From the NCBI RefSeq assembly GCF_036663835.1, contig NZ_JAXOJT010000002.1, forward strand, positions 372,001 to 436,000: a DNA stretch of 64,000 nt. Reading direction: 5' to 3'. The position numbers and the translations under genes were made by a program. Position 1 is the first letter of the stretch, and each line of letters begins with the position of its first letter. Below, piece after piece: positions 1 to 64,000 of the stretch. The notes beneath the pieces are model-generated. The model did not search any database and had not been told where the DNA came from. It saw only the letters and a list, made by a program, of their open reading frames with translations. The DNA is from Sphingomonas sp. LT1P40. GTDB taxonomy: Bacteria; Pseudomonadota; Alphaproteobacteria; Sphingomonadales; Sphingomonadaceae.

Positions 1-338
1 TCCGCGGCGACGGGTTTCCGGTGGAAGGTGACGACGACAAAGCTGGGGCGGGTTTTCACCTCCTCCGGAAAGGGGTTCGCGGCGACGATCGCGGCCATAT
101 TATCGGGCGTGCGGACGAAGATTTCGGATTTGAGGCCGGTTTGTGCTTGCAACGCTTCGTGGATTTGCGCTTCCAGCGTGGCGGCATCGGTATCCTGCGC
201 GGTGAAGACGACGTTGCCGGAGGCGAGCAGGGTCTTAACGTCGGTGTGGCCCAAGCCCTCGACCACTGCTTTTAGTTCCGCCGATTTGAGCTGGCGTTTG
301 CCGAGGTTGATGCCGCGCAGCAGCGCCGCCCATCTCAC
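1..338 (-). CDS. DUF1697 family protein, C-terminus cut by window edge
   Basis: Reading the minus strand from a GTG at 338 gives [18 protein letters not shown], followed by a conserved LLASGNVVF segment. This is the typical start of DUF1697 proteins (ALLRGIN.GG... then SGNVVF). The GTG overlaps the gpsA stop as GTGA, so the two genes are probably translationally coupled, with gpsA read first. About 112 codons lie in the window and the protein runs off the left edge; the family is usually about 180 residues. No biochemical function is established for the family that I can state. The family call is good; the function is unknown. Confidence 0.75.
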   Translation of the reverse strand, partial: MRWAALLRGINLGKRQLKSAELKAVVEGLGHTDVKTLLASGNVVFTAQDTDAATLEAQIHEALQAQTGLKSEIFVRTPDNMAAIVAANPFPEEVKTRPSFVVVTFHRKPVAA

Positions 339-1312
339 CGGGCTTCTTCCCGGAGCGGGCGCGCGAGCAGCGACTGGACGATGTCGCGCACGGGCGCGCC
401 TTCGAGCAGGGCGCAGACGGCTTCGGTGACGGGCATGTCAACCCCCGCGGCAATTGCCGCCTCGCGCAGCACCGGGGCGGTGGCAGCGCCTTCGGCCACG
501 GTGCGGCGGTCGGCGAGGAGATCGGCGGCGGCCTTGCCCTGCCCCAGACCTACGCCGAGCGAGAAGTTGCGCGAATTGGTCGACGAGCAGGTAAGGACGA
601 GGTCGCCAAGGCCGGACAGGCCCGCCAGCGTTTCGGGCCGTCCGCCGCGTGCAACGCCGAAACGGGTCATTTCGGCGAACCCGCGCGCGATCAGCGCGGC
701 GCGGGCGTTGAGGCCCAGTCCCGCCCCCTCGACCACGCCGCACGCGATGGCGAGGACGTTCTTGACCGCGCCGCCGATCTCCGCGCCGGTGACGTCGGAC
801 GAGGCATAGGTGCGGAAAGCCGGACCGGCGATGCGCTCGGCGAGTTGATCGCGCAGATCGTCATCCTCGCACGCCAGCGTGACGGCGGTAGGGAGCCCTG
901 CGGCAACCTCATGCGCGAAGGTCGGGCCGGACAGTACCGCGACCGGGGCGTTGGGGTGGAGTTCGCGGGCGATTTCGGCGACGAGTTTCTGCGTGCCCGC
1001 CTCGATCCCCTTGGCGCACAGCACGAGCGGTCGGTTGCCCGCCTGAAGTTGCGACAGGACCGAACGCAGGAATTGCGCGGGAACGACGACAAGCAGCGCG
1101 TCGCTGCCGGCCAGATCGGCCAGGTCGCCGGTAGCGCGGATCGAGGGGGACAGCGGGACGCCGGACAGGAAGCTGCTGTTCTCATGCGATTCGTTGATCG
1201 ACGTCACGACGTCGATCTCGCGTGCCCACAGGGTGACAGGCTGGTCGTTACGCGCCGCGACCTGTCCCAGTGCGGTCCCCCATGCACCGCCGCCAAGGAC
1301 TCCTATTCTCAT
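335..1312 (-). CDS. gpsA: NAD(P)H-dependent glycerol-3-phosphate dehydrogenase
   Basis: The enzyme reduces dihydroxyacetone phosphate to sn-glycerol 3-phosphate, the backbone precursor for phospholipids, in the cytosol. The protein is 325 residues, a normal length. It has the Rossmann motif [13 protein letters not shown] at residues 4-16, a [16 protein letters not shown] segment near 128-143, and the catalytic lysine in [11 protein letters not shown] at about 184, followed by the [10 protein letters not shown] substrate-site segment. The ATG start overlaps the tsaD stop by four bases and its own stop overlaps the DUF1697 start, so tsaD-gpsA-DUF1697 looks like one transcript. A gpsA next to tsaD is common in alphaproteobacteria. 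Confidence 0.96.
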
Positions 1313-2334
1313 GCCTTTACCCCTGCGCCGCGCACCTTTTCCGCATCCGGATCAAGCGGCCAGCGCGGGCGCGCGGGCATATCGAGCGGATCGGTGAGGC
1401 CAAGCGCGAACCGCTCCGCCCCGGCCCAAGCGATCATGGCGGCATTATCGGTGCAGAGCCAGAGCGGCGGCGCGATAAAGGGCAGGTCATGGCTGCCGGC
1501 AAGCTGCTGGAGCGCGGCGCGGACGGCAGTGTTGGCGGCGACCCCGCCCGCGACGACGAGCGCGGTGGCTTGCGGGGCCTTGGCCAGCGCGATGCGGGTG
1601 CGATCGACCAGGCAATCGACCACCGCCTGCTGAAATGACGCGGCGAGATCGGCGACAGGGTATTTGTCGGCTTTCCGCGCGACGTCGCTTTTGAGGCCGG
1701 CGAAGGAGAAATGCGGTTCGCCCGAGCCGACCAGCGGGCGCGGGAGCGGGACAGATTTGGGGTCGCCATGCCGCGCGGCCTGCTCGACTGCGGGACCGCC
1801 GGGGAAGCCGAGGCCAAGCAGTTTCGCGGTCTTGTCGAACGCTTCGCCCGCCGCATCGTCGATGGTGGTGGCGAGGCGGCGGTAACTGCCCACGCCCTGC
1901 ACCAGCAGCAGCTGGCAATGACCGCCGGAGACGAGCAGCAGGAGATAGGGGAAAGCGAGGTCGGGATCGGCGAGACGCGGGGACAGCGCGTGGCCCTCCA
2001 GATGGTTGACGCCGATCAGCGGCTTGTTGGCGGCGTGGGCCAAGGCTTTCCCGGTGACGAGGCCGACCATGACGCCACCGATCAGGCCGGGACCGGCAGT
2101 GGCGGCGATGGCATCGACTTCGGCAAGGGTGACGCCTGCGTCCGCCAGTGCGCCCTCGACCAGTGGTCCCAACGCCTCGACATGCGCGCGTGCCGCGATT
2201 TCGGGGACGACGCCGCCGAACGGGCGATGCGCCTCGTCCTGCCGCGCGAGGCGGTGGGCGAGGACTAGCCGATCGCCGGTGACGATGGCGGCGGCGGTTT
2301 CGTCACAACTGGATTCGAGGCCGAGGATCAGCAT
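1309..2334 (-). CDS. tsaD: tRNA N6-adenosine threonylcarbamoyltransferase TsaD
   Basis: TsaD transfers the threonylcarbamoyl group from threonylcarbamoyl-AMP to A37 of tRNAs that read ANN codons, working with TsaB and TsaE. The 341-residue protein begins [18 protein letters not shown], the ASKHA-fold signature. It carries the metal-binding HLEGH motif at residues 111-115, a LVSGGHCQL segment and the late [10 protein letters not shown] motif. Length and motifs are complete. It is the first gene of the tsaD-gpsA-DUF1697 run. The 100 bp upstream separate it from the SRPBCC gene on the same strand, so an own promoter is likely, though I cannot pick one out by eye. Confidence 0.96.
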
Positions 2335-2435
2335 GAGGCCGATCTAGGGATGCAGCGGCGGTTTGTCGAAGGGCGGGCGGTTTGTTGGCGCAGAGGCGCA
2401 GAGAAGAAGGTCTTTTCGCACCTTGCGTGAGCAAC

Positions 2436-2960
2436 TTATCCCCTCAGCACCTCTGCAACCTCGGCCTCCGATTCGGCATGCAACGCCCAGAAATCGCGCA
2501 CCGGTTCGCCCGCGAGCAGTCCTTGCAGGACGGCGAGGTGAGAATGCCAGCCGCCGCCGAAATTGGCCATCGGACCGGGACCGGTAATGCCGCTATGAAT
2601 GAGAACGAGGCGGGTTTTGTCCGCCCCTTCGGCGAAGAGCTCGAAGCGGGCAGTGCCTTCCTTGCCCTCATCCCAGCTGATTGCGAGGACGTGCGGCGGA
2701 TCATATTCGACCACCGTCTCGCGGCCCACCCCGCCTTTCCACTTCGCGTATTTCTCGGGGTAGGGGACGTCGTCGGCGGAGAGATTGTCGTGATCGAACA
2801 CCAGCTCGACCGGTGCACCAGCCCGCGCATCGGTGCCGCCCGCGAACCATTGCTGCCGCAAACTTGCCTCGGCGAGGTAGCGCCATACGGTTGCGGGCGG
2901 CGCGTCGAGGATGCGTTCCATGCGGATGGTATCGGCGCTGAGGATATCGAGTGCGGGCAT
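2436..2960 (-). CDS. SRPBCC/AHSA1-domain protein
   Basis: The 174-residue protein has the START-like ligand-binding fold seen in the AHSA1 (activator of Hsp90 ATPase homologue 1) family. The N-terminus reads RMERILDAPPATVWRYL then QQWFAGG, the usual first helix and strand of this family, and GWHSHLAVLQGLLAG near the end matches the C-terminal helix. It lies third in an operon behind an ArsR-type regulator and a VOC protein. That arsR-VOC-SRPBCC arrangement is widespread in bacteria, often with unknown substrates. It probably binds or chemically alters a small hydrophobic ligand; no specific reaction can be read from the sequence. Confidence 0.85.
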   Translation of the reverse strand: MPALDILSADTIRMERILDAPPATVWRYLAEASLRQQWFAGGTDARAGAPVELVFDHDNLSADDVPYPEKYAKWKGGVGRETVVEYDPPHVLAISWDEGKEGTARFELFAEGADKTRLVLIHSGITGPGPMANFGGGWHSHLAVLQGLLAGEPVRDFWALHAESEAEVAEVLRG

Positions 2961-2973
2961 GGGGGCGGTCCCT

Positions 2974-3366
2974 TCAGTCGAGATTGAGTTGCCAGGAGAT
3001 GCCGAAGTGGTCGCTGACCCAGCCGAATTTTGCGCTCCAGCCGTAATTGTCGGGGGGCATCAGCACGCTGCCGCCATCCGACAGCAACGCGAACAGGCGG
3101 TCGAACCCGGCTTCGTCGTCGCAATCGAGGAAAAAGGACCAGGACGGCGTGAAGTCGAAGCCGTGGGTGATGAAGCTGTCATGGACCATCACCGCTTGAC
3201 CCGCGATGGTGGCATAGCCGCGCAGCACCGAGCCTTCCGGGCCGGGTCCAGCGGGGCCGAAGCGCTCAAGTGAGTCGATGCGGCTGCCGGGGATATGTTC
3301 GACATAGAAATCGAGCGCGGCCTCGGCCTTGCCGCCCTGAAACATCAGGAAGGGAGTGGCTTTCAT
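2974..3366 (-). CDS. VOC family protein, PhnB/glyoxalase-like
   Basis: At 130 residues this is a small vicinal-oxygen-chelate protein of the PhnB-like type (MKATPFLMFQGGKAEAALDFYVEHIPGS at the start; FGWVSDHFGISWQLNLD at the end). The FGISWQL ending is typical of this group, which in some databases is named after 3-demethylubiquinone methyltransferase, a label that is not supported by function here. The ATG overlaps the arsR stop (ATGA), so it is translated together with the regulator, and the SRPBCC gene follows 13 bp downstream. Metal ligands typical of true glyoxalases are not obvious. Substrate unknown. Confidence 0.87.
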   Translation of the reverse strand: MKATPFLMFQGGKAEAALDFYVEHIPGSRIDSLERFGPAGPGPEGSVLRGYATIAGQAVMVHDSFITHGFDFTPSWSFFLDCDDEAGFDRLFALLSDGGSVLMPPDNYGWSAKFGWVSDHFGISWQLNLD

Positions 3367-3695
3367 GTTGCGTCTCCTGTGGGGGCGTCGCGGAGCAGAT
3401 TTTCAAGATTGTCGAGGCGCGTTGTCCAGAAGGCCGCCCATTGCTGAAGCCATGCCTCTGCCTCGGCCAGTGGTGCGGCTTGGAGGCGACAGAGTTGGGT
3501 GCGGCCGACTTTCCGCCGGGTGACGAGGCCGGCGCGTTCGAGCACCTGCACATGCTTGGACGCCCCGGCGAAACTCATCGCATAGGGTTGCGCCAAGTCG
3601 CCGATGCTTTTTTCGCCCAGCTTGAGCGAGGCGAGCATGCCGCGCCGCGTGGGATCGGCGAGGGCATGAAAGGTGGCGTCGAGTCGTTCAACCAT
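3363..3695 (-). CDS. ArsR-family winged-helix transcriptional regulator
   Basis: The 110-residue protein has the ArsR/SmtB winged helix: FHALADPTRRGMLASL, then SIGDLAQPYAMSFAGASKHVQVLERAGLVTRRKVGR, where the recognition helix is AGASKHVQVLE. It has no cysteine-rich metal site, which fits the subgroup paired with SRPBCC/VOC proteins rather than arsenic sensors. It is the first gene of arsR-VOC-SRPBCC. Two AACCA-N2-TGGTT palindromes lie over its start codon and 39 bp upstream, so it very probably represses its own operon. The inducer is unknown. Confidence 0.92.
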   Translation of the reverse strand: MVERLDATFHALADPTRRGMLASLKLGEKSIGDLAQPYAMSFAGASKHVQVLERAGLVTRRKVGRTQLCRLQAAPLAEAEAWLQQWAAFWTTRLDNLENLLRDAPTGDAT

Positions 3696-3701
3696 TTGGT
3701 T
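3690..3701 (-). promoter_or_regulatory. Operator-like palindrome 1 over the arsR start
   Basis: AACCATTTGGTT has five-base inverted arms (AACCA/TGGTT) and covers the arsR initiation codon (complement of 3693-3695). The same arms recur in site 2, centred 39 bp upstream. This is inferred to be a binding site for the ArsR-type repressor. Confidence 0.5.
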
Positions 3702-3728
3702 TAGTTACGGCTCGCTGCCGATATTGTC

Positions 3729-3740
3729 AACCAGATGGTT
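3729..3740 (-). promoter_or_regulatory. Operator-like palindrome 2 upstream of arsR
   Basis: AACCAGATGGTT has the same AACCA/TGGTT arms as site 1. The bases after each right arm also match (TTTAGT against TTTAAT), so the two sites are imperfect direct repeats of each other. It overlaps the last base of the neighbouring hydrolase gene. Confidence 0.5.
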
Positions 3741-4408
3741 TAATGTTGAGCGAGCACCGAATCCGCAACGAACGGATTGGTCTTGCGCTCCTGCCCAAAG
3801 GTGCTGGGCTGGCCATGGCCGGGGACGAAGACCGTGTCGCCGCCCAGCGGCCACAGCTTGCAGGTGATCGCATCGAGCAAGTCCTGATGATTGCCCATCG
3901 GGAAATCGGTGCGACCGATCGAACCCTGAAAGATCACGTCGCCGACGATGGCGAGGTTCGACGCCGGGTGGTGGAATATGACATGGCCGGGGGTGTGGCC
4001 GGGGCAGTGATAGACGTCGAGCGTGAGGTTGCCGACCGTCACCGTGTCGCCATCGACCAGCCAGCGGTCGGGCTCGAACGGCTTGCCGTTGACGCCATAG
4101 CTGCGGCCATCGTCCTCCAGCCGGCTGATCCAGAAACGGTCAGCCTCATGCGGCCCCTCGATCGGCACGCCCAGTTCCTTGGCGAGGATGCCGGCTTCAC
4201 CGCAATGGTCGATATGCCCGTGGGTAATCAGCAATTTCTCGATCGTGACGCCATGTTGTTGTGCCGCCGCCTTCAAGCGATCGAGGTCGCCGCCGGGATC
4301 GGTGAACACGCCGCGCATGGTTTCGGTGCACCACAACAGGGTCGAGTTCTGTTGCAGCGGGGTGACCGGAATGATCGCGGCGCGGAGCGGAGGGTTGGGG
4401 GCGTTCAT
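3740..4408 (-). CDS. Metallo-beta-lactamase-fold hydrolase, glyoxalase II-like
   Basis: The protein is 222 residues from the ATG at 4408. An open frame continues upstream, but that extension is low-complexity Pro/Arg-rich shadow sequence and overlaps pabBC. The metal site is intact: THGHIDHCG (HxHxDH), a later histidine in CPGHTPGHV, an aspartate in VGDVIFQGSIGRTDF, and a final PGHG histidine. Such short glyoxalase II-like enzymes (the YcbL group) hydrolyse thioesters such as S-lactoylglutathione, but substrate cannot be assigned from sequence alone. It is divergent from pabBC, with 77 bp between start codons. Confidence 0.9.
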   Translation of the reverse strand: MNAPNPPLRAAIIPVTPLQQNSTLLWCTETMRGVFTDPGGDLDRLKAAAQQHGVTIEKLLITHGHIDHCGEAGILAKELGVPIEGPHEADRFWISRLEDDGRSYGVNGKPFEPDRWLVDGDTVTVGNLTLDVYHCPGHTPGHVIFHHPASNLAIVGDVIFQGSIGRTDFPMGNHQDLLDAITCKLWPLGGDTVFVPGHGQPSTFGQERKTNPFVADSVLAQH

Positions 4409-4485
4409 GCGCCGGAGATAGGCGGGGTGACGCCATGCGGCAACAGAGGCTTGCCGCGACGCGCGCGGGATTGCATGGGCGGACG

Positions 4486-6249
4486 ATGCGCTTCGACGCC
4501 CCCTTCGTATTGCTCGACGATGCCCGGCCGGGGGGTGAGGCGGCGCGGCTGTATCGCGCGCCGGTGCGGACGATCGTGGCGGAGACGGCGGGCGAGATTG
4601 CGGGGGCGCTGACGGCGCTGGATGCAGCGCGGGCCGAGGGGCTGAACGCGGCGGGGTATATCGCCTATGAGGCGGGGCATGCGCTGGAGCCGAAACTGGG
4701 GGTTCCGGCAAATTCGGGATCGTTGCTGTGGTTCGGGCTGTTCAACGGGTTTGAGACGATCGCGGCGGATGATGTCGCTGCGCTGTTGCCCGATCCGGCA
4801 GGGGCGTGGGTTGGGCGACCGCGACCGGGGATCAGCCGTACCGATTATGGTGCCGCTTTTGCCCGCGTGCATGACTGGATCGAAGCGGGCGATATCTATC
4901 AGGCGAATCTGACGTTTCGCGCCACCGTGCGGGTGATCGGCGATCCGTTGGCGGCCTATGCCGCGATCCGCGGGCGGGCGGCGGCGGGCTATGGCGGGAT
5001 CGTGTGGACCGGCCGCGAGTGGTTGCTGTCGTTTTCGCCGGAATTGTTTTTCGCGCTGCGTGACAACGAGCTGATCGCACGCCCGATGAAGGGGACGACG
5101 CGGCGGGGGGTGACGCCGGAGGAGGATGCCGAAGCGAAGGCCATGTTGGCGAGCGATCCCAAGCAGCGGGCCGAAAATCTGATGATCGTCGACCTGATGC
5201 GCAACGACCTGACCCGCATTGCCGAACCGGGCAGCGTGACGGTACCGGAGCTGTTCAAGGTCGAGACCTATCCGACGCTGCACACGATGGTGTCGACCGT
5301 GTCGGCGAAGCTGGCGGCGGGGACCAGCGTGGGAGAGGTGATCGCCGCGACCTTCCCGTGCGGATCGGTGACCGGCGCACCGAAAATCCGCGCGATGGAG
5401 GTGATCGGCGCGGTCGAGGCGGACGCACGGGGTGCCTATACGGGTTCGATCGGGCGGATCGACGCCAATGGCGACGCGGCGTTCAACGTGGCGATTCGGA
5501 CATTGCATCTGGCCGAAGGCGCGGATGTCGCCACGATTGGACTGGGATCGGGCGTGGTAGCGGATTCGCGGGCGGGCGAGGAATGGGACGAGTGCTTGGC
5601 CAAGGGCGCGTTCCTGACGCGGGGACAGCGGCGCTTCGACCTGATCGAGACGATGGCGTTCGATCCGAATGACGGCATCGCGCTGCTCGAACGGCATCTG
5701 GCTCGGATGAAGGCGAGCGCGGAAGTCTTCGGCTTTGCGTTCGACCGGCATGCCGTGCGCAACGAATTGCAGGCGGCGACGTTTCGGCTGCGCGAGGCGG
5801 CGCGCGTGCGGCTGATGCTGTCGGCGAAAGGGCATGTGGCGATCGGCACCGCGCCGATGCCGCCAGCGCCGGACGGGCCGGTGACGGTGGCGATCCGACC
5901 CCTGACAGTTGCGCCGCGCGACTTTCGTCTGGTGCACAAAACCAGCGACCGTCGCATCTATCCCCGCATCGAGGGGGTATTCGAGACGATCTATATCGAC
6001 GCGGACGGCTATCTGACCGAGGGCAGCTTCACCTCGATCTTCGTGCGCCACGACGACGTGTTGCTGACCCCGAAATCCTCGCGCGGCTTGCTTCCGGGGG
6101 TACTGCGCGCCGAGCTGGTCGAGGCGGGCCGCGCGATCGAGGCGGACCTGACGCCCGCCGACCTGACCAGCGGCTTCTTTATCGGCAACGCACTGCGCGG
6201 ACTCGTTGCGGCTGTTACGGTTGCGGAAGAGGCGTTGCCGGACCTATAG
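4486..6249 (+). CDS. pabB: Fused aminodeoxychorismate synthase I (PabB) and class IV aminotransferase (PabC-like)
   Basis: This is a folate-pathway enzyme making p-aminobenzoate. The first ~390 residues are a chorismate-binding domain: DIYQANLTFR, the LIARPMKGTTRRG active-site lysine segment, ENLMIVDLMRNDL, GSVTGAPKIRAMEVI and AYTGSIG. The last ~190 residues are a PLP fold-type IV domain with LVHKTSDR (likely PLP lysine), GSFTSIFV and LLPGVLR, matching 4-amino-4-deoxychorismate lyase. The fusion would convert chorismate plus amine to p-aminobenzoate in one polypeptide. I chose the ATG at 4486, which has GGCGGA just upstream; an in-frame ATG at 4435 adds 17 unconserved residues. The gene is divergent from the metallo-hydrolase. 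Confidence 0.92.
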   Translation: MRFDAPFVLLDDARPGGEAARLYRAPVRTIVAETAGEIAGALTALDAARAEGLNAAGYIAYEAGHALEPKLGVPANSGSLLWFGLFNGFETIAADDVAALLPDPAGAWVGRPRPGISRTDYGAAFARVHDWIEAGDIYQANLTFRATVRVIGDPLAAYAAIRGRAAAGYGGIVWTGREWLLSFSPELFFALRDNELIARPMKGTTRRGVTPEEDAEAKAMLASDPKQRAENLMIVDLMRNDLTRIAEPGSVTVPELFKVETYPTLHTMVSTVSAKLAAGTSVGEVIAATFPCGSVTGAPKIRAMEVIGAVEADARGAYTGSIGRIDANGDAAFNVAIRTLHLAEGADVATIGLGSGVVADSRAGEEWDECLAKGAFLTRGQRRFDLIETMAFDPNDGIALLERHLARMKASAEVFGFAFDRHAVRNELQAATFRLREAARVRLMLSAKGHVAIGTAPMPPAPDGPVTVAIRPLTVAPRDFRLVHKTSDRRIYPRIEGVFETIYIDADGYLTEGSFTSIFVRHDDVLLTPKSSRGLLPGVLRAELVEAGRAIEADLTPADLTSGFFIGNALRGLVAAVTVAEEALPDL

Positions 6250-6281
6250 CGCGCGCGTTTCCTCCAGACAGGTATCACGCC

Positions 6282-7481
6282 ATGCAGACCTCCGCCGCAC
6301 TCGGCCGTATCCAGCCCTCCGCCACGCTCGCCATGACCAGCCGCGTTCTGGACCTGAAGCGCCAGGGCATCGACGTGATCGGGCTGGGCGCGGGCGAGCC
6401 CGATTTCGACACGCCGGATTTCGTCAAAGAGGCCGCGATCGAGGCGATCCGGAAGGGCGTGACCAAATACACCAATGTCGATGGCACGCCCGAACTGAAG
6501 GCGGCGGTGATCGCCAAATATGCGCGAGACAACGGCCTGACCTATGCCGAGAACCAGATCAGCGTGAATGCCGGCGGCAAGCATACGCTGTTCAACGCAT
6601 TCTGCGCGACGATCGACGCGGGCGACGAGGTCATCATCCCGGCGCCCTATTGGGTCAGCTATCCCGATGTGGTCGAGTTCGCCGGGGGCAAACCGGTGTT
6701 CATCAGCGCCGGGGCGGACCAGAGTTACAAGATCAGGCCCGAACAGCTTGAGGCCGCGATCACCGCCCGGACCAAATGGGTCGTGCTCAACTCGCCGTCC
6801 AACCCGACCGGTGCCGCATACAGCGCCGCCGAGCTGAAGGCGCTGGGCGAGGTGCTGGAGCGGCACCCGCATGTGCTGATCTATGCCGACGATATGTACG
6901 AGCATATCCTGTATGACGGCTTCGAGTTTGCGACGATCGCGCAAGTTTGTCCCACGCTGTTCGACCGCACGCTGACCGCCAATGGCGTGTCGAAGGCCTA
7001 TGCGATGACCGGCTGGCGCATCGGTTATGCGGGCGGGCCGACATGGCTCATCAAGGCGATTGGCAAACTCCAGTCGCAGTCGACCTCGAACCCGTGCAGC
7101 ATCTCTCAGGCTGCGTCGGTGGCGGCGCTGAACGGCGACCAGTCGTTTTTGAAGGGTCGCAACGACGCGTTTCAGAAGCGCCGCGACCTGGTGGTCGGCA
7201 TGCTCAACCAGATCGACGGCATGAACTGTCCGACGCCGGAGGGCGCATTCTACGTCTATCCCGAATTCAGCGCGCTGATCGGCAAGATCACGCCCAAGGG
7301 TGCGCTGATCGACACCGACGAGGCGATGATAACCTATCTGCTCGACGATGCGCGGGTGGCGGCGGTGCATGGCGCGGCGTTCGGTTTCTCGCCCGCGCTA
7401 CGCATCAGCTATGCGACCAGCGAGGCGATCCTGACCGAGGCGTGCGGACGGATTCAGGAAGCGTGCGCGAATCTTCGGTAA
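6282..7481 (+). CDS. Aspartate aminotransferase, class I PLP enzyme
   Basis: The 399-residue protein belongs to the aspartate/prephenate-type aminotransferases (subgroup I-beta) that exchange amino groups between aspartate and 2-oxoglutarate. Landmarks are LGAGEPDFDTPDFV near residue 37, the SPSNPTGAAYS segment near 170, and the PLP Schiff-base lysine in NGVSKAYAMTGWRIGY near 240. FSPALRISYATS supplies the late substrate-carboxylate arginine. It starts 32 bp after pabBC and may be co-transcribed with it. A long palindrome (repeat copy A) begins 6 bp after the stop and would form a strong hairpin at the 3' end. Confidence 0.93.
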   Translation: MQTSAALGRIQPSATLAMTSRVLDLKRQGIDVIGLGAGEPDFDTPDFVKEAAIEAIRKGVTKYTNVDGTPELKAAVIAKYARDNGLTYAENQISVNAGGKHTLFNAFCATIDAGDEVIIPAPYWVSYPDVVEFAGGKPVFISAGADQSYKIRPEQLEAAITARTKWVVLNSPSNPTGAAYSAAELKALGEVLERHPHVLIYADDMYEHILYDGFEFATIAQVCPTLFDRTLTANGVSKAYAMTGWRIGYAGGPTWLIKAIGKLQSQSTSNPCSISQAASVAALNGDQSFLKGRNDAFQKRRDLVVGMLNQIDGMNCPTPEGAFYVYPEFSALIGKITPKGALIDTDEAMITYLLDDARVAAVHGAAFGFSPALRISYATSEAILTEACGRIQEACANLR

Positions 7482-7486
7482 GTTAG

Positions 7487-7570
7487 GCGGCACCGGCCCG
7501 CTCCCCCACCCGGCCACCCACGCCAGTGTATCTTGATGGGTGGCCGGGTGGGGGAGCGGGCTGGTGCCGC
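7487..7570. repeat. Dispersed palindromic repeat, copy A
   Basis: Two 34-base arms (7487-7520 and 7537-7570) are reverse complements except for one G.T-type position. They enclose a 16-base loop, CGCCAGTGTATCTTGA. The arms contain the family core GGCCCGCTCCCCCACCCGG. It sits between the aminotransferase stop and the small-ORF/msrA operon. Four other copies lie at 11938, 18170, 32371 and 45622. The same loop is found in copy E in the opposite orientation. Confidence 0.9.
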
Positions 7571-7722
7571 ACTTCTCAACAAAAATCCTGAAACCTTTTC
7601 CGGTTTCTGAACGAACCTGTGAACAGGATGGCCAGATGCAGTTCATCTGGCTCAGCTAAAACAGCGCTTGGATTCGCGGGCAGCGGTTTTGACCGCCGCC
7701 CATCAAGCCAAAGGAATAACTC

Positions 7723-7839
7723 ATGCGTGCGATGTTCAAATCCGCATTTCTTCACCGCTTTCTCGCGGGCTTCTCGCTTGGCGCGATTGGCATGGTCGCG
7801 CTGAATATTGAGCAGGTCGCGGCGACGACGCTCTTCTGA
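7723..7839 (+). CDS. Small hydrophobic protein (38 aa) coupled to msrA
   Basis: An ATG at 7723, preceded by AAGGA at a good distance, opens a 38-codon frame: MRAMFKSAFLHRFLAGFSLG followed by a hydrophobic stretch ending in ATTLF. It has a basic N-terminus and one likely membrane segment of about 17 residues, so it may be an inserted or exported micropeptide. Its TGA overlaps the msrA ATG by one base (TGATG), the geometry of translational coupling. I do not recognise a family. It could instead be only a leader that loads ribosomes for msrA. Confidence 0.55.
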   Translation: MRAMFKSAFLHRFLAGFSLGAIGMVALNIEQVAATTLF

Positions 7840-8513
7840 TGCGCCGCGCCGCCGCCCTTGCCGTGGCCGGTCTTGCAAGCCTTGGCGTAATGAACGCCAC
7901 TGGCGTAATTCCGCCGGTGTTCGCCGCTGCCGAAAAGGCTGTGGCGATCCCGGCCGCCGCCACCGATGTCGCACCCGCGCCGGGCAATCAGGTCGCGGTG
8001 CTGGCGGGTGGCTGCTTCTGGGGCCTGGAAGCGGTGTTCGAGGGTGTGAAGGGCGTGAAGGCCGTCACCAGCGGCTACGCCGGCGGCACGAAAGCGACGG
8101 CCACCTATGCGCAGGTCTCGACCGAGCGCACCGGCCATGCCGAGGCGATCCGCATCGTCTATGACCCACGGGTGGTGAGCTATGCGACGCTGCTGCGCAT
8201 TTATTTCTCGGTCGCGCACGATCCGACCCAGCTGAACCGGCAGGGGCCGGATACGGGGCCTAGCTATCGGTCGGCAATCTTTCCACAGAATGCCGGGCAG
8301 GACCGGGTGGCGCGCGCTTACATCGCGCAGCTTGGCCGGGCGGGAGTCTATGGCGCGCCCATCGTTACGAAAATCGAGCAGGGCCAATATTATCTGGCCG
8401 AGGCCGAGCATCAGGATTTCGCACGGCGCAATCCGACGCACGGCTATATCGTGCGCTGGGACAAGCCCAAGGTGGCGGCGTTCCGGGCGGCATTTCCGGC
8501 GCTGGTGCGCTAA
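7839..8513 (+). CDS. msrA: Peptide methionine (S)-S-oxide reductase, exported
   Basis: MsrA repairs methionine-S-sulfoxide in proteins. The catalytic domain starts near residue 50 with VAVLAGGCFWGLEAVF, which carries the nucleophilic cysteine in GCFWG. It continues with GYAGG, TGHAEAIRI, the HDPTQLNRQGPDTGPSYRS signature and EAEHQDF. About 50 extra residues precede the domain: an Arg-Arg start, a hydrophobic core and an AXA-like end (PPVFAAA), which read as a signal peptide, so the enzyme probably acts in the periplasm. No second MsrB domain is fused; a separate MsrB gene lies at 45.7 kb. The start is coupled to the 38-residue ORF. Confidence 0.95.
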   Translation: MRRAAALAVAGLASLGVMNATGVIPPVFAAAEKAVAIPAAATDVAPAPGNQVAVLAGGCFWGLEAVFEGVKGVKAVTSGYAGGTKATATYAQVSTERTGHAEAIRIVYDPRVVSYATLLRIYFSVAHDPTQLNRQGPDTGPSYRSAIFPQNAGQDRVARAYIAQLGRAGVYGAPIVTKIEQGQYYLAEAEHQDFARRNPTHGYIVRWDKPKVAAFRAAFPALVR

Positions 8514-8538
8514 GCCGCGTTAGCGGCAAGAAGAATTG

Positions 8539-8617
8539 CTCACACAAAGGCACGAAGGCACCAAAAGGAAAGAAGGGGAATATCCTTCTCCTTTGTGCCG
8601 TCGTGCCTTTGTGTGAG
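8539..8617. repeat. Long imperfect inverted repeat downstream of msrA
   Basis: The left arm 8539-8576 begins CTCACACAAAGGCACGA and the right arm 8584-8617 ends TCGTGCCTTTGTGTGAG. Arms pair over about 34 positions with a few mismatches and a 7-base loop. It lies between the convergent msrA and DUF1489 genes. It differs in sequence from the GC-rich A-E family. It could act as a transcript-end hairpin for both genes; whether other copies exist cannot be seen from this window. Confidence 0.75.
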
Positions 8618-8640
8618 ATAAATACTAAAGCGCTGCGCGC

Positions 8641-9036
8641 TCAGACGAGACCCAATTCCGCCAGCTTTCCCGCCAGTTCGCCGGGCAATGACGCCATGTC
8701 GCCGGTGCCAAGGTCGCGCGGTGCATCTTCGTCCGCGAGATAGCGCCAGCCCTGATGCGCGCGCTTTGGCTGGGGCGTGACGAGGACCAGTTCGGGATCG
8801 AGCAGGATCGCGGTGCGACCGCCCTCCGCCTCACCAAAGCCGAGGACCGGCGATCGCGCGATCAGCTGGTGCTTCCAGATCCAGAATAGCGAGCCGCCGG
8901 CGATCTCCTCGAACCGCTTGGGCTTGTAGCGCGTGGTCAGCTCGACCGGCCCGGCGCGACCGCGGTCCGCGAGGCGGTCGCGCAGATGCTCGACGCTGCT
9001 GACCCCGAACGCAACCTTGGTGAGATGAAGCGGCAT
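8641..9036 (-). CDS. DUF1489 family protein
   Basis: The protein is about 131 residues from the ATG at 9036 (MPLHLTKVAFGVSSVEHLRD). The central motif GGSLFWIWKHQLIARSPVLG matches the DUF1489 family, a small alphaproteobacterial group without known function. An ATG three codons upstream (9045) is an alternative start. It lies 31 bp beyond the mgtE stop on the same strand and so may be read from the mgtE transcript. No signal peptide or membrane segment is visible, so it should be cytosolic. Confidence 0.85.
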   Translation of the reverse strand: MPLHLTKVAFGVSSVEHLRDRLADRGRAGPVELTTRYKPKRFEEIAGGSLFWIWKHQLIARSPVLGFGEAEGGRTAILLDPELVLVTPQPKRAHQGWRYLADEDAPRDLGTGDMASLPGELAGKLAELGLV

Positions 9037-9067
9037 AGGCTTCATCTGGGGCGCGAACTGCCCGCGA

Positions 9068-10456
9068 TCAACCCGTCAGCCCGACCGCAACCGCCAGCCC
9101 GAGGAACGCGAAAAAGCCCATCGAATCGGTGACCATCGTCACGAACACCGAGGACGATACCGCCGGATCCTGCTTCATCCGGTCGAGCGCGAGCGGCACG
9201 AGCACCCCGGCCAGCCCGGCGACCAGAATGTTGATGACCATCGCCGCCGCGATCACCCCGCCCAGCGCCGCGTTGCCGAACACCAGCCCCGCGCCCAAGC
9301 CGATCAGCACCGCGATCGTCCCGCCATTCAGCAATGCCACCAGAATCTCGCGCTTGATCGTGCGAATCGTGTTCGATTGCGTCAGCTGATTGGTGGCGAG
9401 CGCGCGCACGACAATCGCCATCGTCTGGGTTCCCGCATTGCCGCCGATCGAGGCGACAATCGGCATCAGCACCGCCAGCGCCACCATCTGTTCGATCGCC
9501 GCGCCGAACTGGGCGATGATGAACGAGGCGAGCAGCGCGGTGAACAGGTTTGCGATCAGCCAGCGCACGCGCGACGTATAGGTATCGCGGATCGGCTCGT
9601 TGATGTCGCCGTCGCCCGCGCCGGACAGCAGCAGCGCATCCTCGCCTGCTTCCTCGGAGATGATGTGGACGATGTCATCGACGGTGACCATGCCGACCAG
9701 CCGCCCGCTGTCATCGACGACGGCGGCCGAGATCAGTGCGTATTTCTGAAAGAGCAGCGCGACCTCTTCCTGATCCATCGCCACCGGGATCAGCGTCTGT
9801 TCGCGCTTCATGACGTCGGCGATCGCAACGTTGCGCGGGGTGCGCAGGATCCATGACAGCGCGCAGGCACCGACCGGCTTGTGCGCCGGATCGACGACGA
9901 AGATTTCCCAGAAATCCGTCGTCAGATCGTCGTCGCCGCGCAGATAATCGAGCACGTCGCCGACCGTCCAATGCTCCGGCACCGCGATCAGGTCGCGCTG
10001 CATCAGGCGACCGGCGGATTCCTCGGGGAAGGACAAGGCCTCCTCGATCGCGGCGCGATCGTCGGGATCGAGCGCGCGCAGCACTGCGCGTTGATCCTCG
10101 TCGTCCATGTCCTCGATGATAGAGACAGCGTCGTCGGTATCGAGTTCGGCGGCGATGTCGGCGACTTCATGGGGTTCGAGCGCGTCGATCAGGTCTTCGC
10201 GGACCCAGTCGTTCATTTCCGCCAGCACGTCGCCGTCGATCAGCCCGGCGATCGCGGCGGCGAGCGCACGACGGCGATCGGCGGGCGTCAGCTCGACCAG
10301 ATCGGCGATATCGGCGGGGTGGAGCGGCTCGACCTTGTCGCGCGCCGCCTCGACGTCGCCCGCCTCGACCAGATCGAGCACATTGCGGACGAAATCGGGG
10401 CTGAGGCGTTCGTGCGACTCGCGCGGCGCGTCGGTGGTTTCGGTCTCGTCGGTCAT
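9068..10456 (-). CDS. mgtE: Magnesium transporter MgtE
   Basis: This 462-residue protein has the MgtE order: a helical N-domain (LHPADIADLVELTPADRR; LIDALEPHEVADIAAELDTDDAVSIIEDM), a CBS pair at about residues 140-260 (FVVDPAHKPVGACALSWIL; ALISAAVVDDSGRLVGMVTVDDI), and five C-terminal membrane helices with MPIVASIGGNAGTQTMAIV, the pore motif. The acidic N and CBS domains sense cytosolic Mg2+ and gate the inner-membrane channel. GGAGGG precedes the ATG at good spacing. The gene is divergent from the cyclophilin; no Mg-sensing riboswitch could be recognised in the 120-bp gap. Confidence 0.95.
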   Translation of the reverse strand: MTDETETTDAPRESHERLSPDFVRNVLDLVEAGDVEAARDKVEPLHPADIADLVELTPADRRRALAAAIAGLIDGDVLAEMNDWVREDLIDALEPHEVADIAAELDTDDAVSIIEDMDDEDQRAVLRALDPDDRAAIEEALSFPEESAGRLMQRDLIAVPEHWTVGDVLDYLRGDDDLTTDFWEIFVVDPAHKPVGACALSWILRTPRNVAIADVMKREQTLIPVAMDQEEVALLFQKYALISAAVVDDSGRLVGMVTVDDIVHIISEEAGEDALLLSGAGDGDINEPIRDTYTSRVRWLIANLFTALLASFIIAQFGAAIEQMVALAVLMPIVASIGGNAGTQTMAIVVRALATNQLTQSNTIRTIKREILVALLNGGTIAVLIGLGAGLVFGNAALGGVIAAAMVINILVAGLAGVLVPLALDRMKQDPAVSSSVFVTMVTDSMGFFAFLGLAVAVGLTG

Positions 10457-10576
10457 CGAGCCCTCCGTCTGGCGCCTGCCGTCCCTCTAGGGTCGAACGT
10501 CCATTATTTGCAACCGGCGGCGTGCATCCCTAGGTGCGGGGCAAGCCAATCCCAAATCCCTGGAGCTTTCTAGTTT

Positions 10577-11035
10577 ATGTCCGACCTTCCCACGCGCCTC
10601 AACCTGACCCTCGACAGCGGTGAGGTGACGATCAAGCTGCGTCCCGACCTCGCCCCCGGCCATGTCGAGCGTATCGCCAAGCTGGCCGATAGCGGTTTTT
10701 ATGACGGGGTGGTGTTCCACCGCGTGATCGACGGCTTCATGGCGCAAGGCGGCGATCCCACCGGCACCGGCATGAGCGGATCGAAGGAGCCGAACCTGAA
10801 AGCCGAGTTCAGCCGCGAGCCGCACGTCCGCGGCGTATGCTCGATGGCGCGCACCAACGATCCCAACACCGCCAATTCGCAATTCTTCATCTGTCTGGAC
10901 AACGCCACCTTCCTCGACGGGCAGTACACCGTGTGGGGCGAAGTGACCGAAGGCATGGAGCATGTCGACGCACTGCCCAAGGGCGAACCACCGCGCAATC
11001 CGGGCAAGATCGTCAAGGCACGCACCGAAGCGTAA
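10577..11035 (+). CDS. Peptidyl-prolyl cis-trans isomerase, cyclophilin type
   Basis: The 152-residue single-domain cyclophilin catalyses cis/trans isomerisation of prolyl bonds. Conserved parts are FYDGVVFHRVIDGFMAQGGDPTGTG (active-site arginine in FHRV, and the GGDPTGTG loop), SMARTNDPNTANSQFFI and YTVWGEV. There is no signal peptide, so it is the cytosolic form. lolA follows 89 bp downstream on the same strand. A GGAG sits about 12 bases before the ATG. Confidence 0.94.
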   Translation: MSDLPTRLNLTLDSGEVTIKLRPDLAPGHVERIAKLADSGFYDGVVFHRVIDGFMAQGGDPTGTGMSGSKEPNLKAEFSREPHVRGVCSMARTNDPNTANSQFFICLDNATFLDGQYTVWGEVTEGMEHVDALPKGEPPRNPGKIVKARTEA

Positions 11036-11124
11036 GTCGCGGCAATCCCGGTCCGCCAACTGTGCGGACCGGCATTGCCGCGCTATTCACAACCCGTTCA
11101 ACGGGGAACCGGCAGGGGAACGGG

Positions 11125-11754
11125 ATGTTTCGCAACACCATGAACATTCCGACGCTGGCGGCACTGGCCGCCATCACCCTTCCCTTCGCAACGCCCGCCG
11201 TCGCGCAAACGGGCACGCTCGCGCAGGTGCAACAGCATCTGAAAGCCGCACAGACGATGACGGCGGCGTTCGCGCAGACCGATCGCGTCGGCAAGACGCT
11301 GAACGGCCAGCTGACGCTGAAAAAGCCCGGCAAGATCCGTTTTCAATATGAAAAGGGCGTGCCGCTGTTGATCGTCGGCGACGGCAGCGCCTTGTGGTTC
11401 ATCGATTATTCGGTGCGACAGGTGTCGCGCTGGCCAGTCAAGAACTCGCCATTGGGCGTGCTGCTCGATTCCGACCGCGACCTGTCGCGTTATGCCAAGG
11501 TCGTGCCGACCGGAAACCCGCAGGTCGTGAGCATCGAGGCGCACGATCCCAAGCGGCCCGAATTCGGGCGGCTGACAATGGTGTTCGCGCGCAACGCCAG
11601 CGCACCCGGCGGGTTGATGCTGCAGGGCTGGGTCGCGCTGGATTCGCAGAACAACCGCACCACCGTCCGTTTGAGCAACCAGCGCTTCAACGCGCCGATC
11701 AGCGACGGAGCGTTCCGCTGGAACGATCCGCGGAAGACCGGCGGGCGCCGCTGA
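11125..11754 (+). CDS. lolA: Outer-membrane lipoprotein carrier LolA-like protein
   Basis: The protein is 209 residues from the ATG at 11125, which is preceded by an AGGGGAACGGG Shine-Dalgarno region. An upstream open frame overlapping the cyclophilin is rejected. It begins with a signal peptide ending near TPAVAQ, then the LolA fold: LKAAQTMTAAFAQTDRVGKTLNGQLTL, KPGKIRFQYEKG, DGSALWFIDY. Periplasmic LolA receives lipoproteins from LolCDE and hands them to the outer membrane. A LolA-xthA order is frequent in Sphingomonadales. The protein family is clear; the exact role as the main LolA is inferred. Confidence 0.85.
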   Translation: MFRNTMNIPTLAALAAITLPFATPAVAQTGTLAQVQQHLKAAQTMTAAFAQTDRVGKTLNGQLTLKKPGKIRFQYEKGVPLLIVGDGSALWFIDYSVRQVSRWPVKNSPLGVLLDSDRDLSRYAKVVPTGNPQVVSIEAHDPKRPEFGRLTMVFARNASAPGGLMLQGWVALDSQNNRTTVRLSNQRFNAPISDGAFRWNDPRKTGGRR

Positions 11755-11892
11755 CCGCGGCATTCATGCTGGCGACAGATTCGCGGCGTTAAGACGGAAA
11801 TTGCGGATGGGGCTTTCGGGATTTTCCCCCTGTTGCCCGAAAAATACCCCTTCCTGCCTGCGTGACGAACGCCAGGTCGGCCCTCGCTCCAT

Positions 11893-11921
11893 GCCCCCGG
11901 AGCGGGGGCCTTTGGCTTTTT
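11893..11921 (+). terminator. Hairpin with imperfect T-tract after lolA
   Basis: GCCCCC (11893-11898) pairs with GGGGGC (11904-11909) around a five-base loop, followed by CTTTGGCTTTTT. The T-tract is interrupted by GGC, so termination strength is uncertain. It would end lolA or a small transcript in the gap. Confidence 0.5.
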
Positions 11922-11937
11922 GGCGCTTTGCAGCGCG

Positions 11938-12022
11938 TGCCGCACCAGCCCGCTCCCCCTCCCGGCCACCCATAGGATGCTTGGCGCTGGATGGCCGGGA
12001 GTGGGAACGGACTGGTGCGGCA
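11938..12022. repeat. Dispersed palindromic repeat, copy B
   Basis: The left arm 11938-11973 carries the core CCGCTCCCCCTCCCGGCCACC; the right arm 11991-12022 carries the complement with several changes (for example GTGGGAACGGAC). It is the most eroded right arm of the family together with copy E. It lies directly upstream of xthA, so readthrough RNA would fold here. Confidence 0.85.
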
Positions 12023-12076
12023 GACAGGCAACCTACTCTGGCGCGACAAAAGGAACGCGACTACATCCCGCGCGAC

Positions 12077-12862
12077 ATGAAGATCGCGTCCTGGAACATC
12101 AACTCCGTCCGTTTCCGTATGGAAATCGTCCAGCAATTCCTCCGCGAGGAAGCGCCCGATATCCTGTGTCTTCAGGAAACCAAGGTGATCGACGGGGATT
12201 TCCCGCACGGCCCGCTGGACGAACTGGGTTACGACCACATCATCATTCATGGCCAGCGGATGCATCACGGCGTCGCCATCGTGTCGCGCGTGCCGCTGGT
12301 CGAGGACGACCGCTTCGACTGGCAGGCCAATGGCGAGGCGCGGCATGTCGGCGTGCGATTGCCGAACGGCGTGCGGCTGGAGAATGTCTATGTGCCCGCA
12401 GGCGGCGATATTCCGAATCGCGAGTTAAACCCGAAATTTGGGCAGAAGCTGGATTTCATCGAGCGGATGACGCGCTGGTCGGAGGGGTTGTCGGGCATTC
12501 CCTCCATCGTCACCGGCGATTTCAATATCGCGCCGCTGGAATGCGACGTGTGGAGCCATAAGCAGCTGCTGGACGTGGTGAGCCATACCCCGATCGAGGT
12601 GGCGGCACTGGCACGACTTCAGGCGGCGAACGACTGGGTCGATCTGGGTCGCACCTTCATCCCCGCACCCGAACGTTGCTTCACCTGGTGGAGCTATCGC
12701 GCAAAGGACTGGGCGGCGTCGGATCGCGGGCGGCGGCTCGATCATATGTGGGCGAGCCGCGACGTCGCGGCCAAGGCGACCGCACATCGTGTGTGTGAGC
12801 CGGTGCGGGGGTGGCTGAAACCGTCCGACCATGTCCCCATCGTCACCGAGTTCGATTTTTGA
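12077..12862 (+). CDS. xthA: Exodeoxyribonuclease III / AP endonuclease
   Basis: The protein is 261 residues from MKIASWNINSVRFR, the canonical start of the ExoIII family; the open frame upstream runs through a repeat and is rejected. Motifs are complete: LQETKV (metal-binding Glu), YVPAGGD region, IVTGDFNIAPLECDVW (catalytic Asp/Asn), WWSYRAKDW and SDHVPIVTEF at the end (catalytic His). It cleaves 5' of abasic sites in base-excision repair and degrades duplex DNA 3' to 5'. Its TGA is overlapped by a TTG start of ribA (TTGA). Confidence 0.95.
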   Translation: MKIASWNINSVRFRMEIVQQFLREEAPDILCLQETKVIDGDFPHGPLDELGYDHIIIHGQRMHHGVAIVSRVPLVEDDRFDWQANGEARHVGVRLPNGVRLENVYVPAGGDIPNRELNPKFGQKLDFIERMTRWSEGLSGIPSIVTGDFNIAPLECDVWSHKQLLDVVSHTPIEVAALARLQAANDWVDLGRTFIPAPERCFTWWSYRAKDWAASDRGRRLDHMWASRDVAAKATAHRVCEPVRGWLKPSDHVPIVTEFDF

Positions 12863-13914
12863 GCGACGCGCGGTCCGTCGCGCGCGCCATCGACGCGCTG
12901 CGCCGGGGATGGCCGATCGCCATTCGCGGGAGCAGCGGCACGCTGTCGCTGCTGGCGATCGAGACGGGCGACGCGGCGCGATTGGCTGAGTTTGACCCCG
13001 ACGCCACCGCACCCGTGCTGATCTCTGCCGGGCGCGCGGTGACGCTCAAGCTGGCCAATCAGCTCGATGCGGCGGTGCCGGATGCACCCGTGCTGGTGCG
13101 GCGAGCGCCGTGGCTCGATTTCGACGGCGCGGTGGCGCTGGCTGACCCCCAACTCGATCTGGCAACCCCGTTGAAGGGGCCGTTTCGCGCAATCCCGCCG
13201 CTGGTGCCCGATGCGGCAGCGGCGGCTTTACGGCTGGCGCGGATCGCGGGGCTGATCCCGGCCTTCTTCGTGCGCGAGGGTGGTGAGGGGGCCATCACCC
13301 CCGCCGATATCGATGCGCATGAAGACCCGGCACGACTGCGCATCGTCACCCGCGCGCGGCTGCCGGTGGCGGGGGCGGAAGACGCCGAGATCGTCGCGTT
13401 TCGCACCCCCGAATCGCCCGACGAGCATATCGCGCTGCTGATCGGACAGCCGGACGGCCATCCGCCGCTGGTGCGGTTGCACAGCGAATGCCTGACCGGC
13501 GACGTGCTCGGGAGCCTGAAATGCGATTGCGGACCGCAATTGCATGCCGCGATCCATGCGATTGCCGAATCAGGCTGGGGAATCCTGCTCTATCTGCGAC
13601 AGGAGGGGCGCGGGATCGGCCTTATCAACAAGCTGCGCGCCTATGCGTTGCAGGATCAGGGTTTCGATACGGTCGATGCCAATACCAGGCTGGGATTCGC
13701 GGTCGATGCCCGCGATTTCGGTGTCGCGGGGCGTATGCTGAAGCTGTTGGGGCAGGATCGCGTGCGACTACTGACCAATAATCCGCAGAAGGTGGCGGGG
13801 CTTGAGGCGGCGGGAGTCGCGGTGGCGGAGCGCGTAGCGCACAGCCTGCCGCCCAATCCGCACAACGAACGTTATCTCGCGACCAAGCGCGACCGCACCG
13901 GGCATCAGCTCTAG
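12859..13914 (+). CDS. ribA: GTP cyclohydrolase II with degenerate RibB-like N-domain
   Basis: The C-terminal ~190 residues are GTP cyclohydrolase II, the first step of riboflavin synthesis: LHSECLTGDVLGSLKCDCGPQL gives the zinc cysteines, followed by RQEGRGIGLINKLRAYALQD and LLTNNPQK. The N-terminal ~150 residues start DARSVARAIDALRRGWPIAI, which aligns with the opening of dihydroxybutanone-phosphate synthase (RibB). However, the acidic DDEDRENEGD active-site segment is replaced by RGSSGTLS, so RibB activity should be absent. I chose the TTG at 12859, overlapping the xthA stop; the ATG further upstream lies deep inside xthA. The exonuclease gene follows immediately. Confidence 0.88.
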   Translation: MSDARSVARAIDALRRGWPIAIRGSSGTLSLLAIETGDAARLAEFDPDATAPVLISAGRAVTLKLANQLDAAVPDAPVLVRRAPWLDFDGAVALADPQLDLATPLKGPFRAIPPLVPDAAAAALRLARIAGLIPAFFVREGGEGAITPADIDAHEDPARLRIVTRARLPVAGAEDAEIVAFRTPESPDEHIALLIGQPDGHPPLVRLHSECLTGDVLGSLKCDCGPQLHAAIHAIAESGWGILLYLRQEGRGIGLINKLRAYALQDQGFDTVDANTRLGFAVDARDFGVAGRMLKLLGQDRVRLLTNNPQKVAGLEAAGVAVAERVAHSLPPNPHNERYLATKRDRTGHQL

Positions 13915-14337
13915 ATGCGCTATTATCTCGACGCGGAGTTTAACGGCTTCGGCGGCGCGCTGATCGCACTGGCGCTGGCGCCGGAGGATGGCAGTGCGCC
14001 CTTTTACGCGGCGGTGCATTGTCCGCAGCCGACACCGTGGGTGGCGGCGCATGTATTGCCGGTGCTTCACGTGGAACAAGTCACGCATGCGGAATTGGGT
14101 CGAGCGATGAGCGCTTACCTATCGCGCGATCCCGATCCGGTGCTGATCGCCGACTGGCCCGAGGATATCGCGCATGCCGCGATGGCGCTGATCGCACGGC
14201 CCGGCTTCCGCCATCCCATCGCGCATATCCGGTTCGAGCTATGCGACCCGGCCGGGTTCGATGCGGCGCGAATGAGCGCGGTGCCGCATAATGCGCTGGA
14301 GGACGCGATCGCCTTTCGCGCGTTCATGCTCGGCTAG
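13915..14337 (+). CDS. Putative DEDDh 3'-5' exoribonuclease, Rv2179c-like
   Basis: The ATG follows the ribA TAG directly. The 140-residue protein begins MRYYLDAEFNGFGG, with the D-x-E pair of ExoI, has a plausible aspartate in IADWPEDIAHA, and ends with HNALEDAIAFRAFM, the ExoIII H-x4-D motif. This matches the short DEDDh exoribonuclease group typified by mycobacterial Rv2179c. It probably trims RNA 3' ends with two metal ions. A parS-like 16-mer lies within the gene (14063-14078). The stop shares a CTAG with the convergent HAD gene. Confidence 0.7.
   Translation: MRYYLDAEFNGFGGALIALALAPEDGSAPFYAAVHCPQPTPWVAAHVLPVLHVEQVTHAELGRAMSAYLSRDPDPVLIADWPEDIAHAAMALIARPGFRHPIAHIRFELCDPAGFDAARMSAVPHNALEDAIAFRAFMLG
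14063..14078. promoter_or_regulatory. parS-like site within the exonuclease gene
   Basis: TGCTTCACGTGGAACA differs from the consensus TGTTTCACGTGAAACA at two positions and keeps the CACGTG centre. It lies about 20 kb from the proposed origin. It is a weaker candidate than the three sites at 25-27 kb because it is not a perfect palindrome. Confidence 0.5.
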
Positions 14338-15005
14338 GCGATCAGCCGGACAACCTCGCCGAAATCATGCGCGATGTCGTGAACGCCGATCGCGCGCAGG
14401 CGGGCGTCGTGGCCGATTCCGCAATGGCTGCCCGCGCATAGCCCGATGACGTGCGCACCCGACGCGACCGCACCGGTCGCGCCAACGGGCGAATCCTCCA
14501 GAATCACGGACTCCAAGATGTCGATGCCGATATTGGCGGCGGCGTGCAGATAGATGTCGGGTGCCGGCTTGCCATGTCGCACATGTTCTCGCCCGCTGAA
14601 GATGCGTCCGTCGAATGCGTCGCGAATGCCGAGATGGTCGAGATGCGCCGCGATCCATTTGGTCGAGCTGGACGAGGCGATCGCGCGCGGCAGCGCATCG
14701 GGCAGCGCGCGGATGAAGGCGATGGCACCGGCGACTGCGGGGACGCCTTCGGCCATGACGCGGCGGTTCTCGATTTTGCGGATCTCGTGGAAGTCGTCGG
14801 GAAGCGGGCGGCCGATCCAGCGCTCGATCGCATCGATGAATGCGGTATCCGCCAGCCCCATGAAATTCGTCATCGACTCCTCGGTCGTGGTCGGGTGACC
14901 GATGCCGGTCAGATAGTCGGCGATATGGCGGTTGCCGTCATATTCGCTCTCCAGCAGCACGCCGTCGAAATCGAAGATAATGCCCTGAAACCGAGTTGCG
15001 ATCAT
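14334..15005 (-). CDS. HAD-superfamily phosphatase, beta-phosphoglucomutase-like subgroup
   Basis: The protein is 223 residues from the ATG at 15005, overlapping the YggS-family stop (ATGA); the longer frame upstream is a shadow of that gene. Motif I is IIFDFDGVLLES (nucleophile DFD), motif II SSSS, then HGKPAPDIYLHAA (lysine) and VILEDSPVGATGAVASG (motif IV). The cap domain between residues ~20 and 90 places it in the subgroup with phosphoglycolate phosphatase and beta-phosphoglucomutase. It dephosphorylates some small metabolite; which one cannot be read from sequence. Confidence 0.88.
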   Translation of the reverse strand: MIATRFQGIIFDFDGVLLESEYDGNRHIADYLTGIGHPTTTEESMTNFMGLADTAFIDAIERWIGRPLPDDFHEIRKIENRRVMAEGVPAVAGAIAFIRALPDALPRAIASSSSTKWIAAHLDHLGIRDAFDGRIFSGREHVRHGKPAPDIYLHAAANIGIDILESVILEDSPVGATGAVASGAHVIGLCAGSHCGIGHDARLRAIGVHDIAHDFGEVVRLIA

Positions 15006-15670
15006 GCGCGCGCCCCGAACAGCGCGGTGCCGACACGGACATGCGTTGCGCCGATCGTGACCGCGGTCTCGAAATCGTCGGACATGCCGATGCTGAGACC
15101 GGACAGGCCATGATCGCGCGCGAGTTTCGCCAGCAGCGCAAAATAGGGAGCCGAATCGAGATCGAACGGCGGGACGGCCATCAGCCCGGCGACTGGGAGA
15201 CCTGCCTCGCGTGCCATATCCAGCAGCGCGGGCAGACCGGCGACCGCGCAGCCGCCCTTTTGCGGTTCGTCGCCGATATTGACCTGAATGAAGCAATCCA
15301 CATGTTTGCCGGTCTCCGCCATCGCCGTGGCCAGCGCGGTAACGAGCGAGGGGCGATCGACCGAGTGGATCGCGTCGAACAGCTCGACCGCGTCGCGTGC
15401 CTTGTTCGATTGTAGCTGGCCGACGAGGTGGAGCGCGATGCCGGGGGTCTCGGCACGAAGTTCGGGCCATTTGGCGGCCGCCTCCTGCACGCGATTCTCG
15501 CCGAACGCGCGCTGACCGGCGGCAATCAGCGGGCGGATCGCGGCGGCATCGTGCGTCTTGGAGACCGCAATGAGAGTCACCTCGGTCGGATCGCGGCGGG
15601 CGGTCTTTGCCGCCACTGCGATGCGATCATGGATAGCGGAAAGGCGGGTGTCTGCAGTGTCGGAAGCCAT
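15002..15670 (-). CDS. PLP homeostasis protein, YggS family
   Basis: The 222-residue protein has the alanine-racemase N-terminal-like TIM-barrel fold that binds pyridoxal phosphate but has no known catalytic turnover (YggS/PROSC family). Signatures are VTLIAVSKTHDAAAI (PLP lysine), GENRVQEAAAKWPEL, HLVGQLQSNKARDAVELFDAIHSVDR and GLSIGMSDDFETAVTIGATHVRVGTALFG. It buffers intracellular PLP and affects amino-acid metabolism. The HAD gene is coupled downstream. Confidence 0.94.
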   Translation of the reverse strand: MASDTADTRLSAIHDRIAVAAKTARRDPTEVTLIAVSKTHDAAAIRPLIAAGQRAFGENRVQEAAAKWPELRAETPGIALHLVGQLQSNKARDAVELFDAIHSVDRPSLVTALATAMAETGKHVDCFIQVNIGDEPQKGGCAVAGLPALLDMAREAGLPVAGLMAVPPFDLDSAPYFALLAKLARDHGLSGLSIGMSDDFETAVTIGATHVRVGTALFGARA

Positions 15671-15692
15671 GAGCGGCGCTATAGGAGGGGCG

Positions 15693-16211
15693 ATGCACCG
15701 CCGCCACCCCCTCCCGCAGCGCTGGCTGATGACCGACCCGCGGTTGGGCAGCGGGTTGTGGGCCGCGCTGGAAGCGTTGCCGCCGGGGTCGGGGGTGATC
15801 CTGCGGCATTATCATGCGAGTTTGGCGGAGCGACGGGCGTTGTTCGCGAGAATTCGGCGGATTGCGCGGCGACGCCGACTGACGCTGGTGGTCGCGGGGT
15901 GCGAACGACTGGGCTGTGGGGCGGCGGGAACGCACGGGCGGCATCGTGGCGCGATGACGGCACCCGTGCATTCGCGGCGGGAGGCTGTCTCGGCGATTCG
16001 GGCCGGGGCGGAATTGCTGTTCGTGTCGCCGGTCTACTCGACGCGCTCGCATCCCGGTGCGCGGGCGCTAGGGCCGGTGCGGCTGGGGTTGATGATCCGT
16101 GGGTTGCAGGTGCCGGTAATCGCGCTGGGTGGGATGGATGAGCGGCGGTGGCGAGGGATTAGGCCACTGGGTGTTGATGGCTGGGCGGGGATCGATGCGT
16201 GGATGGGGTGA
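15693..16211 (+). CDS. Thiamine-phosphate-synthase/TenI-like protein, short
   Basis: The start at 15693 has an excellent AGGAGGGG eight bases upstream, which decides against the longer frame. At 172 residues it is shorter than ThiE (about 210). It keeps the fold landmarks RWLMTDPRL at the start, GAELLFVSPVYSTRSHPGA (phosphate/product loop) and VPVIALGGMDERRW. The usual ThiE GADGVHLGQ segment near the middle is replaced by a Gly/His/Arg-rich stretch (GAAGTHGRHRGAMTA). It may therefore be a TenI-like aminase or a divergent ThiE. It is divergent from the YggS gene. Confidence 0.72.
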   Translation: MHRRHPLPQRWLMTDPRLGSGLWAALEALPPGSGVILRHYHASLAERRALFARIRRIARRRRLTLVVAGCERLGCGAAGTHGRHRGAMTAPVHSRREAVSAIRAGAELLFVSPVYSTRSHPGARALGPVRLGLMIRGLQVPVIALGGMDERRWRGIRPLGVDGWAGIDAWMG

Positions 16212-16237
16212 GTGCGAAGTCGGCTCCTTCCCGATGC

Positions 16238-16714
16238 TCAGCTTTTCTCCAGCCCCATAACCCACACCCGTTGCTCCTCCGTGTCCGGGATCGGCAAGCC
16301 TCTTGCCTTTTCGATCGCTGCCAAAGCTGATTGGGGATCGACACCCTCACTGACGAGAACGGCGGCCGCCATGATCGACGAACGACCAATGCCTGCACGG
16401 CAATGGATCGCGACGGGTTTCCGCATATCTGCAATTTCGGCAGCAAACCGCATGGCGGTATCAGGATCGAAAGGCAGGCCACGATCCGGTATCGGAAATG
16501 ACAAGAACCGAACGCCAGCCTTTTCGCAGAGTTCAATCTCCCGTTCTAGACCGAGATCGGTAACTTCTTCGGCTTTGAGCAAACTGACGACAATGCCGAC
16601 GCCGGACCGTTGCCAGTGATCGATTTCATCTTCCAGCCAGTAGCCAGCACGCGGTCGCGCCATAATTGCGAGCCCGCTACCCGAAGCGTCGATCCAATAG
16701 AGATCAGATGGCAT
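16238..16714 (-). CDS. Cysteine-dependent protein tyrosine/dual-specificity phosphatase
   Basis: The 158-residue protein has the CX5R signature in VAIHCRAGIGRSSIMAA and a likely general acid in FPIPDRGLPFD, the architecture of dual-specificity phosphatases. Target could be phosphotyrosine, phosphoserine or a phosphorylated small molecule. The start is taken at the ATG 16714; a TTG five codons earlier is possible. Codon usage looks less GC-rich than the surrounding genes (many A/T third positions), which could mean horizontal acquisition. It stands alone between the ThiE-like gene and an outer-membrane-type gene. Confidence 0.83.
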   Translation of the reverse strand: MPSDLYWIDASGSGLAIMARPRAGYWLEDEIDHWQRSGVGIVVSLLKAEEVTDLGLEREIELCEKAGVRFLSFPIPDRGLPFDPDTAMRFAAEIADMRKPVAIHCRAGIGRSSIMAAAVLVSEGVDPQSALAAIEKARGLPIPDTEEQRVWVMGLEKS

Positions 16715-16818
16715 GCGCCCACAATCCAAACATTTTATGTGATTTGGCGTGAATATGACCAGCCTGCTCCACGAGCGGGTGTCCCGCTCATGCCGCCAAA
16801 CAGACTTCAGCCGAATAA

Positions 16819-17541
16819 TTAAAAGCGGATGGCGGTTCCGACGTACACCGCCTGGCTGTCGCGACGATTGTCGGTCAGCTGCGGCAGGCGATTCTCTTCC
16901 GACTTGTAGCGGACGCCCGCAGTCAGATCGAGGTTGCGGGTCAGCGAGTAGGAACCGCCGACGTCGATCGAATAGTTCGGATCGTCGGCGATCAGGCGTG
17001 GCGTGCTGGTGAGCGGACGCTCGGCCCCGGCCTTGATCCGGCCAGCGACACGCTTGCCGGTGTAAGCCACGCCGACTTCAGCCGATTCGCGGCTGCCCGG
17101 CTGGCCGGCCAAATCGAGTTTGGACAGGTCGCCCGCAATGCTGAAGCGCTTCCAGCCCACCGACACGCCCAGATTATAGGCGATGGGCTGAAGCGTGACG
17201 GTGGCGGGTGCTGCGGCACCACGATCGGCAAGAGCAGTGCCCGAACGGCTGTTACGCGCGCGCACCGCGACGGTGACGCTGCGGCTGGTCGAGCGTGCCG
17301 AATCGGCGGGCGTGAAGCGGAACCCGCTGCCCGACAGGCCGCTGCGTGCGAGCGCGGCGGCGAGCTTGGGATCGCCGGCGGCGGGGGTGAAGGTACCGAT
17401 GCTGGTGATCGCAGGCGCGCGTTTCTGGGCGATTCGCTGCTGCTGTGGTGCGGTCTGGGCGAGAAGCGCAGGCGCGACAGCAAGGCCGGCCACGCCAAGC
17501 GTGCCGATCCCGATTCCTGCCATGAGTCGCCGAACGCTCAT
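16819..17541 (-). CDS. Exported protein, probable outer-membrane beta-barrel
   Basis: The protein is 240 residues from the ATG at 17541, which has AGGGG upstream. It starts with a signal peptide (MSVRRLMAGIGIGTLGVAGL, cleavage near LLAQ). The second half has alternating polar/apolar strands such as YNLGVSVGWKRFSIAGDLS, AEVGVAYTGKRVAGRIKAG, SIDVGGSYSLTRNLDLTAGVRY and QAVYVGTAIRF. It ends in phenylalanine, the usual C-terminal signal of outer-membrane barrels. About eight strands fit the length, suggesting a small OmpA/OmpW-size barrel. No named family recognised. It is divergent from the DUF3576 lipoprotein. Confidence 0.72.
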   Translation of the reverse strand: MSVRRLMAGIGIGTLGVAGLAVAPALLAQTAPQQQRIAQKRAPAITSIGTFTPAAGDPKLAAALARSGLSGSGFRFTPADSARSTSRSVTVAVRARNSRSGTALADRGAAAPATVTLQPIAYNLGVSVGWKRFSIAGDLSKLDLAGQPGSRESAEVGVAYTGKRVAGRIKAGAERPLTSTPRLIADDPNYSIDVGGSYSLTRNLDLTAGVRYKSEENRLPQLTDNRRDSQAVYVGTAIRF

Positions 17542-17714
17542 TTCAACCCCTATACTCACATTGCGCCTACCATGATCGAGGCCGGATGTTCCACCACCTG
17601 AATCGCTTTTCGCCCCAAGTGTTGCACAAGACGCACAGCCGCTTGCGCTTGCGGCGGACGCCCCAGTATCTATAGATGCCCCCTGAACATGATATTTCCC
17701 ATAGGAAGATGCCG

Positions 17715-18149
17715 ATGACCCGCCTGTTGCGCACTGCGATCCTGGGCAGCGTAGCCCTGACCCTGACCGCATGTGGCGGCGGCGGAGACCGGCCGCGTGC
17801 CGATCTGGCCGCATCGAAAGTCACCACGATCGGCGTAAACGCCTATCTGTGGCGCGCCGCACTCGACACGATTTCGTTCATGCCGCTGGTTCAGACCGAT
17901 TCGAACGGCGGCGTGATCGTGTCCGACTGGTACGCCAACCCGAACATGCCGACCGAGCGGATGAAGCTGACCATCACGATCCTCGACCAAGATCTGCGCG
18001 CCGATGCGCTACGCGTCGCGGCGCTGCGTCAGGTCAATCGCGGTGGCCAGTGGGTCGATTCGCCGGTCGAGGCCGCGACGGTGCAGAAGCTTGAGGACAT
18101 CATCCTTACGCGAGCACGGGATCTCCGCCGCGCTGCTATCGCGGGTTAA
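17715..18149 (+). CDS. DUF3576 lipoprotein
   Basis: The protein is 144 residues from the ATG at 17715 (AGGAAG lies eight bases upstream; an ATG two codons earlier is too close to it). A lipobox ALTLTAC follows a short hydrophobic segment, so it should be acylated at that cysteine. The mature part, with IGVNAYLWRAALDTISFMPL and GGVIVSDWYANP followed by ERMKLTITILDQDLRADALRV, matches DUF3576, a family seen in Sphingomonadales and relatives with no known function. It lies 116 bp upstream of leuS, with repeat copy C between them. Confidence 0.87.
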   Translation: MTRLLRTAILGSVALTLTACGGGGDRPRADLAASKVTTIGVNAYLWRAALDTISFMPLVQTDSNGGVIVSDWYANPNMPTERMKLTITILDQDLRADALRVAALRQVNRGGQWVDSPVEAATVQKLEDIILTRARDLRRAAIAG

Positions 18150-18169
18150 GCGTTTCTTGATTTAGTGGC

Positions 18170-18247
18170 GGTGCCGGCCCGCTCCCCCTCCCGGCCACCC
18201 ATAAGGTAATTTCGCTGGGTGGCCGGGAGGGGGAGCGGGCCGGCACC
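18170..18247. repeat. Dispersed palindromic repeat, copy C (perfect 32-bp arms)
   Basis: The arms 18170-18201 and 18216-18247 are exact reverse complements over all 32 bases. They enclose a 14-base loop, TAAGGTAATTTCGC. This is the best-preserved copy. It lies 20 bp downstream of the DUF3576 stop and 18 bp upstream of the leuS start, so it would interrupt or process any shared transcript. Confidence 0.93.
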
Positions 18248-18265
18248 GAAACCCAAGGATAAAGA

Positions 18266-20770
18266 ATGTCGCGGTTCAACGCGCTGAAGGCCGATTCGGC
18301 GTGGCAGGCGGTTTGGGACGAACGCCGCACGTTTGTGGCGGACGACCATTCGCCCAAGCCCAAATCCTATGTGCTGGAGATGTTCCCCTATCCGTCGGGG
18401 CGCATCCATATGGGGCATGTCCGCAACTACACGATGGGCGATGTGCTCACCCGTTATCGCCGGATGAAGGGGATGGAAGTGCTGCATCCGATGGGGTGGG
18501 ATGCATTCGGCATGCCGGCCGAGAATGCGGCGATGGAGAAGAAGGTCCATCCCGGCGGCTGGACCCGCGACAATATCGCGACGATGCGCGCGCAGCTGAA
18601 GCGGCTGGGGCTGGCGATCGACTGGAGCCGCGAGCTGGCAACGTGCGAGCCGGATTATTACGGGCATGAACAGGCGCTGTTCCTCGACCTGCTGCACGCC
18701 GGGCTGGTCTATCGCAAGGAATCGACGGTTAACTGGGATCCGGTCGACGCGACAGTGCTGGCGAACGAGCAGGTGATCGACGGGCGCGGCTGGCGCTCCG
18801 GCGCGCTGGTCGAGAAACGCAAGCTGAACCAGTGGTTTTTGAAGATCACCGATTTCGCCGACGAGCTGCTGGAGGGTTTGGACACCCTCGACAAATGGCC
18901 GGACAAGGTGCGGCTGATGCAGGAGAACTGGATCGGCAAGTCGCAGGGGCTGCAGTTTCGCTTTGCATTGTCGGACGGCGCCACGGTCGAGGTGTTCACC
19001 ACGCGTCCCGACACGATCTTCGGCTCCAGCTTCGTCGCGATCGCGGCGGACCATCCGATCGCGCGGGCGCTGGCCGAGGGCGACCCGGCGGTCGCGGCAT
19101 TTATCGAACAGTGCAAGCTGGGCGGGACGACTGCGGCGGAGATCGAGACGCAGGAGAAGCTGGGCCTCGATACCGGGCTGCGCGCGACGCATCCCTTTGA
19201 CCCGGCGTGGGAATTGCCGGTCTACATCGCCAATTTCGTGCTGATGGATTACGGCACCGGCGCGGTATTCGGCGTGCCGGCGCACGATCAGCGCGATTTT
19301 GAATTTGCGACGAAGTACCAGCTGCCGATCCGGCGGGTGGTGTCGGAAGGCGACAAGACCGAACCTGAGTTTAGCGATGCGGAGGCCTATTCCGGGCCGG
19401 GCACGTTGGTGAACTCGCATTTCCTCGACGGCATGGACGTGGTCGATGCCAAGCGCGAGGTGATCCAGCGCGCCGAAGCGGGCGGTTGGGGTCATGGCAC
19501 CACTGTCTGGCGGCTGCGCGACTGGGGCGTGTCTCGGCAACGTTACTGGGGCACGCCGATCCCGATCATCCATTGCGATGCGTGCGGTGCGGTGCCGGTG
19601 TCGAAGGACCAGCTGCCGGTGGTGCTGCCCGAAGATGTGACGTTCGACATTCCCGGCAATCCGCTCGACCGGCACCCGACATGGAGCAAGATCGATTGCC
19701 CGAGCTGCGGCGGCGCGGCGCGGCGCGAGACCGATACGCTCGACACCTTCGTCGATTCGTCCTGGTATTTCATCCGCTTCGCCAGCCAGCCAACGGACAA
19801 GCCGTTCGATCCGGCGGTGGTGGCGCAGTGGCTGCCGGTGAACCAGTATATCGGCGGGGTCGAGCACGCGATCCTGCATCTGCTCTATGCGCGCTTCTGG
19901 ACACGGGCGTTGAAGCATATCGGCATGCTGGACATCGCCGAGCCGTTCGAGGGGTTGTTTACCCAGGGGATGGTGACGCACGAGACGTTCAAGTCGAGCG
20001 ATGGCCGCTGGCTGTCGCCGGGCGAAGTGTCGCGCAAGGGCGATATCTGGGTCGAGACATCGGGCGGCGGTCCGGCAACGGTCGGCCGCATCGAGAAGAT
20101 GTCCAAATCCAAGAAGAACACCGTCGATCCCGAACCGATCGTCGACCAATATGGCGCGGATGCCGTGCGCTGGTTCGTGCTGTCGGATTCGCCGCCCGAA
20201 CGCGATCTGGAGTGGACCGAGAACGGGATCGATGGCGCATGGCGCTTCGTCCAGCGGTTGTGGCGGTTGTTTGCCCAGCTTGAGGCATGGGAGGGTGAGG
20301 ACAAGCCGCTCGACCGCATCCTGCACCAGACCATCGCCGGGGTCGCAACGGATATCGCGGGGCTGCAATTCAACAAGGCGGTGGCCAAGCTCTATGCGCT
20401 GGTCAACGCGATCGAACGCGCCGCGCCGTCCGCATCGCGCGCCACCGCGATCCGCACGATCATCCTGCTCGCCGCGCCGATGACGCCGCATCTGGCCGAG
20501 GAAGCCTGGGCCGCGATGGATGAGGACGGGCTGATCGCCGACGCGGCCTGGCCGCAAGTCGATCCAGCACTGCTGGTCGATGACGAAGTGACCATCGCAT
20601 TGCAAGTCAACGGCAAGCTGCGCGACACGATAATGGCGGCAAAGGGCGAAGCGAAGGACGTATTGGAGGCGATGGCCTTGGCAAACGCCAATGTGCAGCG
20701 CATTCTGGAAGGTGCAACGCCGAAAAAGGTAATCGTGGTGCCGGATCGCCTGGTGAATATCGTCGCATGA
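18266..20770 (+). CDS. leuS: Leucyl-tRNA synthetase
   Basis: This class Ia aminoacyl-tRNA synthetase attaches leucine to tRNA-Leu. At 834 residues it is full length. The HIGH-type motif is [17 protein letters not shown] near residues 45-60, the CP1 editing domain follows ([30 protein letters not shown]), and KMSKSKKN is near residues 611-618. The C-terminal domain ends [18 protein letters not shown]. The stop overlaps the lptE ATG (ATGA), and leuS-lptE-holA is the usual proteobacterial operon. Confidence 0.97.
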
Positions 20771-21288
20771 GCAAGCGTCTGAAGCTTTCGGCCGCCGTTC
20801 TGGCGCTGACCGCACTCTCGGGCTGTGGTCTGCGCCCGCTTTACGGCGGCGGGGTTGCGGGGCCGGTGCAGACGATGCTGTCGGGCGTCGAAGTCGCCCC
20901 GATCGAGGGCGAATCGGGCTGGCTGGTATCCAACGCGGTGCGCGACCGGATCGAAGCGACGGCGAGCGGGACGCCGCGCTACCGGCTGGAGATCAAGCTG
21001 GACGACCAGATCATCGGGCTTGGCGTGCGGCGCGACGATGTGGTGACGCGTGAGCGGCGGACGTTGCGCGCGCGCTATCAGCTGGTCGAGCTGGCGACCG
21101 GACAAGTGGTGCTGGATGCGACCGCCGGATCGGACGCCGGCATTGACGTCGCCAGTTCGGAATATGCCACCATCGCGGCCGAGCGCACTGCGCTGGAGCG
21201 GCTGTCCGGCATCATCGCCGATCAGATCGTTGCCCGGCTCGCTCGTTATGCGCGTTCGAGCGCGGGTCCGGCCACCGGGGCGAAGTGA
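20767..21288 (+). CDS. lptE: LPS-assembly lipoprotein LptE
   Basis: The 173-residue protein has a lipoprotein signal ending [13 protein letters not shown]; the CGxRPLYG stretch right after the lipobox cysteine is the hallmark of LptE. It plugs the LptD barrel and helps place lipopolysaccharide (here probably a sphingomonad envelope lipid or a reduced LPS) in the outer leaflet. Later parts ([35 protein letters not shown]) fit the alpha/beta LptE domain. It sits between leuS and holA, with overlapping stop/start codons on both sides. Confidence 0.9.
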
Positions 21289-22307
21289 AGGCCAGCGAGG
21301 CCCAGATTCGCGCCCGGCTGGACAAGCCGGGGCCGGATATCCGCCTGTTTCTGCTCTATGGCCCCGACGAATCGGGCGCGAACGACCTCGCCGCGCGGTT
21401 GGGGCGAGCGATGGGCGGCGGGGCCGAACGTGTCGATATCGAGGGCGCGTCGCTGAAAGCAAATCCCGGGCGACTGGCCGAGGAAGCCGCGTCGATGTCG
21501 CTGTTCGGCGATGCCCGCTATATCCGCGTGACTGCGATGGACGACGATTCGACCGAGGCAGTGCGGTTGCTGATCGATTCCGATGTTGCGGGGAACCCGG
21601 TCGTGGCGGTCGGCGGCGCGCTGAAGGGGACCGGACGGCTGCTCAAACTGGGGCTGCCCGCGCCGTCGGTGATGGCGCATGCCTGCTACGTCCCCGATGC
21701 GCGCAATACCAGCCAGCTGGCGGCGGGAATCGCGCGCGAAAACGGGTTGCGGCTGATCGGTGGCGTGGCCGAGCGGCTGGCGGCGATGTCGGGTGGCGAC
21801 CGCGCCGTGCTGGCCCGCGAAATCGAGAAATTGTCGATCTATCTGGATGCCGCACCCGATCGCCCGCGTGAGGCTGGGTTGGCGGCACTTGAGGCGATCG
21901 GGGCCGATCTGGGCGAGGCCGAAATGTTCGGCGCGATTGAGGCGGTGGTTGAGGGTCGCGCGGCGGAAATCGGCGTGGATCTGGCCCGGCTGGAGCATGC
22001 CGGCGTGTCGTCGATCCCGCTGTTGCGGCAATTGGTACGACGGCTGATGAACCTCGCTGAGATGCGCGCCGATGTCGATCGCGGTGCATCGCCAGACGAA
22101 GTGGTCAAGAAATACCGCGTGTTTTTCAAGGAGGAGATGAGCACCAAGATCGCGCTGCGTCGCTGGAACAGCGCGATGCTGGCGCGCGGCGTGGAGCGGG
22201 TGCGTGAGGCCGAACGGGCAATCACGCGCGCGGGCGGCAGCGCGGGCCAGGTTCTGGCCGACGACGCGTTGACGACGCTGGCGCGGGCGGCAGCGCGCTC
22301 GCGGTGA
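21285..22307 (+). CDS. holA: DNA polymerase III delta subunit
   Basis: HolA opens the beta clamp within the clamp-loader complex. The 340-residue protein starts at a GTG overlapping the lptE stop (GTGA) and reads ASEAQIRARLDKPGPDIRLFLLYGPDESGANDLAARL, the N-terminal AAA+ like domain with a degenerate P-loop. It ends with the helical collar domain (LIRQLVRRLMNLAEM-like segment, VVKKYRVFFKEEMS, AERAITRAGGSAGQVLADDALTTLAR). Length is as expected. Its stop is overlapped by the next gene start. Confidence 0.93.
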   Translation: MKASEAQIRARLDKPGPDIRLFLLYGPDESGANDLAARLGRAMGGGAERVDIEGASLKANPGRLAEEAASMSLFGDARYIRVTAMDDDSTEAVRLLIDSDVAGNPVVAVGGALKGTGRLLKLGLPAPSVMAHACYVPDARNTSQLAAGIARENGLRLIGGVAERLAAMSGGDRAVLAREIEKLSIYLDAAPDRPREAGLAALEAIGADLGEAEMFGAIEAVVEGRAAEIGVDLARLEHAGVSSIPLLRQLVRRLMNLAEMRADVDRGASPDEVVKKYRVFFKEEMSTKIALRRWNSAMLARGVERVREAERAITRAGGSAGQVLADDALTTLARAAARSR

Positions 22308-23185
22308 CGAAGCTCGGCAACAGGCATTCGCGCGCAAAGAAGGCCGGAACCGCCATGATGGTCCTGCTGTCGCTACCGCCCGCCTTTGCCTCGCCATCGG
22401 GACAGGAAGCCGGTGATACCTATGAGCTCACCCACAGTTATCGGACGACTTCACAGGCCAGCGATAAGTCGTCGGGAAGCTCGAACGGCAGCACGTCGAT
22501 TTTCGAGCGCGTGATCGCGATACGCGATAGCGGTGTGGAACTGGAATATGACTTGCCGCCCGACGCAACAGCAGACGACAGGGCGCGGGAGTGGCAGTTT
22601 CCCGCACGAGTTTTGAGGGGCTCGACCGGGCGAACAGTGTTGCTCAATCGCGCGGAACTCGAAGCCCGGTTGGAAATATGGCTAGCGAAAGCGGAGTTGT
22701 CCAAAGACGATTGCGGACGCGTGATCTTCACCTGGAATGCGTTTCGCATCGAGTGCGATCCGCAAACGGTGCTGAAAATCATCGACGCGCTCGACTTAAG
22801 CAGTACCGATCTGCGTGAGGGTGCGCTTTATCGGGAGACGGGTGTACGCGAGGCTGGCAGGCTGACACACACGCCATCGAACGACTTTCGCGTCGTCCTG
22901 GAGATCGATCCCGAAGCCGTGCGCCGAACGCGGGCTGAGTCCGATGTGATCGTTGGAAATTTGATGCGCAAGCCGGTGACGCTGGAAACTGCCTTGAAGG
23001 CGCGGGCGGATGAGCAAATTACGGGAACGGTCACGGTGACGTTTGAAGCGGATGGCGGGAACGTGCGACGCCGAACGAGTGTGACGCAGATCGAGACGAA
23101 GCGCGCCGACGGCTGGTCGCAGCGCGAGACTGACGAACGGACGATCGAGCGACGGCCAGTACGCGCGACTCCGGCCGAAAAATAG
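22304..23185 (+). CDS. Unknown exported protein
   Basis: The 293-residue protein starts at a GTG overlapping the holA stop (GTGA); an ATG at 22355 is an alternative. It has a basic N-region and hydrophobic core (MMVLLSLPPAFA), with cleavage likely after ASPS, so it is probably periplasmic. The mature protein is rich in charged residues and has two cysteines in the KDDCGRVIFTWNAFRIECD stretch that could form a disulfide. I do not recognise a family. Codon use looks less GC-biased than in holA, hinting at faster evolution or acquisition. It is convergent with parB, with 41 bp between stops. Confidence 0.75.
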   Translation: MTKLGNRHSRAKKAGTAMMVLLSLPPAFASPSGQEAGDTYELTHSYRTTSQASDKSSGSSNGSTSIFERVIAIRDSGVELEYDLPPDATADDRAREWQFPARVLRGSTGRTVLLNRAELEARLEIWLAKAELSKDDCGRVIFTWNAFRIECDPQTVLKIIDALDLSSTDLREGALYRETGVREAGRLTHTPSNDFRVVLEIDPEAVRRTRAESDVIVGNLMRKPVTLETALKARADEQITGTVTVTFEADGGNVRRRTSVTQIETKRADGWSQRETDERTIERRPVRATPAEK

Positions 23186-23226
23186 CACGTCCGAATGATG
23201 CGGCCCACATTAAGTGAATGATTTAA

Positions 23227-24147
23227 CTATATTTTCTCGCCCGTGAGCCGCTGACATATCATGTCGAGCTGATCGAGCGTCGAATAGGCCAATGTCATTG
23301 CCCCGCCCTTGTCGCCGAAGCTGATCTTGACGTTGAGGCCGAGCACATCACCGAGCTGACGTTCGAGTGCTGCAATATCGGCATTGGCGACACCGCTGAG
23401 CTTGCTCCCGCCTTCTTTTCCGGCGGCGCGCGGTTTCGACTCGCGCGCCAGCTTCTCGGTATCGCGTACCGACAGGTCACGCTCGACTACGATGCGCGCC
23501 AGCCGCTCCGGATCGGGCGCGCCGATCAGCGCGCGGGCATGCCCCATCGTCAGCAGTCCCTCGACCACGCGTTGCCGCACGGTCGGCGGCAGGTCGAGCA
23601 GCCGCAGCAGATTGGCGATATGGCTGCGCGACTTGTTGACGATGCGGGCCAGCGCCTCCTGCGTATGGCCGAACGCGCCGATCAGCTTGGCATAGGCCTC
23701 CGCCTCCTCGATCGCATTGAGGTCCTCGCGCTGGATATTCTCGATGATCGCGATTTCGAGCGTTTCGGCCTCGTCCAGGTCGCGGACGATCACCGGCACC
23801 TCGTGCAATCGCGCGCGCTGTGCGGCACGCCAGCGGCGCTCACCGGCGACGATCTGATAATCCTTGCCATGCGGGCGCACGACGATCGGCTGAATCAGCC
23901 CGCGCGCGGCGATCGACTTGGCCAGTTCCTCCAGCGCATCCTCGTCGAAATGGCGGCGCGGCTGTTCGGGATGCGGCGACATCGAGCTGACCGGAAGCAT
24001 CCGCACGCCGGACGAGGTCTCGCCCCCTGCCCCAACCGGTTCCTCTCGCTCGACATCGCCGAGCAAAGCGCTGAGCCCGCGGCCAAGGCTGGGGCGGTTC
24101 TTGCGTGTGAGTGCGGCGGGCGGAGCGGGCGTCTGTTCTTCGGTCAT
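23227..24147 (-). CDS. parB: Chromosome-partitioning protein ParB
   Basis: ParB binds parS sites near the origin, spreads as a CTP-dependent clamp and loads condensin. The 306-residue protein starts with a basic RPSLGRGLSALLGDVE tail. It has the ParB/Srx box (PHPEQPRRHF; IVAGERRWRAAQRARLHEVPVI, with GERRWRA the CTP/DNA motif), ENIQREDLNAIEEAEAY, an HTH (TQEALARIVNKSRSHIANLLRLLDLP) and a C-terminal dimer domain. The ATG overlaps the parA stop. Three parS-like sites lie 0.8-3.3 kb upstream of its start. Confidence 0.97.
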   Translation of the reverse strand: MTEEQTPAPPAALTRKNRPSLGRGLSALLGDVEREEPVGAGGETSSGVRMLPVSSMSPHPEQPRRHFDEDALEELAKSIAARGLIQPIVVRPHGKDYQIVAGERRWRAAQRARLHEVPVIVRDLDEAETLEIAIIENIQREDLNAIEEAEAYAKLIGAFGHTQEALARIVNKSRSHIANLLRLLDLPPTVRQRVVEGLLTMGHARALIGAPDPERLARIVVERDLSVRDTEKLARESKPRAAGKEGGSKLSGVANADIAALERQLGDVLGLNVKISFGDKGGAMTLAYSTLDQLDMICQRLTGEKI

Positions 24148-24923
24148 GCGGCCTTCCTGAGCTTGGGCAGGCGATCGATCACTTCGCGGGCGAGCGCGAT
24201 ATAGGCTTCGGACCCGGCACAGCGATAGTCGTAGATCAGCGCGGGCAGGCCGTGGCTGGGTGCCTCCGACAGCCGCACGTTACGCGGGATCACCGTGTCG
24301 AAAACCACCTTGCCCAGCACAGCGCGAACGTCGTCTGACACCTGATCTGTCAACCGGTTGCGGCGATCGTACATGGTGAGCACGACCCCTAGGATCGACA
24401 GGCCGGGGTTGAAGCGGCTGCGGATGCGCTCGACCGTATTGAGCAGCTGGCTCAACCCCTCCAGCGCAAAGAATTCGCATTGCAGCGGCACCAGCAACGC
24501 GTCCGACGCGACCATCGCATTGATCGTCAGCAGCCCCAGCGAGGGCGGACAATCGATCAGAATCACGTCCCAACGCGATTCGCTGCGTTCGATCGCCTTG
24601 TCGAGCCGATGCGTGCGCGAATCGAACTCGACCAGCTCGATTTCCGCGCCTGACAAATCGACCGTGGCAGGTACGATGTCGAGGCCCGGCACGCGGGTGG
24701 CGACCACCACTTCCTGAAGCGTCAGGTCGCCAACGAGAAGATCATAGGTGGAATGGGCACGCTCTGACCGGTTAATGCCCAGGCCGGTCGAGCAATTGCC
24801 CTGCGGATCGAGATCCAGGAGCAGCACGCGTTGTCCGGTAGCGGCGAGCGCGGTGCCGACATTAATTGCTGTCGTTGTTTTGCCCACCCCGCCCTTCTGA
24901 TTCGCAATGGCGATGCAGATCAT
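24144..24923 (-). CDS. parA: Chromosome-partitioning ATPase ParA
   Basis: The protein is 259 residues from the ATG at 24923, which overlaps the rsmG stop (ATGA); the longer frame is a shadow inside rsmG. It begins [21 protein letters not shown], the deviant Walker A KGGVGKTT of the MinD/ParA class, and continues with LLLDLDPQGNCSTGLG, VILIDCPPSLGLLT (Walker B region) and FDTVIPRNVRLSEAPSHG. It moves ParB-parS complexes by ATP-driven patterning on the nucleoid. It is the small chromosomal type without an N-terminal HTH. Confidence 0.97.
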   Translation of the reverse strand: MICIAIANQKGGVGKTTTAINVGTALAATGQRVLLLDLDPQGNCSTGLGINRSERAHSTYDLLVGDLTLQEVVVATRVPGLDIVPATVDLSGAEIELVEFDSRTHRLDKAIERSESRWDVILIDCPPSLGLLTINAMVASDALLVPLQCEFFALEGLSQLLNTVERIRSRFNPGLSILGVVLTMYDRRNRLTDQVSDDVRAVLGKVVFDTVIPRNVRLSEAPSHGLPALIYDYRCAGSEAYIALAREVIDRLPKLRKAA

Positions 24924-25528
24924 CTTGGGCGAACCTCTCTGGCGACGACGATGAGCGAGTCGGGAGCCGTAATGCTCGGTTCCACGTGGAACGAACCTTG
25001 CCACGCGTGGCGCGCCACTTCCACCTCCGATTCGGCGTTTCGCCCTTTTGGCAGCACCCAGACTGTTTCTCGGTCGGCGCGGTGGGCGGCCATCCGGAAG
25101 ATTTCGTCCAGCGGGGCTACGGCGCGCGCCGTAATCGCGGCGACTGGCGGTCCGATCGCGCGCTCAACTTTTGCGGTAACAACAGTCACATGGTCTAGCG
25201 CGAGTGACCTAATGACATGATCCAGAAATGCGGTGCGAAGCTTGCGCGGCTCGACCAGCTCGACCGGATCGGCACGCAAGATGGAGATCACGATGCCGGG
25301 CAGCCCGGCCCCACTACCGATATCTAGCCAAGCTCCCGTCCTCGCATGATCGAGCAGCTGCGCCGAATCGACGATATGCCGCGCCCAGATCCGCGTCAGC
25401 GTGGATGGCGCGATCAGATTTTGAGCTGCCGACGCCTCGACCAGCAAATCGACGAACGCAGCAAGCTTTGTTTCACGTGAAACATCGTAACGCTCGCGAA
25501 TCCAGTTTCGTGCTTCATCCTCGGTCAT
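24920..25528 (-). CDS. rsmG: 16S rRNA (guanine527-N7) methyltransferase RsmG
   Basis: The protein is 202 residues from the ATG at 25528, overlapping the mnmG stop; the upstream extension is mnmG shadow. It contains [23 protein letters not shown], the SAM motif [32 protein letters not shown] and [12 protein letters not shown]. It methylates G527 of 16S rRNA in the 530 loop. Two parS-like palindromes (24978-24993 and 25469-25484) are embedded in its coding sequence. It belongs to the mnmE/mnmG/rsmG/parA/parB block typical of origin regions. Confidence 0.95.
24978..24993. promoter_or_regulatory. parS site (near-consensus) in rsmG
   Basis: GGTTCCACGTGGAACG contains a perfect 14-base palindrome (GTTCCACGTGGAAC). 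It differs from the T...A outer bases of the TGTTNCACGTGNAACA consensus symmetrically. It lies in the 3' part of rsmG, about 55 bp from the parA start. Confidence 0.75.
25469..25484. promoter_or_regulatory. parS site (perfect consensus) in rsmG
   Basis: TGTTTCACGTGAAACA is identical to the canonical 16-bp parS consensus. It lies in the 5' part of rsmG, within its first 20 codons. Confidence 0.92.
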
Positions 25529-27357
25529 GCAGCGTGCCGAACATGCAGCATGATGGCGGTTACTGCTGCGGGCGTTATCCCGCGCACACGTGCCGCATCG
25601 CCTATCGTCGCGGGTCGCGCAGCAGTCAGACGCTCGACCATCTCGTTCGAGAGGCCGGGGATGGCACCGTAATTGAGCGCAGCCGGGATGCTCGCCCCAT
25701 CCGACCGGTCCAGCGCCAGCTGTTCCGCCGACTGTCGCTCGAGATAGGGTGCGTAACGGGCATCCTCGATTAGTTCGCCCATCAGGCCATCGTGTTCGAT
25801 ATCGCCCAAGCCGAGATGATCGAGCGACACCCCGGTAAACCGCAGCCATTCAAATGCCGTGCGACGGGCACCATCCTGTGAGACGGGCGCCCCCCCACGC
25901 GCCAGCTCGCTGGCCGTGCGAGTCACGGCAAACGCCGAATCGAGTGCCGCCCGCCGGGTCCGTCGCGCCGCCTGATGCGCAGCCCGCACCGTCCCGATAC
26001 AGCCCGCCGCTTCGCCAAGCGAAGCCAGCCGCGTCTCGGCATTGTCCGCGCGCAACCGCAGCCGATACTCCGCGCGCGCCGTCAGCATGCGATAGGGCTC
26101 GGTCACGCCCTGCAACGTCAGATCGTCGATCATGACGCCAATATAGCTCAGGTCGCGTGGCAACAGCGTCGGCGCGCGACCCAGTGCAAGCGCGGCCGCA
26201 TTGATCCCCGCCATCAATCCCTGTGCCGCCGCCTCCTCGTAACCGGTGGTCCCGTTGATCTGTCCGGCACAGAACAACCCCGGCAGCGCCCGGCTCTCCA
26301 GCGTCGCGGACAACGCGCGGGGATCGACATGGTCATACTCCACCGCATAACCCGGCGTGACGATTGTCGCGCGTTCCAGCCCCGGCATCGACGCGATCAT
26401 CGCCTGCTGCACGTCGGTGGGCAGGGAGGTCGACAGGCCATTGGGATAGACCAGATGCGTGTCGAGCCCCTCCGGCTCCAAAAACACCTGATGCCCGTCG
26501 CGGTCGCCAAAACGAAAAATCTTGTCCTCAATCGACGGACAGTAACGCGGCCCCCCGCCCTCAATCGCCCCGCTGAACAGGGGCGAACGGTCGAGACCCC
26601 CTCGGATGATGTCGTGCGTGTCGTGCGTCGTCCGGCTGATGGCACAGGCGATCTGCGGCAGGCGCGGCGTATCGGTCAGCGGCGACATGCGCCACGGATC
26701 GGCGTCGGAGGGTTGCTCCTCCAGCCGCGCCCAGTCGATCGTGCGCCCATCCAGGCGTGGCGGCGTGCCGGTCTTCAAGCGGGTGATCGGCAAACCGCAT
26801 TCGCGCAACTGCACGCCCAGCGCGGTCGCAGCCCGCTCACCGACGCGACCGCCTATCTCACGCTCTTCGCCTCGGAAGATGCGTCCGCCGAGAAACGTCC
26901 CGCTGGCGAGAACCAGCGCCGCACAGCCAATATCCTCCCCGCTGTCGAGGCGAATACCGGTCACCCTTCCCCCGTCGAGGATAAGGCCGACGGCCTCCCC
27001 CGCGACAATCTCCAGACCCGACTGCGCCGCCAGCATGTCTTGGATCGCTGCGGCATAAAGCGTGCGATCGGCCTGCACGCGCGGCCCCTGCACCGCGGGT
27101 CCCTTTGAGCGGTTGAGCAGACGATAGTGAATCGCCGCCCGATCGGCTGCACGCGCGATCAGGCCGTCCAGGGCGTCGACCTCGCGCACCAGATGCCCCT
27201 TGCCCAAGCCGCCAATTGCGGGATTGCAGGACATTGCGCCGATCATCGCGGGATCGAACGTCACCAGCGCGGTGCGTGCGCCGATGCGGGCAGCCGCAGC
27301 GGCCGCCTCGGTCCCGGCATGGCCGCCGCCGATGACTACAACGTCCCATGCACGCAT
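25525..27357 (-). CDS. mnmG: tRNA uridine-5-carboxymethylaminomethyl modification enzyme MnmG
   Basis: MnmG (GidA), together with MnmE, installs the cmnm group at C5 of the wobble uridine U34 in several tRNAs, using FAD. The 610-residue protein starts [26 protein letters not shown] (FAD Rossmann motif). It contains [32 protein letters not shown]-like and [12 protein letters not shown] segments, [12 protein letters not shown] and [26 protein letters not shown]. The C-terminal helical domain ends [18 protein letters not shown]. Length is standard. Its stop overlaps rsmG; 54 bp with a parS site separate it from mnmE. Confidence 0.96.
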
Positions 27358-27395
27358 GCCGGAGCGATAGCGCTGTGCGCGCGACGCGTCAAAAG

Positions 27396-27411
27396 CGTTC
27401 CACGTGGAACA
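27396..27411. promoter_or_regulatory. parS site (near-consensus) between mnmE and mnmG
   Basis: CGTTCCACGTGGAACA has the perfect 14-base core GTTCCACGTGGAAC and one outer mismatch to the TGTTNCACGTGNAACA consensus. It is the only parS candidate here that lies in an intergenic gap; its last bases touch the mnmE stop codon region. Confidence 0.8.
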
Positions 27412-28698
27412 TCATTTGCCGATGCAGAATTTTCCGAACAAGGTATCGAGCATCGCCTCGACATCGGTCGCGCCGGTGATCCGGTCGAAGGTGCGTAACG
27501 CGTGCCGCAAATCTTCGGCCAGCAACAGCGGATCGGCCTGCGTGCTCCCCGCACGCAATGCGATTGCCGCCGCTGCCGCAAGGTCACGCTGCCGGTTATT
27601 GAGCACGACCGCGTCGGGCGACGGAAGCAGGGTCGCCGCAAACGTCTCGATCTGGAGCCACAAGGCATCGATGCCTTCTCCCGTTTTTGCCGAGATCGCC
27701 ATTCGCTCGGCGGCCTCGGCCCGTCCGGGTTCGTCGGCCCGCGGGTGAAGAAGGATATAGGAACGGCAGGCATTGTCGGCAGGCGGCGCATCGTCGAGCC
27801 ACAGCACGATGTCCGCCTCCACCACAGCCTGACGCGCGCGATCGATCCCGATCTGCTCGACGATATCGGCTGGCGCATCGTGAAGACCCGCAGTGTCGGT
27901 CAACAGATAAGCGATGCCCCCTCGCATCACCGGCGCTTCGATGCGGTCGCGCGTGGTGCCCGCCAGCGGGGAGACAATCGCGGCATCGCGGTCGGCCAGC
28001 GCGTTGAGCAGGGTCGATTTGCCAGTATTGGGTGCTCCAGCCAGCACGACTCGGATGCCGTCACGCAACCGTTCGACGCCGGGCTGGGCAACGATCGTTT
28101 CGATTTCGCCAGACAAAGCGGCTGCGCGCTCGCCAACCACGCCGATCGCGTCCGCCTCCGACGTCACATCCGCTTCATCGCCGTGATCAAGCAGGGCCTC
28201 TACCGTCGCGGAGAGTTGCAGCGCGCGTTGCGCCCATGTTTCCACTTGTCGCCGGATACCGCCTCCCGCTGCGCGCATCGCCGCGCGGCGCTGGCTTTCG
28301 GTTTCGGCGGCGAGCAGGTCGCCCAGCCCTTCGGCCTCGGTGAGGTCGATCTGCCCATGAAATAGCGCACGACGCGTAAACTCCCCCGCTTCCGCCGGGC
28401 GAAGGCCGGGAATCGCCGAAAGTGCCGCCTCGACCGCGCGAACCACCGCACGACCACCGTGCAGGTGAAGCTCCGCCAGATCCTCACCGGTCGCAGTACT
28501 GGGGCCGGGAAAGATCAACACCAGTGCGCGGTCGAGGATGTCGCCGTCGCACACCGTGCGCAACGACGCGCGGCGCGCTGGCGGAAGCTTGCCGGTCAGC
28601 CGCTCGACCGCCGCAAAGGCGTGAGGACCGGATATGCGCATGACGCCGATCGCGGCGGGCGGTTGTCCGCTCGACAGCGCAAAGATCGTATCGCTCAC
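27412..28698 (-). CDS. mnmE: tRNA modification GTPase MnmE
   Basis: The protein is 428 residues from a GTG at 28698 (SDTIFALSSGQPPAAIGVMRISGP is the family start); the longer frame upstream is a shadow of DUF6489. Domains: N-terminal THF-binding part (LHLHGGRAVVRAVEAAL; RPAEAGEFTRRALFHGQIDLTEAEGLGDLL), then a GTPase domain with GAPNTGKSTLLNALADRDAAIVSPLAGTTRD and LLTDTAGLHD. It ends in the family tail FCIGK, which carries the conserved cysteine. It works with MnmG on U34. The GTG overlaps the DUF6489 stop (GTGA), so the two are coupled. Confidence 0.96.
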   Translation of the reverse strand: MSDTIFALSSGQPPAAIGVMRISGPHAFAAVERLTGKLPPARRASLRTVCDGDILDRALVLIFPGPSTATGEDLAELHLHGGRAVVRAVEAALSAIPGLRPAEAGEFTRRALFHGQIDLTEAEGLGDLLAAETESQRRAAMRAAGGGIRRQVETWAQRALQLSATVEALLDHGDEADVTSEADAIGVVGERAAALSGEIETIVAQPGVERLRDGIRVVLAGAPNTGKSTLLNALADRDAAIVSPLAGTTRDRIEAPVMRGGIAYLLTDTAGLHDAPADIVEQIGIDRARQAVVEADIVLWLDDAPPADNACRSYILLHPRADEPGRAEAAERMAISAKTGEGIDALWLQIETFAATLLPSPDAVVLNNRQRDLAAAAAIALRAGSTQADPLLLAEDLRHALRTFDRITGATDVEAMLDTLFGKFCIGK

Positions 28699-28940
28699 TC
28701 GCCGCTTTTGCCGCCCATTTTGCCGATATCGAACATACCCTTCCACAGGTTCATTCCCGCCTCTCCCATCGGGGTCCAGCTTTTCATCATCGTCTGGATC
28801 ATTTCGGGATTGACCATGCCCTTGTCCATCGAACCCATCAGCATCTGGATATAATGGTCGTGGACGGGCGTGAAGTCGGGCAGTCCCATGACGCGGCGTG
28901 CTTCCTCGGGCGTGCAATCCACTTCGACGTTGATCTTCAT
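28695..28940 (-). CDS. DUF6489 family small protein
   Basis: The 81-residue protein begins MKINVEVDCTPEEARRVMGLPD and is rich in methionine in its second half (MLMGSMDKGMVNPEMIQTMMKSW). It resembles the DUF6489 family of Sphingomonadales and relatives, often found just upstream of mnmE. The pattern recalls phasin-like or membrane-associated helices, but no function is known. AGAAAG precedes the ATG. It is translationally coupled to mnmE and divergent from the methyltransferase gene ogt. Confidence 0.82.
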   Translation of the reverse strand: MKINVEVDCTPEEARRVMGLPDFTPVHDHYIQMLMGSMDKGMVNPEMIQTMMKSWTPMGEAGMNLWKGMFDIGKMGGKSGE

Positions 28941-28995
28941 CTTTCTCTCCGCTTCGTGCTTGAGCGGACGCCGCGCCCTGCCCTAGTCTGTCGCC

Positions 28996-29460
28996 ATGTA
29001 TGCGCCTGACCACGCCCTGATCGCAACGCCCATCGGCATGATCCGTGTGGAGGGCGACGAGACGCGGCTTTCGGCGATTCGGGTGGGTGGCGATGGCGTT
29101 CCAAATATGGCGCGCACAGCTGCGGTGCGTGCGGCGGTCGAACAAATTGCGGAATATTTTGCGGGCGACCTCAAGGACTTCGACCTTTCACTGGCTCACC
29201 TGCGCTCGCCGCGTGGGACGATCCTGCGCGCTGGACTGATCGCGGTCGGCTATGGTGATACGGTGAGCTATGGCGAGCTGACGCGGCAGCTCGATTCCGG
29301 GCCGCGCGCGATTGGGCAGCTGTGCGCACGCAATCCGTTTCCGATTATTGTCCCGTGCCACCGCGTACTGGGCGCAGGCGGCGCGCTCGGTTCCTATTCG
29401 GCGGGCGACGGCCCCGCGACCAAGCAATGGCTGCTCGATCACGAGCGGCGATATCTCTGA
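28996..29460 (+). CDS. ogt: Methylated-DNA-protein-cysteine methyltransferase
   Basis: This is a suicide DNA-repair protein that removes O6-alkyl groups from guanine onto its own cysteine. The 154-residue protein has the acceptor motif NPFPIIVPCHRVLGAGGALGSYSAG, with cysteine in PCHR, preceded by the HTH-like segment GDTVSYGELTRQLDSGPRAIGQLCARNP. The N-terminal ribonuclease-H-like part is short. There is no Ada transcription domain, so it is an Ogt-type repair enzyme rather than a regulator. A hydrolase gene follows 11 bp downstream. Confidence 0.94.
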   Translation: MYAPDHALIATPIGMIRVEGDETRLSAIRVGGDGVPNMARTAAVRAAVEQIAEYFAGDLKDFDLSLAHLRSPRGTILRAGLIAVGYGDTVSYGELTRQLDSGPRAIGQLCARNPFPIIVPCHRVLGAGGALGSYSAGDGPATKQWLLDHERRYL

Positions 29461-29471
29461 AGGAGCACAAT

Positions 29472-30164
29472 ATGGCGAGCATCACGATCGACAGCATCGA
29501 CGGCAATGGCGCGTTCGAAACCTATCGCGCCGATCCCGAAGGCGCTCCGCGCGGGGCAATCGTCGTAATTCAGGAAATATTCGGCGTGAACGAGGGGATT
29601 CGGCGGAAATGCGATCACCTCGCCACGCTGGGTTACCTCGCCCTCGCCCCCGATCTGTTCTGGCGGCTGCGGCCCGGGATCGAGCTGGACCCGGATGTGC
29701 CGGAGCAGATGCAGGAAGCACTCGGTTTGATGGGGCAGTTCGAGCAGGACCAAGGCATCGCAGACATCGAGGCGTCGATCCGCGCGGCGCGCGCGGTGAG
29801 CGGCGGGAAAGTCGGCGTGGTGGGATATTGTCTGGGTGGTCGGCTGGCCTACATGACCGCCGCGCGCACCGATGCCGATGCCAGTGTCGGCTATTACGCG
29901 GTCGGGATCGACGGGTTGCTGGGCGAGAAGCACGCCATCGCCAACCCGCTGCTGCTGCATATCGCCGGCGACGACGGCTTCGTGTCGAAAGATGTGCAGG
30001 CCGCCATGCATGCCGGGCTGGACGATCACCCTAAAGTGACTCTGCACGACTATCCGGGCGAGGATCACGGCTTTGCCACCGAGATGGGCAAGCGGCGGTC
30101 GGACGCCGCGGCAAAACTGGCCGACAGCCGGACCGAAGCGTTCTTCGCCGAGCATATTGGCTGA
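29472..30164 (+). CDS. Dienelactone hydrolase family protein
   Basis: The protein is 230 residues from the ATG at 29472, preceded by AAGGAG. It is an alpha/beta hydrolase of the carboxymethylenebutenolidase type: IVVIQEIFGVNEGIRRKCDHLA (oxyanion and Glu), VGVVGYCLGGRLAYM with the nucleophilic cysteine in GYCLGG, HIAGDDGFVS (Asp) and YPGEDHGFA (His). The complete C-D-H triad suggests an active enzyme, but without a catechol pathway nearby the physiological ester or lactone is unknown. A bidirectional terminator follows immediately. Confidence 0.92.
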   Translation: MASITIDSIDGNGAFETYRADPEGAPRGAIVVIQEIFGVNEGIRRKCDHLATLGYLALAPDLFWRLRPGIELDPDVPEQMQEALGLMGQFEQDQGIADIEASIRAARAVSGGKVGVVGYCLGGRLAYMTAARTDADASVGYYAVGIDGLLGEKHAIANPLLLHIAGDDGFVSKDVQAAMHAGLDDHPKVTLHDYPGEDHGFATEMGKRRSDAAAKLADSRTEAFFAEHIG

Positions 30165-30168
30165 TACG

Positions 30169-30212
30169 AAAAGGGGCGGCATCCGCAACGGATACCGCCC
30201 CATTTTTGTTTT
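30169..30212. terminator. Bidirectional intrinsic terminator between hydrolase and terC genes
   Basis: GGGGCGG-C-ATCCG (30173-30185) pairs with CGGAT-A-CCGCCCC (30189-30201) around a three-base loop. ATTTTTGTTTT follows on the plus strand and GAAAA precedes it, giving a T-tract on the minus strand as well. It serves the two convergent genes. Confidence 0.88.
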
Positions 30213-30224
30213 CAGACCAGTCGC

Positions 30225-30902
30225 TTAGTTGAACAGCTGAAGCAGTCCGACCTTCTGATCCGTTATGCCGGTATAGATCATCGATCCGGCGACATAGACG
30301 ATCACGATCAGGCCGATCCACGCAATCCAGCGGTAACGCTCGATATATTTGGCGATGATGTTTGCCGCGACGCCCATCATGGCGACGGCGATGACCAAGC
30401 CGACCATCAAGATGCCAGGATGATCGCGCGCCGCGCCCGCGACCGCCAGGACGTTGTCGAGGCTCATCGAGACGTCGGCAATGGCAACGGCCCAGGCGGC
30501 GGCGGCGAAGCTTTTGGCAGGGCGGACACCCGAATGTTCGTCACCCTCGATCTCCGGCGACCCGGCGCTTTCGCCGCCATGCCCGATTTCGCGGTACATC
30601 TTCCACGCAACCCACAGCAGCAGCACGCCGCCGGCAAAGATCAGCCCGACGATCGCCATCAACTGAGTCACCACCAGCGCAAAGCCGATGCGCAGCACCA
30701 GCGCGGCGATAATGCCGATCAGGATGACCTTCTTGCGCTGATCCGCTGGCAAACCGGCCGCCAGCGCGCCGATGACGATGGCATTGTCGCCCGCAAGGAC
30801 GATGTCGATCAGGATCACCTGACCGAAGGTAAACCAAGCGGCTGCGCTGCCCTCGAACAGCTTTGCAAAATCCGCGACGATCAGCGTCCAGATATCGGTC
30901 AT
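30225..30902 (-). CDS. TerC-family membrane protein
   Basis: The 225-residue integral membrane protein has about seven helices. The conserved acidic motif VILIDIVLAGDNAIVIGALAA in the first third and a second copy IADVSMSLDNVLAVAGAA later are the TerC signature (D/N residues in the membrane). Members such as Alx and YjbE/MeeF-type proteins export manganese or support metallation of exoenzymes; the classic tellurite-resistance name need not apply. It follows rho on the same strand, with 15 bp between them, so it may be a rho-distal gene. Confidence 0.92.
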   Translation of the reverse strand: MTDIWTLIVADFAKLFEGSAAAWFTFGQVILIDIVLAGDNAIVIGALAAGLPADQRKKVILIGIIAALVLRIGFALVVTQLMAIVGLIFAGGVLLLWVAWKMYREIGHGGESAGSPEIEGDEHSGVRPAKSFAAAAWAVAIADVSMSLDNVLAVAGAARDHPGILMVGLVIAVAMMGVAANIIAKYIERYRWIAWIGLIVIVYVAGSMIYTGITDQKVGLLQLFN

Positions 30903-30917
30903 GGTTCGCTACCCCTT

Positions 30918-32174
30918 TTACGAATTCATCGAATCGAAGAAGTCTTCGTTGGTCTTCGAATCCTTCATTTTGTCGAGCAGGAACTCCATCGCGTCGATCG
31001 TGCCCATCTGCATGAGGATACGGCGCAGCACCCACATCTTGCTGAGCGTACCCTTTTCGGCGAGCAGCTCTTCCTTGCGCGTGCCGGACTTGCCGACGTC
31101 GAGTGCGGGGAAGATGCGCTTGTCGGCGACCTTGCGGTCGAGCACGATTTCCGAGTTACCGGTGCCCTTGAATTCCTCGAAGATCACTTCGTCCATGCGG
31201 CTGCCGGTGTCGATCAGCGCGGTGGCGATGATCGAGAGCGAACCGCCCTCCTCGATGTTGCGCGCGGCACCGAAGAAGCGTTTCGGACGCTGGAGCGCAT
31301 TGGCATCGACACCGCCGGTCAGCACCTTGCCCGACGACGGCACCACGGTGTTGTAGGCGCGGCCAAGACGGGTGATCGAATCGAGCAGGATGACGACATC
31401 CTTCTTGTGCTCAACCAGCCGCTTGGCCTTTTCGATCACCATTTCGGCGACCGCAACGTGGCGGGTGGCCGGCTCGTCGAAGGTGGAGGAGACGACTTCG
31501 CCCTTCACGCTGCGCTGCATGTCGGTGACTTCCTCGGGCCGCTCGTCGATCAGCAGGACCAGCAGGAATACCTCGGGATGGTTGTCGGTAATCGCCTTGG
31601 CGATGTTCTGCAGCATCACCGTCTTGCCGACGCGCGGCGGGGCGACGATCAGCGTGCGCTGGCCCTTGCCCTGTGGGCTGATGATGTCGATGACGCGGGC
31701 CGACTTGTCCTTTTGCGTCGGATCGGCGGGGTCCAGCGTCAGCTTGCTGTCGGGATAGAGCGGCGTCAGATTGTCGAAATTGACACGGTGGCGGACGACC
31801 TCTGGGTCATCGAAATTGACCGAGACCAACTTGGTCAGCGCGAAATAGCGTTCGCCATCCTTCGGCCCGCGAATTTCACCCTCGACCGTGTCGCCGGTGC
31901 GCAGGCCGAATTTGCGGACCTGATTGGGCGAGACATAGATGTCGTCGGGACCGGCGAGATAGTTCGCCTGAGCGCTGCGCAGGAAGCCGAAGCCGTCCGA
32001 GAGCACTTCGATCGTGCCCTCACCCATGATCATTTCGCCATTTTCGGCCTGGGCCTTGAGAATGGCGAACAGCAGATCCTGCTTGCGAAGCGTCGAGGCG
32101 CTTTCGACGCCGAGCTCCTCGGCCATCGTCACCAGTTCGGCGGGGGGTGTTTTCTTGAGTTCTTTGAGATGCAT
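30918..32174 (-). CDS. rho: Transcription termination factor Rho
   Basis: The protein is 418 residues from the ATG at 32174 ([22 protein letters not shown] is the normal N-terminus); the frame extends upstream without homology. The RNA-binding cold-shock-like domain has [45 protein letters not shown]. The RecA-like motor has [22 protein letters not shown] (Walker A), [36 protein letters not shown] and [38 protein letters not shown]. It is the hexameric helicase that ends transcripts. Location near hemJ-hemE fits the alphaproteobacterial origin region. Confidence 0.97.
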
Positions 32175-32370
32175 GGGGGAGTCCGTGTGGCGATCGCCGG
32201 GGGAATTGCGCACTGTGGTTGTGGAATTCGGGCGTTGAGACGCGGGCAATAGCATGGAGAAAGGAAGCCGGTTACCGCCAGGACGGCGGCACGACGAGAG
32301 CGGATTAGGTTCGGGCCGGATTCAAGTCAAGTCGGCGCTGTTTGAAATGCGTGAAGGACGCATTTGTGAC

Positions 32371-32448
32371 GGCACCGGCCCGCTCCCCCACCCGGCCACC
32401 AATCCAGCATGATCTTGTGGGTGGCCGGGTGGGGAGCGGGCCGGTGCC
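32371..32448. repeat. Dispersed palindromic repeat, copy D
   Basis: The left arm 32371-32402 and right arm 32418-32448 pair except for one missing C in the right arm's run and one end mismatch. The loop, TCCAGCATGATCTTG, is unlike those of the other copies. It sits 7 bp beyond the hemJ stop and about 200 bp upstream of rho, where it may serve as the hemJ transcript end. Confidence 0.9.
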
Positions 32449-32455
32449 GCCCACA

Positions 32456-32911
32456 TCAAAAAGGCCGAACGACGGCCAGCACCACGATCAGCGCGACGAA
32501 GATCGCAGGGACTTCGTTGAGCATGCGCAGGCGGCGGGGTTCAATATTGCCCTGACCCACCGCCAAACGCTTGGAATAAGCAACCGCCCAACCATGATAG
32601 CCCGAGAGCAACACGACCAGCAACAGCTTGGCATGTAGCCAGCCGAGACCCGCTGCACCCTCGAACAGTCCGAGGTTGGCGGCAAGCACCAGGCCCAGAA
32701 TCCAGACGACGGCGAGTGCTGGCGTGAGGATCACGCGGCGCAGTTTCGCTTCGCGTTCAGCCCAAGCCCTCGCCTGCACCGGATCGCCCAGCGCCTCCTG
32801 ATGATGCACCAGATAGCGCGGCAGGATGAACAGCCCTGCCATCCAGAAGATCACGAAGATCAGATGGGCAGCTTTTACCCACAGATATGCCGCACCCAGA
32901 AAACCGATCAT
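32456..32911 (-). CDS. hemJ: Protoporphyrinogen IX oxidase HemJ
   Basis: The 151-residue membrane protein has four helices and begins FLGAAYLWVKAAHLIFVIFWMAGLFILPRYLVHH, the HemJ start with a conserved heme-ligand-type histidine and arginine. A mid-protein GWLHAKLLLVVLLSGYHGWAVAYSK segment carries the conserved His/Lys. HemJ oxidises protoporphyrinogen IX in the inner membrane in bacteria without HemY/HemG, the penultimate step of heme synthesis. Its ATG overlaps the hemE stop (ATGA). hemE-hemJ coupling is standard in alphaproteobacteria. Confidence 0.94.
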   Translation of the reverse strand: MIGFLGAAYLWVKAAHLIFVIFWMAGLFILPRYLVHHQEALGDPVQARAWAEREAKLRRVILTPALAVVWILGLVLAANLGLFEGAAGLGWLHAKLLLVVLLSGYHGWAVAYSKRLAVGQGNIEPRRLRMLNEVPAIFVALIVVLAVVRPF

Positions 32912-33966
32912 CTGCCACCCCGAACGAGATCGAGCAGCTGCTCGACATGGGCGATCGGCGTATCCGGCAGGATGCCATGGCCCAGATTGAAGATATGCGG
33001 ACGATCGGCCAGCGCCGCAAGCACGCGTGTCGCGGCGGCGCGCAGTTCATCACCGCCCGCGATCAGCGCCAGCGGATCGAGATTGCCCTGCACCGGCATG
33101 CCCGACGGCAGTTCGCGGTGCGCCCAGGCGGGATCGACCGTCTCGTCGAGGCCAATACCGTCAATCTCGATCTCGCGGGCATAGGCACCGAGTTTTCCGC
33201 CAGCCCCCTTGGGGAAACCGATGATCTTCGCATTCGGGCAGCGTGCGCGCAGACCCGAGACGATGGCGGCGTTGGGCGCAATCACCCAGCGCTCGAACTG
33301 TGCAGGCGAAAGCGATCCGGCCCAGCTGTCGAACAGCTGCACCGCCTCGACCCCGGCTTCGACCTGTTTCGCCAGATAATCGATCGTGAGGGTGACGATT
33401 GCGTCGATGATTGCCTGAAACGCCATTGGGTCACGATAGGCCATGCGGCGCGTTTCAGCCTGGTCGCGGCTACCCTGTCCGGCGACCATATAGGTGGCGA
33501 CCGTCCACGGGCTGCCTGCAAAGCCCAGGAACGTCGTCTCAGGCGGCAAAGCGGCGGCAACGCGGCGGACGGTGCCATAGACCGGGTCAAGCCGCTGCGG
33601 GGCCGCTGACAGCGATTCCAGCGCATGATCGACCAGCTTGGGCGCGAGCCGCGGGCCTTCACCCGTCTCGAACCACAGATTCTGGCCCAGCGCATGCGGG
33701 ATGACGAGAATGTCGGAGAACAGGATCGCACCGTCGAACCCGAAGCGGCGGATCGGCTGAAGCGTGACTTCCGCCGCCGCATCGCTGTCGTTGACCAGTT
33801 CGAGGAAGCCGCCCTTCTCTGCTCGAAGCGCGCGATATTCGGGCAGATAGCGGCCCGCCTGACGCATGAGCCATACCGGCGGGGACTCGACCCGCTGACC
33901 TGACAGCACCTTTAGCAACGGCTTGGATATGGGCGACGCGGGCGTCGAAATCGAAGGTTCGGTCAT
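32908..33966 (-). CDS. hemE: Uroporphyrinogen III decarboxylase
   Basis: HemE removes four carboxyl groups to make coproporphyrinogen III. The 352-residue protein has the signature PPVWLMRQAGRYLPEYRALRAE near residues 30-50, FGFDGAILFSDILVIPHALG, LGFAGSPWTVATYMVAGQGS and FNLGHGILPDTPIAHVEQLLDLVR near the end. Length and motifs are complete. It starts next to the proposed origin gap and points away from it, as in Caulobacter, where hemE flanks the origin. Confidence 0.96.
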   Translation of the reverse strand: MTEPSISTPASPISKPLLKVLSGQRVESPPVWLMRQAGRYLPEYRALRAEKGGFLELVNDSDAAAEVTLQPIRRFGFDGAILFSDILVIPHALGQNLWFETGEGPRLAPKLVDHALESLSAAPQRLDPVYGTVRRVAAALPPETTFLGFAGSPWTVATYMVAGQGSRDQAETRRMAYRDPMAFQAIIDAIVTLTIDYLAKQVEAGVEAVQLFDSWAGSLSPAQFERWVIAPNAAIVSGLRARCPNAKIIGFPKGAGGKLGAYAREIEIDGIGLDETVDPAWAHRELPSGMPVQGNLDPLALIAGGDELRAAATRVLAALADRPHIFNLGHGILPDTPIAHVEQLLDLVRGGR

Positions 33967-34107
33967 TGCCTACTTCTATTAGAAGATAAGATTCAAAGAG
34001 GATGTGGTTGTAGATGGAGCGTGGATCGCGGGGCTTAGGCGGTTGTGCCGATTCTGCCAACAGATTGACGGCGGCAGCATACCCCGCTCCCCACGGAGTC
34101 GCCCAAT

Positions 34108-34116
34108 TTATCCACA
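34108..34116 (+). promoter_or_regulatory. DnaA box, perfect consensus
   Basis: TTATCCACA matches the strong DnaA-box consensus exactly. It lies in the hemE-ppsR gap. Confidence 0.85.
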
Positions 34117-34160
34117 GTCTTCACAGTCTGTGCGCCGATCCGCGCCGCTGTGGAACCCGC

Positions 34161-34169
34161 TGTGGATGA
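34161..34169 (-). promoter_or_regulatory. DnaA box, one mismatch, minus strand
   Basis: TGTGGATGA is the complement of TCATCCACA, which differs from TTATCCACA at position 2. Confidence 0.6.
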
Positions 34170-34239
34170 AATGGCCGAAGCGGGGATCGATCGACCCGCT
34201 TGGCGGGGCATGAAGGTTGCGCTAGCCGTTTTGCCCATG

Positions 34240-34248
34240 TTGTCCACA
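34240..34248 (+). promoter_or_regulatory. DnaA box, one mismatch
   Basis: TTGTCCACA differs from TTATCCACA only at position 3. It is 27 bp upstream of the ppsR start. Confidence 0.65.
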
Positions 34249-34274
34249 GGTCTGTCCAGCGGGGGTTTCCGCCC

Positions 34275-35096
34275 GTGAAACTCCACCTCCACCTCCTCTC
34301 CGACTCCACCGGCGAGACGCTGGAGAATATCGCCAAGGCCGCGCTGGCGCAGTTCGACGATGTCGAGACCATCCGGCATTTCTGGCCGATGGTGCGTAGC
34401 GAAACGCACCTCGAGCGCATCCTGAACGAGATCGTGCAGAACCCTGGGCTGGTGATCTTCACGCTGGTGAATTCGACGATCCGCCGCACGCTGGAGGCGC
34501 GCTGCCGCGCAATGGGGTTGCCGGCGGTGGCCCCGCTAGACCCCGTCAACCACGCGCTGTCGAGCCTGTTGGGACAGGAGATGAAGGCCCGGCCGGGGCG
34601 GCAGCACATTTTGGACGCCGCCTATTTCGCGCGGGTCGATGCGATCCAGTTCACGATCGCGCACGACGACGGCATCGGCTGGGAGAATTGGGAGGAGGCC
34701 GATATCGTGCTCGCCGGCGTGTCGCGCACGTCGAAGACGCCGACTTCGATCTATCTGGCCAATCGCGGCTACAAGACCGCGAACATCCCGATCGTGCCGG
34801 AATCGCCGCCGCCATCGACGCTGTATGCATTGAAGAACCCGATGGTGGTCGGACTGACCACCAGCCCGGAGCGGCTGATTCAAGTGCGGCGCAACCGGTT
34901 GCTGTCGCTGAACCAGCAGGACGAGACGTCCTATATCGAACAGGACGCGGTGCAGCGCGAGGTCGCCTATGCGCGGCGCATGTTCGCCGATAATGGCTGG
35001 CCGGTGATCGATGTCACGCGCCGTTCGATTGAGGAAACGGCGGCGGCGATCATCACCATGGCGAATGACCGCGCGATGGAAGCGCGAGCGGAATGA
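34275..35096 (+). CDS. ppsR: PEP synthase / PPDK regulatory kinase-pyrophosphorylase
   Basis: The protein is 273 residues from a GTG at 34275 (KLHLHLLSDSTGETLENIAKAAL is the conserved start of the DUF299 family). It has a P-loop-like nucleotide motif in VLAGVSRTSKTPTSIYLANRGYKTANIPIV. Members phosphorylate with ADP, and dephosphorylate with phosphate, a threonine on PEP synthetase or pyruvate phosphate dikinase, switching carbon flux. It is the first gene right of the proposed origin (the RP001 position in other alphaproteobacteria). Its stop overlaps the maf-like start. Confidence 0.94.
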   Translation: MKLHLHLLSDSTGETLENIAKAALAQFDDVETIRHFWPMVRSETHLERILNEIVQNPGLVIFTLVNSTIRRTLEARCRAMGLPAVAPLDPVNHALSSLLGQEMKARPGRQHILDAAYFARVDAIQFTIAHDDGIGWENWEEADIVLAGVSRTSKTPTSIYLANRGYKTANIPIVPESPPPSTLYALKNPMVVGLTTSPERLIQVRRNRLLSLNQQDETSYIEQDAVQREVAYARRMFADNGWPVIDVTRRSIEETAAAIITMANDRAMEARAE

Positions 35097-35692
35097 CCGT
35101 GCCCACACTCATTCTGGCTTCCACCAGCGCATCGCGCCGTGCGATGCTGACCGCCGCCGGGGTGCTGCATGAGGCATTGCCGGCACATGTCGACGAGGAT
35201 GCGGTCAAGGCCGGGATGGCCGGGGCGACCCCGCGCGATCTGGCCGATGCGCTGGCCGAGCTGAAGGCGATCAAGATCAGCCAGCGGGTGCCGGGGACAT
35301 TGGTGCTGGGGTGCGATTCGGTGGTGGCGATCGAGGACGGGACGATGCTCGACAAGCCGGTCGATCGCGCCGATGCCGCACGGCAGCTGGCGTTGCTGTC
35401 CGGCAAGCGCCACGATCTGTGGAGCGCGGCGGTGATCGCGGAAAATGGTCGTCCGGTATGGCGGCATGTCGAGCGCGCACGGATGGCGGTGCGGCCACTG
35501 TCAGATGCGTTTATCGAGCAGTATCTGGAGGCCGAGTGGCCCGCAATCGCGGGATGCGTCGGCTGTTATCGGGTCGAGGGGCCGGGGGTGCAGCTATTCT
35601 CGAAGATCGAGGGCAGCCATTACACGATTCTGGGCATGCCGTTGCTGACCATCCTCGATTATCTGCGCACGAGAGGCGTTTTGACGTCATGA
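35093..35692 (+). CDS. Maf-family nucleotide pyrophosphatase
   Basis: The 199-residue protein starts LILASTSASRRAMLTAAGV, the Maf P-loop-like motif (LASxSxxR). It has the catalytic aspartate in LVLGCDSVVAIEDG, then KPVDRADAARQLALLSGKRHDLWSAAV and GCYRVEGPGVQLFSKIEGSHYTILGMPLL. Maf proteins hydrolyse dTTP, UTP or modified nucleotides to monophosphates, limiting misincorporation. It overlaps ppsR and aroE at both ends by four bases and is part of the ppsR-maf-aroE-coaE-dnaQ run. Confidence 0.93.
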   Translation: MTVPTLILASTSASRRAMLTAAGVLHEALPAHVDEDAVKAGMAGATPRDLADALAELKAIKISQRVPGTLVLGCDSVVAIEDGTMLDKPVDRADAARQLALLSGKRHDLWSAAVIAENGRPVWRHVERARMAVRPLSDAFIEQYLEAEWPAIAGCVGCYRVEGPGVQLFSKIEGSHYTILGMPLLTILDYLRTRGVLTS

Positions 35693-36498
35693 CCATCTAT
35701 GCCGAAGTGATCGGCGATCCGATCGCGCAATCCAAATCGCCGGTGATCCACGGCTTCTGGTTGGGGAAGCTCGGGCTGGCCGCGCGCTATGACAAGACAT
35801 TGGTGACGCCGGATGCGCTCGGCGATTTCTTCGCCTCACGCCGCGACGATCCCGACTGGCGCGGGTGCAACATCACCGCCCCGCACAAGGTGGCGGCGCT
35901 GGATCACGTGCCTGATCCAGGCGGCGTGCGCGCCTCGATCGGCGCGATCAACACCGTGTTCCGCGACGGATCGGGCGCGCTGATCGGCACCAACACCGAT
36001 GCCGCGGGCTTTTATGCGCCGCTCGCCGATTTCGATCTGGAGGGCGCGGCGGTCGCCGTGATCGGAGCCGGCGGCGCGGCGCGCGCGGTGCTTTTCGCTT
36101 TGGCACGCGCCGGGGTTGAGCGGGTTACGATCCTCAACCGCTCACCGTTGAAGGCGATGGGGTTGCTCGCAACCTTCGGGTTGAAGGGCGATGCGGTGCC
36201 GCTCGACGCGCCGCTCCCGCCGGTGGCGTTGCTGGTCAACGCCAGTTCGCTGGGGATGACGGGACAGCCGCAGCTCGACCTCGATCTGTCGGCGCTGCCC
36301 GAGGATGCGGTGGTGTATGACGCGGTCTATGCGCCGCTGGAGACCGGTTTGTTGCGGGCGGCGCGGGCACGCGAGCTGGAGACGGTGGACGGGCTGGAGA
36401 TGCTGATCGGCCAGGCGGCGCTGGCGTTCGAGCTGTTCTTTGGCAAGGCACCACCGCGCGAGCATGACGCGGATTTGCGGGCGCTGTTGGTCGCATGA
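35689..36498 (+). CDS. aroE: Shikimate dehydrogenase
   Basis: The protein is 269 residues from the ATG at 35689, which overlaps the maf-like stop. AroE reduces 3-dehydroshikimate with NADPH in the chorismate pathway. Motifs are YAEVIGDPIAQSKSPVIHGFWL (shikimate-binding serines), GCNITAPHKVAALDH (catalytic lysine in PHK), TNTDAAGFYAPL, AVAVIGAGGAARAVLFALA (NADP-binding) and LEMLIGQAALAFELFFG. It is complete, and is co-transcribed with coaE through an ATGA overlap. Confidence 0.96.
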   Translation: MTIYAEVIGDPIAQSKSPVIHGFWLGKLGLAARYDKTLVTPDALGDFFASRRDDPDWRGCNITAPHKVAALDHVPDPGGVRASIGAINTVFRDGSGALIGTNTDAAGFYAPLADFDLEGAAVAVIGAGGAARAVLFALARAGVERVTILNRSPLKAMGLLATFGLKGDAVPLDAPLPPVALLVNASSLGMTGQPQLDLDLSALPEDAVVYDAVYAPLETGLLRAARARELETVDGLEMLIGQAALAFELFFGKAPPREHDADLRALLVA

Positions 36499-37091
36499 CC
36501 ATCGTGTTGGGCCTCACCGGCTCGATCGGCATGGGCAAATCGACGGTGGCCGCGATGTTTGCCGAAGCGGGCGTGCCGGTGTTCGACGCGGACGCCGAGG
36601 TCCATCGGCTACAGGGACCGGGCGGCGCTGTGGTCGCGGCGATCGAGGCGGTGTTTCCCGATACGACCGGACCCCAAGGCGTGAACCGCACGGCCCTGGG
36701 TGAGGCGGTGTTCGGCAATCCGGCGGCGTTCGCGCGGCTGGAAGCGATCGTTCACCCCGCCGTCGCCGAGTCGCGCGCGGCGTTTCTGCTGGCGAATGCC
36801 GATGCGCCGCTGGTTGTGCTCGACATCCCGTTGCTGTTCGAGACGGGCGGATGGAAGAAGGTTGACCGGATCGCGGTCGTCTCTGCCCCCGCTGATGTCC
36901 AGCGGGCGCGGGTGCTCGTGCGGCTGGGCATGACGGTCGAGCGCTTCGAGGCGATTCTGGCAAAACAGCTGCCCGATGCCGAGAAACGGCAGCGCGCGGA
37001 TTTCGTGATTCCGACCGGCGGTTCCCTTGATGAGACACGCGACGCAGTTCGTGCGGTCATCGCTTGCCTAGTGCCGCCAGAAGGCGGATAA
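36495..37091 (+). CDS. coaE: Dephospho-CoA kinase
   Basis: CoaE phosphorylates dephospho-CoA at the ribose 3'-OH, the last step of coenzyme A synthesis. The 198-residue protein has the P-loop GLTGSIGMGKSTVAAMFAEAGVPVFDADAEVH, the NPAAFARLEAIVHPAVAESR segment, LVVLDIPLLFETGGWKKVDRIAVV and the lid residues RLGMTVERFEAILAKQLPDAEKRQRADFVIPTGG. Length is standard. dnaQ begins 8 bp after its stop. Confidence 0.96.
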   Translation: MTIVLGLTGSIGMGKSTVAAMFAEAGVPVFDADAEVHRLQGPGGAVVAAIEAVFPDTTGPQGVNRTALGEAVFGNPAAFARLEAIVHPAVAESRAAFLLANADAPLVVLDIPLLFETGGWKKVDRIAVVSAPADVQRARVLVRLGMTVERFEAILAKQLPDAEKRQRADFVIPTGGSLDETRDAVRAVIACLVPPEGG

Positions 37092-37098
37092 TCGCGCG

Positions 37099-37788
37099 AT
37101 GCGGGAAATCGTTTTCGATACCGAAACCACCGGGCTCAGCTTCAGCGCAGGGCACCGGCTGGTGGAAATCGGTTGTGTCGAGCTGGTCAACCGGGTGCCG
37201 ACCGGGCGCTCGTTCCATGCCTATGTGAACCCCGACCGCGACATGCCGGTCGAGGCGTTCAACGTGCACGGGCTGTCGGCGGCGTTTCTGGCCGACAAGA
37301 AGCGTTTCCCCGATGTTTGCGACGATCTGATCGAATTTCTGGGCGATTGCCCGCTGATCGCGCACAATGCGATGTTCGATTACGGCTTTATCAATGGTGA
37401 GTTGAAGGCCTGCGGGCGTCCATTGCTGCCGGTCGAGCGCATCGTCTGCACGCTTCAGCTGGCGCGGACACGGCATCCGGGGGCCAAGCACACGCTCGAC
37501 GCGCTGTGCGTGCGCTATGGCATCGATCTGTCCGCACGCGAGCTGCACGGTGCGCTGCTCGACGCGCAATTGCTGGCGCAGGTCTTCATCGAACTGACCG
37601 GCGGGCGCCAGATCGCGCTTGGCTTGTCTGTGGAAGAAGCGGCACGCGAACTGAACCAAATTTCAACGGGTCGGAGCCATGTTCGTCCCGCGCGCGTTTT
37701 TACGGCCAGCAATGCAGAACTGGTCCGCCATTCGGCGTTCATGGCCGGATTCGAGGAGCCCCTGTGGAATGCACCGGCGTCCGGTTGA
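37099..37788 (+). CDS. dnaQ: DNA polymerase III epsilon subunit (proofreading 3'-5' exonuclease)
   Basis: The 229-residue DEDDh exonuclease starts REIVFDTETTGLSFSAGHRLVEIGCVELVNR (ExoI D-x-E), has IAHNAMFDYGFINGEL (ExoII) and the late ALLDAQLLAQVF region with H..D (ExoIII, preceded by HGALLDA). The C-terminal tail would bind the polymerase alpha subunit. It proofreads replication errors. Position coaE-dnaQ right of the origin is typical for the class. Confidence 0.95.
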   Translation: MREIVFDTETTGLSFSAGHRLVEIGCVELVNRVPTGRSFHAYVNPDRDMPVEAFNVHGLSAAFLADKKRFPDVCDDLIEFLGDCPLIAHNAMFDYGFINGELKACGRPLLPVERIVCTLQLARTRHPGAKHTLDALCVRYGIDLSARELHGALLDAQLLAQVFIELTGGRQIALGLSVEEAARELNQISTGRSHVRPARVFTASNAELVRHSAFMAGFEEPLWNAPASG

Positions 37789-37837
37789 CGCTGGCGAAGC
37801 GCGTTCCTAGGTGCCCCTCAACTAGACGGAGGAATAT

Positions 37838-38419
37838 ATGGATATCCGGGTTTCGGGTCATCGGGTCGATACGGGCGAGGCGATCAGGCAGCATGTCGAT
37901 GAACGACTTCAGGGTATTGCCGACAAATATTTCTCACGCGCGATTTCCGCCCATGTAACCTTTGGCAAGGGACCGCACGACCATGGCTTTACCTGCGACA
38001 TCGTGTCGCATGTGATGCAGGGTCTGGTACTGAAGGGCTCGCACGCAGCGCAGGAAGCGCATCTCGCGTTCGACGGCGCCGCCGACAAGATCGAGAAACA
38101 GCTGCGCCGCTATATGCGCCGCCTGAAAGATCGTTCTAACGGTCATGCCCAGGCGCAGGCCGCGGCCGAAGCCAATTACGACGCTGGCTATACGGTGTTC
38201 CAGATCGGCGACGAGGAAGAGGTTCCCGATGCCCCACCGGTCATCGCCGAAACCCGTGTCGACGTGCCCGACGCCAGCGTGTCGGATGCGGTGATGATGC
38301 TGGATTTGCGCAACACCAACGCACTGCTGTTCAAGAACAGCGGCACCGGCAATTACAACATGGTCTATCGCCGCACCGACGGCACGATCGGCTGGGTCGA
38401 ACCCAACCGGGCCGCCTGA
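37838..38419 (+). CDS. hpf: Ribosome hibernation-promoting factor, long form
   Basis: The 193-residue protein has the S30AE domain at residues 1-105 (MDIRVSGHRVDTGEAIRQHVDERLQGIADKYF; AHVTFGKGPHDHGFTCDIV). It also has a separate C-terminal domain (DAVMMLDLRNTNALLFKNSGTGNYNMVYRRTDGTIGWVEP), so it is the long HPF that joins 70S ribosomes into 100S dimers in stationary phase. A GGAGG lies at good spacing before the ATG, after a 49-bp gap from dnaQ. ptsN follows 9 bp downstream, echoing the rpoN-hpf-ptsN order of other proteobacteria. Confidence 0.95.
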   Translation: MDIRVSGHRVDTGEAIRQHVDERLQGIADKYFSRAISAHVTFGKGPHDHGFTCDIVSHVMQGLVLKGSHAAQEAHLAFDGAADKIEKQLRRYMRRLKDRSNGHAQAQAAAEANYDAGYTVFQIGDEEEVPDAPPVIAETRVDVPDASVSDAVMMLDLRNTNALLFKNSGTGNYNMVYRRTDGTIGWVEPNRAA

Positions 38420-38428
38420 CCGAGCACG

Positions 38429-38899
38429 ATGGTCGATCTCAGCGATCTGTTAACCCCCGAGGCGGTGCTTTCGGGAACCCCTGCGGGCACCAAGAAGAAG
38501 CTGTTCGCGCTTCTGGGTGAGGCCGCTGCTGCGGCCTATCGCCTCGATCCCGCCGCCGTTGCCGAACGGCTGAGCGAACGCGAAAAGCTGGGATCGACCG
38601 GTTTCGGCGGCGGTATCGCGATTCCGCATGGCAAGATTGCGGGGCTGCCCGGCGTGATCGGCATGTTCGCGCGGCTCGACAAGCCGCTCGACTTCGGCTC
38701 GGTGGACGATGCGCCGGTCGATCTGGTGTTCGCATTGCTGTCGCCGCCCGAGGCGGGGGCAGAGCATCTCAAGGCGCTGGCGCGGGTGTCGCGGCGGCTG
38801 CGCGACCGGGTGTTTACCGCCAAGCTGCGCGGCGCGGGATCGACCGATGCGCTGTTCGCGCTGCTGACCGGGGTCGAGGCGCGTGACGCGGCCGCCTGA
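38429..38899 (+). CDS. ptsN: PTS IIA-like nitrogen-regulatory protein PtsN
   Basis: The 156-residue EIIA-Ntr domain has the phosphorylated histidine in REKLGSTGFGGGIAIPHGKI and a late VDLVFALLSPPEAGAEHLKALARVSRRLRD segment. It takes phosphate from NPr/EI-Ntr and regulates potassium transport, nitrogen and envelope responses by protein contact. It is placed directly after hpf. Its 3' end overlaps the next gene by 17 bases. Confidence 0.94.
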   Translation: MVDLSDLLTPEAVLSGTPAGTKKKLFALLGEAAAAAYRLDPAAVAERLSEREKLGSTGFGGGIAIPHGKIAGLPGVIGMFARLDKPLDFGSVDDAPVDLVFALLSPPEAGAEHLKALARVSRRLRDRVFTAKLRGAGSTDALFALLTGVEARDAAA

Positions 38900-39350
38900 G
38901 GCGACAGGCGCAGACGCGCATTTCCGCGCGCTCGAATCGCTCTATGCCGCCGCGCCGATCAACCGGTTCTTCGATTCGCGGCTGGAAATTCCTGCGAGCG
39001 GACAGGCGCGCATCCATTTTACCATCGACGAACGGCATTTCCATGCCGGCGGCGCGGCGCATGGCACCGGCTATTTCAAGATGCTGGACGATGCCGCCTT
39101 CTACGCCGCGAACAGCCTGGTTACCGACCGGTTCCTGCTGACCACGGCGTTCAACCTGCTGTTCACCCGACCGCTGGGGATCGGCCCGGTGACCGCCGAG
39201 GGGCGCTGGGTCAGCGGTCAGCGGCGCGTATTCGTGGCGGAGGCGCGGCTGATCGACGGCAGCGGGGAGGAAGTTGCGCGCGGCACCGGCACCTTCATGA
39301 AGTCGCGCATCGCACTGGCCGGGTTGCCCGGTTATCGCGTGCAGCCATGA
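38883..39350 (+). CDS. PaaI-type hotdog thioesterase
   Basis: The 155-residue hotdog-fold protein starts at a GTG inside the end of ptsN. It has the long helix segment HAGGAAHGTGYFKMLDDAAFYAANSL, where HGxxxxxxDDA is the acyl-CoA thioesterase active-site pattern, followed by TTAFNLLFTRPLGIGPVTAEG and VAEARLIDGSGEEVARGTGTFM. It probably hydrolyses a small acyl-CoA; the substrate is unknown. It lies in the hpf-ptsN-thioesterase-DUF1491 run, overlapping the next gene by four bases. Confidence 0.88.
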   Translation: MTRPPEATGADAHFRALESLYAAAPINRFFDSRLEIPASGQARIHFTIDERHFHAGGAAHGTGYFKMLDDAAFYAANSLVTDRFLLTTAFNLLFTRPLGIGPVTAEGRWVSGQRRVFVAEARLIDGSGEEVARGTGTFMKSRIALAGLPGYRVQP

Positions 39351-39688
39351 CGCCACGGCTCGCCAGCGGGCTGATCGTCAATGCACTGGTCCGCCGTGTG
39401 AATGCGGCGGGCGGCAGCGCGATGATATTGGCAAAGGGGCATGCCGAAGCCGGTACGATCCTGGTCCTGACGCTCGAACGCGGCGGGAATCCCGGCTTTT
39501 TCGAGCGCGGGCTGGGGTCGGAGGGCAAGCCTGTACTGGTGGTCAGCGGCCCCTCCGACCTGGCGGATGACGCCGCGGTGACCGACTATTGGCAGCGGCG
39601 CCGCAGTCGAGATCCAGATCTGTGGGTGGTTGAACTGGATATCGCAGGGGCAGAACGGTTCGCCGCTGAAACGATCATCGATGGTTGA
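39347..39688 (+). CDS. DUF1491 family protein
   Basis: The 113-residue protein has the arrangement PRLASGLIVNALVRRVNAAGGSAMILAKGHAEAGTILVL and DYWQRRRSRDPDLWVVELDIAGAERFAAETI that defines DUF1491, an alphaproteobacterial family of unknown function, frequently located beside ptsN/thioesterase genes. It is soluble with no signal peptide. The ATG overlaps the thioesterase stop (ATGA). No catalytic pattern can be recognised. Confidence 0.88.
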   Translation: MTPRLASGLIVNALVRRVNAAGGSAMILAKGHAEAGTILVLTLERGGNPGFFERGLGSEGKPVLVVSGPSDLADDAAVTDYWQRRRSRDPDLWVVELDIAGAERFAAETIIDG

Positions 39689-39862
39689 CGGATCGTTGCG
39701 GTCCCGTCAGAGGCGCGCGCAGCTTAAAGAGCGTTGTGCCGACGGGGTGTGAAACCGCCGGTTACGCAGTCGGGGGGACAGTCCGACCGGCCACCGTGGA
39801 TCGACTGATGTCGACAAGGGGATGGGCCGGATCGCACGCCAACCGCATAATATCGAAGTTGA

Positions 39863-40510
39863 ATGACGTTCTCACTACGCGCCGCACTGATCGCGGCTGT
39901 TACTCTCTCCGTCGCCGCCGGAATCGGCGCGACAGCCCCGGGTGTGGCCCGGGAGGCTGAAAAAACGCCACTCGCAAGCATCAACGATCCTGTTGCCGAA
40001 CAGGTTCCCACCATGGCCGAAGCGCTCGCCGATCTCGAGCAGGATGCACCGGCCGCGCTCGAACAAGCCGAACTGACTGAAGCCGCCGAGAGCGCAGACT
40101 ATGCGACGCTGGCCGCCGCCGTCGCCGCGCAGCCGCTCGCCACGTCGGATGCCGAGCATAATTGTCTGGCCATCGGCGTCTATTACGAGTCGAAGGGCGA
40201 GCCGCTCGAAGGCCAACTTGCCGTCGCCGAAGTGATCCTCAACCGCGCCAAATCGGGTCGTTTCCCCGGCACCGTGTGCGGCGTGCTCAAGCAGCGCGGC
40301 CAATTCTCGTTCGTGCGTGGTGGCCAGCTGCCGCAGCCGCCCGTCAGCGCCCGCGCGTGGAAGACCGCACTGGCCGTCGCCAAGGTGGCGCGTGACGATG
40401 CCTGGGACAGCCGTGTGTCGAACGCGCTGTTCTTCCATGCCCGTTACGTCTCGCCCGGCTGGCGTCGTGCCCGCGTCGGCAGTGTCGGCAACCACATCTT
40501 CTATCGTTAA
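39863..40510 (+). CDS. SleB-family cell wall hydrolase
   Basis: The 215-residue protein has a signal peptide (TFSLRAALIAAVTLSVAAG) and a Glu/Ala-rich linker to about residue 95. The SleB/hydrolase_2 domain follows: HNCLAIGVYYESKGEPLEGQLAVAEVILNRAKSG (catalytic glutamate in YESKGE), GTVCGVLKQRGQFSFVRGG and NALFFHARYVSPGWRRARVGSVGNHIFY. It is a lytic transglycosylase-like muralytic enzyme in the periplasm, often linked to cell separation or stress. A 174-bp gap precedes it; a perfect hairpin lies 53 bp after its stop. Confidence 0.93.
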   Translation: MTFSLRAALIAAVTLSVAAGIGATAPGVAREAEKTPLASINDPVAEQVPTMAEALADLEQDAPAALEQAELTEAAESADYATLAAAVAAQPLATSDAEHNCLAIGVYYESKGEPLEGQLAVAEVILNRAKSGRFPGTVCGVLKQRGQFSFVRGGQLPQPPVSARAWKTALAVAKVARDDAWDSRVSNALFFHARYVSPGWRRARVGSVGNHIFYR

Positions 40511-40562
40511 GCGGTCGGCACTAAACGACGAACCGGGGTTTCTCCCGTTCGTGCAATGTTCT

Positions 40563-40600
40563 AAAAGCGGGGGATGGCGAGCTTGTCATCCCCCGCTTTT
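40563..40600 (+). terminator. Perfect 14-bp hairpin with T-run, overlapping the mmcB start
   Basis: AAAAGCGGGGGATG (40563-40576) and CATCCCCCGCTTTT (40587-40600) are exact reverse complements around a ten-base loop. It has the form of an intrinsic terminator for the cell-wall hydrolase gene. The ATG at 40574-40576, the only upstream start for mmcB, is part of the left arm. Confidence 0.8.
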
Positions 40601-41080
40601 GATTCGTGCCCGCCCGACGCACGGCTGCTCACCGCAGAGGTGACGCGGGGCGTGTGCCGGATGCTGCTGCGCCACGATATCGTGGCAATGGCGGAGGTAC
40701 CGCTGGGCGATGGCCGCCGCGCCGACCTGATGGCGATCGACGCGCGCGGCAACATCATCATCGTCGAGGTCAAGGTGTCACGCGCCGATCTGCTCGGCGA
40801 CGGCAAATGGACCGACTATCTGGCGCATTGCGACCGGTTTTTCTGGGCAGTTCCGGCGGGGTTCGATCTGTCCCCGCTCGATTCCTCGGCGTTCCTGCCC
40901 GAACGTGCCGGGGTGATCGTCGCCGACCGCTATGACGCGGCAGTCGTGCGCGAGGCGGCGACGGTGCCGCTGGTGGCCACGACGCGGCGCAACTGCACGC
41001 TGGCCTTTGCCCGCCGCGCCGCGCGACGGGTCATTACCCTGACCGATCCCGATGCCGACGGGCTGAACTGGAAGGGTTAG
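40574..41080 (+). CDS. mmcB: MmcB-family DNA repair protein
   Basis: The 168-residue protein matches the MmcB family, a PD-(D/E)XK-like fold linked to mitomycin C repair in Caulobacter. Key parts are RRADLMAIDARGNIIIVEVKVSRADLLGDGKWTDYLAHCDRFFWAVP (D...ExK) and ERAGVIVADRYDAAVVREA. The first 20 residues from the ATG at 40574 are encoded inside a perfect terminator-like stem and are not conserved. A GTG at 40640 (VTRGVCRMLLRHD) is a reasonable alternative start. Convergent with the ankyrin gene, overlapping by four bases. Confidence 0.87.
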   Translation: MASLSSPAFDSCPPDARLLTAEVTRGVCRMLLRHDIVAMAEVPLGDGRRADLMAIDARGNIIIVEVKVSRADLLGDGKWTDYLAHCDRFFWAVPAGFDLSPLDSSAFLPERAGVIVADRYDAAVVREAATVPLVATTRRNCTLAFARRAARRVITLTDPDADGLNWKG

Positions 41081-41676
41081 AAGCTCGGCCCGGAAACGGC
41101 GCGTTTCTCGGCCTTTGGCGCATTCTTCAGCATCTGTGCGATCATCGGCGAGCGGGCGTCGGCAGCGGCATAGTCGCGCGCGCTCATGCCGGCGAGCCGG
41201 TCGCTCTGGTCGGGATCGGCCTTGTTCGTCAGCAGCATGCGCACCAGTTCGATATCGCGGCGCTGCACCGCGCGGATTAACGGGGTCTCGCCACCATTAT
41301 TGGCCAGGTTGATATTGGCACCGCGCGACAACAGGATCGTGACACCCTCGGGATAGGCGGCCTCGACCGCCAGCATCAGCGGGGTGTTGCCGGCACGATC
41401 CTGAAGATTGGCATCCCCGCCGCGCGCGAGGATGAAATTGAGATAGGTACGGTCGCGCCGCTTGACGACGATGTGGATCGCGCCCTCACCCTTGCCGTCC
41501 TTCGCGTTGACGACGCTCTGGCCGGGCTCGTTGAGCATCTCCGTCACCTTGTTTCCGTCCTGCTCGCGCACGGCATTCAGGAAAGTGGTGCTCTCCGAAC
41601 GCTGCTGGGCGATGGCGGGAAGTGCGAACGCGATGAGCGCCGCGGCGAGTACGGGCCGGGACGGACGGAAAACCAT
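41077..41676 (-). CDS. Exported ankyrin-repeat protein
   Basis: The protein is 199 residues from the ATG at 41676; the longer frame upstream is a shadow of the SCO gene. A signal peptide (VFRPSRPVLAAALIAFALPAIAQ) leads to three or four ankyrin repeats (GEGAIHIVVKRRDRTYLNFILARGGDANLQDRAGNTPLMLAVEAAYPEGVTILLSRGANINLANNGGETPLIRAVQRRDIELVRMLLTNKADPD). It should be a periplasmic protein-binding scaffold; partner unknown. The tail is Lys/Arg-rich. It is divergent from the SCO gene, with 72 bp between starts. Confidence 0.88.
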   Translation of the reverse strand: MVFRPSRPVLAAALIAFALPAIAQQRSESTTFLNAVREQDGNKVTEMLNEPGQSVVNAKDGKGEGAIHIVVKRRDRTYLNFILARGGDANLQDRAGNTPLMLAVEAAYPEGVTILLSRGANINLANNGGETPLIRAVQRRDIELVRMLLTNKADPDQSDRLAGMSARDYAAADARSPMIAQMLKNAPKAEKRAVSGPSF

Positions 41677-41748
41677 GGTCGAAACAATGCCCCTTTGGTT
41701 GTGCGAACCTTGCAAGCCGCCCCGTATCAGATCATGGCTGGCGACACC

Positions 41749-42342
41749 ATGAACAGCTTGTTTTTCCGCGCCCTTCCGCTCGCTCTGCTTCTTGCCGCCT
41801 GCGGAAGCGGCGAACCAGCGCAAAAATCGCTCGCCAACGCGCCGTTGGCGGGGGCGTCGATCGGCGGGCCGTTCGCGCTGGTCGATGGGAACGGCAAGGC
41901 GGTGAAGGACAGCGACTTTGCCGGAAAATACCGCATCATGTATTTCGGCTACACCTTCTGCCCCGATGTGTGCCCGGTCGATGTCCAGAATATCGGCGGC
42001 GCGATGAAACTGCTCGACAAGCAGAATCCGAAGCTGTCGGCGCAAATCGTGCCGATCTTCGTGACGATCGATCCTGCCCGCGACACGCCGAAGGTGGTGA
42101 AGGAATTCACGGCCGCCTTCTACCCGCGCATGATCGGCCTGACCGGCTCGGCGGCGGCGATCGATGCGGCGGCAAAGGCGTATCGCGTGCCTTATGCCAA
42201 GCGCGTGACGCCGAGCGGTTATCTGATGGATCACGGGCGTCAGGCGTATCTGATGGGGCCGAAGGGCGAGCCGATCGCGTTGTTGCCCCAGGATGAAAGC
42301 CCGCAAGCGATCGTCGCGGAGATCGAACGCTGGATCGGGTGA
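41749..42342 (+). CDS. SCO1/SenC-family copper chaperone lipoprotein
   Basis: The protein is 197 residues from the ATG at 41749 (an in-frame ATG at 41734 is possible). It has a lipobox LLLAACG and a thioredoxin-like domain with the copper CxxxC in GYTFCPDVCPVDVQNIGG and a histidine in GYLMDHGRQAYLMGP. SCO proteins deliver Cu to the CuA site of cytochrome c oxidase. It is anchored on the periplasmic side. The stop overlaps a GTG start, so it heads a three-gene coupled run with YcgN- and YgjP-like genes. Confidence 0.93.
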   Translation: MNSLFFRALPLALLLAACGSGEPAQKSLANAPLAGASIGGPFALVDGNGKAVKDSDFAGKYRIMYFGYTFCPDVCPVDVQNIGGAMKLLDKQNPKLSAQIVPIFVTIDPARDTPKVVKEFTAAFYPRMIGLTGSAAAIDAAAKAYRVPYAKRVTPSGYLMDHGRQAYLMGPKGEPIALLPQDESPQAIVAEIERWIG

Positions 42343-42767
42343 CGCCATTTTGGGAGCAGCCGCTCGCCAGCCTCGACCGCGCGCAATGGGAAGCCTTGTG
42401 CGACGGCTGCGGCAAATGCTGCCTCCACAAGATCGAGGATGCAGACACGGGCGAACTCTACGCCACCAACGTCGCGTGCCGCTTGCTCGACCGCGATGCC
42501 GGCATGTGCAGCGATTACAAGCACCGCCATGCCTATGTCGCCGAATGCGTGCGGCTGACGATGAACAATGTCGAGGACATCGTGTGGTTGCCGCAGACCT
42601 GCGCCTATCGCCTGCGCGCAAACGGTGAAGCACTGCCGGACTGGCATTATCTGGTGAGCGGGGACCGCGAGAGCGTCCATGAAGCGGGCGAATCGACGCG
42701 CGGCTGGACCGTTTCGGAGACGCTGGCGGGCGATCTGGAAAACCATATGGTCGACCGGGTGCTGTGA
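42339..42767 (+). CDS. YcgN-family cysteine-cluster protein (UPF0260)
   Basis: The 142-residue protein begins at a GTG overlapping the SCO stop. It has the cysteine cluster WEALCDGCGKCCLHKIEDADTGELYATNVACRLLD and further cysteines in GMCSDYKHRHAYVAECVRL and LPQTCAYRLRANGEALPDWHYLVSG. The set of about eight cysteines probably binds an Fe-S cluster or zinc. The UPF0260/YcgN family has no firm function. It is coupled to both its neighbours. Confidence 0.92.
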   Translation: MTPFWEQPLASLDRAQWEALCDGCGKCCLHKIEDADTGELYATNVACRLLDRDAGMCSDYKHRHAYVAECVRLTMNNVEDIVWLPQTCAYRLRANGEALPDWHYLVSGDRESVHEAGESTRGWTVSETLAGDLENHMVDRVL

Positions 42768-43438
42768 GCGCCGCAATCGAAGTCGTCCGGCATCCGCGTG
42801 CGCGCCGGATGAAATTGTCGATCGACAATGCCACGGGGCAAGTCCGTTTGACGCTGCCGCCGCGCGCCCCGGTCGGCCCGGCGATGGCATGGGCGCAGGG
42901 GCAACAGGCATGGATTGACCGAGCGCTGGCGAAGCGTACTCAGCCCAGCCCGTTCGTGCCGGGCGGCGCGTTGCTCTACATGGGCGAGGCGGTGTCGCTG
43001 GGCTGGGACAGCGGCTTTCCGCGCACGCCGGTGTTCGATGACGGGCAACTGATGGCGGGGGGGCCGCGTGAGGGCTATGAACGCCGGATCGAACTGTGGC
43101 TGCGCAAACAGGCGCTAAAGGTGCTGAGCGCCGAAACCGCCGAATATGCCGCCAAGGCGAGCGTTACCGTCGCGCGGGTCGCGATTGGCGATCCCAAGGG
43201 GCGCTGGGGCAGCTGCGCATCGTCCGGCATCATCCGCTATAGTTGGCGGCTGATCCTGGCGCCGCCGGAGGTGCGCCGCGCGACCGTGGCGCATGAGGTG
43301 GCGCACCGTGTGCATATGAATCACAGCGCCGCGTTCCATGCGGTGGTGCGCGACCTCTATGGCAGGGAACCGGCCCGTGAACGTGCCTGGCTGCGCGCCA
43401 ACGCCATGCGACTTCACTCGTTCGGGCGCGATTCCTGA
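42764..43438 (+). CDS. YgjP-like zinc metallopeptidase (DUF45)
   Basis: The 224-residue protein has the HExxH motif in RATVAHEVAHRVHMNHSAAFHAVVRDLY, with the third ligand histidine in AAFH. Preceding blocks are VARVAIGDPKGRWGSCASSGIIRYSWRLILAPPEV, the RWGSC signature of the YgjP/DUF45 family (M48-related). It is cytosolic, without a signal peptide; the function of the family is not established, although SprT-like proteases are its relatives. GTG start overlaps the YcgN stop, and its last 25 bases overlap convergently with the PBP gene. Confidence 0.9.
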   Translation: MSAAIEVVRHPRARRMKLSIDNATGQVRLTLPPRAPVGPAMAWAQGQQAWIDRALAKRTQPSPFVPGGALLYMGEAVSLGWDSGFPRTPVFDDGQLMAGGPREGYERRIELWLRKQALKVLSAETAEYAAKASVTVARVAIGDPKGRWGSCASSGIIRYSWRLILAPPEVRRATVAHEVAHRVHMNHSAAFHAVVRDLYGREPARERAWLRANAMRLHSFGRDS

Positions 43439-45534
43439 AGCGGACGCGAGTCGCGCGGCGGATCGCGCGGGGGTGCGCGATCGGCTGGCTCGCGCGCGGG
43501 CGGGGGCGCTTCGCCCGGACCGCGTCCGGTCATCCGGTCGAGCCAGTCGTCGTCGATCCGGCCATCCTCCGGGGTCTGATCGTCGACTGATTCGCCGGGC
43601 TCCTGCGCGGCGTCGGGGTTGACCTCGTCGCGTTCGATGGGGTTACCATCCTCGTCGACGAACAGCCCGTTATCCGGCTCGCCATAGACTTGCTGGTCGG
43701 GTTCGACCTGCCATTCGGGCAGGGTTACTTCGGTCTCGAATTCCTCGACCGGGCGACCGGCGACGGCGGGCTTCATGAACGCGGCAAAGGCTTTCGCGGG
43801 CGCGGTGCCGCCCTGCAATCCGCGCACGACCTTGGCATCGTCGCGGCCCATCCACACGCCGGTGGTAAGGCCGGAAGAGAAGCCGAGGAACCAGCCATCC
43901 TTGTTCGAGCTGGTGGTGCCGGTCTTGCCCGCGACGGGGCGGCCGATCTGTGCCGCTTTGCCGCTGCCGGTGTTGACTGCGGTCTGGAGCAAATCGGTCA
44001 TCTGCGCGGCGACATAGGGCGCGACGAGCACGCGCGAGGTGTCGACTTCATGCTGATAGATCACCGCGCCGTTCGCGGTGACGCGGGTGATGGCATAGGG
44101 GGTCACCGCCACGCCCTTTTGCCCGACCGAGGCATAGGCGCGGGTCATGTCGATCAGGCGCACGTTGGACGTGCCCAGCACCATCGCCGGTTGCGTGTTA
44201 ATGGGCGTGGTGATGCCGAACCGGCGCGCCATGTCGGCAACCGTGCCGAAGCCCGATTCCTGCCCCAGCTTGGCCGCCACCGTGTTGACCGAATAGGCGA
44301 AGGCCGAACGCAACGTCATTTCGCCGGAAAAACGCCGGCTGTTGTTACGCGGGCTCCAGCCGTTGATCGTCACCGCCTCGTCGACGACGCGGTCGTCGAC
44401 CTTGTGCCCGCCCTCCAGCGCGGCGAGATAGACGAACAGCTTGAATGCCGACCCCGGCTGGCGCGTCGCCTGAGTCGCGCGGTTGTAGTTGGACGTCACA
44501 TAATCGCGCCCACCGATCATCGCGCGCACCGCACCGTCGCGGTCGAGGCTGACCAGTGCGCCCTGTGTGCCCGCGGGCGTGTTGGCCTGAATCGCCTGGG
44601 TCGCGGCGTTCTGCATCTTCAGGTCGATCGTCGTCCACACGTCAAGCGGGGCGACGGTCTCGTCGATCAGCATCTCCAGCTGGGGCAGTGCCCAGTCGGT
44701 GAAATAGCGCACGCTGTTCTGCTTTGGCGCGGCCGCCAGCTTCACGCCCGCAGGGCGCGCGGTTGCGGCTTCGGCGCGGGTCAGCGCGCCGGTTTCGACC
44801 ATCACGTCGAGCACCACGCTGGCGCGACCGACTGCCGCCTCGGCATCGGCGGTAGGCGAATAGCGCGAGGGCGCCTTGACGAGGCCCGCGATGACGGCGG
44901 ATTCAGACAGCGTCAGGTTGGTCGCGGCATGGCCGAAAAAGGTGCGCGAGGCGGCGTCGATGCCGTAAGCGCCGCCGCCGAAATAGACCTTGTTCAGATA
45001 GAGTTCGAGGATCTGGTCCTTGGTGAACTTGCGCTCCAGCGCCAGCGCCAGGATCATCTCCCGCACTTTGCGCCCGACGTCATATTTGTTGGACAGAAAG
45101 ATCGTGCGCGCGACCTGTTGCGTGATTGTCGATGCGCCCTGAAGCCGTCGGTCGGTGCCGCGATTGTCGAATGCGAATTTGGTGATGCGGGCGAGCGCGA
45201 CCGGATCGACGCCCCAGTGCGAGTGAAAGCGCCGATCCTCGATCGCCACCATCGCGTCGCGCATCGGCGTCGGGATTTTGGAATATTCGATCCATTCGCC
45301 GTAACTGGGTCCGAGCGATACGATGACGGTGCCGTCGGCGGCATGGACGCGGATCATCTGCCCGTTGGGCGATGATTTCAGCTCGTCGAAACTGGGAAGG
45401 GACGCGCGTGCTGTGTAAACCGCGATCAGCAAGGCAACGAAGCCGGCGAGCGCCAACAGCGCGGCACCGCCCAGCACCCAAGTCAGGATGCGGCGTGTTT
45501 TCGGCGACAACAGGGGCGTTTTACGGGTGGCCAT
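43414..45534 (-). CDS. Class A penicillin-binding protein (PBP1)
   Basis: The 706-residue bifunctional peptidoglycan synthase has an N-terminal membrane helix (ILTWVLGGAALLALAGFVALLIAVY). A glycosyltransferase 51 domain follows (MVAIEDRRFHSHWGVDPVALAR; GASTITQQVARTIFLSN), then a transpeptidase with SxxK in QPGSAFKLFVYLAAL, SxN in YSVNTVAAKL and KTG in VAGKTGTTSSNKDGWFLGFSSG. The tail is Pro/Arg/Asp-rich and disordered. It polymerises and crosslinks murein on the periplasmic face. The short tail overlaps the metallopeptidase gene by 25 bases at the 3' end. Confidence 0.95.
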   Translation of the reverse strand: MATRKTPLLSPKTRRILTWVLGGAALLALAGFVALLIAVYTARASLPSFDELKSSPNGQMIRVHAADGTVIVSLGPSYGEWIEYSKIPTPMRDAMVAIEDRRFHSHWGVDPVALARITKFAFDNRGTDRRLQGASTITQQVARTIFLSNKYDVGRKVREMILALALERKFTKDQILELYLNKVYFGGGAYGIDAASRTFFGHAATNLTLSESAVIAGLVKAPSRYSPTADAEAAVGRASVVLDVMVETGALTRAEAATARPAGVKLAAAPKQNSVRYFTDWALPQLEMLIDETVAPLDVWTTIDLKMQNAATQAIQANTPAGTQGALVSLDRDGAVRAMIGGRDYVTSNYNRATQATRQPGSAFKLFVYLAALEGGHKVDDRVVDEAVTINGWSPRNNSRRFSGEMTLRSAFAYSVNTVAAKLGQESGFGTVADMARRFGITTPINTQPAMVLGTSNVRLIDMTRAYASVGQKGVAVTPYAITRVTANGAVIYQHEVDTSRVLVAPYVAAQMTDLLQTAVNTGSGKAAQIGRPVAGKTGTTSSNKDGWFLGFSSGLTTGVWMGRDDAKVVRGLQGGTAPAKAFAAFMKPAVAGRPVEEFETEVTLPEWQVEPDQQVYGEPDNGLFVDEDGNPIERDEVNPDAAQEPGESVDDQTPEDGRIDDDWLDRMTGRGPGEAPPPAREPADRAPPRDPPRDSRPLQESRPNE

Positions 45535-45621
45535 GGAACGGTGTGTGCGAATCTACGGCTGAACCGCACATGTCACAAGCGGATCAATCGTGTTTGTTTG
45601 TCTGATTCAGCTTTGCTGAAT

Positions 45622-45705
45622 GCGGCACCGGCCCGCTCCCCCACCCGGCCACCCATCAAGATACACTGGCGTGGATGGCAGGGTGGGGGAGTGGGCCGGT
45701 GTGGT
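45622..45705. repeat. Dispersed palindromic repeat, copy E (inverted relative to A)
   Basis: The arms 45622-45657 and about 45672-45705 pair with several mismatches. Read on the minus strand, this copy matches copy A over its whole length, including the loop CGCCAGTGTATCTTGA, with about seven mismatches in 84 bases. It lies between the divergent-start side of the PBP gene and the msrB stop. Confidence 0.88.
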
Positions 45706-45719
45706 CTGACTGAGCTTGC

Positions 45720-46124
45720 TCAGCCAGCATCACCACGTGCACGAAAGTCCAGCGCGACCGAATTGATGCAGTAACGCAAGCCGGTCGGCGGCGGGCCGTC
45801 GGGAAAGACATGCCCCTGATGCCCGTCACACCGGGCACAGCGCGCTTCGGTGCGCACCATCCCGTGGCTGACGTCGCTATGTTCCGTGATGCGGTCGGGC
45901 GCGATCGGTTGGGTGTAGCTGGGCCAGCCCGATCCCGAATCGAACTTGTCGTCGCTGTCGAACAGCTCCAGCTGGCACCCGGCACAGCGATAGACGCCGT
46001 CGGCCTTGTTATCGGTCAGCCGACCGGAAAAGGCGCGTTCGGTCCCCGCATGACGCAGCACAGTGAATTGTTCGGGCGTCAGGCGTGCACGCCATTCCGA
46101 TTCGGAAAGATTGAGATGGTCCAT
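45720..46124 (-). CDS. msrB: Peptide methionine (R)-S-oxide reductase
   Basis: The protein is 134 residues from the ATG at 46124 ([20 protein letters not shown] is the family start); the upstream frame is not homologous. Zinc cysteines lie in [29 protein letters not shown] and [32 protein letters not shown], and the catalytic cysteine is in RYCINS. MsrB reduces methionine-R-sulfoxide in the cytosol, complementing the exported MsrA at 7.8 kb. No signal peptide. It ends 15 bp from palindrome copy E, which may end its transcript. Confidence 0.96.
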
Positions 46125-46156
46125 GGCCACCGATGTGTGGTGCGAAGCGCGCGCCG

Positions 46157-46780
46157 TCAATCGGCGGCGTCGTCCTTCCACGCCCAATAGAGTTGCGCGG
46201 GCGGCACGTTCCACCATTCCATGTCCCGGTCGACCCGGTCGAAATAGGGATCGATGAAGTCGCGGCATTTGGGGCTGAACTGATAGACCAGGAACGCGCC
46301 GCCGGGGCGGATCACCTGTGCCGTCGCTGCGCCGATCTGCGCACCGACACCGGGCGGCAAGGTCGAGAAGGGCAGGCCCGACAGCACGAAATCGGCATGT
46401 TCCGCACCATGATCGGCGACGATCGTGTTGACGTCCGCGGCCGAGCCATGAATCGCGGAAAAGCGCGGATCGACGATCGAATCGCGCAGATAGGCAACGA
46501 AATCGGCGTTGGTGTCGATCGCGATATATTTCGCATCGGGGGTCATCCGGTCGAGGATATGACGGCAGAAGGTGCCGACGCCCGGACCGTATTCGACAAA
46601 GACCTTGGTATTTTCCCAGTCCACCGGCTTCAGCATCTTGCGGATCAGTTTGCCCGAGGACGGGATGATCGAACCGACCATCACCGGATGCTTGAAGAAC
46701 CCCTGAAGAAACATCGCCTGAGGCGACATGGGGCGCGTGGGCTTTCGCTTTGCGCGGGCAATCGTGGTCGAACCGGTCAT
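46157..46780 (-). CDS. Class I SAM-dependent methyltransferase, PmtA/KsgA-like
   Basis: The protein is 207 residues from the ATG at 46780, with AAAGGGAAG upstream. The SAM motif I is [20 protein letters not shown], then [18 protein letters not shown] (acidic loop), [11 protein letters not shown] and [37 protein letters not shown]. This matches phospholipid N-methyltransferase-like proteins rather than rRNA dimethylases. It may methylate phosphatidylethanolamine at the membrane; substrate unproven. Divergent from an ABM-domain gene, 122 bp apart. Confidence 0.85.
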
Positions 46781-46902
46781 CAACTTCCCTTTGGCGGTGT
46801 CGCGTTTCTGTAGGACAGTTGCCACGCCTCTGTCATCAGCCACGTCGCGGCACAACGTGTCACCTGTCGCAGCGGTTGCGCAGGGCGGCGGAAAGTTTCA
46901 TC

Positions 46903-47247
46903 ATGAAACCTATGGGGCATCCACGCGAAGGGCAGGTCGCCGTGATCTTTGTCTCCGAATCCACGGGTTCGGATGCGGGCGGCTATGAAGCGGCGGCAGA
47001 GGCGATGGCGGCGCTGGTGGCGAGACAGCCGGGGTTTCGCGGGGTCGACTGGGTCGGCGGTGACAACGGTGCGGGCGGTGGCGGCGAAATCACGATCAGC
47101 TATTGGGCGGACGATGCCAGCGCGGCGGCGTGGCGCGACCATCCCGAACATCGCCGCATCCAGAACGAGGGGCGTGGGCGCTGGCTCAAACGCTATGATT
47201 TGATGGTTGCCGATATCCGCCGGGGTCACATCTGGAGCGCAACGTGA
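46903..47247 (+). CDS. Antibiotic biosynthesis monooxygenase (ABM)-domain protein
   Basis: The protein is 114 residues from the ATG at 46903 (GGAAAG upstream; a second ATG at 46912 is possible). It shows the dimeric ferredoxin-like ABM fold: VAVIFVSESTGSDAGGYEAAAEAMAALVARQPGFRGVDWV and ITISYWADDASAAAWRDHPEHRRIQNEGRGRWLKRYDL. Such proteins bind or oxidise small aromatic compounds or heme; substrate unknown. It overlaps the MFS transporter by four bases (GTGA), so they are likely co-translated. Confidence 0.85.
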   Translation: MKPMGHPREGQVAVIFVSESTGSDAGGYEAAAEAMAALVARQPGFRGVDWVGGDNGAGGGGEITISYWADDASAAAWRDHPEHRRIQNEGRGRWLKRYDLMVADIRRGHIWSAT

Positions 47248-48560
47248 GCGCGCTTCCGCGCGATCGCACCTTCATCATCCTTTTTTTGGTGATGTTCACG
47301 ATTGCCGCCGGCAACACCGCGCTGCAATCGGTGCTGCCTGCGCTTGGCCGGTCGCTGGGCGTACCGGACAGCGCGGTAGCGGCCGCGTTCTCCGTTTCAG
47401 CCCTGTTGTGGACGATGGTGGCACCATTCTGGGCAAACCGATCCGACCGGCATGGGCGGCGCAACATGGTGCTGCTGGGCCAGGTCGGGCTGACCGCGTC
47501 GCTGTTCCTGTGCGGGCTGTTCCTGGCCGCTGGAATCAATGGCTGGATCGCGCCGGTCACCGCCTTTGCCTTTTTCGTCGCGGCGCGGATGATCTATGGC
47601 GGGTTCGGATCGGCAGCACCGCCCGCGATCCAGGCGATCGTCGCGTCGCGCACGACCCGTGAAGACCGGACCAAGGCGCTGACCCTGCTCGGCTCCGCAT
47701 TCGGCCTGGGTACCATATTGGGACCGGCGGTCGCACCGTATCTGGTGCTGGGCCATGCCTGGGCAAACGGGCCGGAGATCGGACTGGCGGGACCGGCCTT
47801 CATCTTCAGCATCGCCGCGCTGGCGATGTTGTTCGTGGTCATGCGTTTCCTGCCGCGCGATGTCGATTCGGACGTCGTCCACGGCGCGGTGTCCAGCTAT
47901 CCGTCGATCGGCGGACAGGCCAGTGGGGCGAGCATCACCGCCGCCACCACGCCAAAAGCCGAGCCGGTCGGCTTTCTCGATCCACGCGTGCGGGCATGGA
48001 TGATCTGCGGCCTGATCCTCGGCCATGCGCAGGCGATGACGGGGCAGGCGATCGGGTTTCTGATTATCGACCGGATGGGCGTGCCGCCGATCGAGGCGAT
48101 CGGTGCGACCGGGCTGGTGCTGATGATGGGGGCGGGGTCGGCGTTGCTGGCGCAATGGGGGATCATCCCGTTGCTCGACCTGAATCCGCGCCAGCTGATG
48201 CTGATCGGGCTGGGCCTGAGCGCGCTCGGATGTCTGGCGACGGGTACGGCAACTTCGCTCTACGGCATCGCCACCGCTTATGCGCTGACCACGCTCGGCT
48301 TCGGCTTCTCGCGGCCCGGATTCACGGCGGGGTCGTCGCTGGCGGTGCCGCAAAGCGCGCAGGGGTCGGTTGCGGGCAAGGTGACGTCGATCAACGGTGC
48401 CGCCTTCATTCTCGGCCCGTCGATCGGCGTGGCGCTATACGGGTTGTGGCAGCCGCTGCCCTATCTGACAGCGGCCGCCGCACTGGCCGTCCTTGTTATT
48501 TACGGCTGGCTTACCCTTCGGTCTTCGCTGCCCGGCCCGGGAGCATCCCCGGCGCAATGA
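47244..48560 (+). CDS. Major facilitator superfamily transporter
   Basis: The 438-residue membrane protein has about 12 helices. It starts at a GTG overlapping the ABM gene. The loop 2-3 motif is WANRSDRHGRRNMVLLGQVG (GxxxDRxGRR type), the MFS hallmark. A long cytosolic loop lies between helices 6 and 7 (about residues 205-245). The pattern resembles drug/multidrug efflux permeases of the DHA1 type. Substrate not deducible. Its 3' end overlaps the convergent CDC48 gene by 50 bp. Confidence 0.9.
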   Translation: MSALPRDRTFIILFLVMFTIAAGNTALQSVLPALGRSLGVPDSAVAAAFSVSALLWTMVAPFWANRSDRHGRRNMVLLGQVGLTASLFLCGLFLAAGINGWIAPVTAFAFFVAARMIYGGFGSAAPPAIQAIVASRTTREDRTKALTLLGSAFGLGTILGPAVAPYLVLGHAWANGPEIGLAGPAFIFSIAALAMLFVVMRFLPRDVDSDVVHGAVSSYPSIGGQASGASITAATTPKAEPVGFLDPRVRAWMICGLILGHAQAMTGQAIGFLIIDRMGVPPIEAIGATGLVLMMGAGSALLAQWGIIPLLDLNPRQLMLIGLGLSALGCLATGTATSLYGIATAYALTTLGFGFSRPGFTAGSSLAVPQSAQGSVAGKVTSINGAAFILGPSIGVALYGLWQPLPYLTAAAALAVLVIYGWLTLRSSLPGPGASPAQ

Positions 48561-50805
48561 AGCCGAGCGGTTGGATCGACACCGCATCCTGTTTCAGCCG
48601 CGCTGCCATCAGCGCATATTCCTGCTCCATCTCCGGCGTCACCGTCGCCCGCGAATCGGCTAGGGCGGCACGGAAATGCGCCATCGTCACCACGCGATTA
48701 TCAATCGATTCGCGCAAAGCGGCGAGACCGGCGCGGCGCACCACATCCTCAAGGTCCGCACCAGTAAAGCGGTCGGTGCGTTCGGCGACCTCACCCAGAT
48801 CGACATCGCCGGCCAGCGGCATTTTCGTCGTCTGGATACGCAGAATCCGCTCGCGCCCCGCCTGATCGGGCACGCCGACATAGATCAGCTCGTCGAGCCG
48901 CCCCGGCCGCATCAGCGCCGGATCGACCAGGTTCGGACGGTTGGTCGCGCCGATCACGACGACCGACTGCAATTCCTCCAGCCCGTCCATCTCGGCCAGG
49001 ATCGTGTTGACCACACGCTCGGTCACCTGCGGCTCGCCGCTACCGCTGCCGCGTGCGGGCACCAGCGAGTCGAGTTCGTCGATGAAGATCACGCAAGGGG
49101 CGACTTGGCGCGCACGGGCGAACAGCCGTGCGATCTGCTGCTCGCTCTCGCCATACCATTTGGACAGCAGGTCGGATGATTTGGTGGCGATGAAATTCGC
49201 CTCCGCCTCACGCGCCACCGCCTTGGCGAGCAATGTCTTGCCGGTGCCGGGCGGGCCATAGAGAAGGAACCCCTTGGCCGGACGGATGCCCAGCCGCCGG
49301 AAGGCGTCGGGGTCCTTCATCGGCAGCTCGACGCCTTCCTTCAGCCGCATCTGGGCGTCGTCGAGGCCGCCGACATCCTCCCATTTTACATCCGGCTTCT
49401 GCACCATCACTTCGCGCATCGCGCTTGGCTGGACGCGTTTCAGCGCCTCCACGAAATCCTCGCGGGTGACCGCCAGCGTCTCCAGCACCTCGGGCGGAAT
49501 CGTCTTTTCCTCGAGGTTCAGCTTGGGCATGATTCGCCGCACCGCCTCGATCGCTGCCTCGCGCGCCAGCGCGGCGATATCCGCGCCGACAAAGCCGAAG
49601 GTGGTGCGGGCGAGTTCGTTCAGATCGACCCCCTCGCCCAGCGGCATACCGCGTGCGTGGATGCCCAGGATTTCGCGGCGGCCGCGCTCGTCTGGCACAC
49701 CGACGACGATCTCGCGGTCGAATCGGCCGGGACGACGCAGCGCCTCGTCGATCGCTTCCGGCCGGTTGGTCGCGGCAATGATAACGACGTTGGCGCGTGC
49801 CTCCAGCCCGTCCATCAGCGTCAGCAGTTGCGCGACGAGGCGCTTTTCCGCCTCACCCGACACCTGACCGCGTTTCGGCGCGATCGAATCGATCTCGTCG
49901 ATGAACAGGATCGAGGGGGCGTTGGCGCTGGCTTCCTCGAACACCTGGCGCAACCGGCTTTCCGATTCGCCGTAAGCCGACCCCATGATTTCGGGTCCGT
50001 TGATCAGGAAGAATTGCGCGTCCGATTCATTGGCGACGGCGCGCGCGAGGCGCGTCTTGCCGGTGCCGGGCGGCCCGTGCAGCAACACGCCCTTGGGCGG
50101 ATCGACGCCCAGCCGCTGAAACAGCTCCGGATAGCGCAGCGGCAGCTCGACCATCTCGCGCAGCTGGTCGATCGTCGCCGACATGCCGCCGATATCGTCA
50201 TAGGTGACGTCGGCGGGGCGGAAATCCTTGGCATCGACGAACTCGGTGCGCAGTTCGATTTCGGTTTCGGCGTCGATATGGACGATGCCGCGCGGCGTAG
50301 TGGAGACCACCGCGAGCCGGATTTCCTGCAAGGCATAGGCCGGCGCGCGCAGATGCTGAAGCACGTTGGGCGGCATGTCGGCGACACGCTGTTGTCCGAC
50401 GGTGGAGACGGTGTCGCCCTGACATAGCGGACGCCCGATAAAGGTGCGCTTGAGCGCGTCCGCCGATCCTTCGAGCCGCAGATCCTTGCGCGCGGGGGCC
50501 ATCACGACCTTGGTCGCGGCGCGCGATTCGACGCGGCGAACCTCGACGAAATCGCCCGATCCGACGCCGGCATTGGCGCGCTGCAACCCGTCGATGCGCA
50601 GCAGTTCCAGGCCCTCATCCTCAGGATAAGGGAAAACGGCGCGCGCGGGCGTGCTGCGCTTGCCGACGATCTCGATCACATCGCCCTGTTGCAGCGCGAG
50701 TTCGGCCATCAGCGTGCGGGGCAAATGGGCAAGGCCACGACCGCTGTCTTCGGGCCGCGCATTGGCGACCTGAAGTTTGCGGGTGGGGGTTTCCGAATCG
50801 GCCAT
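48511..50805 (-). CDS. CDC48/VCP-type double AAA+ ATPase
   Basis: The protein is 764 residues from the ATG at 50805, with GGAAGGGAGAG upstream. It has an N-domain of double-psi-barrel type ([45 protein letters not shown]). It is followed by D1 ([35 protein letters not shown]) and D2 ([35 protein letters not shown]), each with an SRH-like [17 protein letters not shown] / [17 protein letters not shown]. This is the p97/VAT architecture, normal in archaea and eukaryotes and present in some bacteria. It should unfold or extract proteins. The 3' end overlaps the MFS gene by 50 bp. Confidence 0.94.
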
Positions 50806-50910
50806 TTGGCTCTCCCTTCCTGACGACCCAGTGTCGCCGGGGTGACGCGTCAAATAGGCACGCGGTTCCGGATCGGCTAGGTATGCCTCCGTTTCGCACG
50901 CGATTCGGAC

Positions 50911-50940
50911 AAAAAAAGGGGCCGGTCGTTGGACCGGCCC
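50911..50940 (-). terminator. Intrinsic terminator facing the minus strand
   Basis: GGGCCGGTC (minus strand, complement of 50932-50940) pairs with GACCGGCCC (complement of 50919-50927) around a four-base loop. It is followed by CTTTTTTT. It is too far from any gene start on that strand to serve a coding transcript, so it implies a small RNA. Confidence 0.85.
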
Positions 50941-50988
50941 TTGAAAGGTTTAGGAGAGGATGCCTGAAAGGCCTGCTCTATGTGCAGT
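50911..50988 (-). ncRNA. Candidate small RNA with CU-rich loop and intrinsic terminator
   Basis: Read on the minus strand, this would be a transcript of about 75-80 nt. It has a short 5' hairpin (GCCT/AGGC with a TTC loop), an unpaired pyrimidine stretch ATCCTCTCCTAAACCTTTC, and a strong terminator ending in seven T. CTCTCC is complementary to Shine-Dalgarno sequences. That layout recalls the CUCCUCCC-type sRNAs of alphaproteobacteria (CcsR/ar14 families). A CATATT -10-like box sits just upstream (about 50996-51001). No annotated gene explains the terminator. Not experimentally known. Confidence 0.5.
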
Positions 50989-51136
50989 GCAGCGTAATAT
51001 GTTGCAAGTGCGAAAAGAACTAACGCGATTGCAAATTCTGCAATCTGTAACAATCGCGGTTTACAGCCAATGACACGGTTGTCATCGAATGGCGATAATC
51101 GGTTGCAAATGGAAACGCTGCACCACACAATTTGAT

Positions 51137-52027
51137 ATGCGAAGGTTGCCACCCCTCACCGCCATCGAAGCGTTCGTCCAAGTTGCAAGGCTGGGGTCGG
51201 TCAAGGCCGCGTCGGAGGAACTGGCATTGTCGTCACCCGCGCTCAGTCGCCGGGTTCAGGCGCTGGAACGGTTCATCGGCAAACAATTGTTCGAGCGGCG
51301 GCATCAGGCAATGAAGCTCAATGCCGATGGCGAGCGGCTGCTCGGCCTGATCGCGCCTGCGCTAGACACGATGAGCGACGCGATCGAGAGCATGACCAGC
51401 GGCGCGGAACTGCTGCGGCTGCGGCTCGGCACGCCGTCATTGTTCGCAACGCAGCGGTTGCTTCCATTCCTGCACGAATTGCGCGCGGCGCATCCGCAGC
51501 TCCATCTGGATATCGATACCGGCGGACATGGCATGTCGCGGCTGGGCGACGGGCTGGACGCGGCGATCGTGCTGGCGCGCGATATCGAACCGACGCTCTA
51601 TGCGCGGCGACTCGACCGCAACCGCATCCGCCCGGTGGCGGCACGGCGGCTGGTCGAGGGGCCGGACGCGATTACCGAGCCGGCGCAGCTGGCGGGCTAC
51701 AGCGTGCTCGCACACCGCGACATGGCCGACAGTTTCGAGATCTGGCGCGCGTCGCTGGGCATGCCGGATCTGGAGCCGGTGGCGATCGACCTGTTCGATT
51801 CGGGTACGCTGATGCTGGAGGCGGCGGCACAGGGTGTCGGTGTCGCCTTCATGCTCGACTCGCACAATATCGACCCGCGCGACCCGCGAATCGGGACGCT
51901 GTTCGGCGAGGCGACGGTGAAAAGCCCGTACAGCTATTGGTTCGTCTGCCGCCCCCGCGCGCTGGAGCAGCGCCCGGTGAAAATGTTTCACGACTGGCTT
52001 ATCAAGCTGATCGAAATCGACGCCTAG
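51137..52027 (+). CDS. LysR-type transcriptional regulator
   Basis: The protein is 296 residues from the ATG at 51137. The winged helix is LPPLTAIEAFVQVARLGSVKAASEELALSSPALSRRVQALERFIGKQLFERRHQAMKLNADGERLLGLIAPALD, followed by a periplasmic-binding-like effector domain (LRLGTPSLFATQRLLPFL...; FDSGTLMLEAAAQGVGVAFML). The HTH resembles GcvA-type LysR regulators. It is divergent from CDC48 and the sRNA candidate, so it might control one of them. The stop codon lies inside a 147-bp inverted repeat. Confidence 0.92.
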   Translation: MRRLPPLTAIEAFVQVARLGSVKAASEELALSSPALSRRVQALERFIGKQLFERRHQAMKLNADGERLLGLIAPALDTMSDAIESMTSGAELLRLRLGTPSLFATQRLLPFLHELRAAHPQLHLDIDTGGHGMSRLGDGLDAAIVLARDIEPTLYARRLDRNRIRPVAARRLVEGPDAITEPAQLAGYSVLAHRDMADSFEIWRASLGMPDLEPVAIDLFDSGTLMLEAAAQGVGVAFMLDSHNIDPRDPRIGTLFGEATVKSPYSYWFVCRPRALEQRPVKMFHDWLIKLIEIDA

Positions 52028-52170
52028 GAGGGGTCAGGCTTCAGCGCATGCGGGCCTGCGAAGCGCGATCGGCTGTGCCCCGGTGCTCACGTGCCATAAG
52101 CACGCTGCGCTCCGGTGCTCGCCAATCCCCCTTCTCGGCTCCACCTGCGCTAAAGCCTGACCCCTCCTAG
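52024..52170. repeat. 147-bp inverted repeat spanning the lysR stop
   Basis: The outer arms CTAGGAGGGGTCAGGCTT (from 52024) and AAGCCTGACCCCTCCTAG (to 52170) are perfect reverse complements of 18 bases. A T/C mismatch and a further AGCGCA/TGCGCT follow. Inside are smaller complementary pieces (GTGCTCACGTGC ... GCACGCTGCGC, GGTGCTC). The left end overlaps the lysR TAG codon. The element lies between lysR and convergent ftsK. It is a different family from A-E and looks like a mobile-palindrome or composite repeat. Confidence 0.85.
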
Positions 52171-52197
52171 CCCTTGCCTAGGGCAGGTCGCGTCGAG

Positions 52198-54489
52198 TCA
52201 AAGCGGTCGTCCATCCTGATCCATCAACACTTCGCGCCGTCCGACATGGTCTGGGCGGGACACCAGCCCATCTTTTTCCATCCGCTCGATCAAGCGCGCG
52301 GCGCTGTTATAGCCGACCCGCAGCTGGCGCTGGAGCCATGACGTCGACGCCTTCTGGCTTTCCGCTACCAGCTGCGCCGCGCGGCGATACAGTTGCTCCT
52401 CCGGCGAATCCTCACCCGTCGGCGCGCCGTCGAGGGCGAATTCCTCGCCCTCCGGCTCTTCGGTGACGGCGGTGATGTAATCAGGCGCGCCTTGCGAGCG
52501 CCAGTGATCGGCAACCGCCATCACCTCCTCGTCGCTGACGAACGGGCCGTGGACGCGCGCGATCTGCTTGCCGCCGGGCATATACAACATGTCGCCCTTG
52601 CCCAGCAGCTGTTCGGCCCCCTGCTCGCCCAAAATCGTGCGCGAATCGATCTTCGACGTGACGTGAAAGCTGATGCGCGTCGGCAAATTCGCCTTGATGA
52701 CGCCGGTGATGACGTCGACCGACGGGCGCTGAGTCGCCATGATCAGGTGAATGCCCGCCGCGCGCGCTTTTTGCGCCAGTCGCTGGATCAGGAATTCGAC
52801 TTCCTTGCCCGCTGTCATCATCAGATCGGCGAGCTCGTCGACGATGATCACGATCTGCGGCAGCGGCGCCAGCTCGAGCGTCTCTTCCTCATAGATTGGC
52901 TGGCGCGTTTCGGGGTCGTAACCGGTCTGCACCTTGCGCCCGAGCTTCTGCCCCTTGGCCAGCGCCTGCCGCACCTTGTCGTTGAAGCTGCTGAGCGAGC
53001 GGACATTGACCGACGCCATCATGCGATAGCGTTCCTCCATCTGCTCGACCGCCCATTTCAGTGCGCGCACCGCCTTTGGCGGATCGGTGACCACGTCCGC
53101 CAGCAGATGCGGGATACCCTTGTACATGCTGAGTTCCAGCATCTTGGGATCGATCATGATCATGCGGCACTGATCCGGGGTCAGCCGGTAGAGCAAAGAC
53201 AGGATCATGCAGTTGAGGCCGACCGACTTGCCCGAACCGGTCGTGCCCGCAACCAGCAGATGCGGCATCGGCGCCAGATCGGCGATGACCGGATCGCCGG
53301 CGATATTCTTGCCCAGCACGATCGGCAGCGACGCACCCATATCCTCATAGGTTTCACTGGAAATCAGTTCGCGCAAGGACACCGGCTCGCGCTTCGCATT
53401 GGGCAGTTCGATGCCGATAACGCTGCGTCCGGGAATGGTAGCGACGCGGGCAGAGATGGCCGACATGTTGCGTGCGATATCGTCGGCCAGCTGCACGACA
53501 CGGCTGGCCTTGATGCCCGATGCGGGTTCGAGTTCGTACATGGTGACGACGGGGCCGGGGCGGACCTCGACGATCTGTCCCTTCACATGGAAATCGTCGA
53601 GCACGCTCTCCAGCAGCCGCGCGTTGCGTTCCAGCGCCGCCTTGTCGATCGCAGTGCTACCGCTTTTCGGCGCGGGCTTGAGCAACTCGTGCGACGGCAG
53701 CTGGTAGTTGCCCTTGAAATCGAGACTCGCCTGCACCGGCTTTGCCTTGGGCGGCGAGGGTGCGGGCATGCGATCCGCAATAACCGGGCCGGGCCGCGTT
53801 TCGGGCAGTGCCACCTTGCGCGGTTTCGGCGCGGCGGGGACGAAATCGGCGCCGTCCGCATCGTCATATTGCGCTTCGGCCTCGGTGCGATCGCGGCGCG
53901 GCAGCCGGATATGCTGGCGCACGTCGAGCTGTACGCTGCGCGCCCAGATCACCACGCCCGACAGCCCCGCGACGACGCCCAGCGCCCGTCCGCCCCACAG
54001 GGTCACGGCGGGGTCGCCCACGAAGTTGAGGCCCCAGCGAAACAGATTTGCGATGCCAAGGCCGGCGATGCCGCCCCAGCCGCCGGGCAGTTCCGGCACC
54101 GACCGGCTCGACACGAACGCCAGCGCCACGCCCATCAGCACCACGCCCGCGACAGCACCGCCAAGCATCCGTCCCCATGCGCCGACGGCTTCGCCCCGCC
54201 ACAGCCGCAACGCGACGATCAGCCCGACCGGTGCCAGCAGCACAACCGGCAGCCCGCCGAGCGCCAGCAACAGGTCGCTGAGATAAGCACCCGGAATCCC
54301 CAGCAGATTCTGCGCCGGTCCGCCCGCGGCCGTATTGAACGACGGATCGCCCCCGCTGTACGTCCCCACCGCCAGCACCGACGCCAGCGTCACGAGGAAC
54401 AGTGCGATCGCCCCGATCAGCGCCCCGCTCCGCTTCGCCCCTGCCTTCATCGTGTCACGCCACAGCATCGGCTGCACCCGGCTCGCCAT
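52198..54489 (-). CDS. ftsK: DNA translocase FtsK
   Basis: The protein is 763 residues from the ATG at 54489 (ATG 54525 is possible, but its GGGAGG is directly adjacent). It has four membrane helices at the N-terminus (ALIGAIALFLVTLASVLAV ...), a linker, and the motor with Walker A GTTGSGKSVGLNCMILSLLYRLTPDQ, Walker B VIIVDELADLMMTAGKEVEFLIQRLAQKARAAGIHLIMATQRPSVDVITGVIKANLPTRISF and GDMLYMPGGK. A C-terminal gamma winged helix (QRQLRVGYNSAARLIERMEKDGLVSRPDHVGRREVL) reads KOPS. It clears DNA from the division site. UbiH-type gene is divergent upstream. Confidence 0.96.
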   Translation of the reverse strand: MASRVQPMLWRDTMKAGAKRSGALIGAIALFLVTLASVLAVGTYSGGDPSFNTAAGGPAQNLLGIPGAYLSDLLLALGGLPVVLLAPVGLIVALRLWRGEAVGAWGRMLGGAVAGVVLMGVALAFVSSRSVPELPGGWGGIAGLGIANLFRWGLNFVGDPAVTLWGGRALGVVAGLSGVVIWARSVQLDVRQHIRLPRRDRTEAEAQYDDADGADFVPAAPKPRKVALPETRPGPVIADRMPAPSPPKAKPVQASLDFKGNYQLPSHELLKPAPKSGSTAIDKAALERNARLLESVLDDFHVKGQIVEVRPGPVVTMYELEPASGIKASRVVQLADDIARNMSAISARVATIPGRSVIGIELPNAKREPVSLRELISSETYEDMGASLPIVLGKNIAGDPVIADLAPMPHLLVAGTTGSGKSVGLNCMILSLLYRLTPDQCRMIMIDPKMLELSMYKGIPHLLADVVTDPPKAVRALKWAVEQMEERYRMMASVNVRSLSSFNDKVRQALAKGQKLGRKVQTGYDPETRQPIYEEETLELAPLPQIVIIVDELADLMMTAGKEVEFLIQRLAQKARAAGIHLIMATQRPSVDVITGVIKANLPTRISFHVTSKIDSRTILGEQGAEQLLGKGDMLYMPGGKQIARVHGPFVSDEEVMAVADHWRSQGAPDYITAVTEEPEGEEFALDGAPTGEDSPEEQLYRRAAQLVAESQKASTSWLQRQLRVGYNSAARLIERMEKDGLVSRPDHVGRREVLMDQDGRPL

Positions 54490-54575
54490 GTCCCCGCCCC
54501 AATGTTCGTAAATCGTTCCAATCATCCTCCCTGCGGAGTCTGGCGTCAAGACGAGGGGTGGGATAACGGGATGGC

Positions 54576-55793
54576 ATGAGTAAAGCGGACCTCCTTATCC
54601 TTGGTGGCGGACTGGTGGGCAGCGCGCTTTCCGTCGCGCTTGACAAGCACGGCATCTCTTCGATCGTGATCGACCCCGCTGATCCCGCCGCGATTCTGGC
54701 GGCGAGTCATGACGGGCGTGCCTCTGCCATCGCTGCTGCCCCGATGCGCATGCTGGAGGCGATCGGCGTCGCGGATCGACTGGCGGGCAAGGGTTGCTCG
54801 ATCGAGAGTATCCGTGTCAGCGATGGCCTCGAGCCCGGCAAGCTGGATTTCGTGCCGCAGGATGGCGAAGGCGCGCTCGGCACGATGGTTGAGAACCGCC
54901 ACCTCCGCGCCGCATTGATGGCGGCGGCGCAGGCTGCACCGCTGGCCGATGTGCGGATGCAGACGCGCGCCATGTCGGTCGGGCGCGGCGAACATGGCGT
55001 GACCGCGACGCTCGACAGTGGCGAAACGGTGCGGGCGCAACTGCTTATCGGGGCGGAGGGCCGCAATTCGCCGACCCGTGACACCGCGCACCTCAACGTC
55101 GCGCGCTGGAGCTACGATCATTCGGCGATCGTCACCTCACTCCACCACGAACATGCCCATGAGAACACCGCGTTCGAGATTTTCTATCCGCAGGGGCCGT
55201 TCGCCATCCTGCCGCTGATCGATGACGAACTGGGGCACCGCTCGGCGATCGTCTGGTCCGTTCGGCGCAACGAAGAGGCGGGGATGATGAAGCTGTCCGA
55301 ACGCGGCTTTTTGGCCGAGGCGGACAAGAAGATGGGCGGATTCCTGGGCAAGCTCGGCCCGTTGGGGCCGCGCTTCAGCTATCCGCTGGGGTTTCATCAC
55401 GCCGCGACGATCACCGCCGACCGGCTCGCACTGGTCGGCGACGCCGCCCACGGCATCCACCCGATTGCCGGACAGGGCGTCAATGTCGGCTTCCGCGACG
55501 TCGCGGCTTTGGTCGAGGTGTTGGTGGAGGGCAAGCGTCTCGGTCTCGACATGGGCGACCCTGCGTTGCTCAAACGCTATGAACGCTGGCGGAGCCTCGA
55601 CACCTTCATGGTCAGCGTGGCGACCGATGGCCTGACGCATCTGTTCGGCATTCCCGGCAAGGCCGCGCATGCCGCACGTCGGTTCGGCCTGTCGGCGGTG
55701 GACAAGATGCCTGCGCTCAAGAACCGGTTCATGGCCGAGGCGCGCGGGGAAAGCGGGGCGACACCGAAGCTGTTGCACGGGGAACTGGCGTAA
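54576..55793 (+). CDS. UbiH/UbiF/Coq6-family FAD hydroxylase
   Basis: The 405-residue flavoprotein monooxygenase has the FAD motif LLILGGGLVGSALSVALDKHGISSIVIDP at the start, a DG motif region (LLIGAEGRNSPTRD) and the second FAD motif LALVGDAAHGIHPIAGQGVNVGFRDVAALVEVL. The GDxxHxxxPxxGQG form is that of ubiquinone-ring hydroxylases. One enzyme may act on several ring positions in alphaproteobacteria (UbiL/UbiM types); position cannot be assigned. Divergent from ftsK; convergent with the LON-N gene with a 3-bp gap. Confidence 0.9.
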   Translation: MSKADLLILGGGLVGSALSVALDKHGISSIVIDPADPAAILAASHDGRASAIAAAPMRMLEAIGVADRLAGKGCSIESIRVSDGLEPGKLDFVPQDGEGALGTMVENRHLRAALMAAAQAAPLADVRMQTRAMSVGRGEHGVTATLDSGETVRAQLLIGAEGRNSPTRDTAHLNVARWSYDHSAIVTSLHHEHAHENTAFEIFYPQGPFAILPLIDDELGHRSAIVWSVRRNEEAGMMKLSERGFLAEADKKMGGFLGKLGPLGPRFSYPLGFHHAATITADRLALVGDAAHGIHPIAGQGVNVGFRDVAALVEVLVEGKRLGLDMGDPALLKRYERWRSLDTFMVSVATDGLTHLFGIPGKAAHAARRFGLSAVDKMPALKNRFMAEARGESGATPKLLHGELA

Positions 55794-55796
55794 CGC

Positions 55797-56405
55797 CTAT
55801 TGCAACGTCCCTTCATCGGCATCGCCATGCCGCCCGAAAAACTGCATCAGCTGTACGGTGAGGTCCGCCCGGTCGCTTAGCGAATCCGCCTCCAGCAGCG
55901 CCTGTTTCGCGGCGGGGTCGAACGGGGCGATCTGAGCGATGCCGTTGACCAGGCTGGCATCGTCGAGGCGCGAAACGGCTTCCCAGTCCACTGCATAGCC
56001 CTGCGCATCCGCAAAGCGGCGCGATTCCATTTCAAGCGAGGCGCGTGCCCCCAGCGACAGGACTTCATCGTCGCTGTCGGCGATCAGTTCCGCCTCGATC
56101 TGGCGGAACAGGGTCGTGACATCGAGTTCGCGCACGACGCGAAAACGCGACAGCCCCTCCAGCACGATGTCGAACCGCCCGCCGTCGAGCGCCTCGACCT
56201 CGGCGATACGGCCGACACAGCCGATCTCGAACAGCGGCGGTTTGTCGCCCGATGCTTTCGGCTGGATCATGCCGATGCGCCGGTCACGCGCCAGCGAGTC
56301 GGTCACCATCGCACGATAGCGCGGCTCGAAAATATGGAGCGGCAGCTGCATCCGGGGAAACAGCAACGCGCCCGGTAGCGGAAAGATCGACAGCCGTGTC
56401 GTCAT
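55797..56405 (-). CDS. LON N-terminal-domain protein (substrate-binding PUA-like)
   Basis: The protein is 202 residues from the ATG at 56405, overlapping the YbbN stop (ATGA). It corresponds to a lone LON substrate-binding (PUA-like) domain: LSIFPLPGALLFPRMQLPLHIFEPRYRAMVTDSLARDRRIGMIQP, FEIGCVGRIAEVEALDGGRFDIVLEGLSRFRVVRE. It has no ATPase or protease part. Such proteins are widespread in alphaproteobacteria near YbbN; function unknown, maybe recognition of unfolded proteins together with YbbN. Confidence 0.92.
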   Translation of the reverse strand: MTTRLSIFPLPGALLFPRMQLPLHIFEPRYRAMVTDSLARDRRIGMIQPKASGDKPPLFEIGCVGRIAEVEALDGGRFDIVLEGLSRFRVVRELDVTTLFRQIEAELIADSDDEVLSLGARASLEMESRRFADAQGYAVDWEAVSRLDDASLVNGIAQIAPFDPAAKQALLEADSLSDRADLTVQLMQFFGRHGDADEGTLQ

Positions 56406-57313
56406 CCGAACAGGATGGCGGAGAGCTTGCGGCGTTGCGCCGACACCCACGGATCCTCCAGCCCGACCGCCTCGAACAAGGTGAGCAGTCGCGCGCGGGC
56501 GGCGCTCTCGTTCCAGTCGCGGTCCTCGGCAATCATTTTGAGCAGCGTTTCAGCGGCACCCTCGCGGTCGTTCGCGGCCATCTGCGCACCGGCCAGCTCG
56601 TAGCGCGCATCCATGTCGTCGGGATTTGCGGCAGCGCGGGCGCGGATTTCGGCGAGTTGGCCGTCGGCAGGCGCGTCTTTCGCCAGCGTCAGCGCGGCGC
56701 GGGCACGCTCGATCTCGGGCAACCTGGTCGCTTCCTCGGGCAGGTCGGCCAGCGCCGCCTCAGCCTCGTCATGGCGGCCCAGCGCGGTCAGCGCACGCAC
56801 GCGACCCGCAGTCACCAACGGATGACCCGGCACCATCTCGGCGATCTGGTCATAGACCGACAGCGCACGCTCATGCTCGCCCGCCGCCAGCACCTCGTCC
56901 GCCATCGCCAGCAGTGGCTCGATCTCCGCCTCCTGCGCGGCCGCTTCGCTCTCGATCGGGATTTGCTTCAGAATCTGGTCGAGCGCGGTGCGCAGCTGCG
57001 ATTCGGTGCGGGCATTGGTCAGATCGGTGACCAGCTGTCCCTGAAACATCGCATAGACGGTCGGGATCGATCGCACCTGGAATTGCGCGGCGATGAACTG
57101 ATTGGCGTCGACGTCGATCTTGGCGAGGATCACGCCCTTGTCGGCATATTCGGCGGCGACTTTCTCCAGCACCGGACCCAGCGCCTTACACGGCCCGCAC
57201 CATTCGGCCCAGAAATCGAGGATGACCAATTTGGTCATCGACGGCTCGACGATATCGCGCTTGAACGCCTCGACGGCGTCCTTGTCGGCGGCGGAAAGTC
57301 CAAGCGTGGCCAC
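56402..57313 (-). CDS. Co-chaperone YbbN/CnoX-like thioredoxin-TPR protein
   Basis: The protein is 303 residues from a GTG at 57313 (MATLGLSAADK), which has AGGGA eight bases upstream; a TTG seven codons earlier is possible. The thioredoxin domain at residues ~10-110 has VILDFWAEWCGPCKALGPVL with a complete CGPC active site, so it can do disulfide chemistry, unlike the degenerate E. coli CnoX. It is followed by a TPR-like helical domain with repeated ALSVYDQIAEMVPGHPLVTAGRVRALTALGRHDEAEAAL. It guards substrates for GroEL under oxidative stress. LON-N gene is coupled downstream. Confidence 0.92.
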   Translation of the reverse strand: MATLGLSAADKDAVEAFKRDIVEPSMTKLVILDFWAEWCGPCKALGPVLEKVAAEYADKGVILAKIDVDANQFIAAQFQVRSIPTVYAMFQGQLVTDLTNARTESQLRTALDQILKQIPIESEAAAQEAEIEPLLAMADEVLAAGEHERALSVYDQIAEMVPGHPLVTAGRVRALTALGRHDEAEAALADLPEEATRLPEIERARAALTLAKDAPADGQLAEIRARAAANPDDMDARYELAGAQMAANDREGAAETLLKMIAEDRDWNESAARARLLTLFEAVGLEDPWVSAQRRKLSAILFG

Positions 57314-57496
57314 GGCGAATCCCTGTTGGTTCAAACTGACGCCCTATGTGGGCGCTGGCGCGGCGCGGGCCAAGCCCCTTGGCGGTCCCATTTTCGGCGG
57401 TCCATCTTCGGGCTTGCAGACCCCGAACCCCACTGCTAGAGGCCGCCACCTTGCCCCGCCCCCTCGGCTTTTCCGAGCGGGCGACATGACGCCAGA

Positions 57497-57571
57497 GCGG
57501 GCGTAGCTCAGGGGTAGAGCACAACCTTGCCAAGGTTGGGGTCGAGGGTTCGAATCCCTTCGCCCGCTCCA
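57497..57571 (+). tRNA. tRNA-Gly (GCC)
   Basis: Acceptor GCGGGCG (57497-57503) pairs with CGCCCGC (57561-57567), followed by T and an encoded CCA (57569-57571). The D-arm is GCTCAGGGGTAGAGC, the anticodon arm ACAACCTTGCCAAGGTTG with GCC in the loop, and the T-arm GAGGGTTCGAATCCCTT contains GGTTCGAAT. The cloverleaf closes with no variable-arm extension, so it is a class I glycine tRNA reading GGC/GGU. No other tRNA is adjacent. Upstream 183 bp to the YbbN start hold a possible promoter. Confidence 0.97.
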
Positions 57572-57722
57572 GCTTTCCGGCGTGAATTAGCGGCGCTAGT
57601 TCACGAAATTGCGGAAAGCGCGGCCGGCGCAGCGGCGCTGCGACCGACGACGCGGCTTTGCCGCGGCGCGCACCTCGTCAGAAAGCGACCACTCGACGGG
57701 CGAGTGTAAGAGCAGCGTATTC

Positions 57723-57845
57723 ATGCCTGACATGAACCTCACCTTTTCCGGCCAGATGAAGGTTCAGGGCGATTCGCTGGTCGGCAAGGGCTGTGTGCTG
57801 GGCGGCCCCATCTGCAAGCAACAGATTTGGACGCGCATTTCGTGA
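57723..57845 (+). pseudogene. C-terminal remnant of a DUF2147-type protein
   Basis: Frame from an ATG at 57723 gives 40 residues ending in GCVLGGPICKQQIWTRIS, which resembles the C-terminus of DUF2147 proteins (typically GCVLGGL.CKSQ.WTRV). The preceding ~35 residues (NLTFSGQMKVQGDSLVGK) also fit the last beta-strands of that fold. Full-length DUF2147 proteins are about 120-150 residues with a signal peptide, and nothing like the N-terminal half is seen in the 150 bp upstream. This suggests a truncated pseudogene next to tRNA-Gly. Confidence 0.55.
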
Positions 57846-57881
57846 TGATTATCTTCATCCCGCTCGGCTAGACCGGGAAGC

Positions 57882-58682
57882 ATGGAACGCGGCGACATTC
57901 GAATCGGCATTGGCGGCTGGACCTTCGAGCCATGGCGCGGGACTTTCTATCCGGAAGGTCTGACCCAGAAGAAAGAGCTGGAATATGCCAGCCGCCAGCT
58001 GACCGCGATCGAGGTCAACGGCACCTATTACTCCGGGTTCAAGCCCGCGACCTTTGCCGGCTGGGCGGCGGCGGTGCCCGACGACTTCGTGTTCACGGTC
58101 AAGGCCTCACGCTTTTGTACCAACCGCAAGGTCCTGGCGGAGGCGGGCGAATCGGTGGCGAAATTCGTGGGGCAGGGCATAATCGAGCTGGGCGACAAGC
58201 TCGGCCCGATCCTGTGGCAGTTCATGGCGACCAAGAAATTCGAGCCGCAGGATTTCGGCGCATTCCTGAAGTTGCTGCCTGCGTCGCATGACGGCGTGAA
58301 ACTGCGCCACGCCATCCAGGTGCGGCATGAGAGCTTTGCCGTACCCGAATTCGTGGCGATGTGCCGCAATGCCGGTGCGGCGATCGTGTTCGCCGATTCG
58401 CCCCAATACCCGGCAATTGCCGATATCACCGGCGACTTCATCTATGCCCGGCTGGAACGCGGCGAGGACGACAATCCGCTTTGCTACCCGGCGGACGAGA
58501 TCGACCGTTGGGCGGATGCGACGCGAACATGGGCGGCGGGCGGACGGCCCGACGGGCTACCCTATGTCGAGGATGTCGCGCTGCCAAAACAGCCGCGCGA
58601 CAGCTTCGTCTTCTTCATCCATGGCGGTAAGGTGCGCGCCCCGGCCGGGGCGCAGGCGCTGATCGAACGCACCGCCGGATGA
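57882..58682 (+). CDS. DUF72 family protein (TIM-barrel)
   Basis: The 266-residue protein starts RIGIGGWTFEPWRGTFYPEGLTQKKELEYASRQLTAIEVNGTYYS, the DUF72 signature (GxSGWxYxxWxxxFYP ... EINxTFY type). It goes on with FVFTVKASRFCTNRK, GPILWQFMATKKF, LRHAIQVRHESFAVPEFVAM and FIYARLERG. DUF72 proteins form TIM barrels of unknown activity, possibly nuclease or Fe-binding. GGGAAG precedes the ATG. Its stop overlaps the acyltransferase start (ATGA), suggesting co-translation. Confidence 0.94.
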   Translation: MERGDIRIGIGGWTFEPWRGTFYPEGLTQKKELEYASRQLTAIEVNGTYYSGFKPATFAGWAAAVPDDFVFTVKASRFCTNRKVLAEAGESVAKFVGQGIIELGDKLGPILWQFMATKKFEPQDFGAFLKLLPASHDGVKLRHAIQVRHESFAVPEFVAMCRNAGAAIVFADSPQYPAIADITGDFIYARLERGEDDNPLCYPADEIDRWADATRTWAAGGRPDGLPYVEDVALPKQPRDSFVFFIHGGKVRAPAGAQALIERTAG

Positions 58683-59803
58683 CGGCGACGGCGGAGGAAT
58701 CGGCCGGCGAACCGGCATGGCTCTACATGGATGCGATGCGCACCCTGCTCGCGGTGACGGTGGCGTTCGGGCATTTATGGGGGCTGCTGGTCGAGGATTA
58801 CCGGCCGACCGGGTCGCTGATCGTGCAGCTTTGCTATTATGCGGCGGGCTTCGCGCATTCGGCGGTGGTCATGTTCTTCGTGCTCAGCGGATACTGGATC
58901 GCGCGCAGTGTGACCGCGCGGGTCGAACGTGGCTGGTCGTGGCGCGATTATCTGGGCGACCGGGGCGCGCGGCTGGTGATCGTGCTGATCCCGGCGCTGA
59001 TCCTGGGCGGCGTGCTGGATGCGATCGGCCTGCACGTCCTGCGCCTGCCGACGCATCTGGGACAGACCGACACCTGGGTGCTGGCCAAGGACGTAGCGCA
59101 CGATCTGGGGCCGGGTGTGCTGCTGGGCAATTTGCTATTCCTGCAGGATATCGTCGTCGCCCCCTATGGCACCAACGGGCCATTGTGGAGCGTGGCGTTC
59201 GAGTTCTGGTATTATTTGTGGTTTCCCGCGCTGTGGCTCAGCCTGACCTATCGGCGGTTTTCACTGGCGCTGGTCGTGCTGCTGGTCGGTGTCGTCAATC
59301 CGGAACTGGCGTTCGGCTTCGTCAGCTGGTCGTGCGGCGCGTTGCTGCATTTCGCTGAGCAGCGCGCGCGACAGCGTGAATGGCAGTGCTCGCGCCGCGC
59401 GGTCATCATGGCTGCGATACTGTGCGGAATCGTGCTGGCATGGGGGCGGACCGGCGATTTCGGGCTGGAAGACCCGATCGAGGCGGCGGCGTTCGCGCTG
59501 TTCCTGTTCACCCTGTTGCGCAGCGCGCCGCGACGGAACGCGGCGTTCGCGCCGCTTGCGCTGTTCGGGGCGCGGGCGAGTTTCTCGCTTTATGCGATCC
59601 ATTTTCCGCTGATGGCGCTGGTCGCAGGGATTATCGTCGGTGGCGCACGGCGGGCACCTGATTCGGCGACGATGGCGATGGCGGCAGCGATCCTGGCGGG
59701 CGTGGTGGCTATCGCCTGGGGGTTCGCTGCGCTGACGGAGGCCAATACCGGGCGTCTGCGCCGGCTGTTACGACGGGCGACAGCGCGTCCCGAGACCGTG
59801 TGA
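58679..59803 (+). CDS. Acyltransferase 3 family (OafA/YrhL-type) membrane protein
   Basis: The 374-residue protein has about ten helices and the acyltransferase_3 landmarks: LYMDAMRTLLAVTVAFGHLWGLLVED with the conserved His, VMFFVLSGYWIARSV, and PLWSVAFEFWYYLWFPALWLSLTYRRF with the WSvxxE motif. It would transfer an acyl (often acetyl) group from the cytosolic side to a periplasmic glycan or lipid. Substrate unknown. It is coupled to DUF72, an odd pair, and ends 17 bp from the convergent monooxygenase. Confidence 0.9.
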   Translation: MTATAEESAGEPAWLYMDAMRTLLAVTVAFGHLWGLLVEDYRPTGSLIVQLCYYAAGFAHSAVVMFFVLSGYWIARSVTARVERGWSWRDYLGDRGARLVIVLIPALILGGVLDAIGLHVLRLPTHLGQTDTWVLAKDVAHDLGPGVLLGNLLFLQDIVVAPYGTNGPLWSVAFEFWYYLWFPALWLSLTYRRFSLALVVLLVGVVNPELAFGFVSWSCGALLHFAEQRARQREWQCSRRAVIMAAILCGIVLAWGRTGDFGLEDPIEAAAFALFLFTLLRSAPRRNAAFAPLALFGARASFSLYAIHFPLMALVAGIIVGGARRAPDSATMAMAAAILAGVVAIAWGFAALTEANTGRLRRLLRRATARPETV

Positions 59804-59820
59804 CCTTTGTGACTTTCCGA

Positions 59821-61044
59821 CTATAGCCCCAGCCGCCCAAGCGGACTGCCGATCGCACCGCTGACCAGCGCCGCCTGAAGCGTGGTGGCGGGCCACAGCT
59901 TCGACAATGGCCCCATTACCCGGTCGCGCAGCCATGGCAGCGCCGCGCCATCGGATTGATAGACCGGCGTCAGCATCCGGCTCAGCGCCTGATAGAGCAT
60001 GATCTGGTCGCGTCGCAGCCGCACCGCCTCCGCCAGCGCGTCGGGCAGCATGCGGGCGCGGCGCAGCCCGAGGGCAAGCGCATAGGCATCCAGCAGCGCC
60101 ATGTTCGCGCCCTGCCCCAATTGCGGGCTGGTCGAGTGCCACGCGTCGCCGATATGGATCAGGCCGGGTTCGACGGGGGTGCGCAGCGTGCGGTGCGCGT
60201 AACGGGCGAAGGTGAGCTGGGCAGCGTCCGCGATCTGATCGAGCAGCGGCGTGGTTGCCGGCCAGAGCGTCGCCACTTCGCCCTTCCACGCATCGAGTTC
60301 AGCGACGCGCCAGTCGTTCAGCCGGTCGGCACGGAGCGACCAGAACAGTGCGGCGCGAGATGCGGTGGCATGGCGAGGTGTGCCGATCGGCAGTACGCCC
60401 GCCATCACGCTGGCGCGGCGATAGCGTTGCTGCAGCGCGTGCGGGTCGAAATCGCCTGCCCATTCGAGATCGGCCCACAGCGCGCCATAGGCCAGCGGGT
60501 TCCCGCATGCCGGGGCCAGTGCCGAGTGACTGCCCATCGCATCGACGATCAGGTCGAACCTGCCCGATGCGCCGGTAGCGAACCTCAGCCGCTGGCCGTC
60601 GCGGCCGATGACCGCACGCCCGGTCTCAACGGCAATCCCATCGCCGCGCACCGCGTCGTGGAGAATGTCGAACAAGGTCGCGCGATGGACGCCGACGCCG
60701 AAGCGATCCCCCTTCAGCGCGGCATAGCGCACGTCGAGGACGGTTCGCCCGTTCGCCTCCCCAATCAATCGGTCGACGCGCGCGCCACGTTCGAGCAGGG
60801 CGGTCTCCAGTCCCAATGTCCGCAGCACCGCCCGCCCGGTCGGCTGGATCAGCAGGCCCGATCCCAAAGGTTGCGGCGTCTCGAACCGCTCGAACAGGGT
60901 CACCCGGTGCCCGTCGCGGTGGAGCAGCAATGCCGCCGCCAGCCCAGCCGTGCCGCATCCGGCGACCGCAATGTCGAGCGGGGTCAGATCAGGCGTCCGG
61001 CGGTCGCGCGGGGCTGGGCAGGTCCGACACCATCCGTTCGCCAT
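59821..61044 (-). CDS. FAD-dependent monooxygenase (PHBH-like)
   Basis: The 407-residue protein has the FAD Rossmann motif DIAVAGCGTAGLAAALLLHRDGHRVTLFERF, a DG motif (DLIVDAMGSHSALAP) and the second FAD motif LIHIGDAWHSTSPQLGQGANMALLDAYALAL. This places it among p-hydroxybenzoate-hydroxylase-like aromatic monooxygenases. The only standard start is ATG 61044, which overlaps the CoA-transferase end by 56 bases and gives a 25-residue unconserved leader. A CTG right after the upstream stop would start at LTPLDIAV and is a possible real start. Substrate unknown. Confidence 0.85.
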   Translation of the reverse strand: MANGWCRTCPAPRDRRTPDLTPLDIAVAGCGTAGLAAALLLHRDGHRVTLFERFETPQPLGSGLLIQPTGRAVLRTLGLETALLERGARVDRLIGEANGRTVLDVRYAALKGDRFGVGVHRATLFDILHDAVRGDGIAVETGRAVIGRDGQRLRFATGASGRFDLIVDAMGSHSALAPACGNPLAYGALWADLEWAGDFDPHALQQRYRRASVMAGVLPIGTPRHATASRAALFWSLRADRLNDWRVAELDAWKGEVATLWPATTPLLDQIADAAQLTFARYAHRTLRTPVEPGLIHIGDAWHSTSPQLGQGANMALLDAYALALGLRRARMLPDALAEAVRLRRDQIMLYQALSRMLTPVYQSDGAALPWLRDRVMGPLSKLWPATTLQAALVSGAIGSPLGRLGL

Positions 61045-62104
61045 CGATCACAATCGGGCTGGCCACGCCGGGCAACCCGCCCGCGACGATCGCCATGCCG
61101 CGCGCCAGCACTTGTGGGTCGGCAAAGACCTCATCGACATTATTGATCGGTCCGGCGGGGACGCCTTGCGCCTCCAGTGCCTCCGACAATTGCTGTTTGG
61201 TCCAGTCCGCGATGGCGGCCTGAATCGGCGCGATCAGCCGCGCGCGGTTGCGGACACGCGCGGGGTTGGTGGCAAAGTCGGGATCGTCGGCGAGGGACAG
61301 GCCCAGCACGTTGCACAGTTTCCTGAACTGCCCGTCATTGCCGACCGCGATGATGAGGTCGCCGTCGCTGGCAGTGAACGCCTGATAGGGGGCGAGGTTG
61401 GCATGGCCGTTACCCATGCGGTGCGGCACCTTGCCCGATGCCATCCAGTTGAGCGCCTGATTGGCGAGCACCGCGACCTGCGTGTCGAGCAGCGCCATGT
61501 CGATATGCGCGCCCACCCCGGTCGTATCGCGCTGGCGCAGCGCGGCGAGGATGGCGACGGCGGAATAGACGCCGGTGAAGATGTCGGCATAGGCGATCCC
61601 GGCCTTTTGCGGCGCGCCGTCGGGCTCGCCGGTCAGCGACATGATCCCGCCCATCCCCTGAATGATGAAGTCGTAACCGGCGCGGTGCGCATAGGGACCG
61701 GCCTGGCCGAAACCGGTGATCGAACACACGATCGCACGGGGATACAATGCGCGGATCGAAGCGGGGTCGAGGCCGTATTTGACCAGCCCGCCGACCTTGT
61801 AATTCTCGATCACGACATCGGCATCGGCGATCAGCGCGTGGACCTCGGCCTGTCCTTCAGGGGTAGCGATGTCGATGAAACGCGCGGTCTTGCCGCGATT
61901 GGCGGCGTGGTAATAGGCTGCGTCGCGGTTGTTGCCGCCGGCATCGTGCAGGAAAGGCGGTCCCCAGTGGCGCGTGTCGTCGCCAGCACCAGGGCGTTCG
62001 ACCTTGACCACCTCCGCCCCCAGATCGGCGAGCAATTGCCCGCACCACGGCCCGGCAAGGATGCGGGCGAGTTCGACGACCCGAATCCCCGCCAGCGGTT
62101 TCAT
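60989..62104 (-). CDS. CaiB/BaiF CoA-transferase family III, SUGCT-like
   Basis: The 371-residue family III CoA-transferase has GIRVVELARILAGPWCGQLLADLGAEVVKVERPGAGDDTRHWGPPF (with the catalytic-type D and CoA site), DVVIENYKVGGLVKYGLD, GYDFIIQGMGGIMSLTGEPDG and AYADIFTGVYSAVAILAALRQR, where the family aspartate is in YADI. Next to glutaryl-CoA dehydrogenase on the same strand, it fits succinyl-CoA:glutarate CoA-transferase (SUGCT). This would feed glutarate into glutaryl-CoA. The function is inferred from context. The GNAT gene lies between it and gcdH. Confidence 0.87.
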   Translation of the reverse strand: MKPLAGIRVVELARILAGPWCGQLLADLGAEVVKVERPGAGDDTRHWGPPFLHDAGGNNRDAAYYHAANRGKTARFIDIATPEGQAEVHALIADADVVIENYKVGGLVKYGLDPASIRALYPRAIVCSITGFGQAGPYAHRAGYDFIIQGMGGIMSLTGEPDGAPQKAGIAYADIFTGVYSAVAILAALRQRDTTGVGAHIDMALLDTQVAVLANQALNWMASGKVPHRMGNGHANLAPYQAFTASDGDLIIAVGNDGQFRKLCNVLGLSLADDPDFATNPARVRNRARLIAPIQAAIADWTKQQLSEALEAQGVPAGPINNVDEVFADPQVLARGMAIVAGGLPGVASPIVIDGERMVSDLPSPARPPDA

Positions 62105-62613
62105 GCGCGGCGAATTACGTAATAGACGTGATCGGGAAGCAATTGGCCATTGCCACGCTCGACCCGACCCGTCTGCAATACCCCGCCGATCTTCTCCATC
62201 GCCCGGCGCGATCGATGGTTGTTCTGCCCGACGACGAACACCGCGCCGCCGACGAAGCGATGGATATGATCGAGCATCAGCGTCTTGAGTTCGCGGTTAT
62301 AGACCCCGCCCCAATAGGGGCGGGCGAGGAAGGTCCAGCCGATCTCCACCTCGTCGCGCACCGCGTCGGGAAAGGCGTAGCGACTGGCCCCGATGACCGC
62401 GCCGGTCGCCTTGTCGATGATGGTAAGCCCGCCGCCGGATGCCAGCGCGTCGTCGAAATAAGCGCGGAATATGCTTTCCTGCCAGCGGTCCTTCGCCGGG
62501 TGGACTTCCCAGATCAGCGGATCGGACGCGACCGCGAACAGCTCGTCCCAGTCCTCCGGGGCCGTGGGCCGCAGGACAAGCAGCTCGCCGGTCAGCGTTG
62601 GCTGCAAATCCAT
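62101..62613 (-). CDS. GNAT-family N-acetyltransferase, RimJ-like
   Basis: The 170-residue protein has the GNAT pattern of RimJ/RimL-type acetyltransferases: LTGELLVLRPTAPEDWDELFAVASDPLIWEVHPAKDRW, IDKATGAVIGASRYAF, EIGWTFLARPYWGGVYNRELKTLMLDHIHRF, VVGQNNHRSRRAMEKIGGVLQTGRVE (acetyl-CoA and acceptor strands). It transfers acetyl from acetyl-CoA to an unknown amine. It lies between gcdH and the CoA-transferase, with overlapping stop/start codons, so it belongs to their operon but is probably unrelated in function. Confidence 0.9.
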   Translation of the reverse strand: MDLQPTLTGELLVLRPTAPEDWDELFAVASDPLIWEVHPAKDRWQESIFRAYFDDALASGGGLTIIDKATGAVIGASRYAFPDAVRDEVEIGWTFLARPYWGGVYNRELKTLMLDHIHRFVGGAVFVVGQNNHRSRRAMEKIGGVLQTGRVERGNGQLLPDHVYYVIRRA

Positions 62614-63797
62614 CAGAACGCGGCGATCCCGGTGATCGCGCGGCCCAGGATCAGGCCGTGGACATCGTGTGTGCCCTCATAGGTATTGACCGTTTCCAGA
62701 TTGATCGCGTGGCGCATCACATGGAATTCGGCGGAGATGCCGTTGCCGCCATGCATATCGCGGGCGACGCGAGCGATATCCAGCGCCTTGCCGCAATTGT
62801 TGCGCTTGATGATGCTGATCGCCTCGGGTGCAAGGCTGCCCTCGTCGAACATGCGACCGCAGCGCAACGCCGCTTGCAGGCCGAGCGCGATCTCGGTTTC
62901 CATATTGGCAAGCTTCAGCTGCACCAGCTGCGTCGCCGCTAGCGGACGTCCGAATTGCGCGCGGTCGAGCGTGTACTGGCGGGCGGCATGCATGCACGCC
63001 TCCGCCGCGCCCATCGTGCCCCAGGCGATGCCGTATCGTGCACGGTTGAGGCAGCCGAACGGCCCTTTCAGCCCTTGAACCTCGGGTAGCAGTGCGTCTT
63101 CGCCGACTTCGACCCCGTCCATCACGATTTCGCCGGTAATCGACGCGCGCAGGCTCAGTTTGCCTTCGATCTTGGGTGCCGAAAGCCCGGCCATGCCCTT
63201 CTCAAGCACGAACCCCTTGATCCCGCCGCCATGCGCCTCGCTTTTCGCCCAGACGACGAAAACGTCGGCGATCGGCGAATTGGTGATCCACATTTTGGAG
63301 CCGGTCAGGCGATAGCCGCCGTCGATCTTGGTCGCGCGCGTGCGCATGCCGCCGGGGTCTGACCCCGCATCCGGCTCGGTCAGCCCGAAACAGCCGACCC
63401 ATTCGCCGCTGGCCAGTTTGGGCAGATACTTGCGCTTCTGTTCTTCGGACCCGTAAGCGTGGATCGGATACATCACGAGGCTCGACTGCACCGACATCGC
63501 CGAGCGATAGCCCGAATCGACGCGTTCGACTTCGCGGGCAACGAGGCCATAGGAAACATAGCCCAGGCCCGCCCCGCCATATTCCTCGGGAATCGTCGCG
63601 CCGAGCAGGCCGAGCTGGCCCATCTCCGACATGATGTTCCGGTCGAAATCCTCGTCCAGAAACGCGCGCGTCACACGTGGCAGCAGTCGTTCCTGCGCAT
63701 AATCGCGCGCCGTGTCGCGCACCATGCGCTCTTCATCGGTCAGCTGCGCGTCGAGCGCGAACGGATCCGCCCAGTCGAATCGGCCCATCGCGGCCAT
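62613..63797 (-). CDS. Glutaryl-CoA dehydrogenase-like acyl-CoA dehydrogenase
   Basis: The 394-residue flavoprotein begins [38 protein letters not shown], the typical GcdH opening. It has [74 protein letters not shown] and the C-terminal [47 protein letters not shown]; the glutamate in YEGTHD is the catalytic base. It oxidises and decarboxylates glutaryl-CoA to crotonyl-CoA in lysine, tryptophan and glutarate breakdown. The CaiB-type CoA-transferase in the same operon supports this. Confidence 0.92.
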
Positions 63798-63815
63798 GAC
63801 GTCTCTCCCTTGATC

Positions 63816-64000
63816 TTATGAAGTCGGCTGCGGGGCGGCGGGAGGTTGCGTGGCCCCGGCGGCGGGGGCGACCTGGCCCTTCACCGCCGCAGCCTCCAGC
63901 GCGTCGAGCGCGCGGCGGGTTTCGATATAGCGACCCGCCGCCGCCATCCAGCTTTCCGCGCCCTGTGCGCCGGGCAGCCGCGATACCTCCGCCAGCGCAG
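63816..64000 (-). CDS. Hypothetical protein, C-terminal fragment at window edge
   Basis: The minus-strand frame ending at TAA (63816-63818) reads, toward its end, LAEVSRLPGAQGAESWMAAAGRYIETRRALDALEAAAV followed by a Pro/Ala-rich tail ending PTS. The gene runs off the right edge, so its start and size are unknown. The pattern of an arginine-rich helix with a terminal Ala/Pro tail recalls the C-terminus of mitofilin-like (COG4223) alphaproteobacterial proteins, but this is a weak resemblance. It precedes gcdH on the same strand by 18 bp. Confidence 0.5.
   Translation of the reverse strand, partial: ALAEVSRLPGAQGAESWMAAAGRYIETRRALDALEAAAVKGQVAPAAGATQPPAAPQPTS

Follow-up and report, generated by a model that had tools for sequence, protein, structure and literature searches.

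The hemE-ppsR intergenic region

The window analysed here is a stretch of 64,000 nucleotides (C2:372001-436000) from the genome of Sphingomonas sp. LT1P40, which comprises 3,468,267 bp in two contigs (C1, 2,336,855 bp; C2, 1,131,412 bp). Within it, hemE and ppsR diverge from a short intergenic gap (Table 1); we take ppsR to be the gene that carries the label COG1806. Gene calls and profile matches bore out the gene order described in an earlier reading made from the sequence only, with rho, hemJ and hemE on the minus strand and the genes from ppsR to ptsN on the plus strand. The matches of hemE, rho, ppsR (NF003742), coaE, dnaQ and mnmG scored above the NCBIfam cut-offs, and those of hemJ, maf, aroE and ptsN somewhat under them. 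On the hemE side lies parB, beside a reading frame whose listed matches, to ParA/RepA/MinD-like profiles, all score below cut-off; these matches, and its place beside parB, suggest a parA-like ATPase.

The gap contains three DnaA boxes within 141 bp, one exact and two with a single mismatch, just as the sequence-only reading had claimed. The exact box occurs seven times in the genome, as compared to ten occurrences of a reversed control pattern; it is therefore the cluster that counts, and not any single box. In a sample of 1.194 Mb (34% of the genome, gap included) we counted 83 boxes with at most one mismatch, a rate of 0.0695 per kb, at which 0.012 triples spanning 141 bp are expected genome-wide. 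The clustering of three boxes in the gap is not a matter of chance. None of the remaining six exact sites has more than one additional box within 1 kb. One further crowd of near-boxes was met in the sample, in a repeat at C1:6.5-8.0 kb, where the spacing is 141-147 bp and three never fall within 141 bp. This repeat (C1:6525-7967) carries TGATCCACA-like near-boxes and is probably part of a repetitive gene.

The gap has a GC content of 59%, against 62-66% in sampled 20-kb stretches, placing its A+T content above the genome average. The A/T-rich edge noted earlier is real: the hemE end of the gap holds the 50 bp with the highest A+T content in the window, a value reached by one of approximately 12,790 fifty-base stretches (step of 5 bases, whole window). 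This edge, about 95 bp distant from the nearest DnaA box, is a candidate unwinding element. Three GANTC sites listed by the same reading are also present, but as evidence for an origin they were dropped: 1.16 are expected by dinucleotide shuffling, and 9 of 100 shuffles reached three. The fold predicted for the gap DNA (z -1.63, with 7 of 100 shuffles equally stable) was likewise set aside, and a generic sigma-70 promoter scan and a terminator scan of the gap returned no match.

Table 1. Positions of genes and sites in the window, with the matches or conservation on which each assignment rests
Feature	Position	Strand	Remarks
hemE-ppsR intergenic gap, proposed oriC	33967-34274		308 bp, flanked by divergent hemE (-) and ppsR (+)
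hemE	32908-33966	-	TIGR01464, 392 bits, above cut-off
ppsR (COG1806/DUF299 kinase-pyrophosphorylase)	34275-35096	+	NF003742, 331 bits, above cut-off
parB	23227-24147	-	TIGR00180, 198.8 bits against a cut-off of 58.45
Putative parA-like ATPase	24144-25004	-	ParA/RepA/MinD-like matches, all those listed scoring below cut-off
parS, TGTTTCACGTGAAACA	25469-25484		No other exact copy in the genome; adjoins parB, 8.5 kb away from the gap
parS-like site	14063-14078		2 mismatches; next best in the genome; 20 kb from the proposed origin
DnaA box 1, TTATCCACA	34108-34116	+	Motif match, exact
DnaA box 2, TCATCCACA	34161-34169	-	Motif match, 1 mismatch; TGTGGA core invariant in an alignment of 15 sequences
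DnaA box 3, TTGTCCACA	34240-34248	+	Motif match, 1 mismatch; ATGTTNTCCACA in 63 of 81 gaps
A/T-rich edge, candidate for the unwinding element	33966-34015		66% A+T over 50 bp
Conserved block CAACAGATTGAC, IHF-like	34058-34069	+	GCCAACAGNTTGAC in 68 of 81 gaps; YAANNNNTTGA in 73 of 81
Promoter-like pair for hemE	34032-34060	-	TTGGCA, 17 bp, TAAGCC; TTA-N17-TGCCAA (plus strand) in 71 of 81 gaps
Promoter-like pair for ppsR	34200-34227	+	TTGGCG, 16 bp, CTAGCC; TTGG[CA]-N14-19-CTA in 62 of 81 gaps
GANTC site	33990-33994	+	Motif match; conservation at the column not visible
GANTC site	34050-34054	+	Motif match; conservation at the column not visible
Conserved GANTC (CcrM) site	34096-34100	+	Invariant in an alignment of 15 sequences; same column in at least 58 of 81 gaps (listed block types)

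Conservation of the gap in the class and among close relatives

Searched across the class, PpsR had matches in 68 of 115 genomes, and the best 30 loci, 29 of which are not from the present genome, were analysed. hemE was found beside ppsR in 27 of these 29 best-scoring loci, while the remaining two had no hemE within the 1.5-kb flank. The 27 class gaps held 61 boxes in 12,386 bp, as compared to 7 in 87,572 bp of flank; at least one box was present in 24 of them and at least two in 15, and three had none.

A closer set was formed from named genomes by taking their 80 best PpsR matches, nearly all titled Sphingomonas, which together with the window gave 81 loci; these gaps come from related species, and counts over them are not counts of independent events. 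A divergent hemE adjoined ppsR in all 80 relatives. Boxes with at most one mismatch numbered 233 (81 exact) in 26,950 bp of gap and 65 (9 exact) in 843,525 bp outside, a density in the gaps about 112-fold that of the surrounding locus DNA. Every one of the 81 gaps had at least one such box and 62 had at least two; one box was present in 19 gaps, two in 19, three in 21, and four to six in 22.

Other parts of the gap have also been kept (Table 1). The conserved block ahead of box 1 resembles an IHF site and would overlap the -35 element of a hemE promoter; the full IHF consensus is YAANNNNTTGATW, and none of the 81 gaps contains it. Two conserved promoter-like pairs, one toward each gene, are putative hemE and ppsR promoters, the latter placed just before box 3. 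A few relatives have longer gaps, of 528 bp (L003, 4473-5000), 496 bp (L010) and 489 bp (L013), and in L003 the extra length sits between the box region and ppsR. A sphingomonad-type gap also occurs in the records named Bacillus sp. 2B10 and Microvirga sp. SRT01, whose PpsR shares 82% identity with that of the window; these record names are probably wrong.

Position of the gap on the chromosome

The genome-wide polarity of KOPS was assessed with the motif GGGNAGGG, which we take to be that of E. coli and which was fixed before inspection; the sample, 34% of the genome, yielded 203 sites. On the right arm 80 were plus and 17 minus, on the left 19 were plus and 87 minus, and the sign flipped at the gap and at a dif-like site on C1, so that 167 of the 203 sampled sites agree with an origin at the former and a terminus at the latter. 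The log-likelihood of this arrangement was -94.9, while the best of 200 sign permutations over the grid of origins and termini reached -130.8. When the window was included, origins within 2 units of the best fit spanned C2 397.5-415 kb. Without the window's own sites the interval was C2 210-515 kb; its maximum, at 245-262 kb, exceeded the value at the gap by 0 to 2 units. The resolution that the genome at large provides independently is therefore about 300 kb. Within this interval, the gap is picked out by its boxes, its conservation and the nearby parS.

The dif-like site was obtained in two steps. An E. coli-like dif pattern had no match, and a looser search in the C1 stretches near the KOPS flip then gave one candidate, a 27-mer at C1:1030335-1030361, flanked on C1 by the last plus KOPS (1,028,611) and the first minus one (1,032,447); since the search was made around the flip, its location there is partly by choice. 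If the end of C2 is joined to the start of C1, an assumption that the KOPS polarity suggests, the two arms from the gap to this site measure approximately 1.76 and 1.71 Mb. A pattern modelled on the dif-like site had one match in the present genome, one in a single-contig relative (G012) and none in eight further genomes. In G012, ppsR (2,208,874) and the dif-like site (603,755) are 1.605 Mb apart in a genome of about 3.4 Mb (0.47 of the circle); the opposition of origin and dif thus rests on two genomes.

GC skew was less informative. The sequence-only reading had proposed a minimum of cumulative skew at the gap as a check; in C2 200-630 kb the minimum is at 321,948, 84 kb off the gap (at C2:406 kb), and skew was abandoned as a locator of the origin. 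Skew averages +0.018 over the right arm (positive in 20 of 30 stretches) and -0.029 over the left (negative in 21 of 30), a difference (p 0.0012) in the expected sense that was kept as weak support at the level of the arms. GC skew by itself is described as insufficient in several alphaproteobacteria (PMC1914354), and PMC3794950 describes no usable skew in Methylocystis.

Could the origin be elsewhere, for instance beside dnaA, with the gap merely a conserved neighbour? In many bacteria oriC does lie beside dnaA, and the displaced skew minimum, as well as the breadth of the KOPS flip once the window is left out, would agree with such a scenario. The single dnaA match in this genome is at C1:1528332, on the other contig than the gap. 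The sequence-only reading had itself named the neighbourhood of dnaA as the place where its proposal might fail, but no DnaA box with at most one mismatch was found in 3,480 bp around the match, and a KOPS fit with the origin at dnaA (log-likelihood -128.0) was about 33 units worse than at the gap, or 31 units when the window was left out. Moreover, parS adjoins the gap, and in Sphingomonadales dnaA is not conserved near the origin, according to PMC8116508. We therefore regard an origin outside the gap as very improbable. Least probable of all is that DnaA uses the boxes solely to regulate transcription from the two divergent promoters, of hemE and of ppsR, as might be proposed from the conserved promoter-like pairs (71 and 62 of 81 gaps) and from the position of box 3 directly downstream of the ppsR one: this would leave the polarity flip, the opposite dif-like site and the neighbouring parS unexplained, experiments cited in PMC1914354 place the Caulobacter origin in the same gap, and regulatory and origin roles can coexist.

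The box cluster, the conserved gap, the parS site 8.5 kb off, the dif-like site almost opposite and the KOPS flip together indicate that the hemE-ppsR gap is the chromosomal oriC, a conclusion to which we assign a probability of about 95%. Against it stand the facts that only one of the three boxes is exact and that 19 of the 81 gaps have a single box with at most one mismatch, as well as the class gaps devoid of boxes, the incomplete IHF consensus, the distance of the A/T-rich edge from the boxes, the displaced skew minimum, the broad KOPS interval left when the window is excluded, the assumed joining of the contigs, and the partly chosen, rarely matched dif-like site. The original proposal of a chromosome origin between hemE and ppsR is thus supported, by the gap kept in 80 of 80 relatives and by parS, the dif-like site and the KOPS flip.

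Comparison with known origins, GANTC crowding and proposed function

The same junction is known from other members of the class, and the likeness to the Caulobacter origin pointed out earlier stands, the flanking genes hemE and COG1806 being the same (PMC1914354). In Caulobacter crescentus the origin, Cori, also lies in a divergent gap with DnaA sites and an A/T-rich stretch, and parS is within 8 kb of it (PMC1914354, PMC4468827). Cori differs in its length (404 bp, as compared to 308 bp here), in its weakened G- and W-boxes (PMC4468827), in contrast to the exact best box here, and in its five CtrA sites. The CtrA motif TTAA-N7-TTAA is absent from the window's gap and was found in 2 of the 81 sphingomonad gaps; PMC4468827 reports that CtrA sites were not seen in other origins, and we take them as a Caulobacter feature that does not define the wider class. 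The origin of Rickettsia prowazekii is likewise flanked by hemE and COG1806, in an A/T-rich genome and with an A+T content of 82.55% (PMC1914354). Closer to the present organism, PMC4741004 reports that predictions (Ori-Finder/DoriC) place oriC near hemE in Sphingopyxis granuli and most Sphingomonadaceae of DoriC, where DnaA boxes are conserved and an unwinding element is proposed; Sphingopyxis is another genus, and for the present genome evidence from parS, dif and KOPS is added. The origin type is therefore already known in Caulobacter and predicted for the Sphingomonadaceae (PMC1914354, PMC4741004); the present case is real but ordinary.

On the evidence above, initiation might proceed as follows. 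DnaA-ATP would load on the three boxes, probably aided by weaker boxes and by DNA bending at the IHF-like conserved block, and would open A/T-rich DNA, most likely the edge next to hemE. Helicase would then be loaded and two forks would depart from the gap, one via hemE, hemJ and rho toward C2:1, the other via ppsR, maf and aroE to where C2 ends and from there into C1, to meet near dif at C1:1,030,335. ParB bound to parS would then segregate the new origins.

GANTC sites, few in the window's own gap, are crowded in those of its relatives. Over the 81 gaps 427 were observed against 115.1 expected by dinucleotide shuffling, a 3.7-fold excess; the count was above expectation in 80 gaps, with p at most 0.05 in 59, and reached a maximum of 12 in 317 bp. 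Sphingomonas trueperi (L032) is one example of an origin gap with 12 sites. The mean was 5.27 per gap, as compared to 1.20 (maximum 5) in 331 stretches of 310 bp taken elsewhere in these loci, none of them above 60% GC. The whole window, by contrast to the relatives' enriched origin gaps, is depleted of GANTC (176 sites against 312 expected in shuffles). Both CcrM (with a RAMA domain) and GcrA are encoded in the genome. For C. crescentus and its near relatives, PMC3973325 reports several GANTC sites in the origin; a literature search, in sources available in part, found no report of GANTC at sphingomonad origins, which is no proof of absence.

In E. coli, GATC sites are packed into oriC, much as GANTC sites are packed into the sphingomonad gaps; SeqA is not known from the class. 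One conceivable, though rather unlikely, explanation is that the Sphingomonas origin is a hub of CcrM methylation: once it has fired, its hemimethylated state would hold back a further round of initiation by way of GcrA or some other GANTC-sensing protein, SeqA being absent. A special role of GANTC is argued against by the enrichment of other motifs in the gaps (TANTA 7.1-fold, more than the 6.5-fold of GANTC, and also AGNCT 4.6-fold and TTNAA 3.1-fold), by the fact that the GANTC-richest gaps belong partly to one clade with shared positions, and by the count of three in the window's own gap. If such a hub did exist, the window's origin would be a reduced version of it, with three sites of which one is conserved, and a poor example of the crowding.

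A separate observation concerns ccrM itself. The sample held a pair of DnaA boxes at C2:211369/211393 (C2:211369-211401; L147, 1001-1033), one exact and one with a single mismatch, 24 bp apart, between an isocitrate-lyase-like gene and ccrM and approximately 120-150 bp ahead of the longest ccrM reading frame. An exact box was present at about the same place in 6 of 23 ccrM loci, that of the present genome included. Should the hub reading be true, this pair upstream of ccrM would close the loop.

The GANTC crowding is the part of the result that merits the attention of specialists. For the organism, the gap fixes position zero of the chromosome, an origin far from dnaA that was found by reading at the scale of a single window. 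For the genus, the footprint derived from the 81 sequences (three box positions, the IHF-like block, two promoter-like blocks and one GANTC site) can be used to locate oriC in Sphingomonas drafts, in which the GC skew is weak.
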